Assembly: GCF_022627575.1 (NCBI RefSeq)
Contig: NZ_JADEYQ010000006.1
Coordinates: 124,001 to 188,000, forward strand
DNA: 64,000 nucleotides
Source of the DNA: Sphingobacterium rhinopitheci
GTDB lineage: Bacteria > Bacteroidota > Bacteroidia > Sphingobacteriales > Sphingobacteriaceae
Reading direction: 5' to 3'
In this document: positions 1 to 64,000 of the stretch, one piece after another
How positions within the stretch are numbered: the first letter of the stretch is position 1
Layout of the letters: every line of letters starts with the position of its first letter
The notes under the pieces: model-generated
What the model was told of the DNA's origin: nothing
What the model saw: the letters and a program-made list of their open reading frames with translations, nothing else
Databases searched by the model: none
Made by a program: the position numbers and the translations under genes

Positions 1-52
1 CGAGAGTAAAGCCCAGAAGAAAAGAGAAGACAAAGAAATTAAAAACAATAGT

Positions 53-86
53 AAAAAAGGTGAGATTTAGATCTCACCTTTTTTTT
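53..86 (+). terminator. Rho-independent terminator, probably of a gene ending left of the window
   Basis: GGTGAGAT (59-66) pairs with ATCTCACC (71-78) around a TTAG loop, flanked by six A on the left and eight T on the right. The A/T tracts would let it work in both directions. The Lys-rich bases 1-50 may be the tail of an upstream plus-strand gene, but the frame cannot be fixed. Confidence 0.75.
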
Positions 87-290
87 CAAAAGCCAACCTC
101 CTTAAATACAATTGAACAAAATTTAAAGTTATTCCATAAACTTCCCAAGCCACAGCGTACATCTTTCTCGGCAACACTTAAACAATAGCACTCCTTCTGC
201 ATTCTTTAATCAACGGTTTATTTCTTTACTTTGTAATAAGAGCTACAACAAACAAAGGCTATTAAAATTCATTATAATTAAAACAACAAT

Positions 291-1925
291 ATGAAATCTT
301 TTATAAACAAACCTGAAGATATAGTAAAAGAAGCGATTGACGGATTATTAATTAACGACAAATTAGCCAAACTTGATCGTTTCCCCGAAATCAAAGTTGT
401 ATTAAGAAATGATTGGGATAAATCTAAAGTCGCCTTAGTTTCTGGTGGAGGATCTGGACATGAGCCTGCACATGCCGGATTTGTTGGTGACGGTATGCTA
501 ACAGCTGCTGTATGTGGTGAAATATTCGCATCCCCCTCTGTAGATGCTGTTCTATCTGCTATAATGGCCGTGACTGGCGACGCCGGTTGCCTTCTAATTA
601 TAAAAAATTATACCGGTGACCGCTTAAACTTTGGCTTAGCAGCCGAACAAGCACGTGCTCTAGGCTACAAAGTAGAGACCGTAACTGTAGCGGATGACAT
701 TGCTTTGGGCGCTGATGTAAAACAGCGAGGAATAGCAGGAACAGTATTCGTCCACAAAATAGCTGGTTATTATGCTTCTATAGGTAAAAATTTAGAAGAA
801 GTCGCTACCATAGCACGTCAAGTAGCAGAAAACACAGCTTCGATAGGATTAGCGCATACAGAATGTCAAATGTTTACAGGACAAAAAGAAGCACGACTAA
901 AAGAAAATGAAGTAGAATTAGGATTAGGAATACATGGCGAGCCAGGTGCTGAAGTAATAGCGCAGCTCCCCATAAATGAACTAATATCTATAGCAGCTTC
1001 TAAAATCGAAAACCATTTTAACGATCCTAATGCTAAATATGCTGTTCTAATAAACAATTTAGGTACTGTAACACCTATCGAGATGAATGTAATAGCCAAC
1101 GCTTTCAGTAAAACTAAATTAGCAAAGCAAACAAGCTATATAGTTGGCCCTGCAGCATTGATGACAGCATTAAATATGAATGGTTTTTCGCTATCAGTGT
1201 TGAAATTGACAGAGCAACTAGAAACAGGATTATTAGCAACAGTAGAACCTGAGTCATGGATCTGCGCAAAAAAACTTAGTCATCCAGCAACAATAACTAC
1301 ACCGCAACTTAGCGCGTTATTACCGTATAAGGTCACTAAGAATGAAGCTGTAGCATACATCATCACTTGTATCGCTAATACTTTTATTACCATAGAACAA
1401 GATATTAACGAATTAGATGCTAAAGTAGGGGATGGAGATGCTGGAGCAACTTTTGCATCGGTTTCAAAATTCATTCTTAAGAATCTAGATAAATTACCAC
1501 TAGCAAACACAAAAGAAACATTAGAAAGTATCGGCCGTATCTTCTCGAGAGAAGCTGGTGGATCTAGCGGCGTATTAATGTCTATCCTTTTCTTGGGAGC
1601 TGCCAACAACTATGAACAACATCCAAAGCTCGGCAAAGCCTTGTTAGCTGGCCTAGAACGCATGAAAACCTATGGTGGCGCAAAAGTAGGCGATCGCACT
1701 ATGATCGACGCTCTAGAGCCCGCATTTAAAGCCCTAGCGGAAGACCAGACTATTATAGAAGCTGCAATTGCATCACGCCAAGGAACAGAGAGCACCAAAC
1801 AAGTAAGCAAAACACTTTACGGCAGATCTTCTTATATCCCTGAGGAGCTACTGTTAGGGATACAGGATCCTGGCGCTGAAGCCATGACACGTGTATTAGA
1901 GAATTTAGTAAAGAAGTTAAAATAA
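291..1925 (+). CDS. dhaK: Dihydroxyacetone kinase, fused DhaK-DhaL (ATP-dependent)
   Basis: This enzyme phosphorylates dihydroxyacetone (and often glyceraldehyde) with ATP to feed glycolysis at the triose level, in the cytoplasm. Residues 1 to about 335 are the DhaK substrate domain, with SGGGSGHEP at 51-59 and GIHGEPG at 213-219; His215 is the expected residue that binds the substrate covalently. Residues about 350-544 are the DhaL ATP domain, with DAKVGDGDAG near 376-385 holding the Mg-binding aspartates. At 544 aa it matches single-chain kinases of the fungal/Citrobacter type rather than the split PTS-dependent enzyme. It stands alone: 200 nt of spacer precede it and a hairpin plus the 3-kb repeat island follow. 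The family call is firm; the physiological substrate is inferred. Confidence 0.93.
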   Translation: MKSFINKPEDIVKEAIDGLLINDKLAKLDRFPEIKVVLRNDWDKSKVALVSGGGSGHEPAHAGFVGDGMLTAAVCGEIFASPSVDAVLSAIMAVTGDAGCLLIIKNYTGDRLNFGLAAEQARALGYKVETVTVADDIALGADVKQRGIAGTVFVHKIAGYYASIGKNLEEVATIARQVAENTASIGLAHTECQMFTGQKEARLKENEVELGLGIHGEPGAEVIAQLPINELISIAASKIENHFNDPNAKYAVLINNLGTVTPIEMNVIANAFSKTKLAKQTSYIVGPAALMTALNMNGFSLSVLKLTEQLETGLLATVEPESWICAKKLSHPATITTPQLSALLPYKVTKNEAVAYIITCIANTFITIEQDINELDAKVGDGDAGATFASVSKFILKNLDKLPLANTKETLESIGRIFSREAGGSSGVLMSILFLGAANNYEQHPKLGKALLAGLERMKTYGGAKVGDRTMIDALEPAFKALAEDQTIIEAAIASRQGTESTKQVSKTLYGRSSYIPEELLLGIQDPGAEAMTRVLENLVKKLK

Positions 1926-1937
1926 CAACAGCATAAC

Positions 1938-1982
1938 AAGGAGTTGAATATAAAGCTTAGCGCGTTAATATTTCAACTCCTT
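1938..1982 (+). terminator. Hairpin downstream of dhaK
   Basis: AAGGAGTTGAA (1938-1948) pairs with TTCAACTCCTT (1972-1982), and the stem extends inward with ATAT/ATAT. No long U tract follows, so it is a likely 3'-end structure but not a textbook terminator. Confidence 0.5.
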
Positions 1983-2196
1983 CAATCTATCCAGTAGTAA
2001 CTGCAATTTTTACAAAAAGTGAATCTCCCTCTATTCACCTTAAACAACGCGCAGAACAAAAAAAACAAAGCAAAAAAACAAAGTATCCGACCTCTGAACT
2101 ACTGGTCCGTTGATTTTTGAAGTTCTGTGGTAAAGATCCTTTAATTTTTTTATGGTTTACGGACAAAATATTTTCCAACATATGTTACATTTTGTA

Positions 2197-3535
2197 CTTG
2201 CGATTCGCTTGCTCGCAATGACGTTTTTTAGTTCGTCATTGCGAGGAAGAATGACATGGCAATTTGCTAGGTTAAAACAGATTGCTTCGTACCTCGCAAT
2301 GACGTTTTTTAGTTCGTCATTGTGAGGAAGAATGACGTGTCAATCTACTAGGTTAAAACAGATTGCTTCACATGCTCGTAATGACGTTTTTTAGTTCGTC
2401 ATTGCGAGGAAGAATGACATGGCAATCTACTAGGTTAAAACAGATTGCTCCACATTCTCGTAATGACGTTTTTTAGTTCGTCATTGCGAGGAAGAATGAC
2501 ACGGCAATCTACTAGGTTAAAACAGATTGCTTCACATGCTCGCAATGACGTTTTTTAGTTCGTCATTGCGAGGAAGAATGACGTGTCAATCTACTAGGTT
2601 AAAACAGATTGCTTCACATGCTCGTAATGACGTTTTTTAGTTCGTCATTGCGAGGAAGAATGACACGGCAATTTGCTAGGTTAAAACAGATTGCTCCACA
2701 TGCTCGTAATGACGTTTTTTAGTTCGTCATTGCGAGGAAGAATGACGTGCCAATCTACTAGGTTAAAACAGATTGCTTCACATGCTCGCATTGACGTTTT
2801 TTAGTTCGTCATTGTGAGGAGGAATGACGCGGCAATCTACTAGGTTAAAACAGATTGCTCCACATGCTCGTAATGACGTTTTTTAGTTCGTCATTGTGAG
2901 GAAGAATGACATGGCAATCTACTAGGTTAAAACAGATTGCTTCGTACCTCGCAATGACGTTTTTTAGTTCGTCATTGCGAGGAAGAATGACGTGTCAATC
3001 TACTAGGTTAAAACAGATTGCTTCACATGCTCGTAATGACGTTTTTTAGTTCGTCATTGTGAGGAAGAATGACATGGCAATCTGCTAGGTTAAAACAGAT
3101 TGCTTCACATGCTCGTAATGACGTTTTTTAGTTCGTCATTGTGAGGAGGAATGACGCGGCAATCTACTAGGTTAAAACAGATTGCACCACATCCTCGCAA
3201 TGCCGTTTTTTAGTTCGTCATTGCGAGGAAGAATGACACGGCAATCTACTAGGTTAAAACAGATTGCTTCGTACCTCGCAATGACGTTTTTTAGTTCGTC
3301 ATTGTGAGGAAGAATGATGTGTCAATCTACTAGGTTAAAACAGATTGCTTCACATGCTCGTAATGACGTTTTTTAGTTCGTCATTGCGAGGAAGAATGAC
3401 ATGGCAATTTGCTAGGTTAAAACAGATTGCTCCACATGCTCGCAATGACGTTTTTTAGTTCGTCATTGTGAGGAAGAATGACATGGCAATCTACTAGGTT
3501 AAAACAGATTGCTTCACATGCTCGCAATGACGTAT
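2197..3535. repeat. Tandem array of 16 palindromic ~82-bp units
   Basis: Units start at 2231, 2312, 2394, 2476, 2558, 2640, 2722, 2804, 2886, 2967, 3049, 3131, 3213, 3294, 3376 and 3458, a period of 82 bp with three units of 81 bp. A half-unit precedes the first (from about 2197), and the last ends near 3533. Each unit is an imperfect inverted repeat: CGTCATTGCGAG pairs with CTCGCAATGACG, and inside it CAATCT pairs with AGATTG around a nearly invariant AGGTTAAAA loop. The junction between units is TTTTTTAGTT. Substitutions cluster at a few positions (GCGAGG or GTGAGG; CTCGCAATG or CTCGTAATG; four bases after AATGAC). No ORF or transposase accompanies it. It looks like a REP/MITE-type palindrome amplified in tandem. 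Confidence 0.92.
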
Positions 3536-4811
3536 AAAAAAGGAATCAAAATGCGCTATTAGTATGAATATTGATCGGTGCAAACACATAATTTCAATAC
3601 CACGTAACCTATATCAACAAAAATACATTATACTAAAAATATTAGTATAAAAATCACCTAATCAAACCTGTTGAAAAACAGCAAAATATTTAACCACATA
3701 CAAACAAAAAAATAGACTACAAAGCCTAAGTGGCTTAAAACAACACAAAATACAGAAAATAATAAAAATTTACTTTTTAAAAATATAGATCTCTTAAATA
3801 CTGATGTTTAAAGACACTAACTACACCTTTAATTAAATATAAAAACAACCCAAAAACATGATTGTTAACCAAAAGTTAATTAAATACATGAGCTAAAAAT
3901 ATTAACCAAAAAGAAATAAGTGACTCTGTACACAAATTAAAGCCTATTAGCCCCCGCTAATTAACCAGCGTAAAAGCAAGGATAAAAGAATAGTAAAACA
4001 CATCTAAAATTCACGCCAAAACACGGAATATCAGCTTACCTCAAGGTAAAAAAAGCTACGACACAATTCCTATAACTACACAGCTCCCCTCCTCTACCGC
4101 ACACAACAAAAACCATAGCTTGCAACACTCAACTTTATAACTAAGCAAGGTAAATCAACTTTAACAGCATGTTCAACTACCAAGAACCACGTCTACAATT
4201 AAGGCTATAAACAAGAAACGATAACCCTAAAACCAAATAGAAAATAGACATAAAAATAAGCTCTTCTACTTTGTTATATTTAAACAAAATACAGGTCAAA
4301 AAAAAAGAAATTCGCAATACTTTATTGATACGTACTTGGGTATATTAGTCGACGTCAAAAGGAAATTCCTATGGGTAAAAAAAGCACCCTATAGCCATAT
4401 GAATTTATCAATAAGCAGTAAGCTAAAAACCTCACAAAATACCGGAAGACCTAGCGACAAACCTTTCAATAAATACAAATTAGTAAACAGCTACTTCAAT
4501 TAGAAATTGAGTAAACAACAGGACTATTTACAATAGCAAAACAGCGCAGCTATTCAGCGCTTATACGAACCACCTTGTACATTATAAAACGATTTTTTGA
4601 AAAGAAACACAAAGGAGCGCAGAGGTTATATCCCCCTTAACTCACACTAACATGTAATTAAAATAGATCAAAAAAATTAGGTTACACAAGATTTGCAGTC
4701 CTATAAATACAAATAAATAAGATCCGGAAGGGTATCGAAATAGCAGGTAATATCAACCAATATAAGTACAATAATTAGGTAACCTATTTCAATATACGAA
4801 AGCTTCCAAGC
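3536..4811. other. Gene-free A-rich spacer
   Basis: About 1.28 kb between the repeat array and the M16 peptidase terminator. No ORF of useful length, tRNA-like cloverleaf or strong hairpin was seen. On the plus strand A visibly outnumbers T and G is scarce through much of it. With the array it makes a 3-kb island without recognisable genes, probably decayed or inserted DNA. Confidence 0.6.
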
Positions 4812-4851
4812 AAAAAAAATGTGAAGCCCTTTTTAATCAGACTTCACATTT
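4812..4851 (-). terminator. Terminator of the gpsA-hemF-M16 operon
   Basis: On the minus strand AAATGTGAAG (4851-4842) pairs with CTTCACATTT (4826-4817) and is followed by a T tract (4816-4812). It lies 80-120 nt beyond the stop of the second M16 gene. Confidence 0.75.
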
Positions 4852-4932
4852 ATATAGTTTCTACCAGGCTAGAATTGTAGCCTTTACAGTGCAGCAGAAT
4901 ATCCTAGAATATCATAAATACAGCGAATAGGA

Positions 4933-6213
4933 TTAATTCAACTGCCCTACTACAACTTTCACCATCTTATCATAATCAAAGTATTTATGTGCGATCTCCT
5001 GCACCTTTAATGGATCCATTGCATTCATTACATCTGCATAATAATCATAATAGCTCAAATCCATACCTGAATAATAAACAGCTTTATATTTATCTGCATG
5101 TGAAAATATACTCTCTAAACTACCCAAAAGAACACCCTGCATATAATTACGCACTAATGCGATTTCATCCTCTTCAGCAAGCTCATTACCCAATAACTTA
5201 AACTCCTTTTCTATTTCATCCATGGTCGCCTGTGTCACATCTACCCCAACCTCCGAAGCAATAGTAAAAAAACCTGCGTGCTGTAAGCTTACCGCAGCAG
5301 AGCCAATACTATACGTATAACCTTTGTCTTCGCGAATATTACGCATCAAGCGAGAGCCAAAAAAACCTCCAAAAAGCGTATTTACAAATTGTAATGCCGG
5401 AAAATCAGGATGCTCACGATTAATAGAATGTCCTCCTATACGAATTGCAGACTGTAATGACTCTGCTTTAAAATCTGTTATAATCTGACTTTTCACTTCA
5501 CCTAGTACGAATAAATCTTTATCGCGATCGGAATATGTATTTTCCCATTGCTGGCCAAAGATAGAATCTACAATAGCCAACACATCCTTAGTAACATTAC
5601 CTGCTACAAATAATGTGCAATTGCTGGGTTGAATCTGCTTATTATATAACTTCAATAAACTTTCTCTGGTAATCGCGTCAAAAGCTTCTGGAGAAGGCAC
5701 CGCCCCATATCTATTATCACCGAATACATTTTGATAGAAAAGACGTCTAGCTATAAAATCATTCTTTTTTAAAGATATCTCCAATGACTGCTTATTATTA
5801 CGTACATAAGTATCCAACTCTTTCTGCGGAAATATAGAATGCTGAAGAATATCTGATACTATAGGTAATACTTGAGCTACATGCTTGTGCATGGTATACA
5901 AAGTCAACGAAGTATGATCAAAGCTGTATTCTGGCATCAAATAAGCACCCAAAAAATCAATTTCATCTGCTATTTGCCCACTAGTACGGCTAGAAGTACC
6001 TTCTTTGAACATAGCTGACAACGCTGTGTTCATCAATGTAAGCTCATGCGTATCAAAATGATTTTCAAAGACAAACTCAAATTTTATCAATTCCAATTCT
6101 GGAGATTGAAAGACAAAGGCTTTCAAGCCATTAGCATATTCAAAAGATTCAGGCTCATGGATGGCCAATTTATTAATAGGTTGAAACGCCGGTGCAATAG
6201 TTCTATTCAACAT
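4933..6213 (-). CDS. M16 family peptidase, non-catalytic subunit
   Basis: An insulinase/pitrilysin-fold protein of about 426 aa without the zinc-binding HxxEH motif. It carries the C-terminal-type signature with Arg and Tyr (RNIREDKGYTYSIG, roughly residues 300-315) that completes the active site of the partner. It should pair with the catalytic subunit encoded just upstream, forming a two-chain M16 protease. The start at 6213 (MLNRT) has GGAGG five bases before the ATG; an in-frame ATG at 6225 (MEDQ) is the alternative. Either start overlaps the end of the upstream gene, which suggests translational coupling. No signal peptide is visible. The heterodimer is inferred from family knowledge. 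Confidence 0.88.
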   Translation of the reverse strand: MLNRTIAPAFQPINKLAIHEPESFEYANGLKAFVFQSPELELIKFEFVFENHFDTHELTLMNTALSAMFKEGTSSRTSGQIADEIDFLGAYLMPEYSFDHTSLTLYTMHKHVAQVLPIVSDILQHSIFPQKELDTYVRNNKQSLEISLKKNDFIARRLFYQNVFGDNRYGAVPSPEAFDAITRESLLKLYNKQIQPSNCTLFVAGNVTKDVLAIVDSIFGQQWENTYSDRDKDLFVLGEVKSQIITDFKAESLQSAIRIGGHSINREHPDFPALQFVNTLFGGFFGSRLMRNIREDKGYTYSIGSAAVSLQHAGFFTIASEVGVDVTQATMDEIEKEFKLLGNELAEEDEIALVRNYMQGVLLGSLESIFSHADKYKAVYYSGMDLSYYDYYADVMNAMDPLKVQEIAHKYFDYDKMVKVVVGQLN

Positions 6214-7456
6214 TTGATCCTCCATTTGATTTATATAATAATGTTGATGAATTTTCTTTTACAAAAAGCATATTTGCTACTTCTTTTATTTGTTTAGCAT
6301 CGACTTCATCATATTTGGCTACTTCCTTATTATAATCTTCAGCCGAACTAAGGGCCTCGTAATACGCTAAATTCATGGCTTTATCTAAAATCGATAATTC
6401 AGAAAACAATAAAGTAGATTCAATTTTATTTTTAACTTTCTGTAGCTCTTCCTCTTCTACAAATTCAGCTTTAATACGTTCCAATTGTTCCCAAATAGCC
6501 GCTTCCGCCTTTTCCAATGATACGCCATTAGAAGGTTTGCCTTCTACGACAAATAGATTGGGATCAATACTTCCCATTAGATAAGCATTAATCTCGCTAA
6601 AAATAGGTTCATTTTTGACCAAAGCTCGATATAAACGAGAGGAAGAACCTCGAGATAAAATGTCTGATAACAAATCCATCGTTTGGTATTCTTTGGAAAG
6701 ACGATCAGGACCATGAAAAGCGATGTAAATACTATCTACAGGAACATCAGCCTCTGCTATCTCCCTTCTGGATTCGGTTTGCTTAGGCTCGACAGATAGA
6801 TTACGCACTATCTCTTCACCAGAAGCAATATCACCGAACCACTTTTCAGACAACCGTTTTACTTCTTCAAAATCAACATCACCCGCAACAACCATTACGG
6901 CGTTATTAGGGCTATAATATTTAGTAAAAAAACGCTTTACATCATCCATTTGAGCTTCCTCAATATGACTTATCTCTTTACCAATAGTAGCCCAACGATA
7001 CGGATGTTCCTTATAAGCGAGCGGGCGCAACTTCAACCACACGTCACCATAAGGCTGATTAAGGTAGCGCTGCTTAAACTCTTCGATAACCACTTGACGT
7101 TGAACATCTAAACTTTTCTCACTAAAAGCTAAGCTCAACATACGATCACTCTCCAACCAAAAAGCAGTTTCTAAATTATTAGCTGGCAATGTCAGATAAT
7201 AATTTGTGATATCATTACTTGTAAAGGCGTTATTCTCACCGCCTACCAATTGTAATGGTGCATCATAACTCGGGATATTTACCGAACCTCCAAACATCAA
7301 ATGCTCAAATAAGTGGGCGAAACCTGTCTGATCCGGAGACTCATCTCGAGCCCCCACTTTATACAATATATTGACAACAGCCATTGCTGTATTGTGATCT
7401 TCATGCACTAATACAGTCAATCCATTGTCTAATTTAAACCTTTTGAAATTTATCAT
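6203..7456 (-). CDS. M16 family zinc metallopeptidase, catalytic subunit
   Basis: 417 aa. HLFEH at residues 48-52 is the inverted zinc motif HxxEH, and Glu125/126 supplies the distal zinc-ligand region. The order (MINFKRFKLDNGLTV start, FGG after the zinc motif, AGDV in the middle) is typical of the mitochondrial processing peptidase/PqqL-like branch. It has no signal peptide, so it is probably cytoplasmic, degrading peptides or processing proteins. It overlaps the non-catalytic partner gene by 11 nt (counting from 6213) and lies 21 nt after hemF, so the four genes gpsA-hemF-M16-M16 are probably one transcript. Confidence 0.93.
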   Translation of the reverse strand: MINFKRFKLDNGLTVLVHEDHNTAMAVVNILYKVGARDESPDQTGFAHLFEHLMFGGSVNIPSYDAPLQLVGGENNAFTSNDITNYYLTLPANNLETAFWLESDRMLSLAFSEKSLDVQRQVVIEEFKQRYLNQPYGDVWLKLRPLAYKEHPYRWATIGKEISHIEEAQMDDVKRFFTKYYSPNNAVMVVAGDVDFEEVKRLSEKWFGDIASGEEIVRNLSVEPKQTESRREIAEADVPVDSIYIAFHGPDRLSKEYQTMDLLSDILSRGSSSRLYRALVKNEPIFSEINAYLMGSIDPNLFVVEGKPSNGVSLEKAEAAIWEQLERIKAEFVEEEELQKVKNKIESTLLFSELSILDKAMNLAYYEALSSAEDYNKEVAKYDEVDAKQIKEVANMLFVKENSSTLLYKSNGGSNVE

Positions 7457-7477
7457 TGATTAGTTTTATACCAATAC

Positions 7478-8377
7478 CTATTCTACCCAATTCACACCCT
7501 TGCGCAAATAATCTAGCGTCTGCTGCTCCGCTGATCCTGGAATAGCCTTAAAATCATAAAACCAATTTGCCTGCGCAGGCAAGCTCATCAAAATAGATTC
7601 TATTCTACCATTTGTCTCAAGACCAAATTTAGTACCAGAATCATATACCAAATTAAACTCTACATAACGTCCTCTACGTAACAGTTGCCAGTCTTTATGC
7701 GTAGTAGTAAATGTATCTTTACTGTGTCTATTTACTAATTCTGTATAAGTAGGCGCGAAAGTACGCCCTAAATCACAAGAGAAATTAAATATTTCTTCGT
7801 AAGACAACCCTGTCTTTTCTGGAGTTAGTTTATCATAAAAAACACCACCAATCCCGCGCGTTTCATTGCGGTGCTTGATAAAGAAATAATTATCCGCCCA
7901 AGTTTTAAACTCCGCATAGAAATCAGCATGATGTTTATCACATACATTCTTCAATTGCTGGTGAAAAAACGTGGCATCATCTGCTATGACATAATGTGGT
8001 GTCAAATCTATCCCACCACCAAACCAACGCATATTTTCATTCAATTCGAAATAACGAATATTCATATGAATGATAGGTACATGCGGATTATTAGGATGAA
8101 TAACAATAGATACACCTGTAGCAAAGAAGTCCTCTTCGTCTACAGCAAAAGCTTTCTTAATAGCCTCCGGTAATTTACCATAAACAGCCGAAAAATTTAC
8201 ACCCCCTTTTTCGAAGAGATTACCGTTCTGAATAATACGTGTTCGACCACCGCCTCCGCCATCTCTTTCCCAAATCTCTTCTTGAAACTTAGCTTTACCG
8301 TCTAAAGCTTCAAGGGCAGCACATATCTCATCCTGTATCTGCTGATATTCCGCAGCTATTCTTTCCTTATTAATCAT
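7478..8377 (-). CDS. hemF: Oxygen-dependent coproporphyrinogen III oxidase
   Basis: Converts coproporphyrinogen III to protoporphyrinogen IX by two oxidative decarboxylations using O2; a cytoplasmic step of heme synthesis. The 299-aa length is normal. GGGGGRTR near residues 40-47, HMNIRYFE, WFGGGIDLTPHY and RGIGGVFYD are all characteristic of HemF. Its ATG follows the gpsA stop with a single base between them, and the M16 pair follows 21 nt later. Its presence points to at least facultative aerobic growth. Confidence 0.97.
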   Translation of the reverse strand: MINKERIAAEYQQIQDEICAALEALDGKAKFQEEIWERDGGGGGRTRIIQNGNLFEKGGVNFSAVYGKLPEAIKKAFAVDEEDFFATGVSIVIHPNNPHVPIIHMNIRYFELNENMRWFGGGIDLTPHYVIADDATFFHQQLKNVCDKHHADFYAEFKTWADNYFFIKHRNETRGIGGVFYDKLTPEKTGLSYEEIFNFSCDLGRTFAPTYTELVNRHSKDTFTTTHKDWQLLRRGRYVEFNLVYDSGTKFGLETNGRIESILMSLPAQANWFYDFKAIPGSAEQQTLDYLRKGVNWVE

Positions 8378-8378
8378 T

Positions 8379-9389
8379 TTATATAAAAATTTTGGCTAAT
8401 TCAGCTACTTCTCGTGTCGCCGACTTATGATTATATAACACTTGATACACCATATTACAAATAGGCATATCCAAATTATGCTTTTGAATTATAGATTGAA
8501 TACAGCCTGAAGCATAGTATCCTTCAGCCACCATATTCATTTCCAATTGAGCAGATTGAACGGTATATCCTTTACCAATCATATTACCAAAAGTACGATT
8601 ACGACTAAATTGAGAATATGCAGTAACTAATAAATCACCCAAATATGCCGACGCCTTAATATCTCGAGCTCGAGGAGACAATGCATTAACAAAATAATCC
8701 ATCTCTCGAAGTGCATTAGATACTAAAACCGCTTGAAAATTATCCCCATAACCGAGTCCGTGACACATACCACCTGCTAAAGCATATATATTCTTAAGAA
8801 CAGCGCCATATTCTATCCCCATTGTATCTGGAGAGATCACTGTCTTAATATAATGCGATGCAAAAAAAGTAGCTACTTTTGTCGCTAATTCTAGGTTATT
8901 ACATCCAAAAGTTAAGTAAGACAATTTCTCTTGTGCCACTTCTTCCGCATGACAGGGGCCTGCTATAACAACAATATCTTGCAGACTTATATTATATTTT
9001 TCCACTAAATAATCCCCTACTGCTTGATTTTCATCAGGAATAATCCCCTTAATAGCAGACACCACGATTTTTCCTTTAAAATCTGCCTCACAAACATCTT
9101 TTAGCGCATCTTTCAAATAAGCCGCCGGTGTATTAAGCACAATAATATCAGAAGCTTGAATTACATCCTTTGCATCTATATATATATTATGCGGAGCAAC
9201 TTTTATTTCTACAGCAGATAAATAAGATGGATTATGCTTAAAACTAACGATGTAATCCCGATCCTCTTCCTTCCTCACCCACCATAATACATTTTTAGGT
9301 TGAGTATTGTCGGTCAACATTTTGACCATAGCAGTAGCCCAACTTCCACTACCTACAATTCCAATTTTCAAACTAGTTTCCTTACTCAT
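8379..9389 (-). CDS. gpsA: Glycerol-3-phosphate dehydrogenase [NAD(P)+]
   Basis: Reduces dihydroxyacetone phosphate to sn-glycerol-3-phosphate for phospholipid synthesis. From the chosen start the protein is about 336 aa: IGIVGSGSWATA at residues 9-20 is the nucleotide-binding loop, VSAIKG and EYGAVLKNIYALAGG hold the conserved lysines, and the C-terminal helical domain is complete. An upstream in-frame start at 9422 would add 11 residues ahead of the Rossmann strand; MSKETSLKIG at 9389 fits the family better. It is the first gene of the minus-strand operon, divergent from the acetyltransferase gene 63 nt away. Confidence 0.95.
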   Translation of the reverse strand: MSKETSLKIGIVGSGSWATAMVKMLTDNTQPKNVLWWVRKEEDRDYIVSFKHNPSYLSAVEIKVAPHNIYIDAKDVIQASDIIVLNTPAAYLKDALKDVCEADFKGKIVVSAIKGIIPDENQAVGDYLVEKYNISLQDIVVIAGPCHAEEVAQEKLSYLTFGCNNLELATKVATFFASHYIKTVISPDTMGIEYGAVLKNIYALAGGMCHGLGYGDNFQAVLVSNALREMDYFVNALSPRARDIKASAYLGDLLVTAYSQFSRNRTFGNMIGKGYTVQSAQLEMNMVAEGYYASGCIQSIIQKHNLDMPICNMVYQVLYNHKSATREVAELAKIFI

Positions 9390-9452
9390 TATAGCAAAGA
9401 TACTTAATTTTAGTATCTTCAACAGCTATAGAATACTCTAAATGCTAAGCGA

Positions 9453-10070
9453 ATGTCAAAATCAGAAAAAGAGAAAATGGTTGCAGGAGAACCATATTAT
9501 GCAAATGCTCCAGAATTAGCCCCTTTACGACTAAATGCGCAGCGGGCATGTTATCGCTATAATCAAATCGACCCTAAAAACTATAAAGAGCGAAAATCAG
9601 TACTAAAAGCACTATTTGGTAGCGTACCGAATATGTTTCACGTTGAACAACCCTTCTATTGCGACTATGGATTTAACATTGAAATAGGTAATAATTTCTT
9701 TTCCAATTACCATCTTACCATACTAGATACCGCTCCTGTCAAGATAGGTAATGATGTCATGTTCGGTCCTAATGTTTCTATTTATACCGCGGGACATCCT
9801 ATTCATCACGAGATTAGAAATACATTGTTAGAATATGCACTACCTGTTACTATAGGTGACAATGTATGGCTAGGTGGCAATGTAGTGATAAATCCTAATG
9901 TTACTATAGGTGAAAATACAGTTATTGGATCAGGATCTGTCGTTACAAAAGATATCCCTGCAAATGTTATTGCTGTGGGAAATCCATGTCGCGTAATTCG
10001 TGAAATTACACCTGAAGATAAGGCTTATTATTATAAGCAAAGAAAATTAGCTGATTACAATATTATATAG
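9453..10070 (+). CDS. maa: Maltose/galactoside O-acetyltransferase family protein
   Basis: A 205-aa hexapeptide-repeat (left-handed beta helix) acetyltransferase that moves acetyl from acetyl-CoA to sugars. The N-terminal Mac domain (EKEKMVAGEPYYANAPEL) is followed by hexapeptide turns (IGNNFF, IGNDVMFGPNV, IGDNVWLGGNVVI, IGENTVIGSGSVV). The active-site histidine region is YTAGHPIHH. The C-terminus AVGNPCRVIREI is typical of maltose O-acetyltransferase. It is a single gene, divergent from gpsA. The true sugar acceptor cannot be read from sequence. Confidence 0.9.
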   Translation: MSKSEKEKMVAGEPYYANAPELAPLRLNAQRACYRYNQIDPKNYKERKSVLKALFGSVPNMFHVEQPFYCDYGFNIEIGNNFFSNYHLTILDTAPVKIGNDVMFGPNVSIYTAGHPIHHEIRNTLLEYALPVTIGDNVWLGGNVVINPNVTIGENTVIGSGSVVTKDIPANVIAVGNPCRVIREITPEDKAYYYKQRKLADYNII

Positions 10071-10103
10071 AAAAAAATCCTGAAGCTAGGGGGCTTCAGG
10101 ATT
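10070..10103 (-). terminator. Hairpin that could end minus-strand transcription
   Basis: AATCCTGAAGC (10077-10087) pairs with GCTTCAGGATT (10093-10103). On the minus strand a run of seven U follows, so it could stop transcripts from the gene at 10463-11362. The same hairpin is also part of the repeated leader-like segment described separately. Confidence 0.5.
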
Positions 10104-10285
10104 ACCAAACCAATTATTAACCTAAATACAATTTTATTTAGAAAACTATATCATTATAAATAATACAACTACTGTGCCATTAAATTACAGATTGAAAGAT
10201 AGCGATTTAAATTTGGACAAAAATAGTAATCCTGAAGTGGGGAACTCCAGGACTACCAAACCAATTATTAATCTAAATTATGAAA
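10076..10285 (+). repeat. Two copies of a hairpin-plus-leader segment (TonB-receptor leader relics)
   Basis: Copy 1 (10076-10135) and copy 2 (about 10228-10285) share TCCTGAAG..GGG..CAGGA, then ACCAAACCAATTATTAA and YCTAAAT. In copy 2 the leader runs straight into ATGAAATAA, a start codon followed one codon later by a stop. From memory, this leader type stands before SusC/TonB-receptor genes in Sphingobacteriaceae. No receptor gene follows here, so these look like orphaned 5' leaders. The rest of 10286-10462 is AT-rich and holds nothing recognised. Confidence 0.55.
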
Positions 10286-10462
10286 TAATGAATAATTACC
10301 TCAATACAAAGATTGACATTAAACAGCTTAAAAAAGGATAAATTAACATAATTTAACACTATCAAGGATTGCGAATATTTATTAATTTGATATTAATTAA
10401 TATTTAAATAAATAAGAAAAATACTAGCGTATTCAAGAAAATATAAAAAAAACAAATCCCTT

Positions 10463-11362
10463 TTAATTCGTAATAATTAGATCCAACTGCCGTGACAATT
10501 TTTGTAAATGTGCCGCATTTCCACCTCCTACTTCCAAGGTAATCCACTCTCCTTTATAATCTATTTCCTTAAGTTTTCGCATCACCTGTTTCCAATTCAC
10601 ATCACCTTGATTTAACTCAACGTTGAAACCCTTCCGAAGTCCCTCTTGGTCCATTTTGGAACGACTAAATTCTTTCGCATGTAATTTGAATATTTTAGAA
10701 TTTAATGTTTCTATCCAATGCTCAGGCCATCCATAACGTAAGACATTACCAATATCAAAATACCAGCCAAACAAAGGGTGATTGATTTGTTCCAAAAAAT
10801 ACTTTGCTTCAACAGGACTAATCAAAAAATTATTCCATACGTTCTCAAACCCGATTTTAACACCTGATTTTTCTACTAATGGGATTAATTCGGTTACCGT
10901 CTGCATCGTATTATTATAAGCAAGCTCATAAGGCATATTTTCACTAACAATGCCAGGTACTACTAACAGTGTATCACCTCCCAAAATCCTTGTTTGTTCC
11001 AATGATTGGTTAATAGATTTAACAATTTGCTGACGTATATTTAGATCTGATGTACTTAAAGGAATGGACCAGTGATCTTTGTTAACCGTACTCGGCACTT
11101 GAATCCCTGTCTGTTCGATAGCATTTACTAGTTCGTTAATATCTATATTGGTAGGACTATTTATTTCAATCCCGTCGAATCCTAAGTCTCGCACCAACTT
11201 AAATTTATCAAGCACAGAAAGATCTTCACGAATCATATCATAACCTAATCCTTTTTTCAAGAATTTGGTATTCGAAGATTGTGAAGCTAAAGAAATAGAA
11301 GGAGCTACTATAGTCGACCCGACCAACAATGAAGCGGAGCGAATAAAATCTTTACGAAGCAT
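10463..11362 (-). CDS. Exported sugar phosphate isomerase/epimerase-like TIM-barrel protein
   Basis: 299 aa in the xylose-isomerase-like TIM-barrel superfamily (AP endonuclease 2 fold). The N-terminus MLRKDFIRSASLLVG then SISLASQSS is an export signal with a Tat-like start but lacking the RR pair. Barrel motifs include GFDGIEINSP, IGFENVWNNF, GWYFDIGNV, KLHAKEFSR and EWITLEVGGGN, with Glu/Asp/His at the usual metal-binding places. The substrate is unknown; relatives act on inositols or sugars outside the cytoplasm. A single gene on the minus strand. Confidence 0.85.
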   Translation of the reverse strand: MLRKDFIRSASLLVGSTIVAPSISLASQSSNTKFLKKGLGYDMIREDLSVLDKFKLVRDLGFDGIEINSPTNIDINELVNAIEQTGIQVPSTVNKDHWSIPLSTSDLNIRQQIVKSINQSLEQTRILGGDTLLVVPGIVSENMPYELAYNNTMQTVTELIPLVEKSGVKIGFENVWNNFLISPVEAKYFLEQINHPLFGWYFDIGNVLRYGWPEHWIETLNSKIFKLHAKEFSRSKMDQEGLRKGFNVELNQGDVNWKQVMRKLKEIDYKGEWITLEVGGGNAAHLQKLSRQLDLIITN

Positions 11363-11459
11363 ATTGGGTTTAGTTAATTAAATTTGAAACCTAAAATACC
11401 AAATAATAGCAATCTATAACGTAAAGATGTAATTACAATAATAATACTGTTATTAATTG

Positions 11460-12191
11460 TTAAAGACCATAACTAGCTTTAATCGTTATGTTGGCAGTTT
11501 TAAATCGTGAAGTAGTATTAAATACCCCACCGTAAGAATATTCTTCATTATCATTTTGTCCTGTAATCTGGAATATTCCTAAATCAGCCTTTTTAATATC
11601 CCCTAGCGTAGAGCCAGATTCCTTAGCAATATTTTCAGCTCTAGCTTTGGCATTTTTGGAAGCCTCAGCAATTAGCGCTAATTTAAGATCTTCTAATTTA
11701 GAATAATAATAGCTAGGTGTATTCGAGGACAATTCAACCCCTTGAGAGATTAACGCAGATATAGCACGAGATGCATTATCGACTTTTACTAAATCTTTGG
11801 ATTCTACACTTATGGTCTGAGTCAAGCTATATCCCGAAAAAGTATTGAAACTATTACCATTAGCATCAGTATGGTAGGAAAAATCTTTAGAAATATTAAT
11901 AGCATTGAATACTATTTCACTTTCTGCAATCCCCTGTTCAATCAAAAATCTCTTTACCAACGCACGATCACTTTTCAATTCTTCAGAGGCTTCACTTAAG
12001 CTCATTGACTTTTGGCTGTACGTAGCTGTCCATTTTACGATATCAGATTCAAAATCCTTCTTAGCATTACCTGTTACATTAATTGTATTATTTGCATTGT
12101 ACTTAAATCTATAGGCATTTCCAAAAATACAAGCAACAACGATTATAGCAACTGCAGCAATTATAGTGATAATTATAGAATTTGATTTCAT
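11460..12191 (-). CDS. SIMPL domain protein (DUF541), membrane anchored
   Basis: About 243 aa from the start at 12191 (MKSNSII). A single hydrophobic helix at residues 4-26 is followed by the SIMPL/DUF541 region (INVTGNAKKDFESDIVKW, LSEASEEL, ISKDFSYH, ALIAEASKNAKARAENIAKESG). A longer frame opens at 12305, but its extra 38 residues are AT-biased and run across the divergent promoter of the S9 peptidase, so I reject them. The protein should face the periplasm. Function in this family is not settled; some members relate to oxidative stress or outer-membrane integrity. Confidence 0.85.
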   Translation of the reverse strand: MKSNSIIITIIAAVAIIVVACIFGNAYRFKYNANNTINVTGNAKKDFESDIVKWTATYSQKSMSLSEASEELKSDRALVKRFLIEQGIAESEIVFNAINISKDFSYHTDANGNSFNTFSGYSLTQTISVESKDLVKVDNASRAISALISQGVELSSNTPSYYYSKLEDLKLALIAEASKNAKARAENIAKESGSTLGDIKKADLGIFQITGQNDNEEYSYGGVFNTTSRFKTANITIKASYGL

Positions 12192-12246
12192 GAGGTATTC
12201 TTTATAAGTAAGTTTAAATATACGAAAAATTAACGTGCTAAAATTG

Positions 12247-12280
12247 TTGCAAAACAAAAGAATCCATTTTATTACTTTTG
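12247..12280 (+). promoter_or_regulatory. Bacteroidota-type promoter of the S9 peptidase gene
   Basis: TTG (12247-12249) and TACTTTTG (12273-12280) are separated by 23 nt, matching the TTG / TAnnTTTG consensus. The start site would fall near 12286, 20 nt before the ATG at 12305. This argues against the longer frame that opens at 12278. Confidence 0.5.
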
Positions 12281-12304
12281 GGTATAAAAGATTATAAGCA
12301 TTCA

Positions 12305-15133
12305 ATGAAAAAACAACTTACATTATTAACCTTAGGGTTGGTTACCACGCAAGCATTTGCGCAAAAACCACCTATCGATCATTCTGTTTATGATCTTTGG
12401 AAAAGCATAAGTAACAATAGCATTTCTAAAAGCGGAAAACTAGTGTACTATAGTATATCTCCACAAGAAGGAGATACAGAGACTGTTTTAAAAACAGCTA
12501 ATAATACACTAATCAAATCATTTGATAGAGGAATAAATGGCAAATTGAATAATAGCGAAAATCAGTTTGTAGTAACGCTAAAACCATATTTTAAAGAAAC
12601 AAGAGAAGCTAAAATCAAGAAAAAGAAGGCCGACGATTTGCCTAAAGACTCTTTAGCGATATTCAGCTTCGATAAAACGCAAAAATATAACAATATTGGC
12701 GCTATAAAAAGCCACAAAACAGCTTTTGAATTTGAGGATTATATTGCTTATGTCCAAGACCTAAATATACCTACAAAACAAGATACTACTAAAAGTAAAG
12801 CTGAAAATACCGGAAAAAAAACGGATAATAAAAATTCTAAAAAAGAAGCTGTATTAATATTATATAAATTAAGCACAGCAGATACACTGCAATTTTGGAA
12901 AGCTGATTCCTATTCGTTTAGTAATGACGAGCGCTATTTGGTATTCAACAAAAAGACAGGGGAGAAAGATAGTTCGGGGGTAGATGGATTATATCTATAC
13001 GATATCGTAAAAAAGGAGATAAAAAAAATATCACATGGTAAAGGTGTCTATAAAAACTTTACCTTCGACGACAAAAACCATCAACTCGCTTTCCTAGCAG
13101 ATAAAAGCCCTGTTAAGAACCCTACAAAGGATTTCAAACTATATTACTATTCACCTGCCTTAGATACAGCAAAAATCATAGCGGATAAAAACACAGCCAA
13201 TATCCCCAAAGATTGGTACGTATCCGGCGACGGCAGCCTAACCTTCAATGGTTCGGGTAAAAAGATATTCTTTGGCTTAGCACCTATTCCTGCCGTAAAA
13301 GATACAACGCTTGTAGAGTTTGAAAATGCTAAAGTAGATATTTGGCATTGGAAAGATGAAACGTTGATGACGCAACAACTCGTTAACTTAAAAAGAGATC
13401 AATCGAAGAGTTACCTTAGCGCTTACGATATTAATACAAATTCCGTTGTACCTTTATTAACTGAAAAATTCAATAGATATAGTTCTTCGGACACTGGTAA
13501 TGAAGAATGGATATTAGCGACATCAAATTTTGGTAAAACTATCGAAATGCAATGGCAAGGATTTACAGCTCAAGATATATATATTATAAATACAACAAAT
13601 GGTGATCAGAAACTGATCAAAAAAGATTGGTTTGGCCACGCTTACTTATCTCCTGATGCTAAAAATATAGTTTTATTTAATAATGAAAATCAGCAATGGT
13701 ACGCCTACGATATCACCTCAGGTACCGAAAAAGCTTTAACCGATAATATTAACGTAACCTTTGCGAATGAATTAAATGATATGCCAATATCTCCTTCGTC
13801 ATATGGGATAGCTGCGTGGTCATCAGACTACAAAGGTATCTATCTGAATGATAGATATGATATTTGGTATATTTCACTAGATGGAAAGACCAAAGAAAAT
13901 ATCACTAAGTCATATGGTAGAACGAATAAAATAACATTTAGAGTATTAAATTTAAAAATACCTACTTTACGTCCTAAAGCATTCACTATAGACAAGAAAG
14001 AAAACCTTATTCTATCAAGTTTCAATGAAATTAATAAGGAAAATGGCTTCTTTTCATTGAATTTAGCAAAAAATAGTGACCCAAAGCAGATTATTCAGGA
14101 CAAATACTCGTATAAATCAATACAATCTGATGCAAACAACAAAACATTGGTCTATGTTAAAGAAAACTATAGTACAAGTCCCAATATTTATTTGTCCCAT
14201 GACTTCAAAGACGAGATTCAACTCACAGATATTAATGCACAACAAGAAAAATACAACTGGGGAACAGCTGAATTGGTTCATTGGACAACTCCTAAAGGAT
14301 ATAAAGCAGAAGGAATATTATACAAACCTGAAGATTTTGACCCTAACAAGAAATACCCTATCATAGCGTATTTTTATGAAACATCAACAGAGGGCCTTTA
14401 CAGCTACCAAGCACCGGCTCCTACGCCATCACGTTTGAATATCCCTTACTACGTAAGTAATGGATACTTGGTATTCTCACCGGATATAAGGTATGAGATC
14501 GGTTATCCGGGGCAATCTGCTGAGGAATATATCAACTCCGGAATGCGCTATTTAGCGGAGAACAATAAATGGGTTGATTCCACCAAAATGGCGATACAGG
14601 GACAAAGCTGGGGTGGTTACCAGGTAGCTCACTTAATAACACGTACGAATATGTATGCTGCGGCATGGACAGGTGCTCCAGTTGTAAACATGACATCGGC
14701 ATATGGTGGTATACGTTGGGGAACAGGGATGTCTCGTCAATTTCAGTATGAGAAAACACAAAGCCGTCTTGGTGCTACCTTATGGGAAAATAGGGATCTA
14801 TATATAGAAAATTCTCCTTTATTCTTTATGGATAAAGTAAATACCCCTGTAGCTATAATGCACAATGATAATGATGGTGCGGTGCCATGGTACCAAGGGA
14901 TAGAGATGTTCACCGCTTTACGCAGGCTTCAGAAGCCAGTATGGTTATTAAATTATAATGGTGATGATCATAATTTATTACAAAGACAAAACAGGAAAGA
15001 CATACAATTACGCCAATCTCAATTTTTTGACCACTTTTTAAAAGGAAAACCTGCCGCAGAATGGATAGAAAAAGGTGTTCCTGCACTAAAAAAAGGCATA
15101 AATTGGGGTACAGAAATCAATAAACACCAATAA
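12305..15133 (+). CDS. Exported S9 family serine peptidase (prolyl oligopeptidase fold)
   Basis: 942 aa from the ATG at 12305; the signal peptide MKKQLTLLTLGLVTTQAFA ends at AQ, so it is periplasmic or secreted. The N-terminal part is a long beta-propeller-like region with a Lys/Asp/Asn-rich insert near residues 155-180. The C-terminal alpha/beta-hydrolase carries the triad: Ser in GQSWGGY, Asp in HNDNDGAVP and His in NGDDHN. It is longer than classical DPP IV or prolyl oligopeptidase (700-760 aa), a length I recall as common for Bacteroidota homologues. Expected role: trimming peptides after Pro or Ala in the periplasm. It is monocistronic and closed by a strong terminator. Confidence 0.9.
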   Translation: MKKQLTLLTLGLVTTQAFAQKPPIDHSVYDLWKSISNNSISKSGKLVYYSISPQEGDTETVLKTANNTLIKSFDRGINGKLNNSENQFVVTLKPYFKETREAKIKKKKADDLPKDSLAIFSFDKTQKYNNIGAIKSHKTAFEFEDYIAYVQDLNIPTKQDTTKSKAENTGKKTDNKNSKKEAVLILYKLSTADTLQFWKADSYSFSNDERYLVFNKKTGEKDSSGVDGLYLYDIVKKEIKKISHGKGVYKNFTFDDKNHQLAFLADKSPVKNPTKDFKLYYYSPALDTAKIIADKNTANIPKDWYVSGDGSLTFNGSGKKIFFGLAPIPAVKDTTLVEFENAKVDIWHWKDETLMTQQLVNLKRDQSKSYLSAYDINTNSVVPLLTEKFNRYSSSDTGNEEWILATSNFGKTIEMQWQGFTAQDIYIINTTNGDQKLIKKDWFGHAYLSPDAKNIVLFNNENQQWYAYDITSGTEKALTDNINVTFANELNDMPISPSSYGIAAWSSDYKGIYLNDRYDIWYISLDGKTKENITKSYGRTNKITFRVLNLKIPTLRPKAFTIDKKENLILSSFNEINKENGFFSLNLAKNSDPKQIIQDKYSYKSIQSDANNKTLVYVKENYSTSPNIYLSHDFKDEIQLTDINAQQEKYNWGTAELVHWTTPKGYKAEGILYKPEDFDPNKKYPIIAYFYETSTEGLYSYQAPAPTPSRLNIPYYVSNGYLVFSPDIRYEIGYPGQSAEEYINSGMRYLAENNKWVDSTKMAIQGQSWGGYQVAHLITRTNMYAAAWTGAPVVNMTSAYGGIRWGTGMSRQFQYEKTQSRLGATLWENRDLYIENSPLFFMDKVNTPVAIMHNDNDGAVPWYQGIEMFTALRRLQKPVWLLNYNGDDHNLLQRQNRKDIQLRQSQFFDHFLKGKPAAEWIEKGVPALKKGINWGTEINKHQ

Positions 15134-15152
15134 ATACTCAAAAATCAACAAC

Positions 15153-15199
15153 AAAAACCTCTAAAAAACCTTTTAAAGTCATTTTTTAGAGGTTTTTTT
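15153..15199 (+). terminator. Terminator of the S9 peptidase gene
   Basis: AAAAACCTCTAAAAAA (15153-15168) pairs with TTTTTTAGAGGTTTTT (15182-15197), followed by T. Confidence 0.85.
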
Positions 15200-15240
15200 G
15201 TTTTTTTTCAAAAAAAATGTGTTTTTTAATTTTCAAAATG

Positions 15241-15248
15241 TATTTTTG
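15241..15248 (+). promoter_or_regulatory. -7 element before glutamine synthetase
   Basis: TATTTTTG fits TAnnTTTG, 50 nt before the glnN start. No clear TTG was found at the right distance, so only this half is claimed. Confidence 0.35.
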
Positions 15249-15297
15249 AACTATCATAACGAAACGAAACGTAAAAATATTCAACTATACACCCAAA

Positions 15298-17487
15298 ATG
15301 TCAAACTTTAGATTCGAATCAGTAAATGTGGCTTCTACAAGAAGTACATCATCAGAGGAAAAGGTAGTTACGAAAAGAGCAATCAATATTTATGGCAAAA
15401 ATGTATTTACAATTGCCAAAATGAAAGATTACTTGCCTAAGACTACTTTCAAAGAATTATCAAAATCAATCGAAGAGAATGAGCCTATCACTCGTGAATT
15501 AGCTGAGTTTATCTCTCAAGCCATGAAACTATGGGCTTTAGAAAATGGTGTTTCTCACTACACGCACTGGTTCCAACCCTTAACAGGAACTACTGCAGAA
15601 AAGCACGATGCTTTCTTCGAACCTGACGAAAATGGTAATGCTATTGAAAAATTTACGGCTGATGCATTAGTTCAACAAGAGCCAGATGCTTCTTCATTCC
15701 CTAACGGAGGAATCCGTAATACGTTTGAAGCTCGTGGTTATACTGCTTGGGATCCTTCATCTCCAGCATTTATCTTCGAGACTGCTGCTGGTAAGACATT
15801 ATGTATCCCTACGGTATTCGTATCTTATACAGGTGAATCTTTAGATTACAAAGCTCCTTTATTAAAAGCTGTTAGTGCGATTGATAAAGCGGCTACAGAT
15901 GTAGCTCAATACTTTGACAAAGGTATCACTAAAGTAAATGCATCTTTAGGTATCGAGCAAGAATATTTCTTAGTTGACTTGGCTTTATATAACGCTCGTC
16001 CAGATTTACAATTGACGGGTCGTGCATTATTTGGACATATGTCCGCTAAAGGACAACAATTAGATGACCACTATTTTGGTTCAATTCCTGAGCGCGTTCT
16101 AGCATTCATGGTAGATTTAGAAAATGAATCTTTAAAATTAGGCATCCCTTTAAAAACACGTCATAATGAAGTAGCACCTTCACAATTTGAGTGTGCTCCT
16201 ATGTATGAAGAGATCAACTTAGCAATCGATCACAACCAATTGTTGATGAACGTAATGGAGCAAGTTGCTATCCGTCATAACTTTAAAGTATTATTACACG
16301 AAAAACCATATTCTGGTGTTAATGGTTCTGGTAAACACAATAACTGGTCATTGATCACTAATACAGGCGTTAACTTATTATCTCCTGGTAAAACTCCAAA
16401 AAACAACTTGATGTTCTTAACGTACTTCGTTAACACCATCAAAGCTGTTCACCAATATGCTGACTTATTACGAGCATCTATCGCTAGTGCAAGTAATGAC
16501 CACCGCTTAGGTGCTAATGAGGCTCCTCCTGCTATCATCTCTATCTTCTTAGGATCACAATTGGATGAAATATTAGAAGAAGTTGAATCAGCACGCGTAG
16601 CTAAGAAGGTGAAATCGGAGGCTAACTTATGGCATGGTATTCCAAAAATCCCTGAATTGAGATTGGATACAACAGACCGTAACCGTACGTCACCATTTGC
16701 GTTCACAGGAAACAAGTTTGAATTCCGTGCTGTAGGATCATCAGCAAACTCTGCATTACCGATGACTGTATTAAATACAATCGTTGCGGCACAATTGATT
16801 GATTTCAAAATTGAAGTAGACAAACAAATCAAAAAAGGCACGAAAAAAGACTTAGCCATCTTAAACGTAATCCGCAAATACATCAAAGAATCTAAAGCTA
16901 TTCGTTTTGAAGGCAATGGTTACAGTGATGAGTGGGCTGCTGAAGCTGAAGCTAGAGGATTATCTAATATCAAGTCTACGCCAAAAGCATTAGACGTTTA
17001 TGTAACTGAAGAGTCTTTAGAATTGTTCGAAAGATTAGGTATTTATACAAAACGTGAATCTGAAGCGCGTCATGAAATATTGTTAGAGAACTTCTACAAA
17101 AAATTACAAATCGAAGCGCGTGTTATCGGAGAGATTGTAAACAGTCAAATCGCTCCTGCATGTTTCACGTACCAAAATGAGTTGATCACTAACGTTAAAG
17201 GATTGAAAGATTTAGGTTTAGCAAAAGAAGCTTACTCTTCACAACTAAACTTAGTAGAGCGTATTTCTAAGCACACAAATCTTATCTTAGAGAAATCTGA
17301 AGAAATGCGTCAAGCACGTAAAAAAGCAAATACTATCGAAGATATGCGTGAGTTAGCGATTGCTTACGATCAAATCGTAAAACCATACTTCGATGATATC
17401 CGTTACCACGTTAACAAATTGGAGAAAATTGTTGACGATGCTAAATGGCCACTTCCAAAATTACGCGAGTTGCTATTTATTCACTAA
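15298..17487 (+). CDS. glnN: Glutamine synthetase type III
   Basis: Makes glutamine from glutamate, ammonia and ATP; the main ammonia assimilation enzyme of Bacteroidota. At 729 aa it has the length of GSIII, far above GSI (about 470). The GSIII-type N-terminus (FTIAKMKDYLPKTTFKEL), the GIEQEYFLVD metal-site strand, HNEVAPSQFECAP, NGSGKHNNWS and TDRNRTSPFAFTGNKFEFR are all present. Codon use favours GCT, GGT and CGT more than its neighbours, consistent with high expression. Flanked by terminators on both sides, so monocistronic. Confidence 0.97.
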   Translation: MSNFRFESVNVASTRSTSSEEKVVTKRAINIYGKNVFTIAKMKDYLPKTTFKELSKSIEENEPITRELAEFISQAMKLWALENGVSHYTHWFQPLTGTTAEKHDAFFEPDENGNAIEKFTADALVQQEPDASSFPNGGIRNTFEARGYTAWDPSSPAFIFETAAGKTLCIPTVFVSYTGESLDYKAPLLKAVSAIDKAATDVAQYFDKGITKVNASLGIEQEYFLVDLALYNARPDLQLTGRALFGHMSAKGQQLDDHYFGSIPERVLAFMVDLENESLKLGIPLKTRHNEVAPSQFECAPMYEEINLAIDHNQLLMNVMEQVAIRHNFKVLLHEKPYSGVNGSGKHNNWSLITNTGVNLLSPGKTPKNNLMFLTYFVNTIKAVHQYADLLRASIASASNDHRLGANEAPPAIISIFLGSQLDEILEEVESARVAKKVKSEANLWHGIPKIPELRLDTTDRNRTSPFAFTGNKFEFRAVGSSANSALPMTVLNTIVAAQLIDFKIEVDKQIKKGTKKDLAILNVIRKYIKESKAIRFEGNGYSDEWAAEAEARGLSNIKSTPKALDVYVTEESLELFERLGIYTKRESEARHEILLENFYKKLQIEARVIGEIVNSQIAPACFTYQNELITNVKGLKDLGLAKEAYSSQLNLVERISKHTNLILEKSEEMRQARKKANTIEDMRELAIAYDQIVKPYFDDIRYHVNKLEKIVDDAKWPLPKLRELLFIH

Positions 17488-17513
17488 GACTAACTAATCA
17501 ATCATTTATATTA

Positions 17514-17541
17514 AAGCTGTCAGAAATGACAGCTTTTTTTT
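17514..17541 (+). terminator. Terminator of glnN
   Basis: AAGCTGTCA (17514-17522), GAAA tetraloop, TGACAGCTT (17527-17535), then a T run. Confidence 0.9.
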
Positions 17542-17573
17542 ATGAACTTAATAATATTCCTTAATTTCGGGAT

Positions 17574-18317
17574 ATGAAAGTTATTGGAATAATACCGGCA
17601 CGCTATGCATCGACACGTTTTCCTGCAAAACCATTGGTGGATATCGCAGGTCAATCAATGATACAGCGTGTATATCAGCAAGCCAAGCATGCGAGCAGTC
17701 TGGATGAAGTAATCGTCGCTACAGACGATCAACGCATCTATGATCACGTAAAAAGCTTTGCGGGCAATGTGATAATGACAAATAGCGCACACCAATCGGG
17801 CACCGATAGATGTGCCGAGGTGATCCGTAATATCACTGGTTTTGATATAGCCATCAATATTCAAGGTGACGAGCCATTTATAGACCCGCAACAAATCGAC
17901 CTTTTGGTTTCCTGTTTTGCGAATAAGCAAACAGACATAGCTACTTTGGTACGTAAAGTAGAATCAAACGAGGAATTATTTAATGAAAATAAGCCTAAAG
18001 TCGTATTAAACAATACAGGTAAAGCAATTTACTTTTCACGACAAGCAATTCCTTTTTTACGTGGTATCGATCCTAAAGAATGGTTACAAAACAGACCCTA
18101 CTATAACCATATAGGTATATATGGATATCGTACTGCAGTACTTACAGAAGTTAGCAAGCTGCCAATTTCTGATTTAGAAAGAATGGAAGCTTTAGAACAA
18201 TTACGCTGGATAGACAATGGCTATACTATACAGACAGCTATATCTAACCACAGTAATGATGCCATAGATACCCCTGAAGATTTAAAAAAAATAATGCATA
18301 AATACTTTAGTATTTAA
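17574..18317 (+). CDS. kdsB: 3-deoxy-manno-octulosonate cytidylyltransferase
   Basis: Activates KDO as CMP-KDO for lipid A/LPS core synthesis in the cytoplasm. 247 aa, the usual length. IIPARYASTRFPAKPL at the N-terminus is the nucleotide-binding signature, NIQGDEPFI holds the metal-binding Asp, and GIYGYR and DTPEDL are conserved. It shows the organism makes LPS or a KDO-containing glycolipid. The ATG sits 33 nt after the glnN terminator, so it has its own promoter. Confidence 0.96.
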   Translation: MKVIGIIPARYASTRFPAKPLVDIAGQSMIQRVYQQAKHASSLDEVIVATDDQRIYDHVKSFAGNVIMTNSAHQSGTDRCAEVIRNITGFDIAINIQGDEPFIDPQQIDLLVSCFANKQTDIATLVRKVESNEELFNENKPKVVLNNTGKAIYFSRQAIPFLRGIDPKEWLQNRPYYNHIGIYGYRTAVLTEVSKLPISDLERMEALEQLRWIDNGYTIQTAISNHSNDAIDTPEDLKKIMHKYFSI

Positions 18318-18323
18318 TACCTG

Positions 18324-18361
18324 AAAACCACTTCTTACTATCATTGTAGAAGTGGTTTTTT
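18324..18361 (+). terminator. Terminator of kdsB
   Basis: AAAACCACTTCT (18324-18335) pairs with AGAAGTGGTTTT (18348-18359), followed by T. Confidence 0.88.
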
Positions 18362-18723
18362 GTATTACATTCATCCCAATTGTATAAAACTTACTAGACT
18401 AGCTTAAATCGTAAAAAATTACATATTTTTATTAGAGAAATAAACCTACAGCAACTTATAGTTTATAAATTCAGTAGAACAGGTGATGCTTGCATTTACA
18501 AATTACTCCTTACGCTAACTATAGTTATATGCTTACCCCTCATCTTTGATTTATAGCACAGAGCAAAAGTTAAAAAAGAGATAAACAATAAGTATTAAAC
18601 ATAGGAATAGTATGTATCTCAATTAAAAGAGATACCTGTTAGTAAAGGCAGATCACAAGATCTTATGTTTCCTTCATCGCCCAAAAAGTTATATATTGTA
18701 TTTTAAGTATAAAATCCTAGTTA
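18362..18723. other. Intergenic spacer before the DUF2157 operon
   Basis: AT-rich, with no ORF or RNA recognised. The only structure seen is a small hairpin, GTATCTC (18614-18620) with GAGATAC (18629-18635), about 90 nt before the next gene. Confidence 0.5.
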
Positions 18724-19677
18724 ATGGAAGAAATCCAGCGTAAAGACATCCATATCATTAGTAGACATAGTGATATCGATGAATCCACCCTTCAAGATGC
18801 TCTACAACACAAAATATACACCAGCAAAAATGACTGGAGCCGATTTTTAAAGCTTCTTTTTATAAGCCTAGGTCTAGGTTTCTTAATAACGGGTATTATT
18901 TTCTTTTTTGCCTACAATTGGGATGATCTACATAAGTTCCTAAAACTAGGTATTATACAATTATTGATTATATCAGGCGTATTATGTATTGTAATATCCA
19001 AAGCCAATACAACGATTAAAAATATCGTGCTGACAGCGACATCCGCCCTTGTTGGTGCTTTATTCGCCGTATTTGGACAGATATACCAAACTGGTGCTAA
19101 TGCATATGACTTTTTTTTGGGATGGACCGTATTTATTACTGTATGGACAATAGTTGGTTATTACGCTCCTCTTTGGCTGTTATATAGTATATTACTCAAT
19201 ACAACCTTGTATTATTATATGGATCAGGTTGCCAGCAATTGGAGCGACACGACCTCATCCCTCCTATTCTTAGCCTTAAATAGCTTCCTGTTAATATCCT
19301 TTACACTATTAGGAAGAATAAAATCTGAACTTACATTACCTAATTGGTATTTAAATAGCCTGGCTATAGCTATTACAGGATTTTCAACACTCACTATAAC
19401 GTCACTGTATGATACCCAGTCCATCCCTTATACACTTTTATGTTTACTAGTAGTCAGTACTATTTATCTTTTAGGCGTATTGCAGGCTATAGCTACAAAA
19501 AAAGTCACCTATATCGCTTTGATGGCAGTCAGCATAATCCTAATAGCCATATATTATATATTCAGAATAATGAATGATGAAATGGCCATATTTTTTATCA
19601 CTATTTTTAGTATTGCAGCATTTACGGGAGTAATCAAATTATTATTAAACCTTCAACAAAAATGGACAAATGAATAA
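18724..19677 (+). CDS. DUF2157 family multi-pass membrane protein
   Basis: 317 aa. A soluble N-terminal segment of about 40 residues (with a WSRFLKLLFISLGLGFL junction) is followed by roughly nine hydrophobic helices. The segment ITGIIFFFAYNWDDLHKFLKL is the DUF2157 hallmark (W/Y-N-W near the first helix). It is the first gene of three that overlap one another, followed by a DUF4401-like protein and a GDYXXLXY protein, a constellation known in many Proteobacteria and Bacteroidota. Biochemical function is unknown. Confidence 0.85.
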   Translation: MEEIQRKDIHIISRHSDIDESTLQDALQHKIYTSKNDWSRFLKLLFISLGLGFLITGIIFFFAYNWDDLHKFLKLGIIQLLIISGVLCIVISKANTTIKNIVLTATSALVGALFAVFGQIYQTGANAYDFFLGWTVFITVWTIVGYYAPLWLLYSILLNTTLYYYMDQVASNWSDTTSSLLFLALNSFLLISFTLLGRIKSELTLPNWYLNSLAIAITGFSTLTITSLYDTQSIPYTLLCLLVVSTIYLLGVLQAIATKKVTYIALMAVSIILIAIYYIFRIMNDEMAIFFITIFSIAAFTGVIKLLLNLQQKWTNE

Positions 19678-20773
19678 TAATAGATCTGCCACTAGCATAG
19701 AATACCTTAAATCTATAGCTAAAAAACCTTTTTTGGTCGATGAAGAAGCTGTCAGTTCCGCTTATGCTTCAAGTAGTAAAGAACAACAAACCATGGTCAT
19801 CAAGGCTTTAACAATCTTTGGTGCGCTACTAACTTGCGTATTTGGTATTGGTTTTCTCTTCCTAATCGGAATATATGACTATCCTCTATTTATGATAGGT
19901 TTAGGAATTTTATTGATTATTATACCAAGCTATTTGACGACACAGGTTCATGAAACCTTCTTAGATACATTTCTACTAAGCCTTTATTGCACAGGATATG
20001 GTTTATTGGCATTTGGAATGTCGCAAGCACAAATTGATATAAAAGTTATCTTAATATGCTTATTAGTGGTTGCGACATTTACGCTCATTTATTTAAATAA
20101 TTATGTAATAGCCCTTATTGCTACGTTAATAATATATGGTTGTATTGAATTTTTATTAAAAGAATTTGACTTATATCAACTGTTTCCATTTTTCTATAAT
20201 GGGATAGCTATTCTTACGCTATTTATACTCACGAAAGAAGCCAAGATTATAAGCTACAGCAAGCATTTAGCAAAGATTTATGAACCGCTTAAAATTGCAT
20301 CAATCGTATTTTACATCTACAAACTCAATGGGTGGAGCACATTCAACCTTCGTACGTTTCAAGTGCTAGAAATAGACAGCTATAGCTTTAATATCTTTTC
20401 TTATAGTATCACATTAGTAGTCACGATAGGCTTATTCTTCTATCTAATAACGAAAATACTACAGCAATTAACAATTACTAATCGCAAACAAAAAGCTATT
20501 ATATACAGCGCAGCTTTGATTGTACTATTACCCAGTACAATCCAGCCGAATATTCCGGGAGCACTATTACTTATTCTTAGCTGCTTTTATATTAACTACA
20601 AAACAGGGATTGCCTTAGGAATACTATCATTTTTGTATTTCATCACGCGCTTTTACTATGACATGGAAGTAACCTTACTATTTAAGTCTATTATTCTAAT
20701 GCTAACGGGTTTTCTATTCTTATTGGTCTATTATCTAACATCAAAAAATCTTAGTGCCCATGAAAAATCTTAA
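19670..20773 (+). CDS. DUF4401-like multi-pass membrane protein
   Basis: 367 aa with about ten hydrophobic helices and short loops. Its ATG overlaps the end of the DUF2157 gene by 8 nt, indicating translational coupling. A short soluble N-terminus (residues 1-35) is followed by helices from about residue 40 on. The assignment to DUF4401 rests mainly on position in the DUF2157-DUF4401-GDYXXLXY set, since the sequence itself has no single motif I can point to. Confidence 0.7.
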   Translation: MNNNRSATSIEYLKSIAKKPFLVDEEAVSSAYASSSKEQQTMVIKALTIFGALLTCVFGIGFLFLIGIYDYPLFMIGLGILLIIIPSYLTTQVHETFLDTFLLSLYCTGYGLLAFGMSQAQIDIKVILICLLVVATFTLIYLNNYVIALIATLIIYGCIEFLLKEFDLYQLFPFFYNGIAILTLFILTKEAKIISYSKHLAKIYEPLKIASIVFYIYKLNGWSTFNLRTFQVLEIDSYSFNIFSYSITLVVTIGLFFYLITKILQQLTITNRKQKAIIYSAALIVLLPSTIQPNIPGALLLILSCFYINYKTGIALGILSFLYFITRFYYDMEVTLLFKSIILMLTGFLFLLVYYLTSKNLSAHEKS

Positions 20774-21248
20774 ATGGTATCTTATTTTGATTAATCTTGT
20801 AGCATTATTAATCTATTTTAATTATTCCGTTCTTAAAAAAGAAGATTTATTAGATAGTGGAGAGCTAATTTTGTTCCGATTAGCACCCGTTGATCCTCGA
20901 TCACTCATGCAAGGTGATTATATGACGCTGCGCTATGATTTCTCTGACAATATAGATAAATCTAAAATACAAAAAAGGGGATACTGCGTTTTACAAGTTG
21001 ATGGCAACAACGTTGCTAAAGCGATAAGATTACAACCAAAGAGCACACCCTTGCATCCTAGAGAAAAAATAATTAAATATAATTCGCCCAATGAATGGAC
21101 TACAAATATAGGCACTGAGTCCTATTTCTTTGAAGAAGGTAAAGCGGAGAAATATGAAAATGCCGTATATGGTGGAATCGTTATAGATACAGAAGGAAAT
21201 AGTTTGTTGCTCGGTCTATACGACGATAAACGACAAAAAATTGACTAA
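20760..21248 (+). CDS. GDYXXLXY domain protein
   Basis: 162 aa. One N-terminal hydrophobic helix (residues about 5-22) is followed by a soluble domain with RSLMQGDYMTLRYD, the motif that names the family, and a Gly-rich C-terminus (YGGIVIDTEGNSLLLGLYDD). The start is taken at ATG 20760; a GTG two codons earlier is possible. It overlaps the upstream gene by 14 nt. The domain probably lies in the periplasm, anchored to the membrane, and may assemble with the two membrane proteins; that is an inference from gene coupling. Confidence 0.85.
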   Translation: MKNLKWYLILINLVALLIYFNYSVLKKEDLLDSGELILFRLAPVDPRSLMQGDYMTLRYDFSDNIDKSKIQKRGYCVLQVDGNNVAKAIRLQPKSTPLHPREKIIKYNSPNEWTTNIGTESYFFEEGKAEKYENAVYGGIVIDTEGNSLLLGLYDDKRQKID

Positions 21249-21255
21249 TAATCTT

Positions 21256-21299
21256 AACTAAAAAAGCTCATTCTAATCTGAGAAAGAGCTTTTTTAGTT
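21256..21299. terminator. Bidirectional terminator between convergent genes
   Basis: AACTAAAAAAGCTC (21256-21269) pairs with GAGCTTTTTTAGTT (21286-21299). It serves both the DUF2157 operon and the serine hydrolase gene that ends at 21300. Confidence 0.85.
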
Positions 21300-22793
21300 T
21301 TAAAATTGTTTTTCTTTAACATCCGCAATAATATCACGTGCCATTCTATAGAATTCGTCATCAAAACGTCTGATATTACTTCGTGAATTACAAAGGAATA
21401 TAACAGCATATCCGCCCGAATAAACCCAAAAGGTAGCAACACCAGCCAATGTGCCGCCATGATAAAAGCTCTGAGGGAAATATTGATGATTTGTGCGCCA
21501 TCCCAACGTATATCTTGATCTTCCTGTAGAAGAAGGTGTAAACATCAATTGTCTAGTTTCTGCATTCAATAGATCAGGGATATTGTCTTTACCATCCAAT
21601 CGCCACAACAATTTGATAAGCTGATCGATAGAGGCAATTAATCCACCAGCAGGCGCTCTGACCCCCATATCTAAGCCTTCAGCATTAGCACTATTTTGAC
21701 CATAGTAAGCCACCTCATCTGGCCGTCTTTCTGCCTGTGTCCCTCCCACATGTATATTATCAATACCGACACTATGGTACAGATCTTCCATATATTGACT
21801 ATACGACTTACCTGATACCGTCTCGATAATATAGCCCAATATACCGTATCCTGTATTGTAATAAGCAAACACAGCCCCAGGTTCATTCAATTGCCTACTT
21901 CTGAGCATTGCTTGAATACGTTGCTCCATTGACCATCCAGTATAAAGCTTATCAAACATATAATCTGGGTGCGTACTATAACCACTAGTGTGCTCTAATA
22001 GATTACGAACAGTGATAGCAGTCGCTCTATTTGGCACATTAGGAAATTTGTCCTTCAAAATACCATTAGGCCCAAAAACAGTATCATTAAGCGCAATTTT
22101 GCCATCCTCTACCAATTTCAGAATCCCAACTGCGGTATGTTGCTTTGACATCGATGCCAACCTAAACAAATGGCTTGGCTGAACCCTAGTTTTACTTTCT
22201 TTGATCGCATATCCATAGCCCGATTGATACACCGTTTTTGTGCTATCTACATTCACGACAGCAAAAGAAACACCAGGTATATTATACTTTTCTTTAAAAT
22301 TATAGATAATACTATCTAGCTCTTTAATTCCTAATTTAGGTAATACATCATATTCAACCTTAGTACCAAATTGTGACGTTATCTCCAAATTGATATTCGC
22401 ATCAATATTGATATTCGTCATGACAATAGCTACATCTTTTCCATTCAAAAGACCATAATTTTTTGGAACAGGAATACCATTTACTTTGACAGAGCTGTTT
22501 ATAGGACAATATACTTCCATATTTACAGCATTGGTATTTAGAGTCTGTGGTAAGGTTACATAAATAAGATTATTTTTGCCACTCTGGATATATGGCTCTT
22601 CGGTCATCGTGGGATTTTCAGCTCTTGGAAATCGTAAATCCAATAAGCCGTTACCAAACTGGATAGAAGAGTAAACATGCTCTTGATCTATCTTTTGTAT
22701 TGTAGAAGCAGCATTGACTTGATAACAAGAAAAAAAAGAAAATAGAAGAAAAAATAGTTGTCTATTATAATTAATATCGAAATAGCGCTTCAT
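21300..22793 (-). CDS. Exported serine hydrolase, class C beta-lactamase/PBP-like
   Basis: 497 aa. Residues 1-28 form a signal peptide (hydrophobic LFFLLFSFFSCYQVNA). Residues about 30-150 form a beta-rich N-terminal domain that I do not recognise. The hydrolase domain follows, with nucleophile Ser214 in SMSK (214-217), YYN at 311-313 and HGGTLAG toward the C-terminus in place of KTG. This pattern fits esterases/D-aminopeptidases of the family rather than a proven beta-lactamase. It is the last gene downstream of pyrC, LD-carboxypeptidase and M14 carboxypeptidase (85-nt gap), so a role in peptide or murein turnover is plausible. Confidence 0.88.
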   Translation of the reverse strand: MKRYFDINYNRQLFFLLFSFFSCYQVNAASTIQKIDQEHVYSSIQFGNGLLDLRFPRAENPTMTEEPYIQSGKNNLIYVTLPQTLNTNAVNMEVYCPINSSVKVNGIPVPKNYGLLNGKDVAIVMTNINIDANINLEITSQFGTKVEYDVLPKLGIKELDSIIYNFKEKYNIPGVSFAVVNVDSTKTVYQSGYGYAIKESKTRVQPSHLFRLASMSKQHTAVGILKLVEDGKIALNDTVFGPNGILKDKFPNVPNRATAITVRNLLEHTSGYSTHPDYMFDKLYTGWSMEQRIQAMLRSRQLNEPGAVFAYYNTGYGILGYIIETVSGKSYSQYMEDLYHSVGIDNIHVGGTQAERRPDEVAYYGQNSANAEGLDMGVRAPAGGLIASIDQLIKLLWRLDGKDNIPDLLNAETRQLMFTPSSTGRSRYTLGWRTNHQYFPQSFYHGGTLAGVATFWVYSGGYAVIFLCNSRSNIRRFDDEFYRMARDIIADVKEKQF

Positions 22794-22878
22794 TAAAATT
22801 GTAACTTATAAGGAATAATCCTAAACTAATAAAAAGTAAAAAACTAGTACTAAACTAGTTCCTTACGTTATTTAAACC

Positions 22879-24381
22879 CTAATAAACCCTACTTTTATAC
22901 TTAAATACTTCGGGTTGTTTGGATAAATCTATTAAATAGCCATTGAAAATAGCATATTTTAAATCCCCCTCCTTATCGGCTAAATAAAAATTAGCTGTTC
23001 CCCCCAAATCTATGGTTGTCGTAGGGTAAAAAACTGTTTGTTTATAAAAATGAATAGGATAATTGTGTAACGGTAGCGTCTGTGGTTCCACATTCTTTTT
23101 AACAGCTACTCCCATAATTCCTTTCTTCAATAACTCGAAAGCAGCTTGTTCTGTTAACATTGATAAATCGTTAATAGGATTAGCCTGTATTTTTGCTTGT
23201 ATGACATGTAACCCTTCAGCATCTAACTCATCATAGCCAAAAGATTCCTGTAAATCGCCAATATCTTCAATAGCTCCCCTAACGAAAAAGTCACGGTCTA
23301 CAGTTCTTTCATTGCGACGTATCGCAATATCCGTTTTGTAAACTATAGCATCACGCTCCACCAATACATTACGCAATACAACATCGTGCAATTGAGAGGC
23401 ATTGAAAGGAATATCCTCATAATCCTTTTTATCATAATTTTGGTAACTACCTTCCGCAATTTCAATTAAAGCATTTAGGATGATGATAAAGTTCAATTTA
23501 CGAATCTGTTGTTTCTCAGGATCACCCTTCATACCACCAGATTCTATTAGTACTGTACTTGCACCCCACGATTGAAAATTGTCCCCAAATCCGCGCTGCG
23601 TATATGTATCGTCATACTTTGCGACAGCATCAGGGATATACTGTTGCAAAATATTATTCATCCCCACAGCCATTTGCATGGCACCTTCACGTACCTCATT
23701 GATATCACGAGATTCATTGAATGCTGGTGCTAACAACGATATGGAAACTGGATTTTTTGTCCCCGGCACATTATAGTATATATTTTGATCATGCAAATTG
23801 AAGCCAAATTGAGGCTTTAATGCTGCAGCACGCGCACGCAATAAAGCACCTTCTACCGTTTGACCCGCACGAGCATCTCTATTCATATCTATACTCTGTG
23901 CTGTGCGTCGGGTATATAACTCGGCACCATCAGGATTCAGCATAGGGATAAAATGTATATTAAGCTTGCTGCTCAATAACTTTCGGATGTCATCATAACC
24001 ATCACCTTTACCTTCTAAAAAGTTAAATAAATCAAATAATGCCATCGTTGCTGTAGGCTCATCGCCATGCATCTGCGACCACAACATCACTGTTTTATCT
24101 CCTGAACCATAGCTTAATTCATATATAGCACGTTTTTGAAAAGACTCTCCTATTTTTTGGACAGCAATAATATCTCGCTGCTTATGAATTTGAACAAGTG
24201 AATCTACATCATAGTGTTTAAATCTGCGGTGTTGCAAAGCCGATTCTTTGTATTTACTATAAATCGAGTTAAATGTTGTCGTATCTATCTTCATAGCATT
24301 TATATTCATTTGTGTATCTTTTTTAGCGTCGCAAGACGTAAAAATTCCAATAGCACAAACTAGTATTAATATATTTCTCAT
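22879..24381 (-). CDS. M14 family zinc carboxypeptidase, lipoprotein
   Basis: 500 aa. The N-terminus ILVCAIGIFTSC has a lipobox-like end with Cys17, so it is probably lipid-anchored. MHGDEP at 104-109 is the HxxE zinc motif; NPDGAELYTRR and DMNRDAR are the M14 substrate-binding and Arg motifs, and NLHDQN holds the third zinc ligand. A C-terminal part of about 170 residues is beyond the catalytic core. It probably trims peptides or murein stem peptides in the cell envelope. Its ATG overlaps the stop of the LD-carboxypeptidase gene by 4 nt. Confidence 0.88.
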   Translation of the reverse strand: MRNILILVCAIGIFTSCDAKKDTQMNINAMKIDTTTFNSIYSKYKESALQHRRFKHYDVDSLVQIHKQRDIIAVQKIGESFQKRAIYELSYGSGDKTVMLWSQMHGDEPTATMALFDLFNFLEGKGDGYDDIRKLLSSKLNIHFIPMLNPDGAELYTRRTAQSIDMNRDARAGQTVEGALLRARAAALKPQFGFNLHDQNIYYNVPGTKNPVSISLLAPAFNESRDINEVREGAMQMAVGMNNILQQYIPDAVAKYDDTYTQRGFGDNFQSWGASTVLIESGGMKGDPEKQQIRKLNFIIILNALIEIAEGSYQNYDKKDYEDIPFNASQLHDVVLRNVLVERDAIVYKTDIAIRRNERTVDRDFFVRGAIEDIGDLQESFGYDELDAEGLHVIQAKIQANPINDLSMLTEQAAFELLKKGIMGVAVKKNVEPQTLPLHNYPIHFYKQTVFYPTTTIDLGGTANFYLADKEGDLKYAIFNGYLIDLSKQPEVFKYKSRVY

Positions 24382-25430
24382 ATCAATGATTTCTCCAAGT
24401 ACTCAATCTTCCCCAACGAGGCATCCATACGGACACGGACACCTACAGGGATCAAAAATTGATCAGATATATGACCTATCATTGCTCCAGAATACGCTGG
24501 TATCCCCAAAGGCTTGATATAATCATTTAACATTTGATCCAATGTAAAGGCACCATATGCTTGTTCAGGACCACAGTCGGTACATTTACCAAAAATAAAA
24601 CCTTTTATCTGCGCTAAAATTCCAGCATTCATCAATTGACAAAACATACGATCCATACGATCTGATTTCTCCCCTATCTCTTCAATGAATAATATAGCAT
24701 CCTTAAAATCGGGTAAGTATGGAGAACCACATAGACCAGTCAATAAAGTTAGATTACCCCCCAATATTGTTCCTTCTACTATACCAGGCGTGATTGTTTG
24801 TATACGATCTTTATATTGAATAATTTGATTTTCAGCTTTTACAGGATTCGTAAATGTGGCCAATTTATTTTCTATAAACTGTTCTTTAAACAGCTTAACG
24901 ACATAATTGCTCCATGTACTGCTCCCTACCACACCGTGAAAAGACACCAATCCTGTCTTCGCATAAAAAGCTAATATCAAAGCGGTGATATCACTATATC
25001 CCAATAATACTTTAGGGTTATTGCGGATCAAGTTGTAATCGATATAGGGCAATAATCGAGATGCACCATTGCCACCCCGAATACACAAGATACCATCTAC
25101 TTCTTTATCAGCAAACATACTATGCAAATCCGCTAATCGCTCTTGATCTTTACCTGCTAAATTGCCATAGCGGGCACGAATATATTTCCCTTCCTTGACC
25201 TTGAAACCAAGGTAAGTCAACACTTCCTTAGTCATGGTAATCGTTTCCTCTTCCGACAGTGCACCTGCAGGCGTAATAATACCTATTGTATCCCCCTCTT
25301 TTAGGGTTTTAGCTCTCAACAGCGATTTCACTTGAGGAACAATATCGATCGCTGCTTGTACAGTAGTATCCGAAAGTGTAAAGGCTCCTAAGCCTAAACC
25401 CAATGATTTAAGAAATGTCCTTTTATCCAT
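24378..25430 (-). CDS. LD-carboxypeptidase (S66), exported
   Basis: 350 aa. Cuts the L-Lys/DAP-D-Ala bond in tetrapeptides of peptidoglycan. The N-terminus MDKRTFLKSLGLGLGAF looks like a Tat/Sec export signal although only KR is present. CIRGGNGASRLL and GYSDITAL (Ser146 nucleophile) are the S66 hallmarks, and Glu/His follow in IEEIGEKSDRMDRM and near MIGHISDQ. Classical LdcA is cytoplasmic and part of murein recycling, so an exported copy is notable. It overlaps pyrC by one base (TAATG) and the M14 gene by four. Confidence 0.9.
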   Translation of the reverse strand: MDKRTFLKSLGLGLGAFTLSDTTVQAAIDIVPQVKSLLRAKTLKEGDTIGIITPAGALSEEETITMTKEVLTYLGFKVKEGKYIRARYGNLAGKDQERLADLHSMFADKEVDGILCIRGGNGASRLLPYIDYNLIRNNPKVLLGYSDITALILAFYAKTGLVSFHGVVGSSTWSNYVVKLFKEQFIENKLATFTNPVKAENQIIQYKDRIQTITPGIVEGTILGGNLTLLTGLCGSPYLPDFKDAILFIEEIGEKSDRMDRMFCQLMNAGILAQIKGFIFGKCTDCGPEQAYGAFTLDQMLNDYIKPLGIPAYSGAMIGHISDQFLIPVGVRVRMDASLGKIEYLEKSLI

Positions 25431-26764
25431 TATCTATTAAATAATAAACGATGTCCTGAACCTACTTCCATAATCTGCCCCTTAGAATAGGCTATATTTC
25501 CACTGACGATAGTGTGCTCAATTGAAGAAGAGAAAGTGTGTTCTTCAAATGGTGACCAGCCACATTTGGACAATATATTTGCACGATTTACCGTATATGG
25601 TTTGTTCAAATCTACGAGTACCAAATCTGCCCAATACCCTTCACGAATAAATCCACGTTGCTCGATTTGAAAGGCGATAGCTGTATTGTGCGCTGTCTTC
25701 TGAACCACTTGTTCCAAAGTCATCTTCCCTTGCTGCACCAAATCCAATAACGCTTGAAGCGCATGCTGAACTAAAGGCCCGCCCGAAGGAGCTTGCAAAT
25801 AAGCTTGTTCTTTTTCTTCAATAGTATGAGGGGCATGATCTGTTGCTATCACATCGATATGACCATCCAATACTGCTTTCAATATTTGATCACGATCATC
25901 TACCGTTTTTACAGCAGGATTCCATTTTATATAATTCCCTTTAGTAGAATAGTCTAAATCCGAAAACCACATATGGTGGATACAAGCTTCTGCGGTAATA
26001 CGTTTCTGCTCCAATGGAATATCATTCGTAAATAATGCCGTTTCTTTGCCTGTCGAAATATGTAAAATATGTAATCTTGTATTATTTTTCTTAGCTAATT
26101 CAACAGCTTTAGATGAAGACAAATAACATGCTTCTGCTGAACGAATTAAAGGATGCATATTGATGGTAATAGCATCTCCATACTGCTCTTTGTACAGCGC
26201 AAGATTAGCTTTTATGGTAGCTTCATCTTCACAATGTGTGGCTACTAAGGTCGGCGCATTGCGAAAAATATTCTCCAAAGCGACCTCGCTATCCACCAAC
26301 ATATTACCTGTAGAAGACCCCATAAACACTTTAATACCGCACACATCTCGCGGGTTGGTCTTCAATACCTCGTCCAAATTATCATTACCTGCTCCCATAA
26401 AGAAAGAGTAATTTGCTAATGAACTATCTTGACCTATATCATACTTATCTTGCAGTAATCGCTGCGTCAATGTATTAGGAACGGTATTTGGCATCTCCAT
26501 AAAAGATGTAGTACCCCCCGCTACCGCAGCACGGCTTTCCGTAAAAATATTTGCCTTATATGTCAATCCCGGCTCTCTAAAATGCACCTGATCGTCAATC
26601 AGTCCCGGTAACAAGTGTAAGCCTTCAGCATTAATTTCTTGATCTGCTTTCAAGTCCAATTGACCACCGATTTTTTCAATACGACCGTCTTTGATAAACA
26701 AGTCCAACGTTTCGATCTTACCTTCGTTTACGACCTGTGCATTTTTTATTAGTATAGATGACAT
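25430..26764 (-). CDS. pyrC: Dihydroorotase
   Basis: 444 aa amidohydrolase that closes carbamoyl-aspartate to dihydroorotate in pyrimidine synthesis. GLIDDQVHFREPG (54-66) is the metal-site signature; the first His of the usual HxH is Gln59 here. The downstream ligands are present: GIKVFMGSSTGNM (carboxylated-Lys region), THCEDE, LHILHIST and ATDHAPHT. It belongs to the long class I/AllB-like branch. It leads a minus-strand operon with two envelope carboxypeptidases, an unusual pairing. A -7-like element lies 31 nt upstream. Confidence 0.92.
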   Translation of the reverse strand: MSSILIKNAQVVNEGKIETLDLFIKDGRIEKIGGQLDLKADQEINAEGLHLLPGLIDDQVHFREPGLTYKANIFTESRAAVAGGTTSFMEMPNTVPNTLTQRLLQDKYDIGQDSSLANYSFFMGAGNDNLDEVLKTNPRDVCGIKVFMGSSTGNMLVDSEVALENIFRNAPTLVATHCEDEATIKANLALYKEQYGDAITINMHPLIRSAEACYLSSSKAVELAKKNNTRLHILHISTGKETALFTNDIPLEQKRITAEACIHHMWFSDLDYSTKGNYIKWNPAVKTVDDRDQILKAVLDGHIDVIATDHAPHTIEEKEQAYLQAPSGGPLVQHALQALLDLVQQGKMTLEQVVQKTAHNTAIAFQIEQRGFIREGYWADLVLVDLNKPYTVNRANILSKCGWSPFEEHTFSSSIEHTIVSGNIAYSKGQIMEVGSGHRLLFNR

Positions 26765-26794
26765 GTAATGTATTCCCTTTGATTATTATATATA

Positions 26795-26802
26795 CAAACA
26801 TA
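26795..26802 (-). promoter_or_regulatory. -7 element of the pyrC operon
   Basis: Minus-strand TATGTTTG fits TAnnTTTG. A TTG lies 24 nt further upstream, one base beyond the usual range. The rest of 26803-27050 holds no gene that I recognise. Confidence 0.35.
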
Positions 26803-27057
26803 CTAAAATATCAATGCCTATGCCATCAAAATAAAGGTAAAAATGATTAAAAATCTATTGAAACGTAGTTGTTACGAGAAGGAAGAAAAATAGTTTTCAA
26901 TGACATCCATTTAGAAAAGATTAGCTAGGCTATCCTAGTAATTACAGACCTTAGATGGTATTCAATTAGCAACAAACACTACAGTTTTAATTAAGTAGTA
27001 ATCGCATTTTATGGTATAATCTACACAACACGGGTATGAATGAGGTATTACAGCAGT

Positions 27058-27098
27058 AAAAAAGCGCCCTGATACAGCTAAGTAACAGGGCGCTTTTT
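27058..27098 (-). terminator. Terminator of the quinone reductase gene
   Basis: AAAAAAGCGCCCTG (27058-27071) pairs with CAGGGCGCTTTTT (27086-27098). Reading on the minus strand a U run follows. It lies 38 nt beyond the stop. Confidence 0.85.
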
Positions 27099-27136
27099 AC
27101 AAATAATCACTATAAATGATGATCAACACTATAGTA

Positions 27137-27724
27137 TTATGCGATAACATTCTCTAGATGTGCTATCCATGCATTAATATCTGCCTCCATCTTATTATTC
27201 TTTTCTACATCGTGAAAATGAAAGCTTGGTAATGCTGACATACCTATAAACTCATTCATCTTGTGAAACCCATACAAAGGACCTTCATCGACACTTTTCT
27301 GGCCAAAAAATTCGCCCGGTAACGTGAAAGCTTCTTTCGGTGCATTCCAACTCGTTGTCAATAGGTACTTCTTTCCCTGCAACAATCCACCAGTACCATA
27401 GTTTACTGCAGGATTTTCACTTTTACGACCATCGCTTCTGTATAGGCTACCATATCCTTCAGTAAAAACTAAATCGATATATTTTTTAAAATCATATGGC
27501 AATTGAAACCACCAGATAGGCGTGTGATATATTATTACATCAGCCCACACATACTTATCCACTTCAACAGCACAATCATAACCTGCCGCAATCTGTGTAG
27601 ATTTGACTTCAAACCCTTCTTTATTATTAAAAAAATCGAGCGTAACCTCTGTAATTGTGGTATTATACTTTGCTCCTGAATGTGCTAAAACTTGCCCCCC
27701 ATTAATAACTAAAATATTCTTCAT
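27137..27724 (-). CDS. mdaB: NAD(P)H oxidoreductase, MdaB-type quinone reductase
   Basis: 195 aa flavodoxin-fold protein. KNILVINGGQ at the start, VWADVIIYHTPIWWFQLP in the centre and TSWNAPKEAF are typical of MdaB (modulator of drug activity B). It should reduce quinones with NAD(P)H through FAD as protection against oxidative or electrophile stress, in the cytoplasm. It is monocistronic, with its own terminator and an upstream palindrome suited to an HxlR/MarR-type repressor. Other flavodoxin-like reductases are the main alternative. Confidence 0.9.
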   Translation of the reverse strand: MKNILVINGGQVLAHSGAKYNTTITEVTLDFFNNKEGFEVKSTQIAAGYDCAVEVDKYVWADVIIYHTPIWWFQLPYDFKKYIDLVFTEGYGSLYRSDGRKSENPAVNYGTGGLLQGKKYLLTTSWNAPKEAFTLPGEFFGQKSVDEGPLYGFHKMNEFIGMSALPSFHFHDVEKNNKMEADINAWIAHLENVIA

Positions 27725-27757
27725 ATTGAATCTGTAACCTCCTTAAATTTTGCACTA

Positions 27758-27783
27758 CAAAAATAAAGATTACACTACTGTAA
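27758..27783 (-). promoter_or_regulatory. Promoter and candidate operator of mdaB
   Basis: On the minus strand TATTTTTG (27765-27758) matches the -7 consensus. Immediately upstream lies TTACA-GTAG-TGTAA (27770-27783), a perfect 5-bp inverted repeat with 4-bp spacer, placed where a repressor would block the polymerase. An HxlR/MarR type regulator is an inference. The rest of 27784-28366 is AT-rich and holds no feature I can support. Confidence 0.4.
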
Positions 27784-28366
27784 ATGGTCATTTTAATATC
27801 ATTGCTGCTATTAAATAATCTATCAAAATTCATTCCCTATTCACAATGCTATCGCACAAAAAAATAAGACTTAAGGTCAACTATTTACACAAGCTAACTA
27901 TACGAAGTACATAGCAGTTATGTACTATAATCGCGCTTAATTAATAAATTATTCCCCAATTATGAACAACCTAACTACACCCCCTAATTTATTGAGACGA
28001 AATAAATTTAAATAAAATAGAAAAACCAAGTGATTAAATAGTTTTAATAATTACATTATATCTTTTAAAGAATAAAAACACCATAATATAAAAAAACATA
28101 TCATTGTGAAATAGATCCAATTATTAGCTTAAAAGCATAGATAATAGGCGACAAACGGTATTAAATCAACCATAACAGTACCTAGATGTAGGTTAATTTA
28201 TTTCACTACATATAAAAAAAACAAAATTAATGAAGTGTAATTTCTAAAAAATCAAACATAGACACATTGATAGTTACAAATAAAAACAGGTAAGAAATTT
28301 TAAAAATATTAAACTTATACCATACCAAAACCTACTATATTAGTACGCCAAACAAATTAATAATCT

Positions 28367-28660
28367 ATGAAAAGAAGTTCGAAAAATGTTCTTAATTATG
28401 ATTTATTGATACGGAGAAGAGATTTATTAAGAAATTTCTCTATTTGTTTTACGCTGATTAGTATAATAGCTAGTGCGTTATTAGTATATCTATTTGCTAC
28501 AAAAAAAGTATTTGAAAACTCATGGTATATTCTATTTCCAATTTTTGTTTTCCCTATGATTCTTATCCCGCTATTAACACAGCTCCGCAAAGTTAATCAA
28601 GAGATTAAAAGACGATCAAAAGAACAAATAAACCAAACTCAATCTTTAAATTATATCTAA
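28367..28660 (+). CDS. Small two-helix membrane protein, unknown
   Basis: 97 aa. I do not recognise a family. A basic N-terminus (RRRDLLRN) precedes two hydrophobic helices (about 23-44 and 54-73) and a Lys/Arg/Gln-rich tail, so both ends probably face the cytoplasm. The ATG and a strong palindromic terminator right at the stop support it as a real gene. It stands alone after a 640-nt spacer. Confidence 0.6.
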   Translation: MKRSSKNVLNYDLLIRRRDLLRNFSICFTLISIIASALLVYLFATKKVFENSWYILFPIFVFPMILIPLLTQLRKVNQEIKRRSKEQINQTQSLNYI

Positions 28661-28698
28661 ATAAACAAAGCATCGAATATTCGATGCTTTGTTTATTT
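28659..28698. terminator. Perfect palindromic bidirectional terminator
   Basis: A perfect 40-nt palindrome centred on CGAATATTCG, with AAATAAACAAAGCAT and its complement as arms. It lies between two convergent stops and ends two bases before the UbiD stop. Confidence 0.8.
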
Positions 28699-28699
28699 A

Positions 28700-30538
28700 T
28701 TATGCTATCCCATGTAAAGAACCTCCAGGCGCAAACAAACGGTCTATTCGTCGCTCTACATCTTGATCTTTTATTAAATCTGGAGCATGATGAGGTTTTC
28801 GTCGAGCATCTATAATAAGAGGGCCATCACACCCCCAATGCTTAAATCTATTGAACGAACGAATACCATAAATATCATACGCTGGATTTGACTTCGTAAA
28901 AGTCTCCCACACAAAGTTATTTTCGTTGGCTGCAGCAAAATCTACATCTTCTACCAAAACAATCATTTTTATGCCTTCAAAAGCTATATCCTTAGCCGCG
29001 GAAGTCCATTCTGCTAATACCCTTTGTTCATTTGTATAAGATTCAAATTTTGCGCCTTGCACCACCATTATACCAGGAAGAGCCAATTTAGCCTTATCAA
29101 ATGGCCTTGGAAGGTCTAGATTAGCAGATAAATAACGCGCCAGCTCTACTTTCTTGTCACCAGCAGCTGCAAACACAACCTTAGAACCAGCATTTAACCC
29201 ATCACCTGTATAATCTAAAGTATCAATGGTGGTATTGGTTTGAAAATGCAAATCACGTGCAAAATCTATTCTTTCCAATATATGGGTAAAGAATTGTTCC
29301 ACATGATGAATATCCAAATTTGGATTATCTTCCGTAGCCGCAATAAATAAGTACTTCGCTAAACTCAATTGATTTTTGCCCAATATTTGATTGGCTATGG
29401 TTAGAATCTCTTGTGGACGTTCGACCTTTTGATATGGCGTATAACTCTCACGCCCTATCGCAAACAATAAAGGGTGAACTCCAGCTGCATCTACGGCGTG
29501 AACAGCTTTCAACCCATTTATCTCTTGAGGTATAGCCGAACCTGTAATCTCATGAATCAATGCCCCAAAGCTTGTATCTTCTTGTGGCGGCCTACCAACT
29601 ACTGTAAAAGACCAAATAGGATCCTTTTTGTGGTATACATTATGCACCTTCATCAATGGAAATGGATGTACCAAACTATAATAACCAATATGATCCCCAA
29701 AAGGTCCTTCAGGTTTATTTTCATTTGGATAGACAGTACCCGTAATTACAAAATCAGCATCCGCAGAAATACAGAAACCTTCCTCATCATAGAAATAACG
29801 AAAACGACGGTTACCTAAGGCTCCAGCGAATATCATTTCCGACAACCCTTCAGGCAATGGCATTACCGCAGATAGCGGATGTGATGGAGGTCCCCCAACA
29901 AAGATCGAAACCTTCAAAGGCTTTCCTAATTCATTAGCCTTTTGCTGATGTACACCTATCCCTCTATGCAATTGATAATGAAGGCCTATCTCTTTATCTT
30001 TTATATACTCATTACCAGATAGCTGAATACGATACATGCCAAGATTGGCATTCATAATCCCTGGCTTATTAATGTCTTCTGTATATACCTGCGGCATAGT
30101 AACAAATGCACCGCCATCCATCGGCCAATTGACAACTTGTGGTAGGGCACTGATTTGTGTTTTACCATACAATATAGGAGCACTAGATTTTTTCTTCCAT
30201 GGAAGAGCACCTAATGCTACGGCAGAAGAACCTATATATTGAAAAGGATTTTTCAATACTGCGGTAGGGTCCATCTTTACATCGACAAGCTTCTTGATAT
30301 GATCTAATGTATCACGAAACATAAATTTAGAACGTTCCAATGTCCCAAATAAATTGGAAACAGCAGGAAATTCAGATCCTTTAATATTTTCAAATAATAA
30401 AGCAGGCCCTTCCGCATCATATACACGCATATGAATAGCTGCCATTTCTAAATATGGATCTACTTCTTCCTTGATACGCACCAAGTGACCATTTCTCTCT
30501 AAATCGTTAACGCAATCTCTTAAACTTGAATATCCCAT
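28700..30538 (-). CDS. UbiD family decarboxylase
   Basis: 612 aa prenylated-FMN-dependent decarboxylase of the UbiD/Fdc fold. The N-terminus LRDCVNDLERNGHLVRI and the core (PEGPFGDHIGYYS with the conserved Glu, FVGGPPSHPLSAVMPLP) are diagnostic. The C-terminal section ends with RFKHWGCDGPLIIDARRKPHHAPDL in the usual place. It is longer than E. coli UbiD (497 aa), which I recall as common in Bacteroidota. The substrate, a quinone precursor or another aromatic acid, cannot be told from sequence. The UbiX partner that makes the cofactor is not in the window. Monocistronic. Confidence 0.9.
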   Translation of the reverse strand: MGYSSLRDCVNDLERNGHLVRIKEEVDPYLEMAAIHMRVYDAEGPALLFENIKGSEFPAVSNLFGTLERSKFMFRDTLDHIKKLVDVKMDPTAVLKNPFQYIGSSAVALGALPWKKKSSAPILYGKTQISALPQVVNWPMDGGAFVTMPQVYTEDINKPGIMNANLGMYRIQLSGNEYIKDKEIGLHYQLHRGIGVHQQKANELGKPLKVSIFVGGPPSHPLSAVMPLPEGLSEMIFAGALGNRRFRYFYDEEGFCISADADFVITGTVYPNENKPEGPFGDHIGYYSLVHPFPLMKVHNVYHKKDPIWSFTVVGRPPQEDTSFGALIHEITGSAIPQEINGLKAVHAVDAAGVHPLLFAIGRESYTPYQKVERPQEILTIANQILGKNQLSLAKYLFIAATEDNPNLDIHHVEQFFTHILERIDFARDLHFQTNTTIDTLDYTGDGLNAGSKVVFAAAGDKKVELARYLSANLDLPRPFDKAKLALPGIMVVQGAKFESYTNEQRVLAEWTSAAKDIAFEGIKMIVLVEDVDFAAANENNFVWETFTKSNPAYDIYGIRSFNRFKHWGCDGPLIIDARRKPHHAPDLIKDQDVERRIDRLFAPGGSLHGIA

Positions 30539-30705
30539 AGCTTCTTCTTCGCAGTGAACTACAAAAATAAAATAATAATTGGTATATTATTGAAGTATAT
30601 GAACTGAATAATAAGACTTGCGATGACTCCATTTACAGGAAAATACTTTCTTCATCATTTTCCATACTAAAAAAATACCATCAAACATCCAACCCTTAAC
30701 TAGGC

Positions 30706-30912
30706 ATATTTAGTTCACCTAGCTTATGAGTAAGTTTCATATTTTCGCTATAATCAATAGGGCAAATAATTACAGAAACACCATATTCTTGCAAAGCTTT
30801 TTTTATTAAGGCTGGTTGTAATTCTTCTACCTATTGAATAGGATACCCATTAGCACGAAAGCGTTCCACATATTCGACGAAATCAGGATTTTTAAAAGCG
30901 TATATTACATTT
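30706..30912 (-). pseudogene. Acetolactate synthase C-terminal remnant
   Basis: The minus strand reads YAFKNPDFVEYVERFRANG, then PIQ, a stop (TAG), VEELQPALIKKALQEYG, VSVIICPIDYSENMKLTHKL and GELNMPS before TAA at 30706. This matches the C-terminus of catabolic acetolactate synthase (AlsS/IlvB type: NPD-V-YAESFGA.., VPVDYSEN..L...L-GEL). Only about 68 codons remain, with an internal stop. The 5' edge lies directly against a degenerate copy of the palindromic repeat that begins at about 30913. Clearly non-functional. Confidence 0.75.
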
Positions 30913-30985
30913 TATACTTGCGCTGCGCTCGCATTAACGTTTGATATTTCGTCCTTGCAAACGACATGAAATAAAGTGAAGCAAA
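30902..30985. repeat. Degenerate solo copy of the palindromic element
   Basis: TATTACATTTTATACTTGCG with CGCTCGCATTAACG, then CGTCCTTGCAAACGACATG, lines up with the left edge of the 16-unit array (ATGTTACATTTTGTACTTGCG, GCTCGCAATGACG, CGTCATTGCGAGG). It shares the flanking TTACATTTT sequence as well as the palindrome itself, so it is the same element with its end, diverged in place. Confidence 0.65.
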
Positions 30986-31139
30986 TGGTTTTTACCAGAT
31001 ATTAGATTAATGCTAACATCATATAGGTAAATAAATTTATTGTAAATTACTTAATTAGCGTTTCAAATAGAGCTACACTACATAACATCAATTTTTATAT
31101 TCAACACTATTCTAAACACATTTGCTTTAACAAATAGGT

Positions 31140-31262
31140 TTAGAATATTGCTTCTACCACCTCAATTCCTACCGGCATACTTCTTATATCAGCTACCACG
31201 CAAATCTTACTAAACATATAAGCTAACGCCAGATTTCTATCGTATAAGTCAACAGCAATAAC
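31140..31262 (-). pseudogene. Possible coding remnant, unidentified
   Basis: A minus-strand frame reads VIAVDLYDRNLALAYMFSK, ICVVADIRSMPVGIEVVEAI, F and stop. Its GC is higher than the surrounding spacer and the translation looks protein-like. I cannot name the family and there is no start codon with any support. It may belong to the same decayed region as the acetolactate synthase remnant. Confidence 0.25.
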
Positions 31263-31266
31263 ATAC

Positions 31267-31294
31267 AATATTTGAACAAATATTGATATATTTG
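31267..31294 (+). promoter_or_regulatory. Promoter and palindromic operator of the MarR gene
   Basis: AATATTTG-AA-CAAATATT (31267-31284) is a perfect 8-bp inverted repeat, directly followed by TATATTTG (31287-31294), a perfect -7 element. The start codon is 26 nt downstream. Position and shape suggest autorepression by the MarR protein, which is inference. Confidence 0.55.
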
Positions 31295-31320
31295 CACTTC
31301 AGAATTATAATATAAAGCCT

Positions 31321-31977
31321 GTGAGATACGATAATTTAAGAGATGTTGTTAATTTACTTGGCAAATTCGAATTCGAGAATTTAACGAGTCGAATGTACAC
31401 TAATAACATAGATGGTTTTAAAGAGTGGATCGTAGCAAATCATAACAGTGATAAAGCTACTGATGCTGTGTCATGGGAAGGAAAAGAGAACGGAAGAAGT
31501 GCAGATGCTGTTATCAACACCCTAATCGTTCATATGAATAAGTACGCTAAAACTTATTCTAAAGCAGCAATGCATAACTCCAATTTTGCTACTCAAGAAG
31601 AGTTTATATTTCTTATCGTATTACGAGCGCTTGGTTCGATGAGTAAAATGGAACTTATCAAAAAAAATATTCAAGATAAACCTGCAGGAATGAAACTCAT
31701 TGATCGTCTGATTAATCATGGATGGGTTAATCAAACAGATTCTCCTGTAGACAAAAGAAGTAAGCTAATTTCAATTACTCAAAAAGGTATAGAAGAGCTA
31801 GATTTACATATGGATAAAATACGCGTAGCTACAAAAATAGTGACAGGTAGATTGACAGATTATGAAAAGAATCAATTAATTATATTACTTTCAAAATTAG
31901 AAACTTTTCATCAAGAAATATATCAAAAAAATATAGCTCCAGCTGATCTTTTAGAAACGGTAAGTAAAGAATTGTAA
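31321..31977 (+). CDS. MarR family transcriptional regulator
   Basis: 218 aa with a GTG start. Residues about 70-190 form the winged-helix fold: TQEEFIFLIVLRALGSMSKMELIKKNIQDK, then GMKLIDRLINHGWV (recognition helix) and DSPVDKRSKLISITQKG (wing with the conserved DxRS-like element). About 65 extra N-terminal residues and a C-terminal helix would serve dimerisation. It probably binds the palindrome just upstream. No target operon is obvious; the flanking genes are a decayed region and a fasciclin protein. Confidence 0.85.
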   Translation: MRYDNLRDVVNLLGKFEFENLTSRMYTNNIDGFKEWIVANHNSDKATDAVSWEGKENGRSADAVINTLIVHMNKYAKTYSKAAMHNSNFATQEEFIFLIVLRALGSMSKMELIKKNIQDKPAGMKLIDRLINHGWVNQTDSPVDKRSKLISITQKGIEELDLHMDKIRVATKIVTGRLTDYEKNQLIILLSKLETFHQEIYQKNIAPADLLETVSKEL

Positions 31978-31992
31978 ATAAAGCAATAATTA

Positions 31993-32050
31993 TTTCCTTA
32001 AAAAATATGGCTTCCCCAAAATTTTGAGGAAGCCATATTTTTTAAGGAAA
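31993..32050. terminator. Long bidirectional terminator
   Basis: A 23-bp stem, TTTCCTTAAAAAATATGG and following bases (31993-32015) with its complement (32028-32050), between the convergent MarR and fasciclin genes. Confidence 0.85.
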
Positions 32051-32052
32051 TT

Positions 32053-32994
32053 TTACGGTAATAAAACTTTATCGATTACATGAATTACACCATTTGTAGT
32101 CAATTCGTTAACAGCTACAATATTAGCAGCTGTAGTATTTCCTGTTCCTTTAACAGTTACAGCATTACCAATGGAAAAAGTAACATTTTGCTCTCCTAAT
32201 GCCGTTGCAATCATATTATTCTGAATAGCATTTGAAAATACAAGTCCTTCTACAACATGACCTGTAAGAATATTGGTCAACGTAGCAGGATCAGCATCTT
32301 CCAGGGCTTGTGTTGTCGCGAACCCCGCTGCGATAAACGCCTGATTGTTAGGTGCAAAAACTGTAAAAGGACCAACCCCTTCTAGTGCATTTTTCACATT
32401 TAATGCTCCCTGACTAGCGCGTATTACTGCAGTAACTAAGAAACTAAAATCAGGCTTATCAATAAGAACCTCAACAATATTTCCTGTTGCAGGCATCAAT
32501 ACATTATCTATAACATGAATAATACCGTTTTTAGCTTTAACATCTGCTGTTCCTACAGCGGCACCATTTACAAATACACCGTTAGAACTTTTTGTTACAT
32601 AAACATTTGTTCCTTCAATAGTTTTCACAGGTGTATTTACAGCAGTTGGTAAAGATGATGCTGATGCTACTGATCCTAATGTATGATATAATAATATCGA
32701 TTTCAATGTCTCAATAGGCACCGCTTCAATGCTTGATTCATTAGCAAAACCCGCTTTCTGGAATGCCGCATTATTAGGTGCGAATACGGTAAATGTCCCC
32801 TCTCCTTGTAATGTACTAACCAAGCCTGCGCGTACAATAGCTGCTCTAAGAATAGAAAAATCACTATTTGTATTTACGATCTCAACAATAGTTTTCTCTT
32901 CAACAGGTTTTACAGGATCATCATCAGAGCAGGACACAAATAATAATGACATCGCAACTAACAAAGCACCTTTAAATAATTTAATAGTTTTCAT
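32053..32994 (-). CDS. Fasciclin (FAS1) domain lipoprotein
   Basis: 313 aa. The N-terminus MKTIKLFKGALLVAMSLLFVSC is a lipoprotein signal ending at Cys22, followed by SDDD, typical for surface-exposed Bacteroidota lipoproteins. Two FAS1 domains follow (about 38-168 and 170-313). Each contains the hallmark pattern FTVFAPNNxAFxxAGF and ends with NGVIHVIDxVLxP. FAS1 domains mediate adhesion to surfaces or matrices. Monocistronic. Confidence 0.92.
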   Translation of the reverse strand: MKTIKLFKGALLVAMSLLFVSCSDDDPVKPVEEKTIVEIVNTNSDFSILRAAIVRAGLVSTLQGEGTFTVFAPNNAAFQKAGFANESSIEAVPIETLKSILLYHTLGSVASASSLPTAVNTPVKTIEGTNVYVTKSSNGVFVNGAAVGTADVKAKNGIIHVIDNVLMPATGNIVEVLIDKPDFSFLVTAVIRASQGALNVKNALEGVGPFTVFAPNNQAFIAAGFATTQALEDADPATLTNILTGHVVEGLVFSNAIQNNMIATALGEQNVTFSIGNAVTVKGTGNTTAANIVAVNELTTNGVIHVIDKVLLP

Positions 32995-33658
32995 AGATTA
33001 AATAATATTAATGTTATTAAAATAATTTAGTATAATATTATACAATAATAATAATTTATAGTGTAATTGTACACTAATTTAATGAATTTTAGTGTAAAAA
33101 AAACACCATGAATAATATAAACCACTAACTACTAGGTAATTAAGCAGATAAATGAAAAATACATGTAATTAAAGGAGATATTTATTTATAACGCGGCTAA
33201 ATAATAGTATAATACTACACTACTATATAAATATTCAAAAAGAAATTCAAAGCTTATAAATCAATTAATATGCTCTTTCCTATAAACTATCAGCGGTAAT
33301 CAAAAATATTCTTTCTAAAAAACAACACTTTTAACAACTAAAATATACCAAATTAAGCACAGCTTTAAGCTATTACAACGCGCAGTTTAGACTCTATTAA
33401 TTCAAATTCATAAGATGCTTGATATAATATTTCTGTAATTAAAAAGGATAGCCTCTTGGTATATTCCTACTAGAATTAAATAATGTGAAAATGATTAAAT
33501 TTTATATTTCGTTTTAAATAAAAGGGCTTACATTATTTTCAAGTAATACTATTTGTTTGGCTATTGTAAATATTGAATACTACAAGACGATTATACAATT
33601 ATATATGATACCTTTACTATATAGTATGCTATTTCTAATTGATTAAGAGTTGAAATAT
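32995..33658. other. Intergenic region with small palindromes
   Basis: About 660 nt without a gene. Two operator-sized palindromes lie just upstream of the fasciclin gene: GTATAATATTATAC (33030-33043, perfect) and TAGTGTA-ATTG-TACACTA (33059-33076, perfect 7-bp arms). They could be regulatory sites of the fasciclin gene. The remaining 33080-33658 is very AT-rich and shows nothing I recognise. Confidence 0.45.
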
Positions 33659-34858
33659 ATGAGCGCAAAAGTAATTTTAGTTTGGTTTAGGAATGATTTA
33701 CGTACACATGATAATGAAGTGCTACTAAACGCTATTCAAAAATCAGACTTTATAATACCTGTTTATATATTCGACCCTCGATATTATGCGAAGAACCAAT
33801 ATAATTTTTTAAATACAGGAGCAATAAGACAAGAATTCATTTTAAATTCTGTATTCTCCTTAAAACAAAAACTACAATCTTTAGGTGGTGACCTATTGAC
33901 CTACGAAGGATATCCTGAAGAAATAATTCCGCATCTAGCACAAAAATATGATGTTGATGAGGTATATCATCATCGCGAAGTAGCAAAAAGAGAAACAAGT
34001 ATTTCGGAAGCTGTAGAAGAAGCTTTATGGAATATAAAAATTAATCTTAAGCATTTTATTGGCCATACGTTGTATCACAAGGAAGATTTACCCTTTCCTA
34101 TTAGAGATATACCCAACGACTTCAATACATTTAAGAAGAAAATAAGTAAGGAAAGTTCTGTTAGAGCATCTTTTCCTGAAATTACTACTATCAGAATACC
34201 GCCGCATTTGGAAAAAACGAATCTTCCAAATGGTTTTATAAGTCATGATAATTTAACTGGAGAAGAAATTGCTTTTTCAACTCTTGAAGCGATCATTAGT
34301 AATGCTAAATCTGAAACAGACCTTTACTGCTATATTTCAAAATTTATATCGATAGGTTCACTTTCGCCTGTTTACACCTATCATCTCTTGAATAGGTATA
34401 TAAATAAAACAAACAAAAAAGCCATCAACTCATTATTAGACAACCTATTAATAAGGGATTATTTTCGCTTTATGCTAAAAAAATATCCAAATAGTGTTTT
34501 TATAAACCATTCCAAAAGCTACAGTATAGATAATGTATTGATAGAAAAATGGATTACAGGTAAAACAGATAATGAAGTTGTGAACAATATAATGTATAGA
34601 CTGAATAATTCAGGTGTCCTGAATGAACAAGAACAAACATATACAGCAACATATTTTATATATGAATTAAAACAAAATTGGCTAATTGGTGCTGCTTATT
34701 TTGAGCAACAATTAATTGATTACGCTCCAGCAACAATATACGGGCAATGGTCACATTATGCAGATCAAGGAACAAATATAAAAAATAATAAAACGGAAGA
34801 GGATTGGTATAAATTAAAGGAACAAAATTTAGCTATTGCAGAGTTAATCTGTAATTAA
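33659..34858 (+). CDS. Cryptochrome/photolyase family protein with altered FAD site
   Basis: 399 aa from ATG 33659; a TTG three codons earlier is rejected. The N-terminal antenna domain (LVWFRNDLRTHDNEVL, PVYIFDPRYY, GGDLLTYEGYPEEI, VYHHREVAKRE) closely resembles cryptochrome DASH. The C-terminal FAD domain is recognisable (SKFISIGSLSP, LLIRDYFRFMLKKYPN, AAYFEQQLIDYAPATIYGQW). However, the conserved stretch W..G.TG.P.VDA.MR.L..TG...NR.R appears as WITGKTDNEVVNNIMYRL and NSGVLNEQEQTYTA, so the NR-R and DA residues at the FAD/DNA site are replaced. It may bind flavin differently or not at all. Monocistronic. Confidence 0.85.
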   Translation: MSAKVILVWFRNDLRTHDNEVLLNAIQKSDFIIPVYIFDPRYYAKNQYNFLNTGAIRQEFILNSVFSLKQKLQSLGGDLLTYEGYPEEIIPHLAQKYDVDEVYHHREVAKRETSISEAVEEALWNIKINLKHFIGHTLYHKEDLPFPIRDIPNDFNTFKKKISKESSVRASFPEITTIRIPPHLEKTNLPNGFISHDNLTGEEIAFSTLEAIISNAKSETDLYCYISKFISIGSLSPVYTYHLLNRYINKTNKKAINSLLDNLLIRDYFRFMLKKYPNSVFINHSKSYSIDNVLIEKWITGKTDNEVVNNIMYRLNNSGVLNEQEQTYTATYFIYELKQNWLIGAAYFEQQLIDYAPATIYGQWSHYADQGTNIKNNKTEEDWYKLKEQNLAIAELICN

Positions 34859-34952
34859 TTTATCTATTATAGACAAAAATGTGCGTAATTTTAACAACTT
34901 TTTTTTTAATGCAAAAAATTAAATTTCAGTAGCAAAAACCCTCAATAATTCC

Positions 34953-34960
34953 TAAATTTG
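34953..34960 (+). promoter_or_regulatory. -7 element before sucA
   Basis: TAAATTTG is a perfect TAnnTTTG match 31 nt before the ATG. No TTG at the usual distance was seen. Confidence 0.4.
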
Positions 34961-34991
34961 GCAAATTCTTTAGAATACATTAAAATTTATA

Positions 34992-37733
34992 ATGGATAAA
35001 CTGACATATTTGAGTAACGCCGATTCTAGTTATATCGACGGCTTATATCAAGCGTACAAGCAAGATCCGAACTCGATTGACTTTGGATGGCAAAAATTCT
35101 TCGAAGGATTCGAATTTGGTCAAGGATCGGAAGGCGTAAGTATTGATGCATCAGATGTTTCTGAGCACGCGTTAAAAGAAATCAATGTTCTTAATATGAT
35201 TCACGGTTACAGAGATCGTGGTCACTTATTTACGGACACAAACCCAGTTCGTGAGCGTCGCAAGTACTTCCCTGGTAAAGAATTAGAAACATTTGGCTTA
35301 TCTGAAGCTGATATGGATACCGTATTCAATGCTGGTATCGAATTAGGCGTTGGTCCTGCAAAATTACGTGACATTCGTCAAATAATTGAGGATACCTACT
35401 GTCGTTCTATCGGTGCTGAATTCAAATATATTCGTAATCCGGATAAAATCAAATGGTTACAAAGTCGTATGGAAGCGGACCGTAACCAACCAAAGTACTC
35501 TAAAGAAGAGAAGAAACGTATATTACAAAAAATCAACCGCGCTGTTGTATTTGAAAGCTTCTTAGGAACAAAATTCTTAGGTCAAAAACGTTTCTCTTTA
35601 GAAGGCGCTGAAAGTTTAATTGCTGCTTTAGATTCAGTTATTGAAAAAGGTGCTAACTTAGGTATTGAAGAATTCATGATTGGTATGGCTCACCGTGGCC
35701 GTCTTAATGTTTTAGCAAACATTATGGGCAAACCATACAAAACTATCCTTTCTGAATTTGAAGGTAAAATGTACAAACAAGAAGATCCTGAATTATCATT
35801 TGGCGGTGACGTTAAATATCACTTAGGCTATTCTTCAGATATAAAAACAGATAGTGGTAAGTCGATACACTTATCATTAGCACCTAACCCATCTCATTTG
35901 GAAACAGTAGATCCAATTGTTGAGGGTATGGTACGTTCTAAAATTGACATGAAATATGATGGTGACTCTTCAAAAATTGCCCCTATCTTAATTCATGGTG
36001 ACGCTGCTATTGCAGGTCAAGGTGTTGTGTACGAAGTAACACAAATGTCAAAATTAGAAGGTTACAAAACAGGCGGTACTATCCATATTGTAATCAATAA
36101 CCAAGTAGGTTTCACGACGAACTATAAAGATGCTCGTTCGGGTACTTACTGTACAGATGTTGCAAAAATCACTTCTTCACCAGTATTCCATGTCAATGGA
36201 GATGATCCTGAAGCAGTAGTATATGCTATTGATTTAGCAGTAGAATACCGTCAGAAATACAAAACTGATGTTTATATTGACTTATTATGTTACCGTAGAT
36301 TTGGTCATAATGAGGCAGATGAGCCTAAGTTTACGCAGCCTTTATTATACAAAGCTATTGAGAAACACGCTAATCCTAAAGAGGTATATGCGAAGAGATT
36401 AGAAGCTGAGGGTACTATCGAATCTACGTATGCTAAAGAAATCGAGAAAGAATTTAAAGACTACCTACAAACGCAATTAGACGCTTCTAAAGCGGTTGAA
36501 GTTTTAGAAGAAGAAGTTCCTATGTTTGGTGGTGCATGGAAAGGCATCCGTCCTGCTAAAAAGGCAGATATCTTCCATACTGTAGACACAAAGGTAGATG
36601 ATAAAACATTCTTAGCTTTAGCGAAGGAGATTACGACATTACCAAAGGATAAAAAATTCTTCCGTAAGATTTCTAAATTATATGAAGATCGCGCAGCGAT
36701 GATCGACAAAGATTCATACGACTGGGCAATGGGTGAATTGATGGCTTACGCCACCTTATTGAACGATGGAAAACGTGTTCGTATTTCTGGTCAAGATGTG
36801 CAGCGTGGTACATTCTCACACCGTCATGCGGTATTAACATTAGAAGATTCTGAGGAGAAATATGCACCATTAGCAGAAATTAAAGGTGGTGACAAATTCA
36901 ATATTTTCAACTCTTTCCTTTCAGAATACGCCGTTTTAGGTTTCGAATATGGTTACGCTTCAGCGAATCCTCAATCGTTAACTATTTGGGAAGCACAGTT
37001 TGGTGACTTCTACAATGGGGCACAGATTGTAGTAGATCAGTACTTATCTTCTGCTGAGACAAAATGGAAACGCTCTAATGGGTTAGTAATGATGCTTCCT
37101 CATGGTATGGAAGGTCAAGGTCCAGAACACTCTTCAGGTCGTATCGAACGATTCTTAGAATTGTGTGCTAATGATAACATGATCATTGCAGACTGTACTA
37201 CACCAGCTAACTACTTCCACTTATTGCGTCGCCAGTTAGTACGTGATTTCCGTAAACCTTTAGTTGTATTCACACCTAAGAGTTTATTGCGTCACCCTAA
37301 AGTAGTTTCTTCATTAACAGATTTTACATCCGCAAACTTCCAAGAAGTTATCGACGATTCATTCGTAAAAGCTGCTGCTGTTAAGCGTGTATTATTCTGT
37401 ACAGGTAAAATCTATTACGAGTTGTTAGAGAAACAACAATTAGAAAATCGTACTGATGTTGCTATTGTTCGTATTGAACAATTATACCCTTCTCCAGTTG
37501 AACAATTGAAAGCTATACGTGCTAAATACAGTAAAGCAACAGATTTCATCTGGGTACAAGAAGAAAACGAAAACATGGGTGCTTGGCCTCACTTCTGCCG
37601 TATCTTCAGAAAAACTGATCTTGAATTTACAGATGCTATCTGTAGAAGCGCAAGCGGTAGTCCAGCAACAGGCTATATGAAACAACACGTTGCTCAACAA
37701 CAAGCAATTATTAATAAAGCATTTGAAATTTAA
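34992..37733 (+). CDS. sucA: 2-oxoglutarate dehydrogenase E1 component
   Basis: 913 aa thiamine-diphosphate enzyme that decarboxylates 2-oxoglutarate in the TCA cycle and passes the succinyl group to the E2 lipoyl arm. The N-terminal motif (YIDGLYQAYKQDPNSID) that docks to E2 is present. MAHRGRLNVLANIM, LAPNPSHLE, HGDAAIAGQGVVYE (the GDG-like ThDP/Mg site) and INNQVGFTT follow, and the C-terminal transketolase-like half ends in PATGYMKQH. Codon use is strongly biased to GCT, CGT and GGT, like sucB and glnN, as expected for high expression. sucB follows 67 nt later; E3 is not in the window. Confidence 0.97.
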   Translation: MDKLTYLSNADSSYIDGLYQAYKQDPNSIDFGWQKFFEGFEFGQGSEGVSIDASDVSEHALKEINVLNMIHGYRDRGHLFTDTNPVRERRKYFPGKELETFGLSEADMDTVFNAGIELGVGPAKLRDIRQIIEDTYCRSIGAEFKYIRNPDKIKWLQSRMEADRNQPKYSKEEKKRILQKINRAVVFESFLGTKFLGQKRFSLEGAESLIAALDSVIEKGANLGIEEFMIGMAHRGRLNVLANIMGKPYKTILSEFEGKMYKQEDPELSFGGDVKYHLGYSSDIKTDSGKSIHLSLAPNPSHLETVDPIVEGMVRSKIDMKYDGDSSKIAPILIHGDAAIAGQGVVYEVTQMSKLEGYKTGGTIHIVINNQVGFTTNYKDARSGTYCTDVAKITSSPVFHVNGDDPEAVVYAIDLAVEYRQKYKTDVYIDLLCYRRFGHNEADEPKFTQPLLYKAIEKHANPKEVYAKRLEAEGTIESTYAKEIEKEFKDYLQTQLDASKAVEVLEEEVPMFGGAWKGIRPAKKADIFHTVDTKVDDKTFLALAKEITTLPKDKKFFRKISKLYEDRAAMIDKDSYDWAMGELMAYATLLNDGKRVRISGQDVQRGTFSHRHAVLTLEDSEEKYAPLAEIKGGDKFNIFNSFLSEYAVLGFEYGYASANPQSLTIWEAQFGDFYNGAQIVVDQYLSSAETKWKRSNGLVMMLPHGMEGQGPEHSSGRIERFLELCANDNMIIADCTTPANYFHLLRRQLVRDFRKPLVVFTPKSLLRHPKVVSSLTDFTSANFQEVIDDSFVKAAAVKRVLFCTGKIYYELLEKQQLENRTDVAIVRIEQLYPSPVEQLKAIRAKYSKATDFIWVQEENENMGAWPHFCRIFRKTDLEFTDAICRSASGSPATGYMKQHVAQQQAIINKAFEI

Positions 37734-37800
37734 TAAAATATAAACTTCCCGCTGTATATAGCATTATCTATATACAGTGGTGGTTTAAAAAATAAGATTT

Positions 37801-39027
37801 ATGAGCTTAGAAATCAAAGTCCCTACGGTGGGTGAATCAATCACCGAAGTAACATTGGCCCAATGGTTAAAACAAGATGGCGATTACGTCGAAATGGACG
37901 AAAATATTGCTGAATTGGAATCAGACAAAGCTACTTTCGAATTACCTGCAGAAAAAGCTGGTATCTTACGTATCATTGCTCAAGAAGGTGATACATTAGA
38001 AATCGGTGCTGTAGTATGTGCTATCGAAGAAGGTGGTGCTCCTGCTGCTGATGCAAAAACAGATGCTCCTGCTGCGGCTGCTTCAACTGCTGCTGCAACA
38101 ACAGAAGCTTCTGAAAACCCTGATTCATACGCTGCTGGTACAGCATCTCCTGCTGCTGCAAAAATATTGAGAGAAAAAGGAATTGATCCTTCTACAATTA
38201 AAGGCACAGGTAAAGACGGCCGTATCACGAAAGAAGATGCCGAAAAAGCTGTTGCTAAGCCTGCTGCTCCAAAAGCTGCTGAGCCTAAGTCTGCTCCTGC
38301 TGCAGCTCCTGTAGCTGTTGCTGGCGAACGTAACGAGCGTCGTGAGAAAATGAGCTCTTTACGTAAAACTATCGCTAAGCGTTTAGTAGCTGTAAAAAAT
38401 GAAACGGCTATGTTAACAACGTTCAACGAAGTAAACATGCAGCCTATCATGGACTTAAGAGCTAAATACAAAGATGTTTTCAAAGAGAAACATGGTGTTG
38501 GCTTGGGTTTCATGTCATTCTTTACAAAAGCTGTTACTACAGCATTAAAAGAATGGCCTGCAGTAAATGCACGTATCGAAAACAACGAGATCGTTTATTC
38601 TGACTTTGCTGATATCTCTATCGCTGTTTCTGCTCCTAAAGGTTTGGTAGTACCTATTATTCGTAATGCGAATGCATTATCTTTACAAGGTATCGAAAAA
38701 GAAATCATCAACTTAGCTACGAAAGCTCGTGACAATAAATTAACTATCGACGAGATGACTGGTGGTACATTTACTATTACAAATGGTGGTGTATTTGGTT
38801 CAATGATGTCTACACCGATCATCAATGCTCCTCAATCAGCTATCTTAGGTATGCACAATATCGTTCAACGCCCTATCGCTGAGAATGGTCAAGTAGTTAT
38901 TCGTCCTATGATGTATATTGCATTATCTTATGATCACCGTATCATCGATGGTCGTGAGTCGGTAAGCTTCTTAGTTCGTGTTAAACAATTATTAGAAGAT
39001 CCAGCTCGTTTATTATTAGAAGTTTAA
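37801..39027 (+). CDS. sucB: 2-oxoglutarate dehydrogenase E2 (dihydrolipoyl succinyltransferase)
   Basis: 408 aa. An N-terminal lipoyl domain (about 1-77, [13 protein letters not shown] with the lipoylated Lys) is followed by an Ala/Pro-rich linker (about 80-115) and the E3-binding domain ([15 protein letters not shown] to about 155). A second Ala/Pro linker and the acyltransferase domain from about residue 180 complete it, with the catalytic [12 protein letters not shown] near the C-terminus. It shares a transcript with sucA and ends at a strong terminator. Confidence 0.97.
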
Positions 39028-39045
39028 TCTTCCTAATAAACACGG

Positions 39046-39095
39046 ATACATACAAAAAGGTCGCTTTATCTATAAAGCGACCTTTTTGTATGTAT
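39046..39095. terminator. Bidirectional terminator after sucB
   Basis: A 23-bp perfect stem (39046-39068 with 39073-39095) around a TCTA loop, containing AAAAAGGTCGCTTTA. It separates sucB from the convergent LTA-synthase-like gene. Confidence 0.9.
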
Positions 39096-39113
39096 TGAAT
39101 TTGAGATTAAAAA

Positions 39114-41054
39114 CTATTCCACAGTCAATTTATTCGCAATCATACTATTATTGTAGCGCTGTATAAAGGCTTTAAGCTTCGTCTCCAAAGAATCCATTAT
39201 AGGCAACTCACCTGGAGATATTAAATTATCCTTTTGAAGCCTATCACTTTTAAGATTATATAGTGAAATTGGTTTTTGTCCATCATGGCTCAAGAAATAA
39301 TCATTATAATATAGATTATAGGAGCTCCCTATATTATTAACTACAAAATTATCTTCATTAGTATCAAAAGCATCAAAACCAAAAGCAAAATAAGGTTTGG
39401 GATAATGAATATAATTAAGCACCGTCGGCATAATATCTATTTGCTGCACCAATTTATCGGACATACCTTTAAGATTCCCTCCGGGATAATAAAAAATGAT
39501 AGGAATAGCAAATGAGGTTGCTGAAGTCTGATACTCGGGCAAGAAACTTTGACTAGCGTGATCAGCACAGAGCACAAATATCGTATTATTATACCAAGGA
39601 CTTTTAGAAGCCGTAGCAAAAAATTCACGCAGTGCATTATCTGTATACCCCAATGGCTCATGCAAAGGGATATTTCCTTTCGGAAATTTACCGTTATACT
39701 TTTCAGGCACCTTAAAGGGATGATGCGACGATAGTGAAAAGAAACTTGCAAAAAATGGCTGTTTAAAAGTATCCAATGTATTTGCCATGTATTGCATAAA
39801 AGGCTCGTCCCAAATTCCCCATATACCATCGTAATCAGCATCGTTATTATATTCATTTTTACCATAATAATGCTGTATACCCGCCAACTTCATATAGGCA
39901 GAAAAACCCATACTTCCATTGGGTGCTCCATGAAAAAAAGCCGTTTCATAGCCTTCATCTCCCAATAATTTGGCCATACTTGTTGTCTTATTGCCCGAAT
40001 ATACGGACAATACAAAAGGCTCGCCTACAGAGGGTATACCTGTAATAACAGAAGGCAATGCGTCTATAGACTTACGACCATTGGCAAATGCATTTTTAAA
40101 GGTATAAGATTCACCTATCAAAGAATCCAAAAAAGGAGTATAACCTTTATATTTTCCACCTTGAATATCCTGATTAAGAGCACCTATATGCTCTCTACCA
40201 AAACTCTCCAAAATCAAAACTACTACATTAAGCTTCCTAAATGCTGACGTATCATTAGGCAAATGCGTGGTATTATATACTTTATCTATTTCTTCTTCGG
40301 ACAAATAGTTCACCTCTTGCAATGTAACAGCTTTCAATGTCTTCAAAATACTAAAAGGTGTATTCAAAACAATACTCATCTCATCTGGATTATTGACATA
40401 ATCTCCAGCATTACTTAAGGTAATAGGCCTCGTACTATGAGCCCAGCCACCACGTACTCCACCAATAAATAGAAATGCAACAAACAAAAATGAAACAGTT
40501 TGTATCACATAATAAGACCAAGAAAAACGAGATGGCTTTATAAAGCGGAAAAGGTTATAAATTTTGATTAGACAAAATACAATACATCCAAAAACTATGA
40601 ATAGATACCAATATCCTAACAGAAAATCAACGAGCAATTGTCCTATATTTTGCTCATTAGCAAATTGCGAAAAAACAGTACCCGTGGTTCTTTTTAAGGT
40701 AAAAGGATAGTACCCATAATCAATTAAATTCAACGCTATGCCTATACTATTGGTCCCTACAAAAATCCACTTACACAGCTTTTGATAGGTTTCATTATAC
40801 TTAAATGGAATCGGTGCCATTTGCATAACTATAAATAGAATATTGAGATATAGAATGGCTACTATATCAAACTTAACCCCTCCTTGCATCATGGTCAAAA
40901 AAGAAGAAGTATTTACTTGCGGAAATAAACTTAGATTAATCCAATAAAAACCTATTCGCATGAAGGAATATAATGCCAATAGGCACACAAAAGCTATTAT
41001 TAAAGCCGTGAGACTATTAAAATAACCTTTCAATAAAACTTTTTTATTCATCAT
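39114..41054 (-). CDS. LTA-synthase-like phosphoglycerol transferase/sulfatase-fold protein (copy 2)
   Basis: 646 aa. Five or so N-terminal membrane helices (to about residue 210) precede a periplasmic alkaline-phosphatase-fold domain. VVVLILESFGRE holds the first metal-binding Glu, NGRKSIDALPSVITGIPS the probable nucleophile region (Ser in place of Thr), and LCADHAS the Asp-His metal ligands. In Gram-positives such enzymes polymerise glycerol phosphate. In Bacteroidota, relatives are thought to transfer phosphoglycerol or phosphoethanolamine to envelope glycans. It starts two bases after the stop of its paralog. Confidence 0.87.
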   Translation of the reverse strand: MMNKKVLLKGYFNSLTALIIAFVCLLALYSFMRIGFYWINLSLFPQVNTSSFLTMMQGGVKFDIVAILYLNILFIVMQMAPIPFKYNETYQKLCKWIFVGTNSIGIALNLIDYGYYPFTLKRTTGTVFSQFANEQNIGQLLVDFLLGYWYLFIVFGCIVFCLIKIYNLFRFIKPSRFSWSYYVIQTVSFLFVAFLFIGGVRGGWAHSTRPITLSNAGDYVNNPDEMSIVLNTPFSILKTLKAVTLQEVNYLSEEEIDKVYNTTHLPNDTSAFRKLNVVVLILESFGREHIGALNQDIQGGKYKGYTPFLDSLIGESYTFKNAFANGRKSIDALPSVITGIPSVGEPFVLSVYSGNKTTSMAKLLGDEGYETAFFHGAPNGSMGFSAYMKLAGIQHYYGKNEYNNDADYDGIWGIWDEPFMQYMANTLDTFKQPFFASFFSLSSHHPFKVPEKYNGKFPKGNIPLHEPLGYTDNALREFFATASKSPWYNNTIFVLCADHASQSFLPEYQTSATSFAIPIIFYYPGGNLKGMSDKLVQQIDIMPTVLNYIHYPKPYFAFGFDAFDTNEDNFVVNNIGSSYNLYYNDYFLSHDGQKPISLYNLKSDRLQKDNLISPGELPIMDSLETKLKAFIQRYNNSMIANKLTVE

Positions 41055-41056
41055 AA

Positions 41057-42928
41057 TTAATAAGAAAGGAAATCCTTAAATACAGATTGAAAATAGGCCT
41101 TGCTCTGATAGATCAATCGATCTACAAACTCTTTCGACTTGCTATAGTTTTCGACAAAAGCAATTTTTTGCCCCTGCATATCAAAAGATGCGGATTGATC
41201 ATTTGTTACGACGCCAAATGTATTATTTGAATTAAAAAAAGCAATATGCTGCCTATTTTTAGCAAATAAATTTGTTGAGTATTTAAATGGTGATTTATCT
41301 GCCGATACAAAACTCCATAACGTTGAAGCGATATCTAACTGACTAACTACATCGTTTACTACTTGTCCTCGAAATTCATCTTTCAAAGCGCCTCCAAATA
41401 AAAACAAAGGTATATGGTAACGATTAGGATTCTCTAAGCCATATTTTTCTGTAGGATATATGTTGCCATGATCTGATACTACCACAAAAATAGTGTTTTT
41501 ATACCAATCTTGTTTTTTTGCTTCCTCCACAAAAGTGTTAAACATCGTATCGGTATAATAGGCTGTACTACGGTATGCATCTGCTTTTGTGTTACTACCA
41601 AATTTATATTCCCCATCGAGTGTATACGGTTCATGGTTTACCAAGGTATAAAAAACACTGAAAAATGGCGTCTGCTCGGTATTTAAATCTTTGATCATCT
41701 GCGAAGCTATCACATGGTCATATACTCCCCAACTATTGCGCTTCACATCCAAAGGAAAATTATAGGTATCCACCACGCGGGATATACCATGCGCATACAT
41801 ATAGCTTTTAAAATTGTAAAACTCAGATTGACCACCATGATAAAAAGAAGTACTATAGCCCAAAGAATCATATACCTGACTAATACCATTCAGATTCTCA
41901 TGCTTAGGGATATATTGTATTATGCTCTCAGTCCCTTGCGATGGAAACCCACTAAGGACGGCTATCATCCCTTTGTCGGAGCGATCAGCAGCAGAATAAG
42001 CACGCGTAAAGTTGATGCCCTCAGACATTATATCACGCATATTGTTTGTAATTCCTTTTTCCCCACCTAGATTTTCAAAAACTTGAGCTACCATTCCCTC
42101 CAGTATAATGACCACAACATTGGGTTGCTGAACCTTTAGTATATTGACTATCGTATCATTAGCTACTGGCAATACTTCATTGGCCAATCGTACTGCTTCT
42201 TCCTCCTCCATAAATTGATAGGGATTTTGCTTGGAACTCTTCAACATATCTTTTGCAAATGCCCAGTAAGTATTTACCGAAAGGTGATTCATTACATTAT
42301 GATCTGAAAAATAAACAGCGCTAGGGTTTAATGTTGCACGTCCATAACCTCCCCTTAAAAAGGTAAATATTATAAATGAGCCTAATACTAGACAAACGAT
42401 AATAGATAGATTGGTATGTCTGCGATAAATAGCAACTTTAACAACAAACAAATGATAGAAAAAGTGCGCTATCGTAAAGAATAAAACTAATACTAAAGCA
42501 GCATTGATGAGCATGCCCATATCTATAGAACTGGAAACCCCTCCTACTGTGCCCATTCCCAATAATATTGCACGCTTAGAGATTTTTTCCCCCCATGCTT
42601 CATATAGTGGTAGATTGACAATAGTAATTAAGGCAAATATCAAAGTAGGCACGAATGTATAAATACGTAATAGCCAAGGTGATACCGCTCTTTTAATAAA
42701 TAAATTTTGTATACAATAAAAAAGGAAAGGAATTACCATTAGATAGCATGCCAATGATAAGTCTAAACGTAAACCATATATATAAGCAAAGAATATATCT
42801 TGCGCACCTTCTGACTTCTCCCAATTATTAATTAGAAAAACAGTGCGATCAAACCAACATAATACTAACCAATATAGAAAGTATACCGTAAAAAAAGCAA
42901 AATTCGATCTTGTAACGGATTTTCCCAT
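41057..42928 (-). CDS. LTA-synthase-like phosphoglycerol transferase/sulfatase-fold protein (copy 1)
   Basis: About 623 aa from ATG 42928 (a TTG at 42937 is rejected). The same architecture as its neighbour: five helices, then a catalytic domain with VVVIILEGMVAQ, AADRSDKGMIAVLSGFPSQG, GYSTSFYHGGQS and VVVSDHGNIYP. The nucleophile region differs from the paralog (RSDKG against RKSID), suggesting different substrates. The two genes form a tandem minus-strand operon. Substrate not determinable from sequence. Confidence 0.87.
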   Translation of the reverse strand: MGKSVTRSNFAFFTVYFLYWLVLCWFDRTVFLINNWEKSEGAQDIFFAYIYGLRLDLSLACYLMVIPFLFYCIQNLFIKRAVSPWLLRIYTFVPTLIFALITIVNLPLYEAWGEKISKRAILLGMGTVGGVSSSIDMGMLINAALVLVLFFTIAHFFYHLFVVKVAIYRRHTNLSIIVCLVLGSFIIFTFLRGGYGRATLNPSAVYFSDHNVMNHLSVNTYWAFAKDMLKSSKQNPYQFMEEEEAVRLANEVLPVANDTIVNILKVQQPNVVVIILEGMVAQVFENLGGEKGITNNMRDIMSEGINFTRAYSAADRSDKGMIAVLSGFPSQGTESIIQYIPKHENLNGISQVYDSLGYSTSFYHGGQSEFYNFKSYMYAHGISRVVDTYNFPLDVKRNSWGVYDHVIASQMIKDLNTEQTPFFSVFYTLVNHEPYTLDGEYKFGSNTKADAYRSTAYYTDTMFNTFVEEAKKQDWYKNTIFVVVSDHGNIYPTEKYGLENPNRYHIPLFLFGGALKDEFRGQVVNDVVSQLDIASTLWSFVSADKSPFKYSTNLFAKNRQHIAFFNSNNTFGVVTNDQSASFDMQGQKIAFVENYSKSKEFVDRLIYQSKAYFQSVFKDFLSY

Positions 42929-43095
42929 TAAAAACAAAGGTGTTATAGTTAAAAAATAAAGGCAAAACTACGAAATATTATAACCAAATCTATTCTATAT
43001 AGAATAGAAATAGTTTAGAACTTTAGCTACATTTCTGGAAAGAATGGAAAACATATTTTCAATCTATTTATACCAACAAAATCGCATTATTTGCG

Positions 43096-43103
43096 TATTT
43101 TTG
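43096..43103 (+). promoter_or_regulatory. -7 element before valS
   Basis: TATTTTTG fits TAnnTTTG, 28 nt before the valS ATG. Confidence 0.35.
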
Positions 43104-43131
43104 TAATTCGATTTTTTGAACGAATATTACA

Positions 43132-45750
43132 ATGAGCATAGCAAAAACATACAATCCGAAAGAAGCTGAAGATAAATGGTATTCCTATTGGATGGAAAAT
43201 GGTTTTTTCCGTTCTACACCAGATGAGCGTGAACCTTATACAATCGTAATGCCTCCACCCAATGTGACTGGAGTGTTACATATGGGTCACATGTTGAATA
43301 ATACGATACAAGATGTATTGATTCGTCGTGCACGTATGCAAGGTAAAAATGCCTGTTGGGTACCGGGTACCGATCATGCATCTATCGCTACTGAAGCTAA
43401 GGTTGTTAATATGCTTAAAGAGCAAGGTATTGACAAAAAATCATTGTCACGTGAAGATTTCTTAGCCCATGCTTGGGAATGGAAAGAGAAATATGGTGGT
43501 ATCATATTGAAACAATTGGAAAAATTGGGCGCTTCATGTGACTGGGAACGCACAAAATTTACAATGGATCCAGACTTATCTGAATCTGTTATAGATACGT
43601 TTATAAAATTCTACAAAGAAGGGTATATCTACCGTGGTGTACGTATGGTAAACTGGGATCCGCAAGGAAAAACAGCTTTATCAGATGAAGAAGTAATCCG
43701 TAAAGAGGTAAACCAAAAATTGTACTATATACGCTATCAAATCAAAGATAGCGATCAATATATTATCATCGCTACGACGCGTCCTGAGACTATTATGGCG
43801 GATGCTGCCATCTGTATCAACCCTAATGATGAGCGTTTTATGCACTTAAAAGGCAAAACGGTCATCGTACCATTGGTAAACCGTGAAATCCCGATTATAG
43901 AGGATGAGTATGTAGATATGGAATTTGGTACAGGATGCTTGAAAGTTACTCCTGCACACGATTTGAATGACTATGCATTGGGGCAAAAGCACAACTTGGA
44001 GATTATCGACCTATTAAATGATGATGGTACCTTAAATGAAAAAGCACAAATCTTAGTCGGTGAAGATCGTTTCATCGCGCGTAAAAAGATTGCTAAATTA
44101 TTAGAGGAAGTTGATCAAATAGAGAAAATCGAAGATTATAAATCACAAGTAGGATTCTCTGAACGTACAGATGCTGTTATCGAGCCTAAATTGTCTATGC
44201 AATGGTGGTGCAAGATGGAGGAATTGTCGAAGCCGGCATTAGAGTATGTTGAAGATGGTACTATAAAATTAATTCCTGAAAAATTCTTTGCTTCTTACAA
44301 GCACTGGATGGAAAATGTGAAAGATTGGTGTATCTCTCGCCAGCTATGGTGGGGTCAACGTATCCCTGCATGGTACAATGAAAAAAATGAATGGGTAGTT
44401 GCTAAAACGGAAGCTGACGCAATCAAAGAATTTGAAGCTCAAGGAAAAACAGCAACCACTATCCGTCAAGAAGACGATGTATTAGACACATGGTTCTCCT
44501 CTGGACTGTGGCCTATGTCAGTGTTCGATGGTGTACGTAATCCGGAGAATGAAGAGTTTAAATACTACTACCCTACAAATGATCTAGTAACGGCACCAGA
44601 GATTCTATTCTTCTGGATAGCACGTATGATCATCATGGGCCATGATTACACCCAATTGCCTCCATTCAAAAATGTATACCTTACAGGTATCGTTCGCGAT
44701 AAATTGGGCCGCAAGATGTCCAAATCATTGGGCAACTCCCCCGATCCTATCGAGTTGATGGAGCAGTATGGTACTGATGGTGTTCGTGTAGGTATGTTAT
44801 TATCATCTCCTGCCGGCAATGACTTGATGTTTGATGTTTCATACTGTGAACAAGGACGTAACTTTGCAAACAAGATATGGAATGCTTTCCGCTTAGTAAA
44901 AGGCTTAGAAACTATTGAAGCTCCTGCTACTGAAGCACAAAAAACTGCTGCTATATGGTTTGAAAATAGATTCAACCAAGCTGTAGCAGAAATCGATGAA
45001 CACTTTGCACACTATCGCCTATCAGATGCGTTGATGTCTACCTACAAATTGATATGGGATGACTTCTGTGCATGGTACTTAGAGTTGGTAAAACCAGCAT
45101 ATCAAACACCTATTGAGTCTGAAACGTTAGAAACAATAAAAGTATTATTCCAAAAAATACTAACACTAGCACATCCATTTATGCCGTTCTTGACAGAAGA
45201 ATTGTGGCATGATGAAATCTTCGGTACGCGCGATGCTAAAGATTGTGTAATAGTAGCTGCATACCCTGAAGTATTATCTTTTGATGAGCAAATCATTAAA
45301 GAATTTACAGCTGTTCAACAGGTAATCTCTGAAGTACGTAATATCCGTAATGCGAAAGGTATGTCACCAAAATTAGCTTTACCACTAGCCATCAATACGG
45401 CAGGAGTAGATTTTGCGAAGTACCAAGATAGTATTATCAAATTAGCTAATATTTCAGAATTAACTTTTGTTACCGAAAAAGTATCTGGAGCATTGAGTTT
45501 CTTAGCGGGTAAATCAGAGTGTTATGTAAAATTGGCTGCCGAAAATATCGATATTGAAGCAGAGAAAGAACGTATCACTAAAGAAATAGAATACTTAAAA
45601 GGATTCTTAGTTTCTGTAGATAAAAAATTATCTAACGAACGTTTTGTTCAAAATGCAAAACCAGAAATAATAGAAAACGAAAGAAATAAGAAAGCTGATG
45701 CTGAAGCAAAGATTACAATCTTAGCCGAAAGCTTGGCAAATTTAGGATAA
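43132..45750 (+). CDS. valS: Valyl-tRNA synthetase
   Basis: 872 aa class I aminoacyl-tRNA synthetase. The HIGH motif appears in PPPNVTGVLHMGHML (near residue 45), the editing domain contains ATTRPETIMADAAI, and the second signature is GRKMSKSLGNSPDP. The anticodon-binding helical domain and a C-terminal coiled-coil arm (IEAEKERITKEIEYLKGFL) are complete. Length is normal. Monocistronic with its own terminator. Confidence 0.98.
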   Translation: MSIAKTYNPKEAEDKWYSYWMENGFFRSTPDEREPYTIVMPPPNVTGVLHMGHMLNNTIQDVLIRRARMQGKNACWVPGTDHASIATEAKVVNMLKEQGIDKKSLSREDFLAHAWEWKEKYGGIILKQLEKLGASCDWERTKFTMDPDLSESVIDTFIKFYKEGYIYRGVRMVNWDPQGKTALSDEEVIRKEVNQKLYYIRYQIKDSDQYIIIATTRPETIMADAAICINPNDERFMHLKGKTVIVPLVNREIPIIEDEYVDMEFGTGCLKVTPAHDLNDYALGQKHNLEIIDLLNDDGTLNEKAQILVGEDRFIARKKIAKLLEEVDQIEKIEDYKSQVGFSERTDAVIEPKLSMQWWCKMEELSKPALEYVEDGTIKLIPEKFFASYKHWMENVKDWCISRQLWWGQRIPAWYNEKNEWVVAKTEADAIKEFEAQGKTATTIRQEDDVLDTWFSSGLWPMSVFDGVRNPENEEFKYYYPTNDLVTAPEILFFWIARMIIMGHDYTQLPPFKNVYLTGIVRDKLGRKMSKSLGNSPDPIELMEQYGTDGVRVGMLLSSPAGNDLMFDVSYCEQGRNFANKIWNAFRLVKGLETIEAPATEAQKTAAIWFENRFNQAVAEIDEHFAHYRLSDALMSTYKLIWDDFCAWYLELVKPAYQTPIESETLETIKVLFQKILTLAHPFMPFLTEELWHDEIFGTRDAKDCVIVAAYPEVLSFDEQIIKEFTAVQQVISEVRNIRNAKGMSPKLALPLAINTAGVDFAKYQDSIIKLANISELTFVTEKVSGALSFLAGKSECYVKLAAENIDIEAEKERITKEIEYLKGFLVSVDKKLSNERFVQNAKPEIIENERNKKADAEAKITILAESLANLG

Positions 45751-45770
45751 TAAATAAATTATCTTTCCCC

Positions 45771-45806
45771 AAAAGGAGCTTACTATAATAGGTAAGCTCC
45801 TTTTTT
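45771..45806 (+). terminator. Terminator of valS
   Basis: AAAAGGAGCTTAC (45771-45783) pairs with GTAAGCTCCTTTT (45792-45804), followed by T. The spacer from here to 46090 is AT-rich and holds nothing further that I recognise. Confidence 0.88.
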
Positions 45807-46090
45807 GTATCAAAAAAAAACAACTTTTACCACTATATAACGTAAATGCTACGAATTGTTTACCTACAGATAGCATAAAAGGCTAAACAAGTAGTAAAAG
45901 CATATTAAGGATAAACTTAAAATTAGAGACTAATTAAATGCAAATAAGTGGTATATCCTAACCGAAAAAATCAATTACAGAAATTATATATCAATATTTA
46001 ACCTTTTTATTAACCTTAAGTTAAAAATAAAAGGTAACTTTCATTATAATTATAGGCTAGCTGTTTCCTATAAATAATAAAAGAAAATAT

Positions 46091-47017
46091 ATGCCCCTAA
46101 AAAAAATATTCATAATACTTATAGGGATTATAAGTGTCACACTATACAACAGCTGTGGTCAGCGGAGTAAGTCTGTACCCGCTACAAATACATCATATTA
46201 TGGCCCTGGTGGAACATATTCGGATTGGTACTTTCCCAAAGGGAAATACGAAAGTATGGAATGGACCTTTGTTCCCATCACAGATCCCCCAAATAGCCTT
46301 ACACAAAAAGGTCTATTACATTACTATGCTTATAATTTTGCTGTCGTCAATACGCAAGGCAAAGATGTAAAAGGTGGCTACTGTGGATTTCAGACAAACG
46401 GTATATTTAAAGGCAAACAAAAAGGTAAAGTAATAAATTACTCTATTTGGGACTCCAATGGAGGAATAACAAGCGCCTTACTTCACAAAAGTAATGAAGA
46501 GAGTAACGGTTTTCAAATTATGTTCCCTTACGAATGGGCTGAAGGAAACCTATACGCATTCCAACTCAAGAGAGGCCCCAGTGGTACCGACAATTTAGGA
46601 ACATGGTGGGGATTATGGGTTACCGATAAGTCAAAAGATGAAACACTCTTTGTGGGTGAAATTCGGGTCCCTCCAAATAAAGACGAAGCTAAAGATCTGT
46701 GGCTAGGTGACCATACCTCTATGTTTGGTGAAGATTTGCATTGGTGGCTCTCCCTAAATGGTAATGTCAAATATACATCATGTACTACATTTGAACCATC
46801 AGCGATGGCTGCTCGAGACATAACCGTCAATGGCACCATAAAACCCTTACGAGCAACAAGTAGAACCAACTCCGGAGAAATAGCAACCGCAGATAATGGC
46901 TTCAAAACTATTAATTGTGCCGTTACCATTTACCACGACTCCCTAGATTTCAATGTACAGCACAATTTAGGATATTGGCCTACAGGGGCTCCAAATTCAC
47001 TAGAGATCGCCAAATAA
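46091..47017 (+). CDS. DUF3472-type lipoprotein
   Basis: 308 aa. The N-terminus MPLKKIFIILIGIISVTLYNSC ends in a lipobox-like Cys, so it is probably a lipoprotein. The body resembles DUF3472 proteins (GGYCGFQTNGI, INYSIWDSNGG, MFPYEWAEGNLYAFQL, WWGLWVTD), which are beta-rich and often linked to carbohydrate-binding domains. No catalytic motif is visible. It stands alone between valS and the convergent DUF3050 gene. Confidence 0.65.
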   Translation: MPLKKIFIILIGIISVTLYNSCGQRSKSVPATNTSYYGPGGTYSDWYFPKGKYESMEWTFVPITDPPNSLTQKGLLHYYAYNFAVVNTQGKDVKGGYCGFQTNGIFKGKQKGKVINYSIWDSNGGITSALLHKSNEESNGFQIMFPYEWAEGNLYAFQLKRGPSGTDNLGTWWGLWVTDKSKDETLFVGEIRVPPNKDEAKDLWLGDHTSMFGEDLHWWLSLNGNVKYTSCTTFEPSAMAARDITVNGTIKPLRATSRTNSGEIATADNGFKTINCAVTIYHDSLDFNVQHNLGYWPTGAPNSLEIAK

Positions 47018-47061
47018 AAAAGCATTAATACGTAATGGTAATTCAATACGTATTAATGCTT
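47016..47061 (-). terminator. Terminator of the DUF3050 gene
   Basis: AAGCATTAATACGTA (47020-47034) pairs with TACGTATTAATGCTT (47047-47061); on the minus strand the stem is followed by T. It may also stop the convergent DUF3472 gene. Confidence 0.7.
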
Positions 47062-47119
47062 AAAAGGTATGTCCTTGTCAAAATTTATATCCGTAAAGGT
47101 ACGTTATAGACGTATACAT

Positions 47120-47890
47120 TTAGGATACTATCTGGTCATAGATTGCATCCCAAAGTAATTTCCTCTTCACCAAGGCCGCTTTTGCTGTTTCTTTTACTTC
47201 CTCCAATTTTAAGGGGTCATCAGCAACAAGCTCAAAGATCATTTTCATGGCCAAGGGCCCGTGCTCATCGGCATCTAACTGAATATGACGCTCGAAGTAG
47301 TATATATAGCCTCCAAGGTCAACTTCAGGCATGGCAGATTGTATCTCTTTCAAAATCGAAGAGAACATATCAGGAATCAAATCTTCACGACCAAATGTAA
47401 ATGCCGAAGCAATATTATGTGTCTTGTTGGATGCAATAATATCAAAAGTAAAACGCAAGAAGTCTTTTATACGAGCATCTACCTCCAATCTCTCTATAGC
47501 TGCCTCTATTGACAAACCAGTCTTGAGGTTGGTGATGAATGTATCAATATAAGAAATATCAGCTCCCATATCACGCATAGATTCCAAATACATTTCAAAA
47601 TGGCTCAAACGACGACCATCCAAATATTCATCAGACTCTTCGGTAAGTACAATTTCATTTATCAGATAACGTGTTTGCGGATATTCACTCGCAAACCAAG
47701 GTACTTGAGTACAGGTAAGATTGACCTGCAATGCTTTCAACAGAGACATGAAATCCCAAACCGCAAATACATGTCCCTCGGTAAACAAACGCAAATCTGC
47801 AACCGTCTTAATCTTTTTATATAATGGATGTTGTAGCAATACTGCTCTTTCGCCTTCTATAGCTGCATTTATTTCTTCTATTATATTCAT
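47120..47890 (-). CDS. DUF3050 protein (heme-oxygenase-like fold)
   Basis: 256 aa all-helical cytoplasmic protein. The segments HPLYKKIKTVADLRLFTEGH, FAVWDFMSLLKALQ, LINEIVLTEESDEY and YYFERHIQLDADEHGPLA are typical of DUF3050. Conserved His/Glu/Asp residues are arranged as in the heme-oxygenase-like diiron superfamily (EGHVFAVWDF, ERHIQLDADEHG), so an iron-dependent oxidase/oxygenase activity is possible but unproven. It is divergent from the superoxide dismutase gene. Confidence 0.85.
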   Translation of the reverse strand: MNIIEEINAAIEGERAVLLQHPLYKKIKTVADLRLFTEGHVFAVWDFMSLLKALQVNLTCTQVPWFASEYPQTRYLINEIVLTEESDEYLDGRRLSHFEMYLESMRDMGADISYIDTFITNLKTGLSIEAAIERLEVDARIKDFLRFTFDIIASNKTHNIASAFTFGREDLIPDMFSSILKEIQSAMPEVDLGGYIYYFERHIQLDADEHGPLAMKMIFELVADDPLKLEEVKETAKAALVKRKLLWDAIYDQIVS

Positions 47891-47966
47891 GAATGCAAAT
47901 ATGGAAATTCAATCTTTACCTATGAAATATAATAAAACCTTATACAATAGAATGACATTTTAAGAT

Positions 47967-47974
47967 TACTTTTG
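47967..47974 (+). promoter_or_regulatory. -7 element before the superoxide dismutase gene
   Basis: TACTTTTG fits TAnnTTTG; the ATG lies 73 nt downstream, giving a leader of about 65 nt. Confidence 0.4.
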
Positions 47975-48047
47975 TTAAAAGAATGTTATAATTGTTCTAT
48001 TAATTGACATTAAATAGAATAAATCGATATATTTAAATAAAAAAGCT

Positions 48048-48722
48048 ATGAATATTATTAAAACAGCAGTTTTTGCAGCAGCTTTATTTTCAGCACAAGC
48101 TACATTTGCACAGTTTAAACAAACCGCTCTTCCATACGCATATGATGCGTTAGAAGGGGCAATTGATGCTAAGACTATGGAAATACACTATGGTAAACAT
48201 GCTGCAGCGTATACTACAAATTTAAATAAAGCTATTGCAGGTACTCCAGCCGAGAGTAAAAATATCGAAGCTATATTAGCTACTATTTCTACACAACCGG
48301 CAGCGGTACGTAATAATGGTGGTGGCCATTATAACCACGAATTGTTTTGGACTATATTGACACCAAATAAAGGAACAAAGCCATCTCCACAATTAGAAAA
48401 AGCAATCATCAATACTTTTGGTTCTCTAGATGCTCTAAAGGAAAAAATTAATGCTGCAGGAGCATCCCGCTTTGGTTCTGGCTGGGCATGGTTAGCTGTA
48501 GATAAAGATGGTAAACTATTTGTTTCTTCCACGGCCAACCAAGATAATCCATTGATGGATGTAGTTACTGAAAAAGGAACACCGATCCTAGGATTAGATG
48601 TTTGGGAACATGCATACTACTTGCGCTACCAAAATAAACGTGTGGATTACTTAACTTCTATATGGGATATCGTCAACTGGGACGAAGTAAGTAAACGTTA
48701 CGAAAAAGCGTTAAAAAAATAA
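48048..48722 (+). CDS. sodA: Exported superoxide dismutase, Mn type
   Basis: 224 aa. Residues 1-21 are a clear Sec signal (AALFSAQATFAQ), so the enzyme works in the periplasm. Metal ligands are His47 (MEIHYGKH), His97 (YNHELF), Asp184 and His188 (GLDVWEHAYYL). ASRFGSGWAWL and STANQDNPLM match Mn-SOD more closely than Fe-SOD. It removes superoxide outside the cytoplasm, an unusual place for this family. Monocistronic. Confidence 0.94.
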   Translation: MNIIKTAVFAAALFSAQATFAQFKQTALPYAYDALEGAIDAKTMEIHYGKHAAAYTTNLNKAIAGTPAESKNIEAILATISTQPAAVRNNGGGHYNHELFWTILTPNKGTKPSPQLEKAIINTFGSLDALKEKINAAGASRFGSGWAWLAVDKDGKLFVSSTANQDNPLMDVVTEKGTPILGLDVWEHAYYLRYQNKRVDYLTSIWDIVNWDEVSKRYEKALKK

Positions 48723-48741
48723 CATCATTTTTTGATAGGTT

Positions 48742-48771
48742 AAAGTCTCACTCCAAAAGTGAGGCTTTTTT
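48742..48771 (+). terminator. Terminator of the superoxide dismutase gene
   Basis: AAAGTCTCACT (48742-48752) pairs with AGTGAGGCTTT (48758-48768), followed by T. Confidence 0.82.
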
Positions 48772-48928
48772 ATTGCTATCCCAAGATGTAATTATTGGGA
48801 TTGATTACCGACTATATCCTATAGTTTACCGAATATTCAGTACAGTTAGCCTATAAGCATGTGGTGCACACCTCAAATAGCCATACTTTTGATATATAAA
48901 TTTTAACAAACACTAAAAGAAATATATT

Positions 48929-49198
48929 ATGGCAACTAAAAAAATACTTACAATCGACGGTTCTTTACTTTCAAAAATGTTCCAAGACGTCTTAGGTTAT
49001 ATAAAAGGTACACGTCTAAAAGTAACTAACAAAAACGATAAAACTATAGCTAATATACCACTATTCTTAGCGGTTATAGTTGGAATTATTCTTCCCGTTT
49101 TAACGATCACAGCTGTGATAGTCGTACTTGTACTTTCTTATCAAATCACGATAGAAAAGGAAACTAAATCCGATCTAATCATAATAGATCAAAAATAA
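48929..49198 (+). CDS. Small membrane protein, DUF4342-like
   Basis: 89 aa. An N-terminal soluble segment with GYIKGTRLKVTNKNDKTIANIPLFLAV is followed by one long hydrophobic stretch (about 46-72) that could be one or two helices, and a charged tail. The pattern 'charged beta-strand, IPL, then hydrophobic segment' matches DUF4342. Function unknown. It has its own terminator. Confidence 0.65.
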   Translation: MATKKILTIDGSLLSKMFQDVLGYIKGTRLKVTNKNDKTIANIPLFLAVIVGIILPVLTITAVIVVLVLSYQITIEKETKSDLIIIDQK

Positions 49199-49232
49199 AA
49201 AAGCAGATTGTAGAAGTACAATCTGCTTTTTT
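49197..49232. terminator. Bidirectional terminator
   Basis: AAAAAAGCAGATTGTA (49197-49212) pairs with TACAATCTGCTTTTTT (49217-49232) around GAAG, between convergent genes. Confidence 0.9.
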
Positions 49233-49244
49233 AATATACTTACG

Positions 49245-49649
49245 TTATATTAAGGTAGTATCACGAACTTCGACTTTGGTCCAATATTGTTGATATTTTT
49301 CGATTGCTGCTAGATGATCAGGGTGATTTTCATAGATATTTAGATTCTCCATATTTGAAAAAGTAACAATCAAATTGTAACTGAAACTATTATCTACTAC
49401 TGGTCTAGGATTAGCTGGAGCTGGTTGACCAAATCTCAATGTTTGAATAGCCTCAATACCTCTTAAAGCTTCAAAAAAATTAATAAAGTCAATCTTTTCT
49501 TTATCCGTAATATCTTCCTTTAGCCAAAAATATACAGAATGAATAATAGGTCCATATTCTTCATTTTCTTGACTAGATTTACTACATGACATTATACCTG
49601 TAGTCGACACTGCTAGCAGACTTGCTGCAATAAATTTTCTTCTTTCCAT
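49245..49649 (-). CDS. Dabb family (stress-responsive A/B barrel) exported protein
   Basis: 134 aa. The N-terminus MERRKFIAASLLAVSTTGIMSC combines a Tat-like RRKF with a lipobox Cys22, so it is probably a lipoprotein. The rest is a dimeric alpha/beta-barrel (Dabb): HSVYFWLKEDITDKEKIDF, LRFGQPA, FSYNLIVTFSNMENLNIYENHPDHL. Most Dabb proteins are cytoplasmic; function is poorly defined. The 28-bp-arm palindrome described separately lies in its upstream region. Confidence 0.85.
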   Translation of the reverse strand: MERRKFIAASLLAVSTTGIMSCSKSSQENEEYGPIIHSVYFWLKEDITDKEKIDFINFFEALRGIEAIQTLRFGQPAPANPRPVVDNSFSYNLIVTFSNMENLNIYENHPDHLAAIEKYQQYWTKVEVRDTTLI

Positions 49650-49681
49650 AAGATCAATTAGTTAGATAATGTAAAATACTT

Positions 49682-49740
49682 ATTTTTTTTATATCTATTT
49701 ACATTTATTTTCAATAAATGTAAATAGATATAAAAAAAAT
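49682..49740. repeat. Perfect 59-nt palindrome in a divergent intergenic region
   Basis: Arms of 28 nt (49682-49709 and 49713-49740) are perfectly complementary around a 3-nt loop (TTC). Each arm holds eight consecutive T/A, so it would read as a terminator in both directions. It lies 33 nt upstream of the Dabb start and 133 nt upstream of the SH3 gene, both of which point away from it. It could be an attenuator or a remnant end of lost DNA. Confidence 0.85.
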
Positions 49741-49872
49741 GGCATCAAAAAACTGGTTTTATTAAAAAAATAAATACTTCGAATTCTATTTTATGCAAGA
49801 ATGTATAATAATAAACTTTAAATGTAACAGCTAAATCTTGCAAAACACAAAACTTTTCAGGTTATTCGCAGT

Positions 49873-50748
49873 ATGAAAAAACATCTCCTAACCACCTTAA
49901 GTATATTCATTTTTGTAAACTTATTAGCGCAAACAGAGGAACCTAGAGCATATGTGATGGATGAAAACCTCAATTGGTGGAATTTACATATTAATGATGA
50001 GGCAATTGTATTTGCTGACATAGCCTATATTAGAGATGCGCCCGTAACAAAGGGCAAACTTTTGGATTCTTTGAAAAATGGTGATCGCGTGCAAATCCTT
50101 TCCACAGGCTATAACCCTACCGTACTACGAGGTTTTATTGCCCCATGGCACAAAATTAAATATAAGAGCAATGGAGAGATGAAAGAAGGATATATATGGC
50201 TTGGTTTATTGGCATTAGGAAAAGGTACAAATGTGAGCGGAGAAACATTTATTCACGGTTTTCTACGTAAGAATAAGCAAACAGAATATGACAACGGTTC
50301 TTATATTTTAGAGATAAAAACGCTTGATAGATTCAACAATGTATTAGCTAGAGCGCATTATCCTGCTGAGTTGAACTATCAATCATATACAGAGAATAAA
50401 ATTTTAAATAATATGGGACTCGAAGGGTTAAACTCTATTCATAGAATTTCTTTTTTAGGCGAAGCTTGTGGAGTTTCTAGCAATTACTATTATTTCGGAT
50501 GGAATGGAGAACAATTCATTCCTATGTTTGATAAAACTAATGTTTCTGATGCAGGAATATACTATTATAATGAACAAATTCTATTTCCATCAGAGCACAA
50601 CTTGGACAATCAATTAATAATTAAGGATATTGAGGAAGGTGAAGTAATAGATGAAGCTGCTGAGGAGCTTAATTATAAAATAAAAAAAGAGAGAAAAAAA
50701 TACAATTGGAATGGTAAAGTTATAAGTGAGATTTTAGAAATGAGATAA
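49873..50748 (+). CDS. Exported SH3-like domain protein, unknown
   Basis: 291 aa. Signal peptide residues 1-20 (LLTTLSIFIFVNLLAQ). Residues about 38-110 form a bacterial SH3-like domain (AYIRDAPVTKGKLLDSLKNGDRVQIL ... PWHKIKY ... EGYIWLGLLALG), which usually binds cell-wall peptides. The C-terminal 180 residues have no recognised domain and end in a charged helix. A periplasmic binding role is likely; no enzyme motif is present. Confidence 0.75.
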   Translation: MKKHLLTTLSIFIFVNLLAQTEEPRAYVMDENLNWWNLHINDEAIVFADIAYIRDAPVTKGKLLDSLKNGDRVQILSTGYNPTVLRGFIAPWHKIKYKSNGEMKEGYIWLGLLALGKGTNVSGETFIHGFLRKNKQTEYDNGSYILEIKTLDRFNNVLARAHYPAELNYQSYTENKILNNMGLEGLNSIHRISFLGEACGVSSNYYYFGWNGEQFIPMFDKTNVSDAGIYYYNEQILFPSEHNLDNQLIIKDIEEGEVIDEAAEELNYKIKKERKKYNWNGKVISEILEMR

Positions 50749-50798
50749 AATTAATATTCCAAAAGAAGGGGTTATTCACTTCTTTTGGAATATTAATT
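50749..50798. terminator. Palindromic terminator between convergent genes
   Basis: AATTAATATTCCAAAAGAAG (50749-50768) pairs perfectly with 50779-50798 around a 10-nt loop. Confidence 0.75.
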
Positions 50799-50807
50799 GC
50801 AAATATA

Positions 50808-52376
50808 CTAGTTGATGCCGTGCATTTTCTTCTTTAACATCGGAGTCAACATAAATAAAATTAAAGCTACAAAAATTGGTAAAGCAGCAATAATTAAGAA
50901 AAATACAGACATAGAGTATTCTTTAGAAATTTCATCAATCATTCCTCCCATTGAAGCACCAATTTTGTTCGCAATAGCAGAAGCTAAGAACCAAAAACCA
51001 AAGATTAAACCTAAAAGTTTCTTAGGAGACAACTTACTTACATACGACAAACCTACTGGTGATAAACAAAGCTCACCCATAGTATGGAAGAAGTAAGCTA
51101 ATACTAACCAAATCATACTTACAGCAGCTGTCTCTGCTCCTTTCGGAATCGAGCTACTACCATATGCTAAAGCCAGAAAACCAACACCTACAAGAATTAA
51201 ACCCATTGCAAATTTTACTGGTCCTGAAGGATTCCATACCTTTTCCCATAATTTACTGAATAAGGATGCAAAAGTCACAATGAAGAATGCATTTAAGATT
51301 TGAAACCATGCAACAGTAACCTCTGTTTCCACTGCTGTAAATTCACGATATACCTTCCAAAAACCCAATATCGCTATTGAAGCAAAAGAAATTAAAGTAA
51401 AAATAATGGTTAAAGGGTACTTACTATATATTTTTGCGGATAATTTCATTAACACAAAGGTTACCGCACCAATAGGTATTAATGTCAATAAAGCATCTAT
51501 CCACTTGAATGTAACAGCTTGTGCTCCTTCTAAGATACGTTGCGTATAATTCTTAGCAAAAATGGTCATCGATCCACCTGCTTGCTCAAAAGCTAAAAAG
51601 AAAAAGATACTCGCTACCATTAAAACGGCAACTACAATCAATCGGTCACGAACAACATGCTTAGGTATATTATCATCTTCGTTGACCTCGACTACTTTTT
51701 CTTTTTTAGGCTCTTCACCAATAACCCCAAAAATTCGTTGGCCAACATAAAATTGTAACATTCCGAAGAACATAAATACACCCGCTAGACCAAAACCATA
51801 ATGCCAGCCTATTTTCTCTCCTAAGTAACCGCACAATAAAGATCCTAAGAACGCTCCCGCATTAATACCCATATAGAAAATAGTATATCCAGCATCTTTT
51901 TTAGAACTCGTATTAGGATACAATTGACCTACCATAGATGAGATATTGGGTTTGAACATCCCATTACCCAAAATCATAAGTCCTAACCCCGCAAAAAAGA
52001 AATTAGCATCTAAGCCTTCTAATGCCATAGAGGCATGTCCTAACGTCATTAATAACGCACCAATAAGAATTGCCTTACGATATCCTGTTAATTTATCAGC
52101 AATAAAACCACCAATTATAGGGGTTGCATATACCAACATCGTATACCAACCATAAAGGCTCATCGCACTTTCGTTAGACCATCCCCATCCCCCTCTCGCT
52201 ATTTCTGTAATTAGGAAGGTTGTTAATAGAGCGCGCATACCATAATAACTAAAGCGCTCCCACATTTCGGTAAAGAAAAGGACGAAAAGTCCAGCCGGAT
52301 GCCCCATTACCATTTTATCATCGACACCTTGCTTGGCTAGGTGCTTTACTAAGACTTCATCATTTTCCTCAATCAT
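50808..52376 (-). CDS. Peptide MFS transporter (POT/PTR2 family)
   Basis: 522 aa inner-membrane protein with 12-14 helices. FTEMWERFSYYGMRALL near residue 32 is the POT ExxERFxYYG signature. GYTIFYMGINAGAFLGSLLCG and the segment GELCLSPVGLSYVSKLSPK are further POT hallmarks. It imports di- and tripeptides with protons, matching the peptidases encoded elsewhere in the window. Monocistronic on the minus strand. Confidence 0.93.
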   Translation of the reverse strand: MIEENDEVLVKHLAKQGVDDKMVMGHPAGLFVLFFTEMWERFSYYGMRALLTTFLITEIARGGWGWSNESAMSLYGWYTMLVYATPIIGGFIADKLTGYRKAILIGALLMTLGHASMALEGLDANFFFAGLGLMILGNGMFKPNISSMVGQLYPNTSSKKDAGYTIFYMGINAGAFLGSLLCGYLGEKIGWHYGFGLAGVFMFFGMLQFYVGQRIFGVIGEEPKKEKVVEVNEDDNIPKHVVRDRLIVVAVLMVASIFFFLAFEQAGGSMTIFAKNYTQRILEGAQAVTFKWIDALLTLIPIGAVTFVLMKLSAKIYSKYPLTIIFTLISFASIAILGFWKVYREFTAVETEVTVAWFQILNAFFIVTFASLFSKLWEKVWNPSGPVKFAMGLILVGVGFLALAYGSSSIPKGAETAAVSMIWLVLAYFFHTMGELCLSPVGLSYVSKLSPKKLLGLIFGFWFLASAIANKIGASMGGMIDEISKEYSMSVFFLIIAALPIFVALILFMLTPMLKKKMHGIN

Positions 52377-52515
52377 ATTTTATATATTATTAATAATTTG
52401 AATGTTCTGACAACAAAGAAAACAAAATTTATCGAACCTAAAAGCTAACAAACAAAAATGTTATACAACAAAAGGATTTTAATTGTCAATATTTAACAAA
52501 ACACTATTTTAAAAT

Positions 52516-53394
52516 CTACTTTAAGCCACTTTTTTTTCCTTTTTGGGGCTTTAAAGGATCTATATAATTCTCCTCATCACCACGCACATCATTCTGTAGA
52601 TCTATATTGTCTACAAACTTCAGTCTGTCCCCTTCGATAGCATAGGCATCATGTGTAAGATCAGGACCATAATACTTGAAGTTACCTTCCAAACTCGGAT
52701 CTGCAGGTACGATATGATCAAATTCTATTCTTTTTTTATCTTTATTGTACTTAAGATACATTGAAGACTGCTTGGTATACGAAAAAATAATTCGCTTATG
52801 ATCTAGTTTGTTCGAAAATATAGGTGCCCCAAATATAACTTCAGCATTTGGACGAATAGTTAATATCTCGATTACTTTTTTTGAAAAATCAGCATGATGA
52901 CCTTTCCATCCTAATAAAACAAATTGGTAGGGACTAATTTGTATAATATCATAATATTGGGCTCCATACCAATCATTGGGTTTTAAAAGAGCACTATCAA
53001 CATTTTTTATTTCAAAAGTTTTATCTAATAAAGGAGTCAACTTGATATTTGCTCCTTGATATTGAATGCTACCATAGTAAAGGTAGGATCCATCATTTAA
53101 GGGTATATTCCACGAAAATATTCTAAATTTTTTATCTGGAGAATCTAAAATTGAGATTTTATCTAATTTGTCAAAACTAAAATAAAAGGCATTAATTTCC
53201 TTTAATGCCGACACTAATGTTTTAACAAATTGGTAATTACTTTCGATGCGTACTACCTCAGATGGTTCTTCGAACATCTGCTTACTTAGTTTAAGTAGGC
53301 TATCCTGCCAAGCGTTCATTTTTGTTAAATTTTGGGCATAACAAAATGAAGTACTTAACGTAACACTTAATAATAAAAATAATTTCTTTAGCAT
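52516..53394 (-). CDS. Exported hypothetical protein
   Basis: 292 aa. Signal peptide residues 1-20 (FLLLSVTLSTSFCYAQ). I do not recognise a domain. The body is beta-rich with aromatic strands (FRIFSWNIPLNDGSYLYYG, YQFVLLGWKGHHADF, FNYVP-like loops) and a Lys/Gly-rich C-terminus (PQKGKKSGLK). It lies downstream of the TIM-barrel gene but is separated from it by a hairpin. Confidence 0.65.
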   Translation of the reverse strand: MLKKLFLLLSVTLSTSFCYAQNLTKMNAWQDSLLKLSKQMFEEPSEVVRIESNYQFVKTLVSALKEINAFYFSFDKLDKISILDSPDKKFRIFSWNIPLNDGSYLYYGSIQYQGANIKLTPLLDKTFEIKNVDSALLKPNDWYGAQYYDIIQISPYQFVLLGWKGHHADFSKKVIEILTIRPNAEVIFGAPIFSNKLDHKRIIFSYTKQSSMYLKYNKDKKRIEFDHIVPADPSLEGNFKYYGPDLTHDAYAIEGDRLKFVDNIDLQNDVRGDEENYIDPLKPQKGKKSGLK

Positions 53395-53429
53395 ATATTT
53401 TTTATAAAAGTGTATACATTATACTATAT

Positions 53430-53467
53430 ATTAATAGAATCCTATACCTGTATAGGATTCTATTAAT
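53430..53467 (-). terminator. Palindromic hairpin after the Tat TIM-barrel gene
   Basis: ATTAATAGAATCCTATAC (53430-53447) pairs with 53450-53467, an 18-bp perfect stem with a 2-nt spacer. No long U run follows. Confidence 0.6.
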
Positions 53468-53477
53468 GTATAAAGTT

Positions 53478-54356
53478 TTATTGAAAACGCTCCAATAGCT
53501 TTTTGGAAGCAATGATACCGTCTACTTCACTTAATTTTGATCCTTCATACTCAATACCAACAAAACCTTTGTATTTAGCATTTTTAACAATTTCCATCAT
53601 TTTAGCGTAATCTACAGTTGTATCATTACCTTGTGCATCAAAATCATGTGTCTTAGCACTAACACCTTTTGCGTAAGGCATCAACTCAGCTACCCCTTTA
53701 TAACGATCATATTCATAAAAATTGCCAAAATCAGGTAAAGAGCCACAGTTTTTCTTTCCTACAAGTCTCAATGTTTCAGCTAACCAATCACCATGTGAAG
53801 AAATGCCACCATGGTTCTCAACGACAACATTAATTTTTGCTTTTTTACCATAATCAGCCAATGTAGATAAGCTCTCTACAACACGTTTCTGTACTTCAGC
53901 TGGTGTACCTTGTCCCGCAGCATTAACGCGAATAGCGCCACATCCTAAGAAATTAGCAGCATCAATCCATTGATAGTGGTTCTCTACTGCTTTTTTACGT
54001 TGTCCTTCATTCGCATCTCCTAAATTGCCCTCTCCATCAACCATAATTAAGACATTACGTACGCCATTAGATTTGGCACGATCATTTAAATCCTTTAAGT
54101 AAGTCAAATCTTTGGCTTTGTCTTTAAAGAATTGATTTACATATTCAACCCCATAAATACCAAATTTCTTAGCTGCAAATTCAGGGAAATCAATATTCTT
54201 TAAATCGCCTTTAAACAATGTTTTATGTAAAGACCATTCCGCTAAAGATATTTCAAACCATTTTTTTTTAGCCGCAAATAAGTCCATTGAAGGAGCTAAT
54301 GTTAAGCCTGCAGTAGCTAGACCCAATGTTTTTAAAAATTCTCTTCTAGAGTTCAT
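53478..54356 (-). CDS. Tat-exported sugar phosphate isomerase/epimerase-like protein
   Basis: 292 aa. SRREFLK at residues 3-9 is a perfect Tat motif, followed by LGLATAGLTLAPS and a cleavage region near AAKKK, so the folded protein is exported. The TIM barrel contains YGVEYVNQFF, LIMVDGEG, GAIRVNAAG, INVVVENHGG, SLPDFGNFY, SAKTHDFD and GFVGIEYEG, with Glu/Asp/His at the metal positions. The substrate is unknown. It follows the LutA-like gene by 15 nt and may be co-transcribed with it and the MFS gene. Confidence 0.88.
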   Translation of the reverse strand: MNSRREFLKTLGLATAGLTLAPSMDLFAAKKKWFEISLAEWSLHKTLFKGDLKNIDFPEFAAKKFGIYGVEYVNQFFKDKAKDLTYLKDLNDRAKSNGVRNVLIMVDGEGNLGDANEGQRKKAVENHYQWIDAANFLGCGAIRVNAAGQGTPAEVQKRVVESLSTLADYGKKAKINVVVENHGGISSHGDWLAETLRLVGKKNCGSLPDFGNFYEYDRYKGVAELMPYAKGVSAKTHDFDAQGNDTTVDYAKMMEIVKNAKYKGFVGIEYEGSKLSEVDGIIASKKLLERFQ

Positions 54357-54371
54357 AAATAAGATTATAAG

Positions 54372-55106
54372 TTATATGTTAGCCCATCCCGACGCCAATA
54401 CATCAGCAAGATGCATTGTTTGGATCGGAATATTATTTTTATCAATATATGCTTGAATTTGTAATAAACAAGATGCATCAGTAGATATAATATAATCAGC
54501 ATGTACAGCTTCCGCATTTTTTACTTTCTGCTCCACCATCGCACTAGAAATCCCCTCAAACTTAACAGAAAATGATCCCCCAAAACCACAACATGTTTCT
54601 TGATCACGCATCTCTACCACTTCTAAACCACCTACATGGGATAATAAACGTCTCGGTTCATCTTTGATTTTGCACTCTCTTAAAGCTGAACAAGAATCAT
54701 GGTAAACTGCAGTACCTACCAACTCTGCACCAAAATTCTCTACCTTAAGTACATTTATCAAAAAATCAGATAATTCATATATATGTCGTTGTATATTTCT
54801 ACACTTATTGTGCTCTGTACTATTAGTAAATAAGTCATTATAGCCTGATTTAACCATCCCTACACAGGACGCAGAAGGAGACACCACATAGTGCTCATCC
54901 GAAAAATTAGTTAGGAATTGACGCCCTACAGTTTTAGCATTGTCCCAAAAACCAGCATTGTAGGCGGGCTGTCCGCAACAAGTCTGTTCAGGATTATAAT
55001 CGACCTGACAACCTGCTTTTTCTAATAACTTAATGGTATTAAATGCCGTCTCAGGGTATAATTGATCAACAAAACAAGGAATAAATAATTCTACTTTTTT
55101 AGTCAT
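54372..55106 (-). CDS. lutA: (Fe-S)-binding cysteine-rich protein, LutA/YkgE-like
   Basis: 244 aa with two Cys-rich CCG-type domains (QTCCGQPAYNAGF near residue 40 and QETCCGFGGSF near 165; further Cys in FIPCFVDQ and HDSCSALRECKI). LutA/LldE works with LutB and LutC as the L-lactate oxidase system. Here LutB and LutC are not adjacent. The gene overlaps the end of the upstream MFS gene by 8 nt, suggesting that transporter and Fe-S protein are made together. Glycolate-oxidase-type Fe-S subunits are the alternative. Confidence 0.85.
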   Translation of the reverse strand: MTKKVELFIPCFVDQLYPETAFNTIKLLEKAGCQVDYNPEQTCCGQPAYNAGFWDNAKTVGRQFLTNFSDEHYVVSPSASCVGMVKSGYNDLFTNSTEHNKCRNIQRHIYELSDFLINVLKVENFGAELVGTAVYHDSCSALRECKIKDEPRRLLSHVGGLEVVEMRDQETCCGFGGSFSVKFEGISSAMVEQKVKNAEAVHADYIISTDASCLLQIQAYIDKNNIPIQTMHLADVLASGWANI

Positions 55107-56427
55107 GCGTTACTTGTTTCAAAGAATCGTTAAATTTTAACATTCGGATCAATAAAATAAACCCTAAAATAAAGAAAAATGATAAAGAAACTGCAGATAA
55201 TCTAATATTAAACGTAATTTGTTCTATCAAAGCAAAACTTACCAAACCAACAACAATTCCTAATTTCTCTGTAATATCATAAAAACTAAACATCGCTGTT
55301 GTATCTTCCATATTTGAAGGTAGCAATTTGGAATAAGTAGAACGAGACAAAGATTGAATCCCTCCCATCAATAATCCTACCATAAATGCTAAGCCATAGA
55401 ACTGCGCTTCGCTAGTTAGATAATAAGCAGAAATACAAATACCTACCCACAATATAGTAACAATCATCAAGACCACGATATTACCTAATTTTTTAGCCAA
55501 AGAGGACATCATAAAAGCGCCTGCTATAGCGACTAATTGTATCAGAATAATCGTTATAATCAATGAATCTTGGGCCAGATCTAATTCCTTTTGCCCAAAC
55601 ATCGTAGCGACCACCATAATAGTTTGTACACCTACAGAATTAAAGAAATAAGCAGGTAAAAAACGTTTTATTCCTTTATTTACTTTAATCTGCATCCATA
55701 CGGAATAAAACTCACTTCGTACACGTGAAAATACAGAAATACCTTGAGCATGAGTCGATGGATTATTGTTAGGCAATTTTGCAAATGGAATCATTGAAAA
55801 ACCTAACCACCATATACCTACTAATAAAAAAGAAAGTCGTGCAGGAAAAGAAGAATCCGTTATATTAAACCATTCAGGTTTCAATACAAATAGAAAACAT
55901 ATAAGCTGAATAGTTACACAACCGACATAACCATAAGCAAAGCCTTTGGCACTTACCCGATCTTGGTGATCAGCGCTCGCTATAACCGGAAGATATGAAT
56001 TATTGACCGCTACCCCACCAATATACCCCATTGCAGCTAATGTAAAACACATAATCCCCCACTCCAGCGTATCAAGTTTAAAGAAAAATAACCCCATACA
56101 AGCTATTGCTCCTAAATAGGTAAATACTTTCATTACTTGTAACTTCTTTCCATTGGCATCTGCAAAAGAGGACAAGAAAGGTAACAACAAAACCATTATC
56201 AAATAAGCAAATGCTAAGGCATAATTTGATAATACAGTATTAATGACCTCAATACCGAAGAAATTAACTGTTTCTTTGCCGGTATATTTAGCGCTAGTAA
56301 TGGTTATATAGTATATCGGAAAAATAGTTGATGTAATGACTAGATTGTAGGCAGAATTTGCCCAATCAAACATTGCCCAAGAACGGATAAGTTTCTGATC
56401 GTTCTTTTTTATATCTTTTAATAACAT
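55099..56427 (-). CDS. UMF1-type MFS transporter (Atg22-like)
   Basis: 442 aa with about 12 helices. The start SWAMFDWANSAYNLVI is the UMF1/Atg22 signature. The conserved loop GGIQSLSRSTYSKLLP and a central 12-TM break near residue 235 fit. Substrate unknown; fungal Atg22 exports amino acids. Coupled to the LutA-like gene by an 8-nt overlap, so an organic acid or amino acid is plausible. Confidence 0.88.
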   Translation of the reverse strand: MLLKDIKKNDQKLIRSWAMFDWANSAYNLVITSTIFPIYYITITSAKYTGKETVNFFGIEVINTVLSNYALAFAYLIMVLLLPFLSSFADANGKKLQVMKVFTYLGAIACMGLFFFKLDTLEWGIMCFTLAAMGYIGGVAVNNSYLPVIASADHQDRVSAKGFAYGYVGCVTIQLICFLFVLKPEWFNITDSSFPARLSFLLVGIWWLGFSMIPFAKLPNNNPSTHAQGISVFSRVRSEFYSVWMQIKVNKGIKRFLPAYFFNSVGVQTIMVVATMFGQKELDLAQDSLIITIILIQLVAIAGAFMMSSLAKKLGNIVVLMIVTILWVGICISAYYLTSEAQFYGLAFMVGLLMGGIQSLSRSTYSKLLPSNMEDTTAMFSFYDITEKLGIVVGLVSFALIEQITFNIRLSAVSLSFFFILGFILLIRMLKFNDSLKQVTHD

Positions 56428-56462
56428 ATGTATTAGCGAATATAATACTTCTTGGCTATAGA

Positions 56463-57770
56463 CTAATAATTTTGACGAATAAAAGTCATTATTCGAACCA
56501 TTTCTTTTCGCACGGCAGCTGTCGGAACAGTATAGTTATTATTTAAAAATGAGAACGCTAATCGACGACCACTACGCGTCACAATATAGCCTGACTGACA
56601 ATGTACAGCATTAATAGTTCCTGTTTTTGCCCATACAAAAGGGTTTCCTTCATCCAATTGGTATGCGGTACGTAATGTACCATCAACTCCCCCAGCTGGA
56701 AAAAACAAATATCTTTTATCATCATCAGGCACCTCCTTTTCTATCGCTAACAATAGCTCTACCATATGGCGAGGTGTTATTTTATTATAGGTTGACAGAC
56801 CACTTCCATCCCTTAAGATTACAGAATCCTGAAAATACTGGTAGTAATCCTTTTGCATATCTCGACGCAAAGAATCCGTATAGAAACCGTTATATTTAAT
56901 ATTTGAAATTATCATCGTGAGATGCTCCGCAAGATAATTATCACTCGGTAGCATCATTTCACGTAAAACAACATTTCTAGGGACAGAATAAACAACTTTT
57001 GTATCCTCGGGTTTAGCATAATTCATTAATACATTTACTTGTTTCTTTAATGTATCCTGAAGTAAAGTTACAAATAGAGAATCCGACCATATGAAAGGCT
57101 TGCTACTTTTATAATCCTTAGGAATTTGAGCAGTACTAATTTCAAAATTATTAGTATTATGCTTTCTATTAATAGAAAAATTATTGTTCTTATGATCTTT
57201 ATAACGAAGGTAGTTATCAAAGTATGACGGTATGGTCTTGATTTTATCCGTACCACCATCAAAACTTACTACATTGCCATAAATAGGAAAAGTCGCTATA
57301 TCGGGTTGGTAATACTCTTCATAATCTTCAATAGACCAACCATTGCGATAAGCTGGTTCTGAAGACTCCTGTGGCACATAAAAAAGCTTTTTATTTGAAT
57401 TTTTCAAAAAATCAAATACGATATGACTATCTAGTTTATGGTGTAAGAATGTAGGATCTCCAGTCCCCCAAAATAGTAAAGAATCTCCCCTTTCCACATA
57501 TTGTATACCAGGAATAGAATCACTAATATGCTTTAAAGAAGCAAATAAAGTATATACTTTGGTATTCGAGGCAGGTGTAAAATGTTGGTTTTCTCGAATA
57601 TTGAAGACATATTTATCATTGTCCATATCATATAGACTAAATCCATAATGATAATTAGGTAAAATGACAGAGCTATTAAATTGATCTTCTAAAATAGAAA
57701 AATCTTGTCCATAACTGACCTTAGCAAAAAGCAAAGCTATAATCAAATAGACTTTAAAAGTAGTTTTCAT
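56463..57770 (-). CDS. dacB: D-alanyl-D-alanine carboxypeptidase/endopeptidase (PBP4, S13)
   Basis: About 435 aa from ATG 57770; a frame extends to 57794 but the signal peptide begins at MKTTFKVYLIIALLFAKVSYG. SNTK at 68-71 holds the nucleophile Ser68 and Lys71, SDN lies in MLPSDNYLAEH, and KTG in VWAKTGTINA. This is the S13 order. It trims or cuts peptidoglycan peptides in the periplasm. It is close to the UMF1 gene (35 nt) but of different function. Confidence 0.9.
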   Translation of the reverse strand: MKTTFKVYLIIALLFAKVSYGQDFSILEDQFNSSVILPNYHYGFSLYDMDNDKYVFNIRENQHFTPASNTKVYTLFASLKHISDSIPGIQYVERGDSLLFWGTGDPTFLHHKLDSHIVFDFLKNSNKKLFYVPQESSEPAYRNGWSIEDYEEYYQPDIATFPIYGNVVSFDGGTDKIKTIPSYFDNYLRYKDHKNNNFSINRKHNTNNFEISTAQIPKDYKSSKPFIWSDSLFVTLLQDTLKKQVNVLMNYAKPEDTKVVYSVPRNVVLREMMLPSDNYLAEHLTMIISNIKYNGFYTDSLRRDMQKDYYQYFQDSVILRDGSGLSTYNKITPRHMVELLLAIEKEVPDDDKRYLFFPAGGVDGTLRTAYQLDEGNPFVWAKTGTINAVHCQSGYIVTRSGRRLAFSFLNNNYTVPTAAVRKEMVRIMTFIRQNY

Positions 57771-57840
57771 ATCAGCAAGGTAAAAAATATTCAAAAAATA
57801 AAGAATAATACCTCTGTAATATTGTCGATATTATTACTAT

Positions 57841-58479
57841 CTATAAGCTTTTAATAAAGCTAAAACTAGCTTTCAAATTATCTCTTGTATTCCTATTGCT
57901 AGGAATAAACTCTCCTTCAAAAAGCTTAGATCCCACTCCTACAGCCGTAGCACCGACCTTAAACCAAGCACGGAGATTATCAGGAGATAAAGATACACCA
58001 CCAGTAATCATAAAATTCAAGGTAGGGAATAATGGTTTAATAGCTTTCACAAAATTAGGCCCCAATACTTCCCCAGGAAAGAGTTTTATGATAGAAGCGC
58101 CCAAATTTTCAGCTACAGCGATTTCTGTAGGTGTCATACAACCAGGAATCCATTCCACAGAACTCCCCTCCATCAGCGCTGCAATAGCAGGATTTACAAT
58201 AGGGCTAACCAAGAAATCGGCACCTAAAGAAATAAAATCTTTGGCTTGAACAACATTTTTTATAGAACCTACCCCAAGGATAAGGTCTTTAAAAAACTGA
58301 TCTCTAAATGCTACTAATAAGCGAAAGTTGTCTTTGGATTTAGGGCCTCTATCTACAAATTCGAATACACGTACTCCACCCTCATAGCATTCTGCCAGTA
58401 TCGATTTACATACTTCTATATCATCGTTATAATACACAGGGACAATAGGACTACTATTTATTTTAGCTAGTAACATCAT
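57841..58479 (-). CDS. eda: KDPG/KHG aldolase
   Basis: 212 aa class I aldolase that splits 2-keto-3-deoxy-6-phosphogluconate to pyruvate and glyceraldehyde-3-phosphate. Lys132 in SIIKLFPGE is the Schiff-base lysine and Glu40 in VRVFEFVDRG the general acid/base. It is the last step of the hexuronate route encoded here. The gene follows kdgK after two bases, so the two are one operon running left. Confidence 0.95.
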   Translation of the reverse strand: MMLLAKINSSPIVPVYYNDDIEVCKSILAECYEGGVRVFEFVDRGPKSKDNFRLLVAFRDQFFKDLILGVGSIKNVVQAKDFISLGADFLVSPIVNPAIAALMEGSSVEWIPGCMTPTEIAVAENLGASIIKLFPGEVLGPNFVKAIKPLFPTLNFMITGGVSLSPDNLRAWFKVGATAVGVGSKLFEGEFIPSNRNTRDNLKASFSFIKSL

Positions 58480-58481
58480 AA

Positions 58482-59471
58482 TTATATTATAATAAAATCA
58501 CCGTTTACGAATAACTTTTTATACCCAATTTTGGTCGCATAATCAATCAATTCTTGGGGTGCATATTCGTGTATTAAGCCTGCTATAAATCCGCCCATAA
58601 AAGCATCTCCACTACCGATACGATCAACAAGATTATTCGTTTCAAATATATTACTTACATAATGTCCCTGTTCAGTATGATACGTTGCATACAACAGATT
58701 GTGCGATGCGTTGTCCATAAATCTAAAAGTAAAGGCTAAATGCTTGCATCGAGGAAATTTAGCAAATACTTCATCAGCTACTGATTCACTAATCGTGGGA
58801 TAATCTAATTTGGAACGATCGGCACTCCATTTATCATCTATGTATGTTCCAAGCATTATATTTGACGCCCATATATTTCCCATTATTACGTCACACTGAC
58901 TTACCAAATCAGGCATTATCTCTAATGGAGTTTTTCCATACTGCCAAAGTCTATTTCTATAGTTCAAATCAACCGAAACCGTTAAATTTCGTTTTCGGGC
59001 TTCCAGTAAGGCTCGACTACACAAATCAGCATGCGCCTGACTAAGAGCAGGCGTCAAAGCTGTCCAATGAAACCAATCAATACCGTCAAATATAGTTGCC
59101 CAATCAATATCATCCTGCTTTAAGTCGGAAAAGGAAGAATATTTTCTATCATATATCACTTCTCCAGTCGTCAACCCATTTGCGCCAAGCAAAATATAAG
59201 ATCCTAAGCGATCCCCTTCATACCTAAATTTGCTGACATCAATATGGACATCTTTCATCAAGTTAAGGATAGTATTGACAAGAACATTATTTGGTCCGCA
59301 AGACATATAGGAAGTATCAATCCCTAATTGTGCCGTTGCAACAGCCACATTAGCTTCAGAACCTCCTGGATATAAAGACACGTCAGACTGCTGGTTATTG
59401 CAGAATAAACCTCCAGTACATTGGATACGATATAAAAGCTCACCGAAGCAAAGAAGTTTAGGATTATTCAT
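58482..59471 (-). CDS. kdgK: 2-dehydro-3-deoxygluconokinase (PfkB family)
   Basis: 329 aa sugar kinase that phosphorylates KDG to KDPG with ATP. The N-terminal SLYPGGSEANVAVATAQLG is the PfkB signature 1, and DRIGSGDAFMGGFIAGL is signature 2 with the catalytic Asp (GSGDAF in place of GAGDAF). Length is typical. It starts the leftward operon and is divergent from the fructuronate reductase gene. Its -7 element TAAATTTG (59497-59490) lies 18 nt before the ATG. Confidence 0.94.
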   Translation of the reverse strand: MNNPKLLCFGELLYRIQCTGGLFCNNQQSDVSLYPGGSEANVAVATAQLGIDTSYMSCGPNNVLVNTILNLMKDVHIDVSKFRYEGDRLGSYILLGANGLTTGEVIYDRKYSSFSDLKQDDIDWATIFDGIDWFHWTALTPALSQAHADLCSRALLEARKRNLTVSVDLNYRNRLWQYGKTPLEIMPDLVSQCDVIMGNIWASNIMLGTYIDDKWSADRSKLDYPTISESVADEVFAKFPRCKHLAFTFRFMDNASHNLLYATYHTEQGHYVSNIFETNNLVDRIGSGDAFMGGFIAGLIHEYAPQELIDYATKIGYKKLFVNGDFIII

Positions 59472-59489
59472 TTTAAGTAATTAGTAAAT

Positions 59490-59497
59490 CAAATTTA
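59490..59497 (-). promoter_or_regulatory. -7 element of kdgK-eda
   Basis: Minus-strand TAAATTTG fits TAnnTTTG and gives a very short leader. The upstream half of the promoter would overlap the palindromic operator region. Confidence 0.4.
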
Positions 59498-59535
59498 TGG
59501 TTTTCAGGTCAATTAAATAGCCGAAGTACAAGTTT

Positions 59536-59557
59536 TTTACGAAAACGATTTAGTAAA
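59536..59557. promoter_or_regulatory. Candidate LacI-type operator of the hexuronate locus
   Basis: TTTACGAAA-ACGA-TTTAGTAAA: a 22-bp inverted repeat matching at 8 of 9 arm positions, with CG at its centre (59546-59547), the shape of LacI/CcpA-type operators. It lies in the 165-bp divergent region between kdgK and the reductase gene, so one regulator could control both arms. No regulator gene is in the window. Confidence 0.5.
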
Positions 59558-59636
59558 TAAACACTTGAGTTTTAATACTATTAAATATAGTTTTTCCTAA
59601 TATTGAAAATTAAACTTAAATCTCTAAAAAAATCCA

Positions 59637-60461
59637 ATGAGCGGTATACTAGAAAAATTTTCACTTCAGGATAAGGTAATTGTCGTTACTGGAGGAACAG
59701 GCGTACTTGGCAAATCATTTGTGGAAGCATTGGCTGAAGCAGGCGCAAAAATTGTTGTTTTGGGAAGAAATAAAGAAAGAGCAATACAGCGCGTAGCAGA
59801 AGCAACGAATATTGGTGCTGAAGCATTCTACATATTAACAGATGTATTAGATGAAAATGCATTGCATAAAGCAAAAGATGAAATATTAGCGAAATGGGGT
59901 AAGATTGATGGCTTAATAAATGCTGCCGGCGGGAACATTCCTGGTGCTACAATAGGAGAACAACAGAATCTATTTGAGAGCAATGTACAAGATACTATCA
60001 AAGCTATTGAACTGAACTTATATGGGACAATAATTCCTACACACATATTTGGTAAAGTAATCGCTGAATCAGGTAAAGGATCGATTATAAATATTTCATC
60101 ACTTGCTGCAAGCCGACCTTTGACACGTGTATTAGGGTATACCGTTGCTAAGCATGGTATTGATGGGTATACAAAATGGATGTCTACAGAATTAGCTATT
60201 CGTTATGGTGACAAAGTTAGGGTAAATGCAATTGCACCCGGTGTATTTCTGACGGATCAAAACCACAAATTACTAATCAATGAGGATGGTTCATACTCCG
60301 ATCGTGCACAGAAGTTTATTAATGGAACACCTTATAAGCGCTTCGGCAATCCTGATGAATTAAAAGGAGCAATTGTCTATTTATTAAGTGATGCCTCCGC
60401 CTTTGTAACAGGCGAAATATTATTTATAGATGGTGGTTTTAACAGTTGGTGTGGTGTTTAA
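59637..60461 (+). CDS. uxuB: SDR-type fructuronate reductase/mannonate oxidoreductase
   Basis: 274 aa short-chain dehydrogenase. TGGTGVLG (18-25) is the NAD(P) site, NAAGG (95-99) the stabilising loop, Ser154/155, Tyr168 and Lys172 the catalytic residues (YTVAK). The position between kdgK and uxuA fixes the role: reduction of D-fructuronate to D-mannonate. Enteric bacteria use an unrelated long-chain UxuB for the step, so this is an analogous enzyme. First gene of the rightward operon; uxuA follows 10 nt later. Confidence 0.88.
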   Translation: MSGILEKFSLQDKVIVVTGGTGVLGKSFVEALAEAGAKIVVLGRNKERAIQRVAEATNIGAEAFYILTDVLDENALHKAKDEILAKWGKIDGLINAAGGNIPGATIGEQQNLFESNVQDTIKAIELNLYGTIIPTHIFGKVIAESGKGSIINISSLAASRPLTRVLGYTVAKHGIDGYTKWMSTELAIRYGDKVRVNAIAPGVFLTDQNHKLLINEDGSYSDRAQKFINGTPYKRFGNPDELKGAIVYLLSDASAFVTGEILFIDGGFNSWCGV

Positions 60462-60471
60462 AAAATGACTT

Positions 60472-61635
60472 GTGAAAAAAAAATTAGAACAAACATGGCG
60501 TTGGTATGGGCCCACTGACCCTGTATCACTACAGGATATAAAACAAGCTGGCGCTACAGGAATAGTCACAGCATTACATCATATACCACATGGCGAAATA
60601 TGGCCAGTAGAAGATATAAGAGAAAGGAAAGAAACGATTGAAAACGCAGGCTTGACATGGTCTGTAGTTGAAAGCGTGCCGGTACATGAAACTATAAAAA
60701 TAAACACCGGCGCGGTAGAAAAATACCTCTTCAATTATAATCAGACTATTACCAATCTAGCTTTGTGTGGTATAAAAACAATTTGCTACAATTTTATGCC
60801 TGTCTTGGATTGGACAAGAACACAGCTAGATTTAACGATGAAGGATGGTTCTAAAGCACTTTACTTTGATTGGGTAGATTTAGCAATATTTGATATATAT
60901 ATACTCCACCGTAACGATGCTAATGCGGATTATTCACCAGCAATAGTATCCCAAGCAGAATACAAATATTTGAATATGTCAATACAACACAAAGATATAT
61001 TGACAAAAAATATTCTTATGGGGATCCCTGGAGAAAGTGATATCACTTTAGACAGTCTAAAAAAAAGCATCAAAATATATAGCAATATTGGCAAGGATGG
61101 GCTAAGAAAAAACTTAACTAATTTCCTCCTTTCCATTCGAGATACTTGTATACAGCATGGTATAAAGATGACTATTCATCCCGATGACCCTCCATATCCA
61201 ATATTAGGCCTTCCGCGTATAGTGAGTACGATTGAAGATTATGAGTATATACTGAATACAGTGGACAACAATTTTAATGGTATATGCTTTTGTACAGGAT
61301 CATTAGGTGCCAGTCAAACTAATAATCTGGTAGAAATCCTTAATCTCGTAAAATCTAGGGTTCATTTTATTCATTTGAGGAATGTCAAAAAGGATGATAT
61401 GGGTAGCTTCTATGAGGCAGACCATTTGGATGGTGATGTAAATATGTATGCTATAATGGAAATATTAATAGCAGAGAATCAGCGCAGAGAGATTGCATTA
61501 CCCTTTAGGCCTGACCACGGTCATCAAATGCTTGATGATTTAAAAAAAATTACAAATCCTGGATATTCAGCAATTGGAAGACTACGTGGTTTGGCAGAGC
61601 TACGCGGATTAGAATATGGAATAATAGGGTTTTAA
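60472..61635 (+). CDS. uxuA: Mannonate dehydratase
   Basis: 387 aa. Dehydrates D-mannonate to 2-keto-3-deoxygluconate with Fe/Mn. The N-terminus EQTWRWYGPTDPVSL and TGIVTALHHIPHGEIW are nearly identical to enteric UxuA. HPDDPPYPILGLPRI, NGICFCTGSLGA and LPFRPDHGHQMLDD hold metal ligands. The start is GTG; an ATG seven bases upstream is out of frame. uxaC follows 12 nt later. Confidence 0.96.
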   Translation: MKKKLEQTWRWYGPTDPVSLQDIKQAGATGIVTALHHIPHGEIWPVEDIRERKETIENAGLTWSVVESVPVHETIKINTGAVEKYLFNYNQTITNLALCGIKTICYNFMPVLDWTRTQLDLTMKDGSKALYFDWVDLAIFDIYILHRNDANADYSPAIVSQAEYKYLNMSIQHKDILTKNILMGIPGESDITLDSLKKSIKIYSNIGKDGLRKNLTNFLLSIRDTCIQHGIKMTIHPDDPPYPILGLPRIVSTIEDYEYILNTVDNNFNGICFCTGSLGASQTNNLVEILNLVKSRVHFIHLRNVKKDDMGSFYEADHLDGDVNMYAIMEILIAENQRREIALPFRPDHGHQMLDDLKKITNPGYSAIGRLRGLAELRGLEYGIIGF

Positions 61636-61647
61636 AACATAAATAAA

Positions 61648-63057
61648 ATGACAAAATTTATTAAAAAAAACTTCTTATTAGAATCTAAATTAGCCGAAAA
61701 GCTATATCATGATGTTGCAAAAGATTTACCAATTATTGACTATCACAATCATTTGTCTCCTCAGTTAATCAGTGAAAATCATAAATTCACAGATTTAACA
61801 TCCATTTGGCTCAATGGAGATCATTACAAATGGCGTGCTATGCGTGTATTAGGTATTGAGGAAAAATATATAACAGGCAATGTATCTTCTCAAGAGAAAT
61901 TTTTGAAATGGGCCCAAACAGTTCCTTATACGCTTCGAAATCCATTATACCATTGGACACATATGGAGCTTACTAATCCTTTTGGAATTGACAGACTTTT
62001 AAATCCTAGTACAGCATTAGATATTTATGAGGAAGCAAATCAGAAATTACAATCGGACAACTATAGCACCCAAAGTTTATTGCAACACTATAAGGTGGAG
62101 ATGCTAGGTACTACAGATGATCCTACTGATACGTTAGAATATCATAATAAACTCAAGAATAACACTTTTAATTGCCAAGTTAAACCAACATTCAGACCAG
62201 ATAAAGTGTTTAACATCACAAACGGAAGCGAATTTAGAAAATATATACATTCCTTAGGTACAGTTTCAAACATAAATATTAATGATTTAGAAAGTCTTGA
62301 AGCGGCCCTATCTGCAAGGATAGATTATTTTGACAATATAGGCTGTGTAGCTTCAGACCATGGTTTTCGGTATATCCCTACCAAACCTATTTTCACTAAA
62401 TCGGAGGTGAATACGATATTTAGAAATGTGATACAAGGGAATGACAGCAATGTAACTGCATATGCAGAAAGCTATGGTTATTATTTACTGTTATTCTTAT
62501 GTCAAAAATATTTTGAGAAAGAATGGGTTCAACAATTTCATCTTGGTGCCATTAGAAATACCAATACTTACAAATTAGATCTATTAGGTCCTGATACAGG
62601 CTATGATAGCATAGGTGATTATCCACAAGCTGAAAGAATCGCTTATTTCTTCAATGAATTAGAAAATAAAGAATGCCTCAGCAAAACTATTATTTATAAT
62701 TTGAACCCTAAAGATAATGCCGTTTTTGCCGCTATGACTGGAAATTTTCAAGGTGAAGGTATAAAAGGTAAAATACAGTATGGTTCAGCATGGTGGTTCA
62801 TGGATCAATTGGATGGAATGACAGATCAGATAAATACGCTATCCAATATGGGCCTTCTCTCCTGTTTTATAGGGATGCTTACAGATTCAAGAAGTTTTCT
62901 ATCGTATTCAAGACATGAATATTTTAGAAGATTACTATGTAATATTTTCGCGAATGATATCAATAAAGGAGTTCTCCCTAATGATGAGGAATTGATACAT
63001 AAAATAATAAAAGATATTTGCTATTTTAATGCAAAGAATTATTTTAAAAACATGTAA
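61648..63057 (+). CDS. uxaC: Glucuronate isomerase
   Basis: 469 aa amidohydrolase-fold enzyme that converts D-glucuronate (and D-galacturonate) to the ketouronates. DYHNHLSP (31-38) gives the HxH metal site, WKWRAMRVLG-like and CVASDHGFRY are further UxaC marks, and the C-terminal part NMGLLSCFIGMLTDSRSFLSYSRHEYFRR is diagnostic. Its last codons (NYFKNM) are contained in the first copy of a 54-bp tandem duplication that continues past the stop. Confidence 0.96.
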   Translation: MTKFIKKNFLLESKLAEKLYHDVAKDLPIIDYHNHLSPQLISENHKFTDLTSIWLNGDHYKWRAMRVLGIEEKYITGNVSSQEKFLKWAQTVPYTLRNPLYHWTHMELTNPFGIDRLLNPSTALDIYEEANQKLQSDNYSTQSLLQHYKVEMLGTTDDPTDTLEYHNKLKNNTFNCQVKPTFRPDKVFNITNGSEFRKYIHSLGTVSNININDLESLEAALSARIDYFDNIGCVASDHGFRYIPTKPIFTKSEVNTIFRNVIQGNDSNVTAYAESYGYYLLLFLCQKYFEKEWVQQFHLGAIRNTNTYKLDLLGPDTGYDSIGDYPQAERIAYFFNELENKECLSKTIIYNLNPKDNAVFAAMTGNFQGEGIKGKIQYGSAWWFMDQLDGMTDQINTLSNMGLLSCFIGMLTDSRSFLSYSRHEYFRRLLCNIFANDINKGVLPNDEELIHKIIKDICYFNAKNYFKNM

Positions 63058-63141
63058 AATATTCTAAAACTAATTTCTACCTAACCTAAGAATTATTTTA
63101 AAAACATGTAAAATATTCTAAAACCAATTTCTACCTAACCT
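63034..63141 (+). repeat. 54-bp tandem duplication at the uxaC end
   Basis: Copy 1 (63034-63087) begins within the last codons of uxaC; copy 2 (63088-63141) repeats AAGAATTATTTTAAAAACAT with stop and spacer, with one C/T difference. A third partial repeat (AAGAATTAT) then leads into the ATG of the transporter. The duplication lengthens the gap between the genes to about 90 nt. Confidence 0.92.
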
Positions 63142-63148
63142 AAGAATT

Positions 63149-64000
63149 ATGAATAAACAAAGAATAGGTTCATATAGATGGACTATTTGTGCCTTGTTAT
63201 TTTTCGCAACAACTGTAAATTATTTGGACCGGCAAGTTCTAAGCTTATTGCATCCTATGCTTGAGGATCAATTTGGTTGGACCAATTCAGATTATGCAGA
63301 TATCACAGCTACATTCCAATTTGTATATGCGGTATCGATGCTATTTGCGGGAAGATTTATAGATAAACTAGGCACTAAAAAAGGTTTAGCAATAGCCATT
63401 ATTGTATGGTCATTAGGTGCTATAGCACATGCATATGCCATAGAAATGGGCCAAATGGCAGCAGATCTATTTAGTATACAAACGGTCTCAGTGTCTATTA
63501 TAGGATTTATATTAGCACGTGCTATTTTAGGTATTGGTGAAGCTGGAAATTTCCCTGCTGCTATAAAAGCTACTGCAGAATACTTTCCCAAAAAAGAACG
63601 TGCCTTAGCTACCGGTATTTTTAACTCTGGCACTAACGTTGGTGCCATCTTAGCGCCACTTACTGTACCATGGATGGCGATCAACTGGGGATGGCAATCC
63701 GCTTTTTTAATAGTAGGTGCGGTTGGTTTTTTATGGTTAATATTTTGGTTTATATACTATGATTCTCCGGAGAAGCAAAAGCGATTATCCAAGCCTGAAT
63801 TAGATTATATACTGAGCGACTCTATCTTAGCAGAAAATAAATCATCACAGACCCCACAGCCTAAAGTTTCGTGGCTTATATTATTAAAATTCAAACAAAC
63901 TTGGTCATTTACCATCGGTAAATTTTTAACAGATGGCGTTTGGTGGTTTTTCTTATTTTGGCTTCCATCCTATTTAAAATCTCAATACCATATGCAAACC
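63149..64000 (+). CDS. exuT: Hexuronate MFS transporter, ExuT-like (partial, runs off the window)
   Basis: 284 codons from the ATG to the window edge. The helix-1 motif NYLDRQVLSLL, GRFIDKLGTKKG (MFS signature A) and RAILGIGEAGNFPAAIKATAEYFP with GTNVGAILAPLTVPW are typical of the ACS family (ExuT/GudP/DgoT). It should import glucuronate or galacturonate with protons. It begins right after the 54-bp duplication and completes the locus. The C-terminal part (about 140-150 residues) is missing. Confidence 0.92.
   Translation, partial: MNKQRIGSYRWTICALLFFATTVNYLDRQVLSLLHPMLEDQFGWTNSDYADITATFQFVYAVSMLFAGRFIDKLGTKKGLAIAIIVWSLGAIAHAYAIEMGQMAADLFSIQTVSVSIIGFILARAILGIGEAGNFPAAIKATAEYFPKKERALATGIFNSGTNVGAILAPLTVPWMAINWGWQSAFLIVGAVGFLWLIFWFIYYDSPEKQKRLSKPELDYILSDSILAENKSSQTPQPKVSWLILLKFKQTWSFTIGKFLTDGVWWFFLFWLPSYLKSQYHMQT

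Follow-up and report, generated by a model that had tools for sequence, protein, structure and literature searches.

How a tandem run of REP-like palindromes comes to stand between two genes, with no transposase beside it, and which enzyme, if any, its units belong to, are the questions raised by a 64,000-nucleotide stretch of the draft genome of Sphingobacterium rhinopitheci (3.69 Mb in 63 contigs; the stretch, hereafter the window, is C57:124001-188000). Inspection of the sequence, TRF and folding place the array at positions 2234-3532 of the window, on the plus strand, as 16 head-to-head units, each a 72-nt or 71-nt dimer followed by the 10-nt spacer TTTTTTAGTT. A half unit made of the right arm only was found in the sequence at its left edge (2197-2223, plus strand), and the TRF call itself spans 2210-3533, with 16.2 copies, 91% matches and a score of 2200. 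A preliminary description of this DNA had counted sixteen tandem copies, as we do, and had taken their period to be exact. It is not, since twelve of the 15 unit-to-unit intervals measure 82 bp and three measure 81 bp, the latter following units 1 (2234-2314, with a right arm reading ...TTCGTACCTCGCAATGACG), 9 (2889-2969) and 13 (3216-3296), all on the plus strand.

Every unit follows the plan CGTC-ATTGC...GCAAT-CT, loop, AG-ATTGC...GCAAT-GACG, and then TTTTTTAGTT; CGTCATTG opens all 16 of them, and the right arms are its mirror. Unit 4, for example, has its left arm at 2479-2510 (plus strand; CGTC tag, stem ATTGC...GCAAT, tail CT), its inter-arm loop ACTAGGTTAAAAC at 2511-2523 and its inverted right arm at 2524-2550, the minus strand of which reads CGTCATTGCGAGCATGTGAAGCAATCT. 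The unit folds on itself through CGTCATTGCGAG/CTCGCAATGACG and CAATCT/AGATTG, the very arms given in the preliminary description, and the whole forms a 72-nt hairpin with an MFE of -27 to -31 kcal/mol; the loop, described there as nearly constant, is AGGTTAAAA without exception. The same description spoke of an 82-bp palindrome, which was right as to its REP-like nature but not as to its form: each half of the unit has its own hairpin, ATTGC...GCAAT, so that the unit is a head-to-head dimer and not one simple palindrome. Pairwise, units differ at 0-14 positions and form a mosaic of variants with the highest likeness at lags 4, 8 and 9, as expected under repeated local duplication and exchange, and the earlier suggestion of amplification in place agrees with these 16 mosaic units. 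GTGAG is found in 7 of 16 left arms and CTCGTAATGACG in 8 of 16 right arms; both result from C-to-T changes in the plus strand, with G-U wobble pairing preserved, and either a mutational bias or selection for pairing in RNA may lie behind them.

Around the array, 3 kb of non-coding DNA separates two convergent genes, a plus-strand gene on the left (291-1925, 544 aa) whose product we take, by sequence recognition, to be dihydroxyacetone-kinase-like, and a minus-strand gene on the right (4933-6225, 430 aa), presumably M16-peptidase-like on the same basis; the left gene serves as context only. The 1.4 kb from the array to the M16-like gene (3540-4930) is AT-rich and has no ORF of 60 aa. Inheritance of the array at a conserved locus was considered and rejected, since the fetched flanks of M16-like orthologues from 19 relatives showed no such palindrome, and only 1 of 59 relatives has a dhaK-like homologue at E<=1e-100. 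A CRISPR reading was likewise rejected, variable spacers being absent.

The palindrome is not confined to the window. Its exact 12-mer, GTCATTGCGAGG, has 37 sites in the host genome, and these fall into a few clusters, namely the window array, a pair of arrays of ~83-bp units on contig C19, and further ones on C34 (33-, 54- and 87-bp units), C59 and C11, while C62 carries a related degenerate dimer. The C59 array (G000:C59:154500-155100, or L042:4500-5100) consists of 2.9 copies of a 158-bp compound unit with two partial arms inside. With clusters at C34, C59, C11 and C62, the expectation in the preliminary description that such palindromes occur as scattered singles does not fit this genome. 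It had further stated that the array has no partner gene, which is true locally; on C19, however, a 100-aa GIY-YIG gene at 6532-6831 (PF01541, 59.7 bits), the only member of its subfamily in the host genome, is flanked by the two arrays of the window's palindrome. No RAYT gene was reported near the array, correctly, and the search for one that was advised, extended to the whole host genome, found no Y1 tyrosine transposase of the RAYT type (PF01797); the partner located in the genome is the GIY-YIG nuclease instead.

The association between this subfamily and the palindrome was measured on the best 80 of 501 GTDB loci, taken with their flanks, chosen by protein alone (alignment A1) and all from Bacteroidota. 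In these 80 loci, the density of GTCATTGCGAG, with at most 1 mismatch, fell from 7.1/kb in the first 250 bp around the gene to 2.2/kb at 250-500 bp and 0.11/kb beyond 3 kb, and the motif was present within 600 bp of the gene in 71 of 80, on both sides in 60. Intergenic position as the cause was rejected, because in non-coding DNA only the arms at the Bacteroidota loci still stood at 6.4 versus 0.68 per kb, a 9.4-fold enrichment. A generic arm test gave 15-fold enrichment against 1.2-1.5-fold for four of five control heads, and the fifth, TCG, reached 6.2-fold because it lies inside the same palindrome. The commonest adjacent arm pair near genes was +- (58 of 117), and in Bacteroidota the arm closest to the gene showed no consistent orientation with respect to it. 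Tandem arrays of such repeats lie near the gene in 16 of these best 80 loci, one in Segetibacter (L181) having 12.4 copies of 133 bp, which makes the array of the window one case of a recurrent outcome.

A search among relatives found arms at 20 of 23 subfamily loci and, by a strict rule, no arm at the other three (L219, L223 and L227). Loci scoring below ~80 bits against the subfamily HMM had zero arms or a single chance-like one, and an association with GIY-YIG genes in general was rejected, other small GIY-YIG families having no credible arms. A different small GIY-YIG gene is itself repeated in tandem at L115 (G034:C1:2857500-2862500, positions 1482-3755), L120 (G077) and G010:C3, with a period of ~360 bp and up to 6.3 copies (L115), directly 3' of a tRNA gene, each repeat including part of the 3' end of that tRNA. 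Repeat number also goes with the subfamily gene: among 100 relatives, at least 2 copies of the 12-mer were present in 15 of 22 genomes with the gene versus 11 of 78 without it (p=2e-6); for the genus alone, the counts were 8 of 12 versus 6 of 49 (p=3e-4). One closed genome of the same genus, G004, holds 578 exact copies of GTCATTGCGAGG in dimers and clusters (for example at L049, L064 and L074), but no gene of the GIY-YIG subfamily and no Y1 transposase were found in it. The repeats can thus survive, and perhaps multiply, where the gene is missing; those of G004 are either orphans or served by another enzyme.

Loci that lack GTCATTGCGAG have other palindromes of the same plan, GTCAT-NNN...nnn-ATC, where NNN is TGC, TCC, TTC, CGC, CTC, GGC, CAC, CCC, ACC, GCT, TCT and others, 17 triplets in all being found with their exact complement. 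Non-TGC heads were accompanied by their own complement in 92 of 261 cases, compared with a mean of 9.7 and a maximum of 21 in 5000 shuffles of the triplets, so the stems are compensatory. Furthermore, the stem tracks the subtype of the nuclease. Proteins with a KW motif never had an xGC stem (0 of 8; all 8 had xxC other than GC), whereas 58 of 60 remaining proteins were of the GC type (Fisher 6e-9), and a Mantel test of nuclease against stem gave 1 of 5000. Host phylogeny cannot account for all of this tracking, since paralogues of one genome can differ in stem: Pedobacter borealis has ATTCC at L178 and ATTGC at L180 and L195, and P. kyungheensis has ATTTC at L157 and ATTCC at L176.

To cover other phyla, homologues were taken from PLSDB records (PLSDB lists some chromosome-sized records of 2.2-4.9 Mb as plasmids, namely NZ_CP119140.1, NZ_CP069303.1 and NZ_AP026896.1). 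Matching palindromes flank the homologues of Planktothrix, Azospirillum, Shinella, Sphingobium, Aeromonas, Spirosoma, Rhizobium CIAT894 and Neorhizobium, and the homologue of Neisseria gonorrhoeae (L260) lies inside a NIME-like array with GTCATTCCCGCGCAGGCGGGAATC arms, which contain dRS3. Nuclease and palindrome are paired in cyanobacteria, rhizobia, sphingomonads, Aeromonas and Neisseria alike. No arm passed the strict rule in Sinorhizobium, R. tumorigenes, Novosphingobium and, close to the gene, Photobacterium; palindromes of the CTCATTCCTGTG...CACAGGAATCC or GTCGCCCCG type are visible at these loci.

Two orthologous sites show presence and absence of the element. In Azospirillum lipoferum 4B, the gene and two dimers lie within sufB-sufC and are missing there in A. 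ramasamyi, A. oryzae and B510. In Sphingobium, an arm-gene-arm arrangement occupies the fnrL-regulator intergenic region of TYG46, MM7A and TYG73 (the TYG73 copy being frameshifted), TYG64 (L277) and TYG74 (L276) have a lone palindrome, CGTCACCCCGGGTCAAGCCCGGGGTGACG, at this site, and TYG72 and TYG65 have no palindrome. The lone palindrome could be a footprint of excision or deletion, or the original target. At the gene-less Azospirillum and Sphingobium sites the flanks have diverged and clean insertion ends are missing; no duplication of the target was found there. An apparently clean insertion site in Rhizobium CIAT894 was rejected, as the flank is an IS and the alignment of relatives stops short. 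The sufB-sufC site is occupied in two genera, Azospirillum (L262, stem ATCCC) and Shinella (L264, stem ATCCT), and is thus a repeated insertion site.

The nuclease itself has the marks of a working enzyme. Conserved residues of the subfamily are Y8, Y19, G21, R29, H33 and E67, the catalytic ones being invariant or nearly so, and close pairs have a median dN/dS of 0.09. Its AlphaFold model has the GIY-YIG fold (pLDDT 93.5), with PDB matches to UPF0213, to Slx1, a branched-DNA nuclease, and to UvrC. Retention of the catalytic residues, the dN/dS of 0.09 and the match of the model to Slx1, UvrC and UPF0213 suggest a protein that is probably active, structure-aware and kept by purifying selection.

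Taken together, these results make it likely that the array arose by local tandem amplification of a single CGTC-tagged head-to-head REP dimer whose cognate enzyme is a stand-alone GIY-YIG nuclease of ~100 aa, in a partnership like that of REPs and RAYTs with an unrelated enzyme. The basis for this reading is computational and consists of the anatomy of the unit, the association, the compensatory stems, the tracking of stem by subtype, the specificity to one family, the catalytic residues with purifying selection, and presence and absence at orthologous sites. Mobilisation of the dimers by the nuclease would complete the picture. The enzyme would read the tag and the stem of the palindrome and cut hairpin arms, single-stranded or extruded, beside the CGTC tag; repair or rejoining could then copy or move either a gene-less dimer, in trans as for REPINs, or the gene with its arms. 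Growth in place into arrays would follow from repeated cutting with misaligned repair, or from replication slippage on long hairpins.

Much of the same data would also be explained if the gene were a guest and not a mobiliser. GIY-YIG enzymes are classic homing endonucleases, and a selfish nuclease gene could use REP palindromes as its insertion site, the arrays then arising by ordinary slippage or recombination. Enrichment of arms near the gene could equally come from a gene inserting into pre-existing REPs, the Sphingobium site with a lone palindrome in two strains and arms plus gene in three would suit such targeting, as would the 578 repeats of G004 without the gene, and IS elements are known to target REPs (PMC1525189). 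We nevertheless hold this account to be unlikely, because gene-less dimers with the same stem have the arrangement of the gene-bearing element minus its gene, because repeat number goes with presence of the gene even within a genus, and because orthologous sites in Azospirillum relatives and in Sphingobium TYG65 and TYG72 have no palindrome at all.

It is less probable still, and in our view quite improbable, that selection maintains the array, with tandem hairpins kept as a terminator or insulator, a protein-binding array or a source of sRNA. Its place between convergent genes, the wobble changes that preserve plus-strand RNA pairing in half of the units and the frequent transcription of REP clusters (PMC3733652) speak for such a role. 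Against it, a terminator scan gave no excess over shuffles, and an Rfam scan returned no credible family, only an unrelated sub-threshold sraA match at 47-122; the M16 locus is free of the palindrome in 19 relatives, and as many as 14 positions differ between units. Misassembly of the array or of its copy number is very improbable: the assembly is a draft of 63 contigs and the copy number is as assembled, but the units can be told apart, the contig is 211 kb long with unique flanks around the array, and comparable arrays exist at C19, C34 and in other genera such as Segetibacter. Finally, a RAYT/Y1 transposase acting in trans, as with GTAG REPs, is suggested by the REPIN-like head-to-head dimers and hairpin arms and is largely refuted, since Y1_Tnp is absent from the host genome and from G004 with its 578 copies, the tag is CGTC rather than GTAG, and no CGTC repeat flanking a RAYT was found in PMC3733652.

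Set against known systems, the palindrome of the window fits best within the superfamily of CGTC-tagged REPs, which "apparently lack a dedicated transposase" (Di Nocera et al. 2013, PMC3733652). The two share an unpaired CGTC tag, AT at the start of the stem, head-to-head dimers, an intergenic position, clusters in some genomes and no tyrosine transposase; all 16 window units have an unpaired tag of the kind that defines the superfamily (CGTC, or TGTC/CCTC) with a stem beginning at AT, and every one is a head-to-head dimer, the arrangement that prevails in the superfamily. Published CGTC families 1-4 have a stem of 8-9 bp, a loop of 4-5 nt and a CCA tail (PMC3733652), whereas the palindrome of the window has 5 exact bp, a loop of 11-16 nt, the tail CT(A/G) and an ordered 82-bp tandem array, which makes it a further type in the superfamily and not one of these families. 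It also differs in having a cognate GIY-YIG gene, on C19 of its own genome, none being reported in PMC3733652. In the literature searched, with subscription papers and preprints outside it, we found no earlier report of GIY-YIG genes linked with REPs.

Among named elements, dRS3 is a CGTC-1 REP (PMC3733652) reported in up to 700 copies in meningococcus (PMC9778887), and the gonococcal GIY-YIG homologue sits in just such an array. Its stem is ATTCCC (ATTCCC-N8-GGGAAT), unlike the ATTGC/GCAAT of the window, agreement with dRS3 being found at the Neisseria locus, and NIMEs are mosaics with varied RS fillers. REP/RAYT systems and REPINs resemble the present case in their tagged hairpin arms, head-to-head dimers, cognate arms around the partner gene and a stem type that tracks the enzyme subtype; they differ in using a HUH/Y1 transposase in place of a GIY-YIG nuclease and a GTAG/GGAG foot in place of CGTC. 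UPF0213, Slx1 and UvrC share the fold and the catalytic residues, yet the nuclease forms a separate subfamily, and its UPF0213-like neighbours have no flanking arms. Whether CGTC palindromes across bacteria, dRS3/NIME and the window array included, belong, as non-autonomous members, to a class of tiny GIY-YIG-driven mobile elements, unrelated to DDE, HUH, serine and tyrosine transposases and with its own stem for each nuclease lineage, we judge to be evenly balanced. A cognate 100-aa GIY-YIG nuclease that co-varies with the stem offers a testable answer to what moves CGTC REPs, dRS3 among them, and would bring into bacterial DNA transposition a nuclease fold not commonly linked to it. The array of the window thereby gains a likely origin, the amplification of a REP dimer in a host that carries the nuclease matching it.
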